From positions 1-24,107 of IMG/VR virus record IMGVR_UViG_3300025769_000831: a DNA stretch of 24,107 nt; one strand, written 5' to 3'. The position numbers and the translations under genes are program-made. The DNA comes from a virus. Below the pieces are notes generated by a model that was not told the origin of the DNA, searched no databases, and saw only the letters and a list, made by a program, of their open reading frames with translations. Shown one piece after another: positions 1-24,107 of the stretch (positions within the stretch are counted from its first letter, which is position 1; every line of letters starts with the position of its first letter).

Positions 1-18
1 CACCATGCTACACCAACA

Positions 19-36
19 GCGACTCCGCAGAGTCGC
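19..36 (-). terminator. Hairpin downstream of the leftward gene, weak terminator candidate
   Basis: A perfect 7-bp inverted repeat, GCGACTC and GAGTCGC around the loop CGCA, lies 18 bases beyond the stop codon of the leftward gene. The sequence following it on the minus strand is only moderately T-rich (TGTTGGTGT), so a classical intrinsic terminator is not certain. It could instead be an mRNA 3'-end stabiliser or a bidirectional stem. Confidence 0.3.
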
Positions 37-54
37 CTATGGTCTAGCCTAGAT

Positions 55-333
55 CTACTTGAAATATATCTCGCTAGCGTACCTAGAACGACTAGTAAAA
101 GCTTCGGTCACTAGGTCAGCTTCTGTTAGCACAAGGGTTTTATCCTTTGAGAGATACAGTTCAATCTGCTCAATCGCACCGAGGAGCAGAGAGTCACCTT
201 TGTCGATTCCGTCCTCGATTAGCTCCTCGACAATAGCCTCTATCTCGTTAGCTGGTACATGGTTGGAACACCAAGTAACGATTTTCTTCTTGGCCGTCTC
301 AGTTAGATCTACCGCTATTAGGTTCTTGTTCAT
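55..333 (-). CDS. Small acidic hypothetical protein (leftward)
   Basis: This is a 92-residue protein of unknown function and the only leftward gene in the window. The ATG at 333 is preceded by a strong Shine-Dalgarno, AAAGGAGA, about 8 bases upstream, which supports this start and strand over the overlapping rightward reading. The protein starts MNKNLIAVDL and has a lone Cys near residue 22. It then runs through an acidic helical stretch (EIEAIVEELIEDGIDKGD) and ends in a Tyr/Arg-rich tail. There is no signal peptide, membrane segment or recognisable domain. It is transcribed away from the structural genes from a dyad-rich control region, the position of many phage early or regulatory genes. 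A regulatory role is inference from position only. Confidence 0.72.
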   Translation of the reverse strand: MNKNLIAVDLTETAKKKIVTWCSNHVPANEIEAIVEELIEDGIDKGDSLLLGAIEQIELYLSKDKTLVLTEADLVTEAFTSRSRYASEIYFK

Positions 334-361
334 GTTTTAGTTCTCCTTTATTTACTAACCT

Positions 362-397
362 GTATACAGTATACGGTCTATGATGAGAATAAGTAAA
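362..397 (-). promoter_or_regulatory. Sigma70-like promoter for the leftward gene, with overlapping palindrome
   Basis: On the minus strand, TTTACT (392-397) and TATACT (368-373) lie 18 bases apart and resemble -35 and -10 boxes. Transcription would start near 361, just upstream of the AAAGGAGA ribosome site. The -10 hexamer lies inside the 13-base palindrome GTATACTGTATAC (362-374), a natural place for a repressor to block RNA polymerase. The hexamers are seen; repression is inferred. Confidence 0.42.
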
Positions 398-465
398 GAT
401 ATTTTTCACTTATTTTTATCTTTTTTTTATCGGTAGTAATATCGCGAGCTTATGAGCACGACTTG

Positions 466-490
466 CACAGCCGGCTGTGATAGCTCACAG
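466..490. promoter_or_regulatory. Composite dyad: three alternating CACAG/CTGTG half-sites
   Basis: A perfect 14-base palindrome, CACAGCCGGCTGTG (466-479), shares its right arm with a second dyad, CTGTGA-TAGC-TCACAG (475-490). Three half-sites in alternating orientation at regular 4-base spacing make this look like a multi-dimer operator in the divergent control region, about 50 bases before the rightward gene at 540. The arms resemble half-sites of CRP-type regulators (TGTGA/TCACA), but the 4-base spacer is shorter than the usual 6. Confidence 0.45.
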
Positions 491-494
491 TAAT

Positions 495-514
495 GGTAGG
501 TGGTGGTAGGTGGT
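495..514 (+). repeat. Two tandem copies of GGTAGGTGGT
   Basis: The 10-base unit GGTAGGTGGT occurs twice head-to-tail with no gap, immediately after the composite dyad and before the ribosome site of the gene at 540. A one-turn period suits cooperative protein binding. It could also be a G-rich leader-RNA element. Only the repeat itself is certain. Confidence 0.5.
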
Positions 515-539
515 AGACAATGTTTAGAGGGAACTACAC

Positions 540-830
540 ATGAATACAGAGCGACCGAGAGTGAATGAGACGGTAGAGAGATTGAGGGAAAGAAATGGGC
601 GATATAGGCATGAGATACAAGGTTGGTTGATTAACCCGTACCGTGCTGTGCGACTCCACAACAAATGGGGCTTCAAGAAGATGTGCGAGCTATTGGGCTT
701 GAAGCCTGAGGCCTTGAAGTACCGTGAGCGGATCAAGCAATCGTTCTACTTGTTAGAGATCGTGATGCTGTTCGAGGTGTCACAGATGACACCAGAGGAA
801 TTCGTAGAAATGTTGAGAGACATCGCCTAG
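540..830 (+). CDS. Hypothetical basic protein (first rightward gene)
   Basis: This 96-residue protein is of unknown function. An AGAGGGA motif about 9 bases before the ATG supports the start. The N-terminal half is Arg-rich (ERPRVNETVERLRERNGR), the middle contains GWLINPYRAVRLHNKWGF, and the C-terminal half looks helical with an acidic end (TPEEFVEMLRDIA). A stretch around residues 43-65 (WGFKKMCELLGLKPEALKYR) could form a short helix-turn-helix-like unit, but this is too weak for a call. It is the first gene of the rightward set, and a DNA-binding or packaging accessory role would fit its charge. It has no signal peptide or membrane segment. Confidence 0.65.
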   Translation: MNTERPRVNETVERLRERNGRYRHEIQGWLINPYRAVRLHNKWGFKKMCELLGLKPEALKYRERIKQSFYLLEIVMLFEVSQMTPEEFVEMLRDIA

Positions 831-1007
831 TTACGGAGTTAGGTTAATAGTTTTCTACTACTCGTTAAGTAATATATGGTAATGTTTTCCATAGGTTACA
901 GAATCGTGGGGTAGGAAAACAAAAACTAGGACGATTTAAAAAAAGAAAGAGGGATGGTACCTATATATACCTCCCCACAGTACAACCCAATTCAGGAGTA
1001 AAACACC
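831..1007 (+). other. Intergenic leader before the small terminase
   Basis: This 177-base gap has no convincing gene. It contains an inverted repeat, GTTTTCC (884-890) with GGAAAAC (914-920). It also has an imperfect 16-base palindrome, GGTACCTATATATACC (956-971), whose centre resembles a -10 box. No good -35 partner lies at the right distance. A clear Shine-Dalgarno (AGGAG) precedes the next gene. It may be a promoter region for the packaging genes, but no specific promoter can be fixed. Confidence 0.3.
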
Positions 1008-1415
1008 ATGTCAGATCCAGAAGTCTTACCAGCTGTAAAGTCGAGAAAAGAAGCGCTTACACACAAGAAGGACCCAAGGCTTAGTCATAGCGTTCGAGAG
1101 TTGGGACGATTAGGTTTGAGCAAACATGCGGTGTGTGTATCGTTACAGATACGGGATTACACATTTAAGAAGTATTACTTAGATGAGTACTTGGAGGGTC
1201 AGAGTGAATTGCAGCGAGGATTGGCTAGTACAGCAATTCAGGAAGCGATGAATGGTAATACGCCTATATTACTTCACCTGCTAAAAACTAAGTTAGGTTG
1301 GAGCGAGCAGCAGGTTATCGAGCATATAGGCGAGGTCAAGGCTGTTGTATCGGCGAAGCCACTAAGTAAGGAAGAGTTTGCACAGAGATATTTAGCTGCT
1401 GACGATGAGGATTAA
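1008..1415 (+). CDS. Probable terminase small subunit
   Basis: This 135-residue protein has the layout of phage small terminase subunits, which recognise viral DNA and load the large subunit. A helix-turn-helix-like region spans about residues 29-57 (VRELGRLGLSKHAVCVSLQI). It is followed by a helical segment ending in LLHLLKTKLGWSEQ (about residues 86-99), the Leu-Lys-Thr-x-x-Gly-Trp pattern common in terminase-type DNA-binding proteins. The C-terminus is acidic (AADDED). The ATG has an AGGAG site 9 bases upstream. The gene lies upstream of the large terminase, as expected, but is separated from it by about 1 kb of small ORFs, which is unusual. The assignment rests on motif pattern and context. 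Confidence 0.66.
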   Translation: MSDPEVLPAVKSRKEALTHKKDPRLSHSVRELGRLGLSKHAVCVSLQIRDYTFKKYYLDEYLEGQSELQRGLASTAIQEAMNGNTPILLHLLKTKLGWSEQQVIEHIGEVKAVVSAKPLSKEEFAQRYLAADDED

Positions 1416-1473
1416 CTACCCTTACCTCGCTAGGTACTGATATAGGGTATATACACTTATCCTTAAGAACACG

Positions 1474-1545
1474 TTGAAGGGGGTGATTAGAACGTTATAA
1501 ACCACGAAATGTACATCGAGTCGCTATATGGAATATATAAACCAC
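1474..1545 (+). promoter_or_regulatory. Promoter candidate with duplicated TATAAACCAC
   Basis: TTGAAG (1474-1479) and TATAAA (1496-1501), 16 bases apart, form a plausible sigma70-like promoter ahead of the small-ORF cassette. The -10 and its flank, TATAAACCAC, recur exactly at 1536-1545, 40 bases downstream. The second copy lacks an evident -35. A run of nine T residues (1568-1576) then leads directly into the next gene. Either two start sites or a paired regulator site is possible. Confidence 0.35.
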
Positions 1546-1578
1546 CCAAAAAACCCTTGTCAAGAACTTTTTTTTTAG

Positions 1579-1788
1579 ATGAAGAATACTAGGGAGTTAC
1601 GCTTTGTATACTTTCGGTGTAAACATTGTTTTAAGGCAGGTTTTGCGTATACAAAATATAAAATTATAGATTGTGGAGGGCATAATTGTATACGAAAATG
1701 CCATGTAGAATGGGATCGAATTAGTAAGGAGGAGTATGAGCGTGAATGGGGTAGAGTTGAGCCAGATGATGAGGGCGAGGTGTCCTGA
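1579..1788 (+). CDS. Cys-rich zinc-ribbon-like small protein
   Basis: This 69-residue protein has paired metal ligands: C14-x2-C17, C32-x4-C37 and C41, with His at 16, 36 and 42. The pattern suggests a zinc ribbon or knuckle, but it matches no family I can name with confidence. An in-frame TAG directly precedes the ATG, so no longer upstream start exists. There is no good Shine-Dalgarno because the leader is a run of T residues. This start is therefore weak, and translation may be low or leaderless. It ends in an acidic tail and overlaps the next mini-gene by 23 bases. It is the first of three consecutive Cys-rich genes between the terminase genes. Confidence 0.5.
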   Translation: MKNTRELRFVYFRCKHCFKAGFAYTKYKIIDCGGHNCIRKCHVEWDRISKEEYEREWGRVEPDDEGEVS

Positions 1789-1900
1789 GTGTGGTTGGGT
1801 TTCTACGGTTAAAGGTGAGGATGGCTTTTATTGTAAGAATCCTAAGTGTGATGTTAGGCTTATCGTCGGCAGTGGTCTAATTGTCATAAAGGGGAGCTAA
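1766..1900 (+). CDS. 44-aa zinc-ribbon mini-protein
   Basis: This is a complete 44-residue reading frame. It starts MMRARCPECGW and contains C6-x2-C9 and C23-x4-C28, followed by a hydrophobic C-terminal strand (LIVGSGLIVIKGS). This is the compact knuckle-strand-knuckle layout of a single zinc ribbon. The frame overlaps the end of the upstream Cys-rich gene by 23 bases and stops one base before the next ATG, consistent with translational coupling in a dense operon. Two consecutive ATGs offer starts at 1766 or 1769, and neither has a strong Shine-Dalgarno. The Cys spacing makes a chance frame unlikely, but the protein's role is unknown. Confidence 0.55.
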   Translation: MMRARCPECGWVSTVKGEDGFYCKNPKCDVRLIVGSGLIVIKGS

Positions 1901-1901
1901 C

Positions 1902-2078
1902 ATGTTAAAGGATGCTATAAAGCTATGTAAGTGTAGTAACTGTAATTGTGTAGTTACGTTTACCACTAATGAAAGTGCGGTTGATTGTCCTGATTGCTTA
2001 AAGGCTATTGATACAGCAGAGATACCTGCTACCTGGGATGATTTAGATACTTACCTAAGAAACCAAACTAATGGATGA
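1902..2078 (+). CDS. 58-aa Cys-rich mini-protein
   Basis: This 58-residue protein starts MLKDAIKLCKCSNCNC and has six Cys residues, at positions 9, 11, 14, 16, 29 and 32. Two pairs (11/14 and 29/32) suit one zinc site. The second half is acidic with Trp (ATWDDLDTYLRN). The ATG has a strong AAGGGGAG ribosome site 5-6 bases upstream, the best in this cassette, so this frame is very likely translated. It overlaps the following gene by 8 bases (ATGGATGA). The function is unknown. The run of three tandem Cys-rich genes suggests a set of small accessory or nucleic-acid-binding factors. Confidence 0.65.
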   Translation: MLKDAIKLCKCSNCNCVVTFTTNESAVDCPDCLKAIDTAEIPATWDDLDTYLRNQTNG

Positions 2079-2349
2079 GGTAACTCCCTATTATAAAGAT
2101 AAGCATATTACGCTGGATTGGAGGCATATGAATAGGACACTTTTGCAAAAGTTGACGGTTATTCAAAACGATTATGAAGATAGCAGGCAATTTCAGATAA
2201 CGGTAAGCAGTACATTTCTGTTTCTTTTGTCATTTGAGAAAGTTTTAGGCGTTAAATTACCAATCAACAAAAAAAAGTTTATAAGAAAACTTGCAAAAAA
2301 ATTAGCACAAGAAATTGAAACTTATTTGTTGAGCCAAAACAAAGATTAA
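2071..2349 (+). CDS. Hypothetical protein, last of the small-ORF cassette
   Basis: This 92-residue protein of unknown function starts MDEVTPYYKDKHITLDW. A hydrophobic stretch (TFLFLLSFEKVLGV, about residues 48-61) is followed by a Lys-rich helix (NKKKFIRKLAKKLAQEI). The hydrophobic part is short and flanked by charges, so a buried helix is likelier than a membrane span. The start overlaps the preceding stop (ATGGATGA) and has no separate Shine-Dalgarno, so coupling to the upstream mini-gene is expected. Its base composition is more AT-rich than the flanking structural genes. It ends 46 bases before the large terminase. Confidence 0.55.
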   Translation: MDEVTPYYKDKHITLDWRHMNRTLLQKLTVIQNDYEDSRQFQITVSSTFLFLLSFEKVLGVKLPINKKKFIRKLAKKLAQEIETYLLSQNKD

Positions 2350-2395
2350 TTGTGCAAAAGGGCAGCGGATAAAGCAACAAGTATTGGCATTATAA

Positions 2396-4690
2396 ATGGA
2401 TGAACTAGATAGTGGCAGGGATGAGTTTGTTGTTTGGAGCCCTCAAGCTGGCCCTCAAGAAGCCTTAGTTCACTGCCCTATTACGTTAGTTGGCTACGGA
2501 GGGGCACGAGGTGGAGGTAAGACTGACGGCGTATTAGGCAAGTTTGCTATTAAGCAAGAGCAGTTAGGAGAAGCCTTTAACGCTATATTCTTCCGTAAAG
2601 AGCTTCCCCAAGCAGATGACCTTATAGAGCGAGCTAAGCAGATATACCTACCCTTAAAAGCTCACTGGCAGGACCAAAAAAAGCAGTTTACCTTTCCCAG
2701 TGGCGGTAGGTTACGTTTTAGGCCACTAGCTAATGATAGTGATGCTGAGAAGTACCAGGGGCAAAATTTATCGGATTGTGCCATCGAGGAGGCGGGTAAC
2801 TACGGAGAGCCAAGCTGTATTTGGAAACTGTTTGGAGCCTTGCGAGGTAAAGGTGGTGGTCAGATTATTCTTACTTTTAACCCTGGGGGTGTCGGGCATC
2901 ACTGGCTAAAGGAGTTTTTTATAAAGCCAGCTCCTAAAGGAATGAAGATGCTTCAAAAGAAACTACCTAACGGAAAGCATTTTGATTATATCTATATACC
3001 AAGTAGGGTACACGATAATCAGATTTTATTAGCAAAAGACCCTGAGTATATAGATCGGTTGCACATGGTGGGTAGTCCTGAGCTTGTGCGAGCGTGGCTA
3101 GAAGGAGACTTTGAAATCCATGAAGGTAGCTATTTTCCTGAGTTTAGTAGCAAACATATTATTAGTCCTTTTAACATCCCAAAACACTGGCCCCGTTACT
3201 TGGGCTACGATTGGGGCTACAGGAGCCCTTTTGCTGCTGTGTGGGGTGCTGTTAGTTCTGGAAGGGATGATAATGGCAATGAAGTACCATACCCTAAAGG
3301 AGCAATTGTTATATATCGAGAAATGCACGGCAAAGGTATCGACAACGAGCAGCAAGCAGACCGAATTGCAAGTGCCTCTGTCGGAGAAGGAGTGGTTGCA
3401 GTAGCTGACCCATCCATATTCTCGCACGATGGCGGACCTAGCATTAACGACCAGTTCAATAAGGTCTTTGCTAAGTACCAGCATCCAAGTTTTAGACGAG
3501 CTGATAATGACCGTATTTCGGGTTGGTCACAGATTAGGCAACGATTAGTCCACAAGCCTGAGCCTTTGCTATACATATTTGCTACTTGCCCTTATTTGCT
3601 GGAAACTTTACCATCTTTAGCTATAGACAAAAGAAAGCCCGAAGATGCCGATACTACTGGAGCTGACCATGCTTGTCTTACTGGTGATACGTTAGTAGTC
3701 ACAAAATCCGGCAAAGTTCCAATAAAAGATTTAGATGGTGTAAAAACACACGTTTTAAGTCACGATGGACAATTTCATTTAGCTTTTGGTTCTATTACCA
3801 ACAAAAGAGCTTCAATTATAAGATTAGAGTTTGAAGACAATTCCGTTGTCGAAGCTACGCCTGATCACAAGTTTATGCTTGCAGATGGAACATTCAAAAT
3901 GACATCTAGCCTTACCTTACATGACCTGATACAGTGCGTAACGTATGCAGGTGAAAATAATATCAGACAAGATTCAGGAGTTTCTAGGCGAGAAGTATTA
4001 CCTGTGCGGTCAGTATTTCAGTCGTCAATCAAGAAAATCTGTAGGCTCAACCCGTTTACACAGAAGAGTTTGGGAGTATTATCACGGCAGGATTCCCAAG
4101 GGCAAACATATCCATCACAAGGATCACAACAGGGCCAACAATCAAATAGAGAATCTGGAATTGCTGGATGCTTCAGCTCACCTAAGTCAACACATGACAG
4201 AGGAACGAAAACAGGAAGCTGCGAAGAATTTGATAAAACATGCACTTCCAAAAGCAAAATACTGGCACAAATCGCTACAGGGGCGAGAATGGCACTCGGA
4301 ACATGCAAGGCAAGTTTGGAAAGATATGCCTATGGTGACGCTGGTATGCCAGTTCTGCCAGACAGAATATCAGACGAAATTGAACATGAGAAACAAAAGC
4401 AAGTATTGTCACCAAAATTGCAAAATGGCGGCACGACGAAGAAGATTAAATCCATCACTTATACCCAAACCCAGAAAGAAGTGTATTGCCTAAATGTGCC
4501 AGATACGAGTACATTCGTACTAGGCAATGGCATTGTATCGCATAACTGCGATGCTTTACGCTACTTATGCAAGGCTAGACTTATTGACGCTAAATGGGAA
4601 CAGGCGGAAGCCGCAAGGCAGCCAGGAGTTATAGTTTTAGCCGATTATGTGAATAAAGTGCGTAAACGACAAAAACAGGCAAGGATATGA
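2396..4690 (+). CDS. terL: Terminase large subunit (ATPase/nuclease) with an intein
   Basis: This is the packaging motor that pumps DNA into the prohead and cuts concatemers. The 764-residue precursor comprises a 473-residue terminase plus a 291-residue intein. Walker A is GGARGGGKT (residues 35-43). The Walker B-like segment is SDCAIEEA (about 126-133). The coupling motif is ILTFNPGG (about 158-165). The nuclease half shows GYDWGYRSP with D272, then VAVADPS with D338, and finally GADHA joined after splicing to CDALRYL. The intein splits this last motif between Ala426 and Cys718. A TAA immediately precedes the ATG, so the start is fixed although no Shine-Dalgarno is visible. The stop overlaps the portal start (ATGA). 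Before splicing, the nuclease site should be incomplete. Confidence 0.95.
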   Translation: MDELDSGRDEFVVWSPQAGPQEALVHCPITLVGYGGARGGGKTDGVLGKFAIKQEQLGEAFNAIFFRKELPQADDLIERAKQIYLPLKAHWQDQKKQFTFPSGGRLRFRPLANDSDAEKYQGQNLSDCAIEEAGNYGEPSCIWKLFGALRGKGGGQIILTFNPGGVGHHWLKEFFIKPAPKGMKMLQKKLPNGKHFDYIYIPSRVHDNQILLAKDPEYIDRLHMVGSPELVRAWLEGDFEIHEGSYFPEFSSKHIISPFNIPKHWPRYLGYDWGYRSPFAAVWGAVSSGRDDNGNEVPYPKGAIVIYREMHGKGIDNEQQADRIASASVGEGVVAVADPSIFSHDGGPSINDQFNKVFAKYQHPSFRRADNDRISGWSQIRQRLVHKPEPLLYIFATCPYLLETLPSLAIDKRKPEDADTTGADHACLTGDTLVVTKSGKVPIKDLDGVKTHVLSHDGQFHLAFGSITNKRASIIRLEFEDNSVVEATPDHKFMLADGTFKMTSSLTLHDLIQCVTYAGENNIRQDSGVSRREVLPVRSVFQSSIKKICRLNPFTQKSLGVLSRQDSQGQTYPSQGSQQGQQSNRESGIAGCFSSPKSTHDRGTKTGSCEEFDKTCTSKSKILAQIATGARMALGTCKASLERYAYGDAGMPVLPDRISDEIEHEKQKQVLSPKLQNGGTTKKIKSITYTQTQKEVYCLNVPDTSTFVLGNGIVSHNCDALRYLCKARLIDAKWEQAEAARQPGVIVLADYVNKVRKRQKQARI
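3674..4546 (+). mobile_element. Intein in the large terminase, class 1 (Cys/Asn/Cys)
   Basis: This is a protein-splicing element of 291 residues (precursor residues 427-717). Block A starts at C427 (CLTGDTLVV). Block B contains ATPDHKF with the TxxH signature. Block F is about EVYCLNVPDTSTFVLGN, and block G is GIVSHN followed by Cys718 of the C-extein. All expected splicing residues are present: Cys1, the block B His, the penultimate His-Asn, and Cys+1. The N-splicing part is about 91 residues and the C-splicing part about 36, so the core is mini-intein sized. The roughly 164 residues between (about 518-681) look like S/T/Q/G/K-rich filler in this frame. That DNA encodes an HNH endonuclease in the +1 frame. 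Confidence 0.93.
3945..4493 (+). CDS. HNH homing endonuclease nested out of frame in the terminase intein
   Basis: This 182-residue protein lies wholly within the intein but in the +1 frame relative to the terminase. LHRRVWE (38-44) leads into the HNH site HIHHKDHN (55-62) and NNQIENLEL (65-73), the usual phage HNH endonuclease order. A C-terminal finger (C135-x2-C138, C155-x3-C159) precedes an Arg/Lys-rich tail (ARRRR). The domain set appears complete, implying a DNA-cutting homing enzyme for intein-free terminase alleles. A TAA at 3939-3941 lies just upstream, and the ATG at 3945 has no clear Shine-Dalgarno; GTG at 3951 is an alternative. The TAA stop (4491-4493) falls within codons of intein block F. 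Expression from an internal start or by ribosomal frameshifting is unresolved. Confidence 0.85.
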   Translation: MQVKIISDKIQEFLGEKYYLCGQYFSRQSRKSVGSTRLHRRVWEYYHGRIPKGKHIHHKDHNRANNQIENLELLDASAHLSQHMTEERKQEAAKNLIKHALPKAKYWHKSLQGREWHSEHARQVWKDMPMVTLVCQFCQTEYQTKLNMRNKSKYCHQNCKMAARRRRLNPSLIPKPRKKCIA

Positions 4691-7263
4691 AAAACCCACA
4701 ACCCCTTATACAAAAATATACTCCAAGGTGGTGGAAAGCACAAATATCCGAATCAGAAGAGCGTAGAAAAAAGTTTATTGAGCAAGCTGAAGAGTCTATC
4801 AGAGTTTATAATGCTCAAAAAAATATGACGGTAATGAACGATGTAGAACGCCGTATAAACGTATGGTGGTACTGCATTAACACTCTTTTACCTGCCTATT
4901 ATAGCTCTACACCACAAGCAGAAGTAGACCTAAGAAAACGTAGTGGAAGCCTGCCATATCAGCTAGGTAGCGTTATTTTGGAGCGCAACACTCAGTACGC
5001 TATGGACGTACATTTTAGCTTTGACCAAGTAGGTTACCTAGCTGCATTGCAGTTCTTACTGACTGGTCAAGCCGTATTGTGGGCAAGGTACGAGCCTAAG
5101 TTTGAGACTGTAATGCAAGAAATTGCGTTATTTAAGACACCAGAAGGACTAATGACAGGGGAGGGTAAGCCTTATGAAGGTGATACGAGTAATCTTGTCG
5201 AAACTGATTCTAATATCGTCATGGTGTCTGTTGAAGTTGAACGCAAGGTTGACGAAAAAGCGGTCTTGGAGGTTGTTCAATACAACGATTATTTTTGCAG
5301 TGATGCCAGAACCGAAGCGGAAGTAGAATGGCGAGCTAGAAGAGCATTTTTAGATCGCGAGCGAGCAGAAAACATGTTTGGCGCAGATGTTGCCAAAACA
5401 TTAAGTTATACAAGCTATCCAGAGGTTATAAAGAAAGCTATTAGCCGTAAGGATGATAAGTATGAGGGTAAAGCTGAAGTTTTTGAAATTTGGTGCGAAG
5501 CTACTAACAAAGTATACTGGCTTTCAAAAGATGCTGAAAAACCGATTATTGAGACGAGCACTCCACCTATTAAGTTTGAGAAGTTTTACCCTTGCTCTGT
5601 TATTACTCAGTCTGATGACCCCGATAGTGTTATTCCTGTTTCCGATTATACTCATGTTAGGGATCAAGTTCTTGAGGTAGAAAGACTTACTACTCGTATC
5701 CATGCTGTAACCCAAGCTATCCGCACTAATAGCGTTTATGACTCTACTTTAGGCGACCAAATTGAGCAGCTTTTAACTGGCGATCTAAAACTAATTCCTG
5801 TAACAAACTGGCCAAGCTATAAGATGCGTGGAGGACTAGCTAGTGGCGTTGAGAGCTTTAATATCGCTCCTTACATAGAAGCATTACAGGTGCTTCAAAC
5901 AGCTAGACAAACTGCACTAGGACAGCTTTACGAAACATTGAAAGTATCCGATCTGCTAAGAGGTACAAGCGAGCAATATAAGTCTGCTACAGCTAATAGG
6001 CTTGAAAACGCTTGGTCTAGCATGGGTCTTATCGTAAGACAGAACATGTTTGCCAAGTTTGTATCTGATTCAGTAAGTAACTTAGCTGCTATTATTGCAG
6101 AGCAGTTTGATGAAGAAACTATCTTAGATATTGGTAATGTTGCAGAGGTTGTAGCCCCTCTTATTAAAGAACCTGCTCCTTTGCCACCTCCGGCTCCCGA
6201 ACAAATGCCAGAAGAAGGAATGCCACCACAAGAAATGCAGCCACCTGCACCACCTCCGCCGCCAATACCATCTCCAGAAGAGCAAATACAGCAGATGGCA
6301 CAGGCTATTATCAGCATACTCCGAGACAACAAGCAGCGGTCTTACCGTATTCAGGTAAGTACGGACTCTATGGTTGCGGTAAATGAAAGCCAGCAACAGC
6401 AAGAAGGTATGCAGCTTATACAAACTACAGGCGCATTTTTTGACCAAATGAGAGGTCTTGTTGAGCAGTATCCACCTCTTATGCAGTTTAGCATGAGTCT
6501 TTTTCAAAACATGATTAAGCGATTTAAGGGAGGCAAGGAACTAGATGCGGTGTTTACGCAGGGCTTTGAAGCGTTGGGCGAGATTATTAAGGCTAAAGAA
6601 GAAGCGGCTAAACAACCGCCGCCGCCGGATCCAGTCATGCAAGAGGTGCAAGGACGACTGCAAATTGCACAAATAGAAGCCGAAGCTAGAATGGCATCTA
6701 CACAGATGGAGATGCAGGATAAGTCTGTTAAGAATCAGATTGCCATGCAAGAGCAGCAGGTTAAGATGCAGCGTGATCAATTAGAAGCTCAATTAGCAGT
6801 GCAAAAGTATCAGCTAGAAGAGTACATAGCGCAGCAAGAACTTGCTATTAAGCAACAAGAAGTGCAGGTCAAGCAAAGCAAAGTACAGGTAGAAATGCTA
6901 CAGGTACAAGCTGAAAGCACCAATGAATCTACCAAGCAAGCTATTCAGCAGGAAACTGCACAAATGAATCAGATACTAGAGATTCAAAAGCTACAGCTTG
7001 AGCAGATGCGAATTAAGCTATCTGAGACTGAAAAGCTAATGGAGGAAAGAAGGCTTAACTCAGAGCAGGAGCTAGAACGCATAAGACTTGCAATGCAGAG
7101 TATTACAGAGCAAAGCAAGGAAACAGCAGCTAAGGCACAACCGATTGTAATTAATAACGTAATGCCTAAACGTGCAAAGAGAAAAGCTAACCTTATAAAT
7201 GATGAGCTTGGGAATCTAAGCGGCATTGAATTAGCCGATATAGAAGAAGAAGAAGAGAGCTAA
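4687..7263 (+). CDS. Portal protein with long Gln-rich coiled-coil C-terminus
   Basis: This 858-residue protein is placed as the dodecameric head vertex through which DNA enters and leaves. It begins directly at the end of the large terminase (ATGA overlap), the standard portal position. The N-terminal two-thirds is portal-like: ERRINVWWYCINTLLPAYY (about 54-72), a middle region with YNDYFCSDARTEAEVEW, and a long helical section. Two Pro-rich linkers follow (about 497-530 and 643-650). Residues about 650-840 are strongly heptad-like and rich in Gln, Glu, Lys and Met, a long coiled coil. It ends in an acidic tail (EEEEES). It is longer than the P22 portal (725 residues), whose C-terminus forms a helical barrel. 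An extended barrel is the likely meaning here. The fold call rests on context and pattern. Confidence 0.85.
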   Translation: MKNPQPLIQKYTPRWWKAQISESEERRKKFIEQAEESIRVYNAQKNMTVMNDVERRINVWWYCINTLLPAYYSSTPQAEVDLRKRSGSLPYQLGSVILERNTQYAMDVHFSFDQVGYLAALQFLLTGQAVLWARYEPKFETVMQEIALFKTPEGLMTGEGKPYEGDTSNLVETDSNIVMVSVEVERKVDEKAVLEVVQYNDYFCSDARTEAEVEWRARRAFLDRERAENMFGADVAKTLSYTSYPEVIKKAISRKDDKYEGKAEVFEIWCEATNKVYWLSKDAEKPIIETSTPPIKFEKFYPCSVITQSDDPDSVIPVSDYTHVRDQVLEVERLTTRIHAVTQAIRTNSVYDSTLGDQIEQLLTGDLKLIPVTNWPSYKMRGGLASGVESFNIAPYIEALQVLQTARQTALGQLYETLKVSDLLRGTSEQYKSATANRLENAWSSMGLIVRQNMFAKFVSDSVSNLAAIIAEQFDEETILDIGNVAEVVAPLIKEPAPLPPPAPEQMPEEGMPPQEMQPPAPPPPPIPSPEEQIQQMAQAIISILRDNKQRSYRIQVSTDSMVAVNESQQQQEGMQLIQTTGAFFDQMRGLVEQYPPLMQFSMSLFQNMIKRFKGGKELDAVFTQGFEALGEIIKAKEEAAKQPPPPDPVMQEVQGRLQIAQIEAEARMASTQMEMQDKSVKNQIAMQEQQVKMQRDQLEAQLAVQKYQLEEYIAQQELAIKQQEVQVKQSKVQVEMLQVQAESTNESTKQAIQQETAQMNQILEIQKLQLEQMRIKLSETEKLMEERRLNSEQELERIRLAMQSITEQSKETAAKAQPIVINNVMPKRAKRKANLINDELGNLSGIELADIEEEEES

Positions 7264-7266
7264 TAC

Positions 7267-8976
7267 ATGAGCGATAATGTTACCGTAAGTAACAGCCCCA
7301 CCAGTATAAATGCTGATATTCCAGTGCGTACACTGGATAAGGGAACTACACAAACTCAAGTAGTAGCTATTGATTACGGTGCTGGAGGAGCTGAAAACCT
7401 CACAGTGCCTGACTTTGCTACAGAAACTACTCTTAACAGTATTGACGGTAAAGTAGCTACAGAAGCTACGTTAGCAAGCATAAACAGCCAAATTATTGGC
7501 GGTATTACAGCTACTCTTAATAGCGACGTTTTAGGAGCTGCTGTTACAGCAGTAAGAAACAATGAAGTAGAGATTAGTTTTTTTGATTCTTTTAACAGCG
7601 ACATTATTACGAACACAAACTCACATGGCGGAAGTGCTACTATTGTAGGTGGCCATGCACGTTACAGAACTGGCACAAATGCCACTGGAGCCGCCAAAGG
7701 TGTTAGCGTTTATAGCTGTAAGTACCGTCCTGCACATGAACAGTATTGTTTTTTCACAGCAGCTTTTACTACAGGTGTTGCTGATAGTTATCAAAGGATT
7801 GGACTGTATGATACTAACAACGGTTTCTTTATTGGATATGAAGGAACTAATTTTGGTGTCACGTTAAGAACAGGTGCAAGTGATACAACCACTGCACGAG
7901 CAAGCTGGAACGGTGATCCGTTAGATGGTTCAGCAGGCTCTTTGTTTACTCGTGGTGGTAGTCCAGAAGCAATAAATCTTACTTACAGTAACCTGTATAG
8001 AATCCGTTTTGCATGGCTTGGCAGTGCTAGTATTTATTTTGAAGTGTTTAGTCCTGACGGTAATTGGGTAACATTTCACACAATTAAGATTCCCAATAGT
8101 CAATTAGATCCAAGCATACAGAATCCAGAACTTCCAATTACTATTGATGTAAAAAAGTTTAGCGGTGCAACAGACCTATCTTTGTATACAGCGTGTGTAG
8201 CAAGCGGAACAACCAGTGCTGATTTTCCAATAAACGAAACGCTAAATGAATATAGTTTAGCTAAACTTACTCGTTCTGTTATTACAGGCGAAACGTCAGC
8301 AGGTGGCGGCGGTTTTGTTAATGTAAAAGTAACACCGAGCGGATCTCTTACTATCGCATTGGGTGATATTGACGGAGTTTCAGGTCAAGAAACAATGGCA
8401 AATAGCTTGCCTGTTGTTATAGCCAGTGACCAGTCAGCAGTACCAATTTCAGATGACGGCGGCAGCATTACAGTTGATGGAACGGTAGCAGCTACTCAAA
8501 GTGGAACATGGAACATAAATAACATTAGTGGCACAGTATCTTTACCTACAGGTGCAGCTACTGAAAGCACACTTTCTACGCTAAATGGTAAAGTTACTGC
8601 GTGTAATACAGGTGCAGTTACAATTAGTTCAGCATTACCAGCAGGAACAAATAACATTGGTGATGTTGATGTAGCTTCATTACCTGCCGTTGTAGACGCA
8701 ACGTATTCCAGTTCTTCTGTAACAAGTGTTAGTGCAGCAGCAACAAGCACAAGTATTTTGGCTACTAATTCTAGTAGACGAATGGCTATTATGGTGAATG
8801 ACGCTGATAAAAATGCTTATGTCAAACTAGGCACTACAGCAAGCACAAGTAGTTTTTCTTACAAGCTAACGCCAGGACAAACATTAGAATTGCCAACCCC
8901 AGTATACACAGGAGCTATTGACGCAATTTGGGATACTAGTCCAACAGGGAGTATGCGTATAACGGAGATTAGCTGA
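7267..8976 (+). CDS. Virion structural protein, lectin-like decoration or head-fibre candidate
   Basis: This 569-residue protein is rich in Thr, Ser, Ala and Val. The N-terminus has a short anchor-like region and repeated TEATLASIN / TETTLNSID / TESTLSTLN units (around residues 50-70, and again near 435). A beta-rich middle domain (about 100-330), with aromatic strands such as RIRFAWLGSASIYFEVF, resembles a jelly-roll or lectin fold. The C-terminal part is made of small beta segments and ends in a compact domain (SSRRMAIMVNDADKNAYVKL onward). It lies 3 bases after the portal, with an AGAGAG site before the ATG, and its stop overlaps the collar gene. A surface adhesion or decoration role is inferred from composition and position. 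Confidence 0.65.
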   Translation: MSDNVTVSNSPTSINADIPVRTLDKGTTQTQVVAIDYGAGGAENLTVPDFATETTLNSIDGKVATEATLASINSQIIGGITATLNSDVLGAAVTAVRNNEVEISFFDSFNSDIITNTNSHGGSATIVGGHARYRTGTNATGAAKGVSVYSCKYRPAHEQYCFFTAAFTTGVADSYQRIGLYDTNNGFFIGYEGTNFGVTLRTGASDTTTARASWNGDPLDGSAGSLFTRGGSPEAINLTYSNLYRIRFAWLGSASIYFEVFSPDGNWVTFHTIKIPNSQLDPSIQNPELPITIDVKKFSGATDLSLYTACVASGTTSADFPINETLNEYSLAKLTRSVITGETSAGGGGFVNVKVTPSGSLTIALGDIDGVSGQETMANSLPVVIASDQSAVPISDDGGSITVDGTVAATQSGTWNINNISGTVSLPTGAATESTLSTLNGKVTACNTGAVTISSALPAGTNNIGDVDVASLPAVVDATYSSSSVTSVSAAATSTSILATNSSRRMAIMVNDADKNAYVKLGTTASTSSFSYKLTPGQTLELPTPVYTGAIDAIWDTSPTGSMRITEIS

Positions 8977-9506
8977 TGCCTGTATATGGTGGCGATACTC
9001 CAGTAGGTGCAGGGATGTTGTGGTATACAAATACTGCTCCTGCCAATTGGTTGCTATGCGATGGCTCAAGTCTTAACAGAGCAGACTATCCAGAGCTTTT
9101 TAACGCTATTGGTACGACATACGGTTCAACAAGCGGAACTACATTTAATCTTCCAGATTTAAGACAAAGATTCCCATTGGGCAAAGCCGCAAGCGGAACA
9201 GGTAACTCACTAGGTGATACAGGTGGAACTATAGATCATACACACACTGTACCTGCTCACTTTCACGGTATGGGAACTGGTGCGGATTTAAGCGTAAGTA
9301 ATAGTCCAAGTGGCTACAGCGCATGGGGTGGTAGTAGCACAACAACAGCACCGCAAGGTACTACAGCAGATGGTAGTTATACAGACAGTACCATTTCAGG
9401 TCGGATCGGTTTGGTTACAGGTGGGGTCGATGGTAATGCGGAAATGACAAGCGGTGCAAATAATCCGCCATTTTTAACCGTAAATTACATAATAAAATAC
9501 GCATGA
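8976..9506 (+). CDS. Phage tail-collar domain protein
   Basis: This 176-residue protein carries the collar-fibre signature. APANWLLCDGSSLNRADYPEL (about 22-42) is followed by the Gly/Thr run and FNLPDLRQRFPLG (about 57-69), matching the phage tail-collar family. GGTIDHTHTVPAHFHG supplies a His-rich, metal-binding-like segment of the kind seen in trimeric fibre tips. The end, NNPPFLTVNYIIKYA, is the classic C-terminus of this family. Translation starts at the upstream stop (TGATG overlap) with CGGAG nearby. Its position between portal and scaffold, rather than among tail genes, suggests a neck or head fibre, perhaps paired with the preceding protein. Confidence 0.9.
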   Translation: MPVYGGDTPVGAGMLWYTNTAPANWLLCDGSSLNRADYPELFNAIGTTYGSTSGTTFNLPDLRQRFPLGKAASGTGNSLGDTGGTIDHTHTVPAHFHGMGTGADLSVSNSPSGYSAWGGSSTTTAPQGTTADGSYTDSTISGRIGLVTGGVDGNAEMTSGANNPPFLTVNYIIKYA

Positions 9507-9802
9507 GCTTAATTCTTTTACTTAATCCTAAGCAGTACGGCGGTGAAATAGCCGTTCCTGACCTTAGTGACGTTTGGTATAAAAAAAGAAAATACGACGA
9601 GCTGGAAGAACGAATTGCAGCTCAATTACTTGCTAAACAACGGCAAGATGTAGAAATACCTGAAAATGTTGATAAAAACATATTAGCTGATGTATTAAGA
9701 GATAAGTTATTAGAAAGTCCTAGACAAGGAGAAGTTACAGGACTTAAACGCAAACGAATCATTACTGCCTTGTTAATGGTCTTAGCATTGGAGAGCGAAT
9801 GA
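9503..9802 (+). CDS. Hypothetical small protein
   Basis: This 99-residue protein is of unknown function. It begins MSLILLLNPKQYGGEIAVP, continues with charged helices (YDELEERIAAQLLAKQRQ), and ends in a short hydrophobic helix (ITALLMVLALE). It overlaps both the preceding and following genes by ATGA junctions, so it is translated as part of the operon. The first residues are hydrophobic but broken by Pro and Gly, so no signal peptide is claimed. Genes of this size with an LLNP(K/R)..G start are common beside fibre genes in phage structural operons. This is a general impression, not a family match. Confidence 0.6.
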   Translation: MSLILLLNPKQYGGEIAVPDLSDVWYKKRKYDELEERIAAQLLAKQRQDVEIPENVDKNILADVLRDKLLESPRQGEVTGLKRKRIITALLMVLALESE

Positions 9803-10113
9803 CAAAGTACAAGCTGTACCAGTATTGCCATAAGCAAAAAAAGGTCGTTCCTATCGAAGAGGTTATAAGGGAACGATATGCCCGTGATTTGTTCATTCAA
9901 GATGAAATGGAACCGACACGGAATCCGTTAAATCCAAAAGAAATATATACAAGTAAATCAAAATTAAGAGCAGCTTACCGAGCTGCTGGAGCTGTAGAAG
10001 TAGGTGATGCTTACGAGCGTGGATATGTACCAGACAGGGAGTCAGGTGCTACCGAACGCAAGTTAGTTGCTAAACTTAAAGAACAAATAATTGATAGGTA
10101 CAGAAATGGTTAA
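9799..10113 (+). CDS. Hypothetical head-module protein upstream of the scaffold
   Basis: This 104-residue basic protein is of unknown function. It starts MTKYKLYQYCHKQKKVVPI. The middle (LNPKEIYTSKSKLRAAYRAAG) and VEVGDAYERGY look like a conserved core. The C-terminus is a charged helix. Small proteins with a K/R-x-x-YR-x-x-G-x-x-EVG pattern occur next to scaffold and capsid genes in many phages, but I cannot give a role. ATGA coupling links it to the gene before, and its last codons overlap the scaffold start by 8 bases. Confidence 0.62.
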   Translation: MTKYKLYQYCHKQKKVVPIEEVIRERYARDLFIQDEMEPTRNPLNPKEIYTSKSKLRAAYRAAGAVEVGDAYERGYVPDRESGATERKLVAKLKEQIIDRYRNG

Positions 10114-11146
10114 TGACACGGAAAGTACAGAAATCGTAGCAGAAAGAGATGAAGCTCCAGTAAGTATCAGAGAGCGATTACAACAGGAGTTCACGGAGGA
10201 AACTGAGGCATCCGAAGATTACGATGATTCCGCAGAAACCGACGAAGAACCCACTCAAGAACCCGATACAGTTCAAACAGAAGCACTTGAAAAGCCTGTT
10301 TTTGCGCCGCCTGCTGATATGAACGCTGCTGAAAAAGCTGCTTTCTTGTCCCCAACCCCTGAGAATAGTCATGTCATTCAAAATTACCTTAATCGTAGAG
10401 CTTATGAGACTCGCACTCAGTACGATAAGAAGATGCAGGAAGTTAATCAATTAAAATCTCAGCTTGGCTCATTATATGAGTCAGTCCAGCAGTATGAGAA
10501 TGATTATGCCAAAGATGGATTATCTATAGCCGATATTACCAGGCGTTCTATTGCTTGGGATAAAGCCATGCAAAATAACCCTGTAGCTGCTGCTAGAGAA
10601 TGGTTGGAAAGCTATGGCCTAACTGTAGATGACTTACTAGAAGGCCAGATGCAGTATGAGCAGCAAGGACAATATCAACAACCACAACAATCTCAATACC
10701 TTACACGAGAAGACGCTGAAAAAATTGCAGAAGAGAGGTTTCAAGCTGCTCAACAAGAACAACAAAAAAAGGCACTTGAATACTATAATCAACAGGTTGT
10801 AAACTCATTTACAGCAGGTAAACCACTTTTTAGAGACCCTGAAACGGCAGCCCAGCTCGAAGCAGAGATGGCCCCTGTAGTTCAGGCTCTCACAAGTACA
10901 GGTCGTTACAGCTCCGCAGAGGAGATACTAGAAACGGCCTATAATTATGTGGTTAATGGCAACCCGACTTTCTCCGGCCTTAATAGTCGTATGGCTGCTC
11001 AGTCGGCAATGGAAAAAGAAGCGGCAAAGGTACAAAAAGCCAAAGCTGCAAGTAAATCAGTCACTGGCTCCGCAGGTAGTGGAACTCCCAGAATAGAAGC
11101 AAAGAATATTCGGGATAATCTACGCCGCCGCATGGCAGGAGAGTAA
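10106..11146 (+). CDS. Capsid scaffolding protein
   Basis: This is the probable internal scaffold that shapes the prohead and is later lost. I place the start at ATG 10106 (346 residues, MVNDTESTEIV) because AGG lies 7 bases upstream. A TTG at 10091 would add five residues. The N-terminus is very acidic (TEETEASEDYDDSAETDEE). The body is Gln/Glu-rich helix (KMQEVNQLKSQL, then QQGQYQQPQQSQYL). The C-terminus is a short basic helix (NIRDNLRRRMAGE), the usual capsid-binding end of scaffolds. It lies immediately upstream of the major capsid gene, as scaffolds typically do. No serine-protease motif is visible, so a fused protease is unlikely. Confidence 0.8.
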   Translation: MVNDTESTEIVAERDEAPVSIRERLQQEFTEETEASEDYDDSAETDEEPTQEPDTVQTEALEKPVFAPPADMNAAEKAAFLSPTPENSHVIQNYLNRRAYETRTQYDKKMQEVNQLKSQLGSLYESVQQYENDYAKDGLSIADITRRSIAWDKAMQNNPVAAAREWLESYGLTVDDLLEGQMQYEQQGQYQQPQQSQYLTREDAEKIAEERFQAAQQEQQKKALEYYNQQVVNSFTAGKPLFRDPETAAQLEAEMAPVVQALTSTGRYSSAEEILETAYNYVVNGNPTFSGLNSRMAAQSAMEKEAAKVQKAKAASKSVTGSAGSGTPRIEAKNIRDNLRRRMAGE

Positions 11147-11152
11147 CTGTAG

Positions 11153-11175
11153 GTTATCCCATAAAAAGGGATAAC
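11153..11175 (+). promoter_or_regulatory. Hairpin over the ribosome site of the major capsid gene
   Basis: GTTATCCC (11153-11160) and GGGATAAC (11168-11175) form a perfect 8-bp stem with loop ATAAAAA, ending two bases before the capsid ATG. The likely Shine-Dalgarno (AAGGG, 11166-11170) lies across loop and stem, so the fold should limit ribosome access or act as a stability element. A second GGGATAA at 11112-11118, inside the scaffold gene, could pair with the same left arm instead. Confidence 0.6.
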
Positions 11176-11177
11176 AA

Positions 11178-12134
11178 ATGGCAAACTTAGAAGAAGCAAT
11201 TGTTGCGACCCTGTTTGACCAGTCTGATTCCATAGCTGATGAGGTTCTTCACCACAATCCGCTATTGGCAACACTGGACGATCAAGGTCTTGTTCGTAAG
11301 ATTTCGGGAGGTTATGAACTCCGGAAGCCTATCATGTATAACGATGCTGCTGTTGGTGGATTCTACCAAGGGTATGACTCGTTTGACCTTTCGGCGATTG
11401 ATGATGCTACAGCATTTCGATTCGCTATCAAGCAAGTATATGAGCCAGTAGCTATTAGCGGTCGTGAGCGACGAGCTAACCGTGATGATGCTCAGCTCCT
11501 TGACCTTGCTGAGATGAAGATGAAAGCAGCTATTTCTCGATTGAAGAATACTGTTGGAACTTCTCTCCGAGGCGATGGAACTGGATCTGGTGGACTTGAG
11601 TTTGACGGTATTAAGAAAGCAGTTTCTACTTCTCCGTCTTCAGGTACATACGGAACAATAGATCGTTCGACAAACGTATTTGCTAGAAACTTGGCTGTAA
11701 ACACAACTCTTAGTGCTTCTAACGTACAAGAGACTGTTTCAGACACGATTTCGCAGATCGTTCGAGGTGATGAGCAGGTTGATTTGGGTCTCTGTGACAG
11801 AACTGCATGGAAGTTCTTACACAGCTCCCTAACAGCTATTCAGCGTATCCAAGCTCCAGTAAAGAAAGCAATAGGCGGTTTTCGTGCTCTTTCTTTCGAC
11901 GGTGTGGATTTCGTGTTTGATGGCGGTTATGGATCAGCAGTTCTTGAAACCAATTCTTGCCGATTGCTCAATACTAAGTATTGGTCTTTCGACATGGTTC
12001 GAGGTGCTGACTTCAAGCCACTACAACCACAGATGGATCGACCAATCGATCAGGATGCTTTCTTCACGGTAATTATCGTGGAAGGTAACTTGTGTTGTGC
12101 GGCTCCTGCTCTACAAGCTGTAATTTACGCATAA
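11178..12134 (+). CDS. Major capsid protein (HK97-type)
   Basis: This 318-residue protein should form the shell. It follows the scaffold and precedes the decoration genes, the standard place. N-terminal residues ADEVLHHNPLLATLDDQG (about 20-37) and the central QVYEPVAISGRERRAN (about 85-100) resemble the N-arm and E-loop region of HK97-fold capsids. A Gly-rich turn (GDGTGSGGLEFDGI) precedes the peripheral and axial domains. The C-terminal FFTVIIVEGNLCCAAPALQAV ends in the hydrophobic beta strands typical of this group. Codon use looks more even than in neighbours, as expected for abundant proteins. The ATG is preceded by AAGGG within a hairpin, which may tune output. Confidence 0.88.
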   Translation: MANLEEAIVATLFDQSDSIADEVLHHNPLLATLDDQGLVRKISGGYELRKPIMYNDAAVGGFYQGYDSFDLSAIDDATAFRFAIKQVYEPVAISGRERRANRDDAQLLDLAEMKMKAAISRLKNTVGTSLRGDGTGSGGLEFDGIKKAVSTSPSSGTYGTIDRSTNVFARNLAVNTTLSASNVQETVSDTISQIVRGDEQVDLGLCDRTAWKFLHSSLTAIQRIQAPVKKAIGGFRALSFDGVDFVFDGGYGSAVLETNSCRLLNTKYWSFDMVRGADFKPLQPQMDRPIDQDAFFTVIIVEGNLCCAAPALQAVIYA

Positions 12135-12147
12135 GGAGGGTTAGGAA

Positions 12148-12630
12148 ATGTCAAGTCAAGGATTTGGAGTTAATCCAGGAAAAACATTCACAACAACGGA
12201 TCTTCCTCTTCCAGTAGGAGTAGGATCGGTTGGAAAAACACCAGACGGTACTTGGATGTTTGTTCAAGCTAGTGGAGCTATTGACCAGTACGCTGCTGTA
12301 GTTATCAGCGATGATGGTCAAGCTGCAATGGCTACAACAACCAATGCAGGTTCTAATAGCTTGCAAGTAGGTATCGCTCAGGTAGCTGCTGCTAACGATG
12401 AGTACCTTTGGGTATTTGTCGGTGGTGTTGGTGGTGGTGGAGTAGGAAGCGGAATTAAGGTTAAGGCCGCTGCTTCTTACGCTGCTGATGCAAACCTTAA
12501 CACAACTGCTACAGCAGGTGTTGTTGATGATGCTTCTACAACTCTTATTAAGAATGTTGTAGGACTCACAACTCTCACTGGTGCTGGCACTGTTGAGGTT
12601 AAAACCACTGGCTACATGTCAGTAAACTAA
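12148..12630 (+). CDS. Head decoration (capsid-stabilising) protein
   Basis: This 160-residue protein is rich in Ala, Gly, Val and Thr, with beta-strand character. GKTPDGTWMFVQASGAIDQYAAVVI (about 29-53) and VGIAQVAAANDEYLWVFVGG (about 74-93) match the pattern of small phage decoration proteins that follow capsid genes. A strong AAGGAGG lies about 8-14 bases before the ATG. The gene is followed directly by a terminator, so with the capsid gene it forms the end of a high-expression segment. No catalytic residues are seen. A lambda gpD-like or similar capsid-cementing role is inferred from size, position and composition. Confidence 0.72.
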   Translation: MSSQGFGVNPGKTFTTTDLPLPVGVGSVGKTPDGTWMFVQASGAIDQYAAVVISDDGQAAMATTTNAGSNSLQVGIAQVAAANDEYLWVFVGGVGGGGVGSGIKVKAAASYAADANLNTTATAGVVDDASTTLIKNVVGLTTLTGAGTVEVKTTGYMSVN

Positions 12631-12636
12631 ACGACA

Positions 12637-12661
12637 GGGGGCGTAACAGCCCCCGTTTTTT
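12637..12661 (+). terminator. Rho-independent terminator after the decoration gene
   Basis: GGGGGC (12637-12642) and GCCCCC (12649-12654) pair around GTAACA, followed by G and six T residues. The T-tract continues straight into TGAGG, the Shine-Dalgarno of the next gene. Readthrough transcripts therefore have a ready ribosome site, while most transcripts would stop. Confidence 0.85.
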
Positions 12662-12673
12662 GAGGATAAGTTT

Positions 12674-12979
12674 ATGGCAAGTACAGCAGAATTGATGGGT
12701 CTTGGAATGCCAGGACAACTCGCTGCCAAGGTAACAGATGGTGTTGCAGAAACGGTTGTAAACGGAACCGCTGCTGGAATCCGAACAATTCAAAGCACAG
12801 ATGATGTAAATGATACTACACCATCAGCAGCAGAATTGACGGCGGCTTTTGGCGCTCCTGCAACTGTTGGAAGTGGTTTTATTGGTGTTGTTAAAGACAA
12901 TGATGCAGATACAAACTGCTATGTTGTTGTATCAAATGGCACTAGCTACTTCTACTTGAAGTTTACTAAGGCAACGTAA
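12674..12979 (+). CDS. Small structural protein between two terminators
   Basis: This 101-residue protein resembles the preceding decoration protein in composition. It starts MASTAELMGLGMPGQLAAKV, has a Thr/Asp-rich middle, and ends in strands GSGFIGVVKDNDADTNCYVVV and SYFYLKFTKAT. GAGG, 9 bases before the ATG, is the ribosome site and lies at the foot of the upstream terminator. With a terminator on each side, its level should be lower than that of the capsid and set by readthrough. A minor virion component is likely, but the exact function is unknown. Confidence 0.65.
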   Translation: MASTAELMGLGMPGQLAAKVTDGVAETVVNGTAAGIRTIQSTDDVNDTTPSAAELTAAFGAPATVGSGFIGVVKDNDADTNCYVVVSNGTSYFYLKFTKAT

Positions 12980-12984
12980 TTAAA

Positions 12985-13008
12985 GGGGAGGCAACTCCCC
13001 AACTTTTT
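12985..13008 (+). terminator. Second rho-independent terminator
   Basis: GGGGAG (12985-12990) and CTCCCC (12995-13000) pair around GCAA, a GNRA tetraloop, followed by AAC and five T residues. As at 12637-12661, the T-run continues into GAGG, the Shine-Dalgarno of the next gene. This is the same terminator-to-ribosome-site arrangement a second time within 350 bases. Confidence 0.82.
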
Positions 13009-13016
13009 GAGGCAAT

Positions 13017-13277
13017 ATGGCAAGCGATTTTACCCCAAGTAACCCAGGAGCAATGTTTTCAGCTTCTAAGCTAGCGGCAGTAACTCCAAGCGATACCACT
13101 GATTTAGGAGCCGTGAGAGCTTTATATGTAGGTGGTGGCGGTGATATTAGTGTGTTAGCTCAAGGTGATTCTTCTCCAGTAGTATTTACAGTCCCATCAG
13201 GGATAATTTTACCCATATTTGCGAGTAAGGTGTATGCGACTGGTACTGACGCTACTAACATTATTGCTATGTATTGA
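13017..13277 (+). CDS. Spike-base-like small protein (resembles RCAP_rcc01079 family)
   Basis: This 86-residue protein has conserved spacing typical of a small virion protein found in phages and gene transfer agents. It carries AAVTPSDTTDLGAVRALYVGG (about 20-40), followed by GDISVLAQGDSS, then VPSGIILPI and KVYATGTDATNIIAMY at the end. In the Rhodobacter gene transfer agent a protein with this kind of pattern is named a spike base protein. I recognise the pattern from memory and have not aligned it. A GAGG site lies 6 bases before the ATG. The next gene starts one base after this stop, so the two are coupled. Confidence 0.62.
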   Translation: MASDFTPSNPGAMFSASKLAAVTPSDTTDLGAVRALYVGGGGDISVLAQGDSSPVVFTVPSGIILPIFASKVYATGTDATNIIAMY

Positions 13278-13278
13278 T

Positions 13279-14046
13279 ATGATCATTGGACTACCTGGAG
13301 CATCAGTCGTAGGTAATCGAGTATCATCCTCGGCGTTTAGTCCGAGTGACATTGCAGGTTTGCAGCTATGGCTTAAATCCGATGCAGGGGTATTAGACGC
13401 AACGGATACGCCGATTACGGCTGATAACACACCAGTCAAGACGTGGCAGGATCAAAGCGGCAATGGATTAGATGCAGTACAAGCTACTGGAGCATTGCAA
13501 CCTGTTTGGAGGAACGCCGCAAACGGTATTAACGGCAACCCGGCGGTTTACTTTTCCGGCGATATTATGCAAACAGCTAATTTGACGGCTGGACCATATA
13601 CTATTTGCGCAGTGCATAAAGCTACCGCTCATGGACTCGTATATGAACGTGGAGTGTCAGTAAATACCAATGACGGTGAGTATTTATATACTAGTGTTGG
13701 CTATACGATAGCGGTACGTCGAACTGACGGAACTGCTAAAACGTCAGCTAGGGATTACACGCCATCATGGGGTATCGGTGGCAATACGCTAACTACATGC
13801 CATCAGTTTGACGGGACGCTTGCTGGTCACACGTTGCGTGTAAACGGTTCAGCAATTAGTTTAACTAGTAGTGGAATTAATCCAGGCACGGTTAACGCAA
13901 CAGGTGCATTATACATCGGAGCACGATCAGGAACCGTTGCGCCAGTCACGGGATTTATTGCAGAACTTATTTACTATGATTCAGTGCTATCGCTTGCAGA
14001 TGTGTTGCAGGTAGAAAGCTACTTGATTGACAAGTGGGGAACTTAA
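13279..14046 (+). CDS. LamG/concanavalin A-like domain virion protein
   Basis: This 255-residue protein starts MIIGLPGASVVG and is mostly one lectin/glucanase-like beta sandwich. IAGLQLWLKSDAGV (about 27-40), TWQDQSGNGLDAVQATG (about 54-70), NGINGNPAVYFSGD (about 80-93) and the final GFIAELIYYDSVLSLADV with YLIDKWGT are hallmarks of LamG-type sandwich domains. Such domains bind glycans or protein partners on the capsid or fibre. I chose ATG 13279, one base after the previous stop, rather than the in-frame ATG at 13219. The longer form would overlap a conserved protein and only adds a spurious hydrophobic leader. A surface-adhesion role is inferred from the fold. Confidence 0.75.
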   Translation: MIIGLPGASVVGNRVSSSAFSPSDIAGLQLWLKSDAGVLDATDTPITADNTPVKTWQDQSGNGLDAVQATGALQPVWRNAANGINGNPAVYFSGDIMQTANLTAGPYTICAVHKATAHGLVYERGVSVNTNDGEYLYTSVGYTIAVRRTDGTAKTSARDYTPSWGIGGNTLTTCHQFDGTLAGHTLRVNGSAISLTSSGINPGTVNATGALYIGARSGTVAPVTGFIAELIYYDSVLSLADVLQVESYLIDKWGT

Positions 14047-14075
14047 TGCGGTCTTGTGATACGAAAATATGTTAA

Positions 14076-14104
14076 GTAGGCTATATGCAATAACGTATAC
14101 CTAC
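14076..14104 (+). promoter_or_regulatory. Interrupted inverted repeat in the gap before the AT-hook gene
   Basis: GTAGGCTATA (14076-14085) and TATACCTAC (14096-14104) are complementary except for one bulged C, with a 10-base loop. This 75-base gap, the longest in the structural operon, may hold a promoter or processing site. No convincing paired -35 and -10 boxes were found. An AAAGGA ribosome site follows. Confidence 0.3.
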
Positions 14105-14121
14105 TAACTAAAAGGATTTTT

Positions 14122-14781
14122 ATGGCACAAGTAGATTGGGCAAGCATAATGAACGGCAATAGCCAACCCAAGAAGCGGTACAGTGGGGCTAATGTTAAGT
14201 TCTTTTATGCTTACAATGAGAACAGAGAGAAGTCATTGGCAGAAGGAAGGCCAATCTTTGATGAAATCCCCTCGATTAGTATTCAATGGCCTGGTGGGGA
14301 TGAGACTGTAAGACGTATCGAGCAGCGAGACATCCTAGAATATCCAGAGCTTTATGAGCGATTCAAAGCTGGTAGTGAGCCTGTTACAGAGGGCACACCG
14401 CTAGCTGAGTGGGCTATGATGAGTGGATCGGCATTAAGAGAGCTTAACTATTTAGGCTTTAAGACTGTAGAGCAACTAGCTGCTGCAACTGATGATGTAA
14501 AGCGCAAGATTGGCCCTCTGTCAAAGCTAGTAAAGGCTGCTAAGGATTGGCTTGATGCAGCTAATTCCGACCAAAATGAAGTCGTAAAATTAAAGCAGCA
14601 ACTAGAGGTTGAGACTCGTAAGAGACAGGCTTTAGAGGAAAAGCTAGAGCTATTCTTGCAGCGCATTGAAGCTAACGAGGGAACAGACCTTAGAGGCAAG
14701 CGACAAGAGATGGCGGTTGAATTAGATGCAGAGCCTGTAGAAGAGCCTGCTAAAAGACGAGGTAGACCAAGAAAAGAATGA
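14122..14781 (+). CDS. Structural protein with helix-hairpin-like, coiled-coil and AT-hook segments
   Basis: This 219-residue protein has three visible parts. Residues about 1-95 form a mixed domain (VKFFYAYNENREKSLAEGRPIF, ISIQWPGGDETVRRI). Residues about 105-150 contain LRELNYLGFKTVEQLAAA and IGPLSKLVKAAKDWL, a helix-hairpin-helix-like pair. Residues about 155-190 are a coiled coil (VVKLKQQLEVETRKRQALEEK). The last residues, AKRRGRPRKE, contain the AT-hook core RGRP that binds the minor groove. An AAAGGA site precedes the ATG, and the end overlaps the adaptor start (ATGA). Similar proteins sit between capsid and connector genes in other phages. Contact with packaged DNA is an inference. Confidence 0.65.
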   Translation: MAQVDWASIMNGNSQPKKRYSGANVKFFYAYNENREKSLAEGRPIFDEIPSISIQWPGGDETVRRIEQRDILEYPELYERFKAGSEPVTEGTPLAEWAMMSGSALRELNYLGFKTVEQLAAATDDVKRKIGPLSKLVKAAKDWLDAANSDQNEVVKLKQQLEVETRKRQALEEKLELFLQRIEANEGTDLRGKRQEMAVELDAEPVEEPAKRRGRPRKE

Positions 14782-15641
14782 GCTTATCCACGGTAATTCA
14801 GAATGTTGCAAATGAAGCAGGGTACACAGTTAGTCCGAACATAGTAACGGCAACTGATACTACCACTAAGCAGCTATTAGCTATTGCACAAAGAATTAAC
14901 CGTGAGATGTTTGAGCAGTACCCTTGGACGAAATGTTATGCGTCGGGGTCAATTACGTTAGTGGCAGGTCAGGCGCAGTATGCCTTGCCTGCTGCTTTTT
15001 CGTATTATCAGTATGATACCTTTTGGAATCAGAGCAATCGGTGGCGTGTACTAGGCCCGATGACTCCACAAGAGTATGCCGATATACGAGGGTTTGGCCT
15101 GAATCCTACAATCTATCAACAGTTTCAGATTAGAGGCATTAGTAACGATCAGCTTCTTATTTATCCTACTCCTGATGCTGGTGTTGATAGCAATGTAATT
15201 ATTTTTGAGTACATTGCAGATCGAAGTGTGAAGCCTAAAACTTGGACTGGTTCTACACCTTTTGCTGCTAATAGCTATTGTTTCTATAACGGCAATTACT
15301 ATCAAACAACTGCTGGCGGCACTACAGGCGGTACACCTCCTACCCACACAAGCGGATCGGTATCTGATGGTGGTGTCACATGGACGTATTACAGCGGAGC
15401 TTATGACAAGTTCTTAGCTGACACAGATACAAGCATTTTTAATGAGAAGGTTTTAGAGCAGGGAATCCTTGAACGGTTTGCCGAGATACATGGACTAGAC
15501 AGTATTAAGCCTAAGTTTCAACTTCAACTGCATGAGGAATGGTCACGGGATATGCCTGCAAAGGTTCAGTTTGCTGGCACTATGAGGCGTAATCAGATTT
15601 ATGCAAGAAACGGAATAGCTACATTTGGGACGTATATATAA
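14778..15641 (+). CDS. Head-to-tail adaptor (P22 gp4-like) with inserted binding module
   Basis: This 287-residue protein should sit under the portal and connect it to the tail. The helical N-terminus (TTTKQLLAIAQRINREM), then YPWTKCYASGSITLVAGQAQYALP (about 48-71) and FNEKVLEQGILERFAEIHGLD (about 221-241), follow the P22 gp4-like adaptor pattern. Residues about 152-207 interrupt this core: TWTGSTPFAANSYCFYNG, YYQTTAGGTTGG and DGGVTWTYYSG. This small Trp/Tyr-rich module resembles carbohydrate-binding modules found in phage structural proteins. The core resumes with DKFLADTDTSIFNEK. The start is ATGA-coupled to the AT-hook gene. Confidence 0.8.
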   Translation: MSLSTVIQNVANEAGYTVSPNIVTATDTTTKQLLAIAQRINREMFEQYPWTKCYASGSITLVAGQAQYALPAAFSYYQYDTFWNQSNRWRVLGPMTPQEYADIRGFGLNPTIYQQFQIRGISNDQLLIYPTPDAGVDSNVIIFEYIADRSVKPKTWTGSTPFAANSYCFYNGNYYQTTAGGTTGGTPPTHTSGSVSDGGVTWTYYSGAYDKFLADTDTSIFNEKVLEQGILERFAEIHGLDSIKPKFQLQLHEEWSRDMPAKVQFAGTMRRNQIYARNGIATFGTYI

Positions 15642-17176
15642 TGAACATGCAGAATGTACCTCAACCTCCTCCAATGGCTCAGAACAATCCAGAGGGGCAT
15701 TTTTACTGGTATATTAGTCAGGGCTTTCCTTATCAGATGGCTTATGATTTGACAGCTCAAAAGTTTGGTGCGCCTAAGTCAAAAGAAGAACAAGCAAGAG
15801 AAGCAGCGGCCGCAAAAGAAAAAGCTGCATGGGCAGGTCAGGCAGGACAATTAGCTGGGGGTATAGTAGGAATTGAAGCTTTTAGAGGTTTTCCAAACGT
15901 AAAAGAATGGTTGGGATATAAGCCAGCAGGTGAAGTAGCTGCACCAAGTGTTTTAGGAGCGCAAAGGGTTGGTACACCTGGAGCGCAAGTTCCTGCTACG
16001 CCTAAAGTATTAGAAGTGAAAGGAAGTGTTAGCACTGTTCAAACACCAACAGGTGTGCAAGACGTTCCAACTGAAGCATTAAACGATCCTGGTTTTTGGG
16101 GGGCTGTTGATTGGGGGCAAGTAGCTCAAGGTGGCTTAGCTTTAGTTCAACTGTATGGAGCGTATAAAGCCTTCAAGTCTGGAGACAAAGCAGGTGCTGG
16201 TCTTTCGGGCGCAGCAGCTTTAGGCAACTTAGCGGCTACAGGAGCATTAGGAGCTGGTGCAGCAGGTGCAGCTTCCAGTGCTGCTGGTGGATATTTAGTG
16301 CCAGGTCTTAATTTAGCGGCAGGTTTATATAGTGGTTATCAGACAGCAGAGGCTTTAAGTGATATGGCTGCTGGTAAACAAAGATACAGAACAGGAGCAA
16401 TGGGCGGTGTTGGCGCTGGTGCGGCTACAGGTGCCGCTATTGGTAGTGTTATACCAGGAGCAGGAACGGCTATTGGAGCTGCTATTGGAGCTGCTGTAGG
16501 TGGTATTGCTGGCGCAGTGGGAGCCAAGTTTGGAAGCTCTAAGGGCAAAGGACAAATGCAACGAGATGCTGTAAGAGACGTTTTACAGCAAGGTGGCATT
16601 TTGGATGACAACTGGCAGGGAACACTTGCAGATGGGAGCGTAACTGATTTTGGTAAAGATGGGTCCATTCTAAATACTAAAGCGATGCAGAAACTTGCAG
16701 AGCAAAATCCAGGTGCTTATGAACCAACTGTGCAATTATCGGATGCTTTAGTTTCTGCGTATGGCTTCTTAGGAGACAAAAACCGCAGTTTAGGCAGAAT
16801 GTTTGTTCGGGGAGCTTTAAGCAATGCAGGCGATGATCCGACTATTGCAATGAACAACATGAGACATTTTGCAGCTCAGCAAGGAATTACCTTTGATCTA
16901 ATGAAAACTAAATTAGATGAAGGATTATCAGATGGTCGCATCGAGCAGCCAGAATACGACCGTTTGCTTACAGCAGCTACTCAACTTGTACCTTCAGAAG
17001 GCGCAGAACCAGTGCAAGTTAGAGAGGTGCGACCTGAAGCAGGTAAAGTTAATCGGTTATCAGAGGGATTATATCGAGATGCAAGCGGTAATCTTGTTAA
17101 AGCCGATTCTATGCGAGCAGCTTTAGAAAAAGCATACAAAAGTAAAAAGTCTAATAAAAAGAGTGAGGAGCTATAA
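15641..17176 (+). CDS. Large Ala/Gly-rich internal virion protein, ejection candidate
   Basis: This 511-residue protein has an N-terminal region with NPEGHFYWYISQGFPYQMAY and an Ala/Glu-rich helix. It then has two hydrophobic small-residue regions: about residues 180-235, and about 255-295 with repeats such as GAAIGSVIPGAG and AIGAAIGAAVGGIAGAVGA. Such glycine-zipper segments insert into membranes and occur in podovirus ejection proteins that extend the DNA channel into the host. The C-terminal half is soluble and helical (VSAYGFLGDKNRSLGRMF, MRHFAAQQGITFDLM). The stop-start overlap TAATG places it just after the adaptor. Ejection function is inferred from composition and context. Confidence 0.68.
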   Translation: MNMQNVPQPPPMAQNNPEGHFYWYISQGFPYQMAYDLTAQKFGAPKSKEEQAREAAAAKEKAAWAGQAGQLAGGIVGIEAFRGFPNVKEWLGYKPAGEVAAPSVLGAQRVGTPGAQVPATPKVLEVKGSVSTVQTPTGVQDVPTEALNDPGFWGAVDWGQVAQGGLALVQLYGAYKAFKSGDKAGAGLSGAAALGNLAATGALGAGAAGAASSAAGGYLVPGLNLAAGLYSGYQTAEALSDMAAGKQRYRTGAMGGVGAGAATGAAIGSVIPGAGTAIGAAIGAAVGGIAGAVGAKFGSSKGKGQMQRDAVRDVLQQGGILDDNWQGTLADGSVTDFGKDGSILNTKAMQKLAEQNPGAYEPTVQLSDALVSAYGFLGDKNRSLGRMFVRGALSNAGDDPTIAMNNMRHFAAQQGITFDLMKTKLDEGLSDGRIEQPEYDRLLTAATQLVPSEGAEPVQVREVRPEAGKVNRLSEGLYRDASGNLVKADSMRAALEKAYKSKKSNKKSEEL

Positions 17177-17904
17177 TGGCAAAGGGATGGATGAGTAAAG
17201 ACCCAAGCGAGATGACTGCTAGGCAACAGCGTCGTATGCAGTTTTTAGAAAAGCGAGGCCGAGGTGGTCGTGTTCAAGGGCAGCCAACAGAGATGCCTGA
17301 GATGACAGCTAGACAACAGCGCAGGCAGCAGTTCTTAGAGCGTAAGCAAGCTAGGCAGGATCGTCGGGTAGAAGACTGGCGAGCGCAACAACAGCAAAAC
17401 AATTTATCAGAGCGTTTTGGTGTGCCAGTAGCTGATTTTGCTAACAAGCCTGGCTCGCAAGGAGAAAATCCTTTTGGTAGTTATCGACAGCTAAGCGATC
17501 AAGAATTATTTGAAAGAGGATATGATCCAAGAGATTTTAATCAAGTAAGTGTTGGGCCTGATGGGCAAACAATAAGCACTATGATGGGATTTAACAATAC
17601 TCCTTTAAGTGCAGAAGAAAGCCAACGATTGTGGCAGGAAAGATTAAACAATCCGAGACCGCAATTTAATTCAGGTTTTGAATTTAATCGAGCTTTGCAG
17701 CAAAATCCGGGATCTTTTGGGATGCCAGCAGGCAGTCTTGCAAACGCATTTGGCGCACCAATGCCGCAACAGCCTACTTACATGGACCCAAGGTTTGCGG
17801 AAGCTAATCAACGTCAGATGAGAGGATGGGGAGCTAGGTACATGAACTCGCAATTCCCAGAAGGAAGAGGATTTGGTATGCCACCTCGACCTGGACAGGG
17901 ATAA
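17176..17904 (+). CDS. Arg/Gln-rich protein with repeated MTARQQRR motif
   Basis: This 242-residue protein is of unknown function. A near-exact 17-residue unit, EMTARQQRR-x-QFLE-x-(R/K), occurs at about residues 12-27 and 42-57, in a very basic N-terminal third. The remainder is Asn/Gln/Pro/Gly-rich (PRQFNS-like low complexity, EFNRALQQNPGSFGMP) and ends in GRGFGMPPRPGQG. There is no membrane segment. The basic repeats suggest binding to DNA or to an acidic virion protein. A GAGGAG site lies before the ATG, which overlaps the previous stop. Its position between two virion proteins supports a minor virion or assembly role. Confidence 0.62.
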   Translation: MAKGWMSKDPSEMTARQQRRMQFLEKRGRGGRVQGQPTEMPEMTARQQRRQQFLERKQARQDRRVEDWRAQQQQNNLSERFGVPVADFANKPGSQGENPFGSYRQLSDQELFERGYDPRDFNQVSVGPDGQTISTMMGFNNTPLSAEESQRLWQERLNNPRPQFNSGFEFNRALQQNPGSFGMPAGSLANAFGAPMPQQPTYMDPRFAEANQRQMRGWGARYMNSQFPEGRGFGMPPRPGQG

Positions 17905-17918
17905 ATTAAAGGAAGATT

Positions 17919-19457
17919 ATGCCGCTTCAGGGCTTTACAATGCCACCACCATATAAGGGCTTAGACTTAATAAGTCCTATTGATAATATGGATCCAAGCT
18001 ATGCCTTGGAATTGGTAAACGTATTCCCTGGAGCTGGCGCACCTACTGTACGTCTAGGCTATGAAGAGTTTTGCGATGTCGGTTTAAGCCAAGACCTTAG
18101 CTTCTTAAAAGAGCTGCCGTTAAAAGATGGTACCTCGCAGCTTATTGCAGCTAACAACACTAAGATTTATAGCATAAATACAGGGGGTGTATCGACCGAT
18201 ATCACAAACTCTAGTCCTCATACAAATGCAGAGTTTCAGAGTGTTATATTTGGCAATAACATTTATTTTGCTAATGGCATAGATAATTTAAGTGTCTATA
18301 CGGGGACTGGTTCTGTACAAGATTGCACGTTTACATTTTCAGGTGGTGTAACCCTAGCTGATATAATTAACATCTCAGCGTACAAAGCTAGGCTTTACAT
18401 GGTTGAAAAGGACTCTGCTGTTGTTCATTATGGCGGCACGAGTGTAACTGGAGTAGGAGGGACACCTGCTGCTACGGCCTTTGATTTTCAGTATGTATTT
18501 ACCCACGGAGGCTTTCTAGTATCTTGTGGTTCATTTACCAATCAGACCTCTAACACCTCTCAAGATTTATTTTACGCATGTAGCAGCGAGGGGGAAATTG
18601 TATTTTATAGTGGTTCCGATCCATCCGACACTAACTGGGGAATCGTTGCAAGATATTTTATTGGTAAGCCTTTAGGGTACAGGGCGTTTATACCTATCAA
18701 TGCGGATGTGTGGATTCTTACTCAGCAAGGCATTGTGCCAATGTCTGCTTTGTTTCAGATGTCTCCAGAGCAGGCATCACAAACTGTAAGCGCAAGAATC
18801 AATCCTCGTATCTCAGAGTTTAGCCAGCTTTTGCCATTTAATCATGAGTGGACAGGTGCTTTTTGGCCAGCAGGTAGGCGAGTGTATATTTCTGTTCCTA
18901 CTAGCAGCACTACGGTTAGTTATTTGGTTTATAGCTTAGATACTCAAGGGTGGGCAGATTTAAGATTGTATCGTGATACTCATGGCATATCTCTTGCTAT
19001 ATTTGATAGATTGCCTTACTACGGCTCAACCACTGGCATCGTGTGGAAGGGTGAAACAGGGCAGTCCGATGCAGTGACAAGCACTAACAGTGAATCCATT
19101 ACATACAGTGGCAGGAGCGCATTTAGCTTTTTCGGTAGCAGAGCTAACTACAAGGTGTTTGCTGATATACGACCTATTGTAAGAACCAAGCGTGGTATTA
19201 CCTTAAATGTTGGTATTGATACTGACTTTCAAAGGGCTAGTACCGTAACAGGTGTTACTACATCTCCTGGAACATTTACACCTTGGGGAAGCCCTTGGGG
19301 GAGTTCCTGGTCATCAGACCTAGAATACATTTTTGATCGCTTTGCCACTCAAGGCCAAGGTCATAGTGCCGCTTACAGATTTGGTGGTTCATTAAAAAAC
19401 TCTACTATGCAAATACTAGGAATGGAGATTAGATTTAATCTTGGAGGACAGGTGTAA
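17919..19457 (+). CDS. Tail nozzle/hub protein (P22 gp10-like)
   Basis: This 512-residue, beta-rich protein should close the tail below the adaptor and retain packaged DNA. The N-terminus shows the usual signature, GLDLISPIDNMDPSYALELV, followed by NVFPGAGAPTVRLGYEEF (about 14-51). Repeating beta units then follow, such as AANNTKIYSIN and FGNNIYFANGIDNLSVY, like propeller blades. A late segment (AYRFGGSLKNSTMQILGMEIRF) ends the protein, a C-terminal pattern common in this family. An AAAGGAAG site lies before the ATG, and the next gene starts at the stop (TAATG). The order adaptor-then-nozzle supports the call. Confidence 0.8.
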   Translation: MPLQGFTMPPPYKGLDLISPIDNMDPSYALELVNVFPGAGAPTVRLGYEEFCDVGLSQDLSFLKELPLKDGTSQLIAANNTKIYSINTGGVSTDITNSSPHTNAEFQSVIFGNNIYFANGIDNLSVYTGTGSVQDCTFTFSGGVTLADIINISAYKARLYMVEKDSAVVHYGGTSVTGVGGTPAATAFDFQYVFTHGGFLVSCGSFTNQTSNTSQDLFYACSSEGEIVFYSGSDPSDTNWGIVARYFIGKPLGYRAFIPINADVWILTQQGIVPMSALFQMSPEQASQTVSARINPRISEFSQLLPFNHEWTGAFWPAGRRVYISVPTSSTTVSYLVYSLDTQGWADLRLYRDTHGISLAIFDRLPYYGSTTGIVWKGETGQSDAVTSTNSESITYSGRSAFSFFGSRANYKVFADIRPIVRTKRGITLNVGIDTDFQRASTVTGVTTSPGTFTPWGSPWGSSWSSDLEYIFDRFATQGQGHSAAYRFGGSLKNSTMQILGMEIRFNLGGQV

Positions 19458-20305
19458 TGGCTAATGGCGCATTGGGGCAAGACCCTACAACACAACAAGC
19501 TGCTGGATTTAATCCAGAACGATTACAGCGTCGTATAAATTATCTGCAAAAGCGTAACCCTAACGATCCAAGATTGCGGAAGTTACGAAACAAATTGCAA
19601 GCTGGTGGACAGATGCCAATTCAAGAGCAGTCTCCACAACAGCAACTACAGACAACTGCCGGTACTAGTGCTGATATTTTTCAAAGAATGGGTGGCTATG
19701 CTCAGCAGTTTGACCCAGCTACTATGCAGAGTCAGTACGATCCTATTTACTCTCAAGAAATGGAGCGAGCTAGGCAGAACGTCATGGGGCAGTTTGAGCG
19801 TCAGATGGCTCCTGAGTTTGAACGTCAGCAACAGCAGTTTCAGCAGATGGCAGCAGAGAGGGGATTAGATCCTAATTCGGTAGCTTATAAGACTCAGTTA
19901 CAGCAATTAAATGAGCGTCAAGATGCAGCTAGACAGCAAGCTATGAGTCAAGCTGAATCGGCAGCTCAAGGCGTACAGTCACAGATGTATCAGCAAGCTA
20001 CAGGTTTAAGCCTCTTACCTGGTCAGATTGCAGGTCAATATATGCTTCCATTTAGCGAGCAACAAAAGCTGTTACTGCTTCAAGCGCAACAAAAATATGA
20101 GTCCGAAGAAGGTAGGCGTGAGCGAGAAAGCCGAGAACGAATTGCAAGGATTGGAGCAAGCAGCGGAAGCCAAGCTCCTAGCGTGTATGATCGATGGATT
20201 GCAGGTGAAATAGAAGGTGGTTACAATCAAACTCCTCAACCTAATCCGTGGGCCACTGGAATCGGTGGCTTCGTAGGTGGCTTTGGACAAGGGTACAACA
20301 GGTAG
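19457..20305 (+). CDS. Gln-rich helical virion protein, ejection or internal candidate
   Basis: This 282-residue protein starts with a helical pair, NPERLQRRINYLQKRNPNDP (about 19-38). It then runs through long Gln/Met-rich helices (YSQEMERARQNVMGQFERQM, FERQQQQFQQMAAERGLDPN) that suggest a rod-like or coiled-coil protein. The C-terminus changes to Gly-rich (TGIGGFVGGFGQGYNR). TAATG coupling and a GGAGGA site place it directly after the nozzle gene. No enzyme motif is visible. It is the first of three consecutive large genes likely to encode proteins carried in the virion and released with DNA. That role is inferred. Confidence 0.62.
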   Translation: MANGALGQDPTTQQAAGFNPERLQRRINYLQKRNPNDPRLRKLRNKLQAGGQMPIQEQSPQQQLQTTAGTSADIFQRMGGYAQQFDPATMQSQYDPIYSQEMERARQNVMGQFERQMAPEFERQQQQFQQMAAERGLDPNSVAYKTQLQQLNERQDAARQQAMSQAESAAQGVQSQMYQQATGLSLLPGQIAGQYMLPFSEQQKLLLLQAQQKYESEEGRRERESRERIARIGASSGSQAPSVYDRWIAGEIEGGYNQTPQPNPWATGIGGFVGGFGQGYNR

Positions 20306-20313
20306 GATGCACA

Positions 20314-21627
20314 ATGGCAGATGAAGGTTTGTTTGGCGTACCAATGAGTTTTACACCTCAAGATACTCTCTTGGGGGGCTTGTCGGCAGGTATTGGACGA
20401 GGCACACCTAGCCTTATTAGTCCGTATGCTTCTACTGGGGCGGCTGCTGGTATTGGTTTAGGCAGCATATTGTTACAGTCATTGTTAGGCTATCAAGCTA
20501 GACAACAAGCTGCTGAAAGAACACTAGAGCTTAACAGGCTTAGCTCCTCTTTGCTTAGTATGCAAACTCCACAAGAGCGAGCTGATTACATTGGCACACT
20601 AGGTGACGTTGATCCACTGGTGCTAGGCCGTCTTGGATCGTTATCGGGAGCATTATCTAGTCAAGATATACAGCAACAACGAGCATTGGCGCAGAAACGA
20701 TCTGAAATGATGTTAGAGCAGGAACTAGGAACAAGCGCAAAAGGTAAGGAGCTTGCACTTATTAAACAAGGCATTATACCTGCTGATACTGGCATGGCTA
20801 CTGAGCAAGCTGCACCAATACAACCAACAGAAAATCCTTTTGGAGACTTTGAAACATTACAGCAAAAAAGGGATCGATTGATTGACCAGGGGGCCAGAAA
20901 GGGCATTACCCCTGGCAAGAGGTTGGAATATGCAAATAAAGCCCTAAAGTTTGAGGAAAGTAGCCTAGAATCTGCTCGAAAAAACTTAATAAAACTTAGG
21001 GATGCTGTGAATGATAGTGAAGAGTTAATAGCAACAGCTAAAAAAGGTATGGAAGGAGCTGGAGAAACTGGAGGGCCAGGCTATTTACAAACAGCAAGAG
21101 AACTAGCATCAGGAGCGTATTCTTTGCTGCCTACCCCAGGTGGAAAAGAAGAATTAGAGCAAAGGGCAGCCACTAAAGATTTAGATTCAATTCGGCCAAA
21201 AATAGTTAAATCATTGCGTTCTCCTGGGGCTGTATCTAACTACGAAACTGAAATACTTATTGGGGCTGGCCCTTCTTCTCAAAACACGCCACAAGAAAAC
21301 GCTAGACTCATTGCCAATATGGAGCGTATCAAAGAATTGAACGCAGACTATGCAGACTTTTTAGAGGCTTATGTTGAAGCCAAAGGAGATGCTGTAGGTG
21401 CTGATAAGATTTGGCGCAACTATAAAAACGATGAAGTTTTTAGAGATGGTAAGTTCAATGATGCACGAATGGACTGGAAGGAGTATTTCAGATCTACAAA
21501 AGCAGGAACATACGAAGCAAGCGATCAGGGTAAAACAGATAAAGCGGCTGTTTTACAACAAATGAAAGATGAGCTTAAAGCCGTTATGGAGCGAATAAAT
21601 CAAAAGAAACTCGCACGAGGTCAATAG
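20314..21627 (+). CDS. Internal virion protein candidate with hydrophobic N-terminus
   Basis: This 437-residue protein is called from ATG 20314, after the previous stop. An earlier in-frame ATG at 20248 would overlap the preceding gene and add an unlikely Trp/Arg-rich leader. Residues about 15-60 are rich in Gly, Ala, Ser and Leu ([35 protein letters not shown]) and could contact membrane. The rest is charged helix (KSEMM-like stretches, [33 protein letters not shown]). It lies between a Gln-rich protein and the transglycosylase gene, fitting an ejection set. The ribosome site is weak (GTAGGA). Confidence 0.6.
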
Positions 21628-23819
21628 TGGATGAAGTAGATTTAGCAATACAGGAAACGGCACAACAGCTACAGGCAGCAAAGGCTCAGCTTGCGGCTTT
21701 AGAAGCGGCTCCTGCTAGTCCTGCTGCTCAATCGTTGGGCATTAGTGCCGCTGAAGAGGCTAGGCTAAAAGAGGTCTACGGTGGAGCTGGACAAGCTACC
21801 AGACAATTTGGTTTTGATGTGGGAGCTGGAGTGGCAAGAGCAGGTGCTGGCTTGCTAGATGTTTTAGGCTTAGCACCTACTTTTGTAGCTAGGCAATTAG
21901 GCGCAGATCCAGAAACAACAAGATACTTTCCTCTTACTAAAGAATTAGCACCAGTTAGTAGAGATATTGCGGCATCATTAGGAGTACAACCAGATACAAC
22001 GACACAGGAAGTAGTAAGTTTCCTTTCTCCAAGCCCTTTGAGCAAAGCAACTGCATTAAGACAAGCATTATCAGGATCAGCTGCTTATCTTGGAATGAAA
22101 GCAGGTGAAACTGCTTACCCTGAATCACCTTATGCTGGCTTGTTTGGCGCATTAGCTCCAGGTGCTGCAACTGCTGCTGCAAGAAGGGGAGTAACAAAAT
22201 TAGCTCCTGGCATGGTAGAGAGAGGAAAAGCCCTACAGCGAAACATTTTTGGATTACGTCAATCTGACTATAAAAGCTCCCGGCAAGCTATGTTGGAGGT
22301 ATCTCCTAAAAAGTTTGAGAGCCAAGCTAAAAAGTCAGCAGATAATTTAATACGAGAAAAAGTATTACCGAAGACAACTGATGCTGATGTACTTTATGAT
22401 GCAGCTATTGTTAAGCAAACAGAATTAGACGATCAAATTCAAAAAGCCTTGCAGAAAGTAGATGCGTCGAATGTTAAAATTGAAATGCCTGATTTCCCAA
22501 GAGCGTCAAAGTACATTGAGAGTGACAAAGTAGATTTAACTTTAGCACCTGCATACAGACAGATAATCAACAAGTTTAAGAAAGTCGTTCGTAACGAGTC
22601 TAAGTTTGTAGAACCAGAAATACCTACACTATATGATGAGTTAGGTAGGCCGATTCCTAAAGAGCAATCCTCTACCTACCGTAAAGCGTTAGAAGCATAC
22701 GTTGAGGAGCAGAAAGGACGATCCAAACTGTCGCTAGATGTGCTTAACAAACAACGAAAAATATATGGCGAAAAATACAAACAAGGGCCACAATCCGACC
22801 CTGGATTTTGGAGAGCTTTTTATCGAGACTTGAAAACGCATATAGAAAAATATGCTCCTGAAGTAAAAGAGCTTAACCGTAAGAAGCAGGATTTGATTGT
22901 AATCGAACCTGCATTAGAACGAGCTAAATCTGAAAAAGTACGAAAATTAGGCGACTTAACACCAAGTAAACTTGCTTACACTACTGGAACATTAGGTGTC
23001 CCTGGATTTAGCTATATGTTTGGTGGCCCTGGTGTTGGAATACCTGTTGCTGTGTTAGCAGCTGCGCTTGGAACTCGACCTGGCCGAGCAGCTACAGGTA
23101 GAACACTACAGGCTCTTGGAGAAGCTGGCATACAACCTAGCCAGTTAGACCTAGCAAGAGCATTACAATCAGGTGCAGTAGCGGCAGCTAGTGGGCAAGA
23201 AACACCCGTGGTAGCACCGGAAGCTACTATGTCTGAAGATGACCAATTACAGCAAATAGCAGCGATGTTAGAGCAGGCAAAAAGAGAGGAAGCCTTGCTA
23301 GACCAGGCAACTCCTGAAGCTACTGCTACCCCTTCAGCAACGCAAACACCTGAAGCTACAGAAACGCCGACCCCACAACCTACAATAGTCGCAAATGGGC
23401 AAAAATATGCTATCCCTACAGGAGAACAATACGCTGACCCAAACCTTGTAAAAGCTATTATACAAGTGGAATCAGCAGGCAAGCCAAAAGCTGTAAGCAA
23501 AAAGGGGGCAACTGGTTTAATGCAGCTTATGCCAGCTACGGCTAGAGATTTAGGTGTAAATCCAAAAGACCCACAACAAAATATCGAGGGTGGTTCTCGC
23601 TACATTAAAGATGAGCTTGATAGGTTTATTGATCCTAAACTTGCATTGGCAGCTTACAACTGGGGAAGAGGTAATGTCAGAAATGCTCTAAAGCAATTAA
23701 GAGCTAATGACAGAGAAGAAACTTGGGAAAACATAGTTAAATATTTAAGTGTTCCAAAAGAAACTCGTGAGTATGTTAAAAAGGTGCTTAGCATCTACAA
23801 TAGATTGAAGGGAGAATAA
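21627..23819 (+). CDS. Ejection-type virion protein with C-terminal lytic transglycosylase
   Basis: This 730-residue protein ends in a soluble lytic transglycosylase (SLT) domain at about residues 595-715. [20 protein letters not shown] carries the catalytic Glu (E615), then [18 protein letters not shown] and [13 protein letters not shown] complete the family motifs. It cuts peptidoglycan glycan strands so DNA can cross the cell wall. The N-terminal part is Ala/Gly-rich helix with hydrophobic stretches. The middle is charged helix ([20 protein letters not shown]). A Thr/Pro-rich linker (about 560-590) joins it to the enzyme. The start is GTG at the TAGTG overlap, backed by GAGG 9 bases upstream. 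Large virion proteins with an SLT domain are known from podoviruses such as T7 (gp16). Confidence 0.88.
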
Positions 23820-23822
23820 ATT

Positions 23823-24107
23823 ATGTGCGCTTGGTCGGGAGGAACTTACACTAAAGGTAACAATTCAACAGGCGGTTGGACAGGTGATGCAAGCCTCGGT
23901 ATCGGCATAGAAGCCGGTCGTCACGATACACAAGACGATGATTTTGCTAATGGCATAAATGCTTGCCTGACTAAAGACGGTACTAACTCTCCTAGTGCCA
24001 ACCTACCTATGGGCGGCTACAAGCATACAGGTGTTGCCGATGCTACAGCAGGCGATGAGTATTTAAGCTATAAGCAGTTATTGGATGTTAGCAAGGCGGT
24101 AACAACT
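23823..24107 (+). CDS. Tail fibre or tailspike, N-terminal part (runs off the window)
   Basis: This partial reading frame of 95 codons is open to the window edge. It starts MCAWSGGTYTKGNNSTGGW and contains GIEAGRHDTQDDDFANGINA and NLPMGGYKHTGVADATAGDE. These are the His-Asp and LPMGG(Y/F)KHTGV signatures I associate with N-termini of phage tail fibres and spikes that bind the virion. A GAAGGGAGA site lies 9 bases before the ATG. It directly follows the transglycosylase gene, consistent with a receptor-binding gene ending the late operon. The receptor-binding part lies outside the window. Confidence 0.75.
   Translation, partial: MCAWSGGTYTKGNNSTGGWTGDASLGIGIEAGRHDTQDDDFANGINACLTKDGTNSPSANLPMGGYKHTGVADATAGDEYLSYKQLLDVSKAVTT

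What the first reader, a model, noticed from the sequence alone, without database searches (positions are those of the whole stretch)
3945..4493. HNH homing endonuclease encoded out of frame inside the terminase intein
Seen: intein blocks A, B, F and G are in frame with the terminase, but the endonuclease between them is in the +1 frame, with its own ATG and stop. The HNH site and a C-terminal four-Cys finger are intact. Known: homing endonucleases are normally fused in frame within inteins. Inference: this is a frame-shifted homing gene nested in an intein nested in an essential gene, so the enzyme can be made separately from the spliced product. Whether this exact layout has been described cannot be settled here.
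Basis: partly seen in the sequence, partly recalled or inferred. Interest (0 to 1): 0.88.

Follow-up and report, generated by a model that had tools for sequence, protein, structure and literature searches.

The report
Homing endonuclease hidden out-of-frame inside intein
A phage DNA-packaging gene carries a self-splicing protein insert (an intein), and the DNA-cutting enzyme that should spread the insert is written in a different reading frame of the same DNA; the layout recurs in many unrelated phages, where some relatives keep the same enzyme between the two halves of a split intein.

Summary
The terminase (TerL, 2396-4690) holds a 291-residue intein (3674-4546). A 182-residue HNH endonuclease (3945-4493) lies inside it in the +1 frame.

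It is not a sequencing error or a relic. Forty-one distinct full-length inteins keep both frames open. The chance that the intein frame stays open given the HNH protein is about 1e-9 per sequence. Purifying selection is on the HNH frame there (dN/dS 0.10) and on the intein frame in the flanking block (0.12). AlphaFold gives a confident HINT fold, with the HNH-overlapping stretch disordered in the intein frame but well folded in the HNH frame.

A relative 95-100% identical in most bins lacks exactly the 873-nt intein. Lateral transfer and mini-intein derivatives are visible.

Among 112 relatives, 89 are nested out of frame (71 at +2, 18 at +1), 9 are assigned to split inteins with the HNH gene between the halves, and none is in frame.

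I read it as a homing intein whose endonuclease is made by separate initiation. How the window clade, which lacks a Shine-Dalgarno site, starts translation is open. Closest published case: the intein-less ShiLan domain (PMC11855218).

The parts
2396..4690 (+). Terminase large subunit (TerL) precursor with intein, 764 aa
   Evidence: Open frame; PF04466/PF03237/PF14890; phrog_2 and phrog_979 terminase
2396..3673 (+). TerL N-extein (426 aa), ending ...DTTGADHA
   Evidence: Intein-free relative L095 has 99% identical N-extein joined directly to CDALRYL
3674..3946 (+). Intein N-terminal splicing part, residues 1-91 (Cys1; block B TPDH)
   Evidence: TIGR01445; pLDDT about 90, HINT beta fold; dN/dS 0.12 in the intein frame; C1, T62, H65 conserved
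3939..3941 (+). TAA stop in the HNH frame just before the HNH start; separates HNH from any upstream reading in that frame
   Evidence: Sequence; in all homologues the HNH frame opens at most about five codons before the ATG
3945..4493 (+). HNH homing endonuclease ORF, 182 aa, +1 frame relative to TerL
   Evidence: PF13392 1.4e-16; phrog_15471 1.7e-31; dN/dS 0.10; pLDDT 88
4056..4193 (+). HNH catalytic core (HNH residues 38-83, LHRRVW...HHKDHNRANN...HLSQH)
   Evidence: Invariant L38, H39, H57, H58, N66, H79, H83 in 13 relatives
4347..4421 (+). Four-cysteine finger (HNH C135, C138, C155, C159)
   Evidence: Invariant in 13 relatives and in 22
3947..4429 (+). Intein-frame translation of the HNH-coding stretch, intein residues 92-252: read-through linker kept only stop-free
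   Evidence: pLDDT below 50; dN/dS about 2 in this frame; zero T before AA/AG/GA in 1,707 HNH codons; absent from mini-inteins L097, L098
4430..4493 (+). Doubly coding tail: HNH C-terminus and intein beta-strand region (block F side)
   Evidence: Lowest entropy of the overlap; pLDDT about 90 from residue 253 on; tail dN/dS HNH 0.17, intein 1.05
4430..4546 (+). Intein C-terminal splicing part, residues 253-291 (...VLGNGIVSHN)
   Evidence: TIGR01443; penultimate His, terminal Asn, +1 Cys
4547..4690 (+). TerL C-extein (47 aa + stop), CDALRYLCKA...; insertion site lies in the DH-x-x-DALRY motif
   Evidence: Clean empty sites L095, L096

Best explanation
This is a homing intein in TerL whose endonuclease gene is nested out of frame. 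Shown by sequence: the TerL frame passes through the whole insert without a stop, giving a precursor with a HINT splicing domain at both ends and a disordered middle. Inferred from conserved splicing residues: the precursor excises the intein and joins the exteins into active TerL. Also inferred: a second initiation at the ATG at 3945, in the +1 frame of the same mRNA, makes a separate HNH enzyme. That enzyme would cut intein-free TerL genes at the conserved DHA|CDALRY codons, and repair copies in intein and HNH gene together. The HNH is under purifying selection, so it acts or acted recently. The frame separation frees the enzyme from the spliced-out polypeptide; in relatives the same HNH family sits between the halves of a split intein or stands free beside TerL. 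Not shown: splicing, cleavage, HNH translation, and how an SD-less internal start is used in this clade.
For: Both frames are open in all 41 distinct full-length inteins. P(open intein frame) given the HNH protein is about 1e-8 to 1e-11, and there is no T before AA/AG/GA in 1,707 codons against 38% in other window genes. dN/dS is 0.10 in the HNH frame and 2.0 in the intein frame over the same DNA, and 0.12 in the N block. The start is ATG in 34 of 36 ungapped homologues and one codon later in two. AlphaFold and Foldseek support a HINT fold; the HNH model has pLDDT 88, and the HNH profile matches I-HmuI at 1.5e-5. The empty allele L095 lacks exactly 873 nt. Lateral transfer: L031/L039 N-extein 80% against HNH 96% nt identity; L098 is a mini-intein with the HNH removed, next to L088. 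Recurrence in other terminases at +2, in split inteins and as free genes.
Against: The window clade has no Shine-Dalgarno site before the HNH ATG (+0.6 kcal/mol against a median of -5.25 for window genes), so independent translation is plausible but not demonstrated. Cleavage and splicing are inferred from motifs only. HNH segments sometimes recombine separately from the intein N block (L012/L013), so intein and HNH are not always one mobile unit. Fold search with the HNH model alone gives no strong hit (best I-HmuI, E 0.07).
Confidence: 0.85

Rival explanations
1. The HNH is reached by a programmed +1 ribosomal frameshift from the intein N part, so the enzyme is an IntN-HNH fusion rather than a separately started protein.
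For: No SD at the HNH ATG; the intein frame is kept open, hence surely translated, at this point.
Against: ATG conserved in 34 of 36 and one codon later in the other two; HNH-frame stop immediately upstream; no recognisable slippery site (inspection); the N-terminal M-x-V-x-I-I-S motif recurs in split relatives that have strong SD sites.
Confidence: 0.1
2. Sequencing or assembly indels make an ordinary in-frame HNH intein look frame-shifted.
Against: The same relation is found in 41 distinct inteins from many assemblies, and out-of-frame nesting in isolate genomes L001, L003, L004; stop avoidance and the dN/dS pattern cannot come from errors.
Confidence: 0.01
3. The HNH is a dead passenger: a decaying relic in the loop of a splicing intein.
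For: HNH-free mini-inteins exist in close relatives (L097, L098), so the loop is dispensable for splicing.
Against: HNH-frame dN/dS about 0.10 with all catalytic and Cys residues invariant; the intein frame of the same DNA shows no protein-level constraint.
Confidence: 0.03
4. An HNH gene independently parasitised a resident intein: intein and HNH have separate histories and the HNH, not the intein, is the mobile unit.
For: Free-standing relatives lie next to intact TerL (L002, L005, L008, L159, L217); L012/L013 share HNH (93% nt) more than IntN (75%) or N-extein (80%); both +1 and +2 frames occur.
Against: Empty sites lack intein and HNH together; the mini-intein L098 looks like a loss, not a pre-invasion form (L098 against L088). 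This rival concerns origin and partly coexists with the main reading.
Confidence: 0.3
5. The insert is a self-splicing RNA intron with an intron-encoded HNH, not an intein.
For: HNH enzymes of this type occur in phage group I introns (I-HmuI).
Against: No Rfam match in the window; insert is a multiple of three and stop-free in all copies; all intein splicing motifs and a HINT fold are present.
Confidence: 0.01

Closest known systems
[quoted passage not shown]
   Same: Insert open in the host frame; HNH endonuclease hidden in another frame of the insert; disjunct distribution suggesting homing; no ribosome-binding site detected
   Different: ShiLan has no intein splicing domain and is thought to remain in the protein; here the insert is a full intein in an essential terminase, with a mini-intein and split-intein spectrum
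Canonical homing-endonuclease inteins, e.g. mycobacteriophage TerL inteins (PMC5050341)
   Same: Intein in phage TerL; an endonuclease between the splicing blocks; empty alleles in close relatives
   Different: Canonical endonuclease is in frame and part of the excised intein; those TerL inteins sit in the ATPase domain, this one in the DH-x-x-DALRY motif near the C-terminus
Fractured genes: split inteins with a free endonuclease gene between the halves (Dassa et al. 2009; paper not held, known from its title in the reference list of PMC3653736 and from memory)
   Same: Separately translated endonuclease between IntN and IntC; relatives L136, L137, L138, L143, L205 of this HNH have this layout in TerL
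   Different: In the window the intein frame is continuous through the HNH gene, so splicing would be in cis; the endonuclease is HNH, whereas the 2009 family was, from memory, Vsr-like
I-HmuI and other HNH_3 phage homing endonucleases
   Same: Nearest solved structure by profile (1u3e, E 1.5e-5); HNH core
   Different: I-HmuI is encoded in a group I intron; here the carrier is an intein

Membership tests
Intein (class 1) | Cys/Ser at position 1 | tested here: met
   Cys1, invariant in 22
Intein (class 1) | Block B T-x-x-H | tested here: met
   TPDH, T62/H65 conserved
Intein (class 1) | C-terminal His-Asn and +1 Cys/Ser/Thr | tested here: met
   SHN|C; some relatives have SN or KN
Intein (class 1) | HINT fold | tested here: met
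   AlphaFold plus Foldseek to DnaE/DnaB inteins
Intein (class 1) | Protein splicing activity | not testable with these tools
   Needs a splicing assay
HNH homing endonuclease | HNH catalytic residues | tested here: met
   Invariant in 13 diverse members; PF13392 1.4e-16
HNH homing endonuclease | Presence/absence polymorphism at a fixed site in near-identical genes | tested here: met
   L095, L096 empty at the exact site
HNH homing endonuclease | Cuts the empty allele | not testable with these tools
   Needs purified protein
Canonical endonuclease-containing intein | Endonuclease in the same reading frame as the splicing domain | tested here: not met
   +1 frame in all 41 full-length copies
ShiLan-type insertion | Out-of-frame HNH in an insert that is open in the host frame | tested here: met
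ShiLan-type insertion | No splicing domain | tested here: not met
   Splicing domain present
Fractured gene / split intein | Host gene and intein broken into two ORFs | tested here: not met
   Single open frame in the window; met in relatives
Group I intron with HNH ORF | Ribozyme core | tested here: not met
   No Rfam hit at gathering threshold

The most novel reading that the evidence does not exclude
Out-of-frame nesting is the usual layout of one large family of phage inteins (mostly TerL), and it is a missing step in the birth of split inteins: once the endonuclease is read in another frame, the intein frame over it needs only to lack stops, so one stop plus a start near the HNH end converts a contiguous intein into a trans-splicing pair with a free endonuclease gene between the halves.
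Probability: 0.45. Interest if true: 0.85.

Novelty: new variant of a known kind. Interest (0 to 1): 0.72.

Why it matters
Textbook inteins carry their endonuclease in frame. Here the same DNA encodes a splicing protein in one frame and a selected endonuclease in another, in an essential gene, in many phages and in bacterial genome assemblies, and three isolate records annotate only the terminase. It shows how an intein's two functions can be uncoupled, how a frame can be kept open by selection against stops alone (and, in +2 cases, how that shapes the enzyme's own amino acids), and it offers a concrete, testable route from contiguous to split inteins. Annotation pipelines would miss these endonucleases systematically.

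Tried and rejected
Rejected: assembly error; intron; in-frame fusion or relic. Led nowhere: plasmid search for the intein (no match); Foldseek of the HNH model (only weak I-HmuI); NCBIfam for the HNH (no family). The preprint 10.1101/2025.01.02.630785 ('Actinobacteriophage Inteins ... Non-Canonical Architecture') and Dassa 2009 are not held, so whether an out-of-frame endonuclease inside a true intein is already described could not be settled; paper searches found none. In-frame HNH inteins were looked for among relatives; only a distant candidate (L265, deoxyhypusine synthase gene, E about 1e-6) appeared, and it was not checked further. Co-conversion at the right junction is suggestive but not consistent across alleles.

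Full report
WHAT IS THERE. The window is an uncultivated phage record (IMG/VR, 24,107 bases). TerL runs from 2396 to 4690 as one open frame. Residues 427-717 (nt 3674-4546) form an intein: Intein_splicing PF14890 3.6e-14, TIGR01445 and TIGR01443, with Cys1, TPDH, His-Asn and +1 Cys. Within it, 3945-4493 encodes a 182-aa HNH protein in the +1 frame (HNH_3 1.4e-16). An HNH-frame stop, TAA, lies at 3939-3941, one codon before the ATG.

IT IS NOT CHANCE OR ERROR. Relatives from two viral-contig searches were compared in the same way. Of 43 distinct inteins, every one is a multiple of three and stop-free in the intein frame. The 41 full-length ones also keep a 165-188-codon open HNH frame, always at +1; the other two are 136-aa mini-inteins. 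Given the HNH protein and the phage's codon usage, the probability that the intein frame is open is about 1e-8 to 1e-11 per sequence. In 36 homologues no HNH codon ends in T before AA, AG or GA (0 of 1,707), whereas other window genes use T there in 38% (359 of 952). The intein frame is therefore kept open by selection.

WHICH FRAME IS UNDER PROTEIN-LEVEL SELECTION. Pairwise dN/dS over HNH codons 1-155 is 0.10 in the HNH frame and 2.0 in the intein frame, while the intein N block shows 0.12 in the intein frame. Column entropy tells the same story: the variable codon position switches with the frame. The last about 22 HNH codons overlap the intein's C-terminal strand region, are the least variable part of the overlap, and are plausibly doubly coding. 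AlphaFold gives intein residues 1-91 and 253-291 pLDDT about 90 and residues 92-252 below 50, with Foldseek matches to DnaE and DnaB inteins. The HNH frame of the same DNA folds with mean pLDDT 88, and its profile's only solved relative is I-HmuI.

MOBILITY. L095 is 95-100% identical in most 60-nt bins around the site (minimum 85%), yet lacks exactly 873 nt; L096 is another empty site. L031 and L039 share 96% nt identity in the HNH but only 80% in the N-extein, which means lateral transfer. L098 is a mini-intein with 92% nt identity to L088 in the N-extein and a near-identical C block, but without the HNH. The site is the DHA|CDALRY motif of the terminase; many intein-free relatives keep the Cys needed for splicing, others have Val.

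HOW WIDESPREAD. A profile search of viral and bacterial contigs, then classification, gave 112 relatives. By open-frame containment, 71 lie in a long host frame at +2 and 18 at +1. Nine were assigned to split inteins (L166 is uncertain), 14 are other, mostly free-standing, several of them beside TerL, and none is in frame with an intein. The nested label rests on open frames, so it was checked: PF14890 matched 55 of 59 host proteins from viral contigs and 21 of 29 from isolates and genomes, a set that includes non-intein controls. One nested host is a DegT-type aminotransferase with its own intein (L186), so TerL is not the only carrier. Isolate phages L001, L003 and L004 show it with only TerL annotated. 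In +2 loci no HNH Met is followed by a residue whose codon must start with A (0 of 100, against 14 of 47 in the 'other' class), so the frame constraint has shaped the enzyme itself; +1 and +2 are thus unlikely to interconvert by a simple slip. The tree needs at least 18 label changes (shuffled mean 38), but its deep branches are weak.

LINK TO SPLIT INTEINS. In L136, L137, L138 and L205, TerL with IntN ends just after the HNH start, the HNH follows, and IntC with the C-extein begins at or just before the HNH stop; L143 has the same order. These HNH genes have strong SD sites (-6.7 to -10.8 kcal/mol), whereas the window clade has none (+0.6 in the window; median of 36 homologues +0.6). Nested, split and free forms of one enzyme family thus exist in or beside the same gene. 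The order of events is not established.

MECHANISM. Shown: open overlapping frames, selection, empty alleles, transfer. Inferred: cis-splicing, separate initiation at 3945, cleavage of DHA|CDALRY, repair-driven copying. The weakest step is translation of an SD-less internal start. A +1 frameshift remains possible but is disfavoured by the conserved ATG, the upstream stop and the conserved N-terminus.

NOVELTY. The ShiLan paper describes out-of-frame HNH inserts without an intein. A preprint by the same group with 'Non-Canonical Architecture' in its title could not be read, so priority is unsettled. I class it as a new variant of a known kind, with unusual breadth.

Noticed in passing
L092 about 2090-3220 and L093 about 570-1690: A second, contiguous intein in the TerL Walker A motif (GSRGGGK|T) with apparently LAGLIDADG-type motifs in frame, in the same gene as an out-of-frame HNH intein: both architectures side by side.
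   Followed up: partly
L136, L137, L138, L143, L205 (also L156, L214, L007): TerL split inteins with an HNH gene of the same family between IntN and IntC, several with strong Shine-Dalgarno sites.
   Followed up: partly
L186:2530-4635: DegT/DnrJ-type aminotransferase with an intein and an out-of-frame (+2) HNH: the layout outside terminases.
   Followed up: partly
L012/L013 HNH regions: HNH DNA 93% identical while the intein N block is 75% and the N-extein 80%: the HNH segment seems to move separately from the intein.
   Followed up: no
window 3919-3944 and same place in 36 homologues: Upstream of the HNH start anti-SD pairing is weaker (median +0.6) than at random window positions (-2.6), and the window's own HNH start region folds more stably than nearly all other gene starts; possibly damped expression, possibly only intein coding constraint.
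   Followed up: partly
L155:2627-3712: HNH inside a 362-aa open frame with no recognisable intein; may be ShiLan-like or chance.
   Followed up: no
L002, L005, L008, L159, L217: Free-standing HNH relatives directly downstream of intact, intein-free TerL genes.
   Followed up: partly
L001, L003, L004: Isolate phage records in which the hidden HNH gene is not annotated and only 'terminase large subunit' is given.
   Followed up: yes
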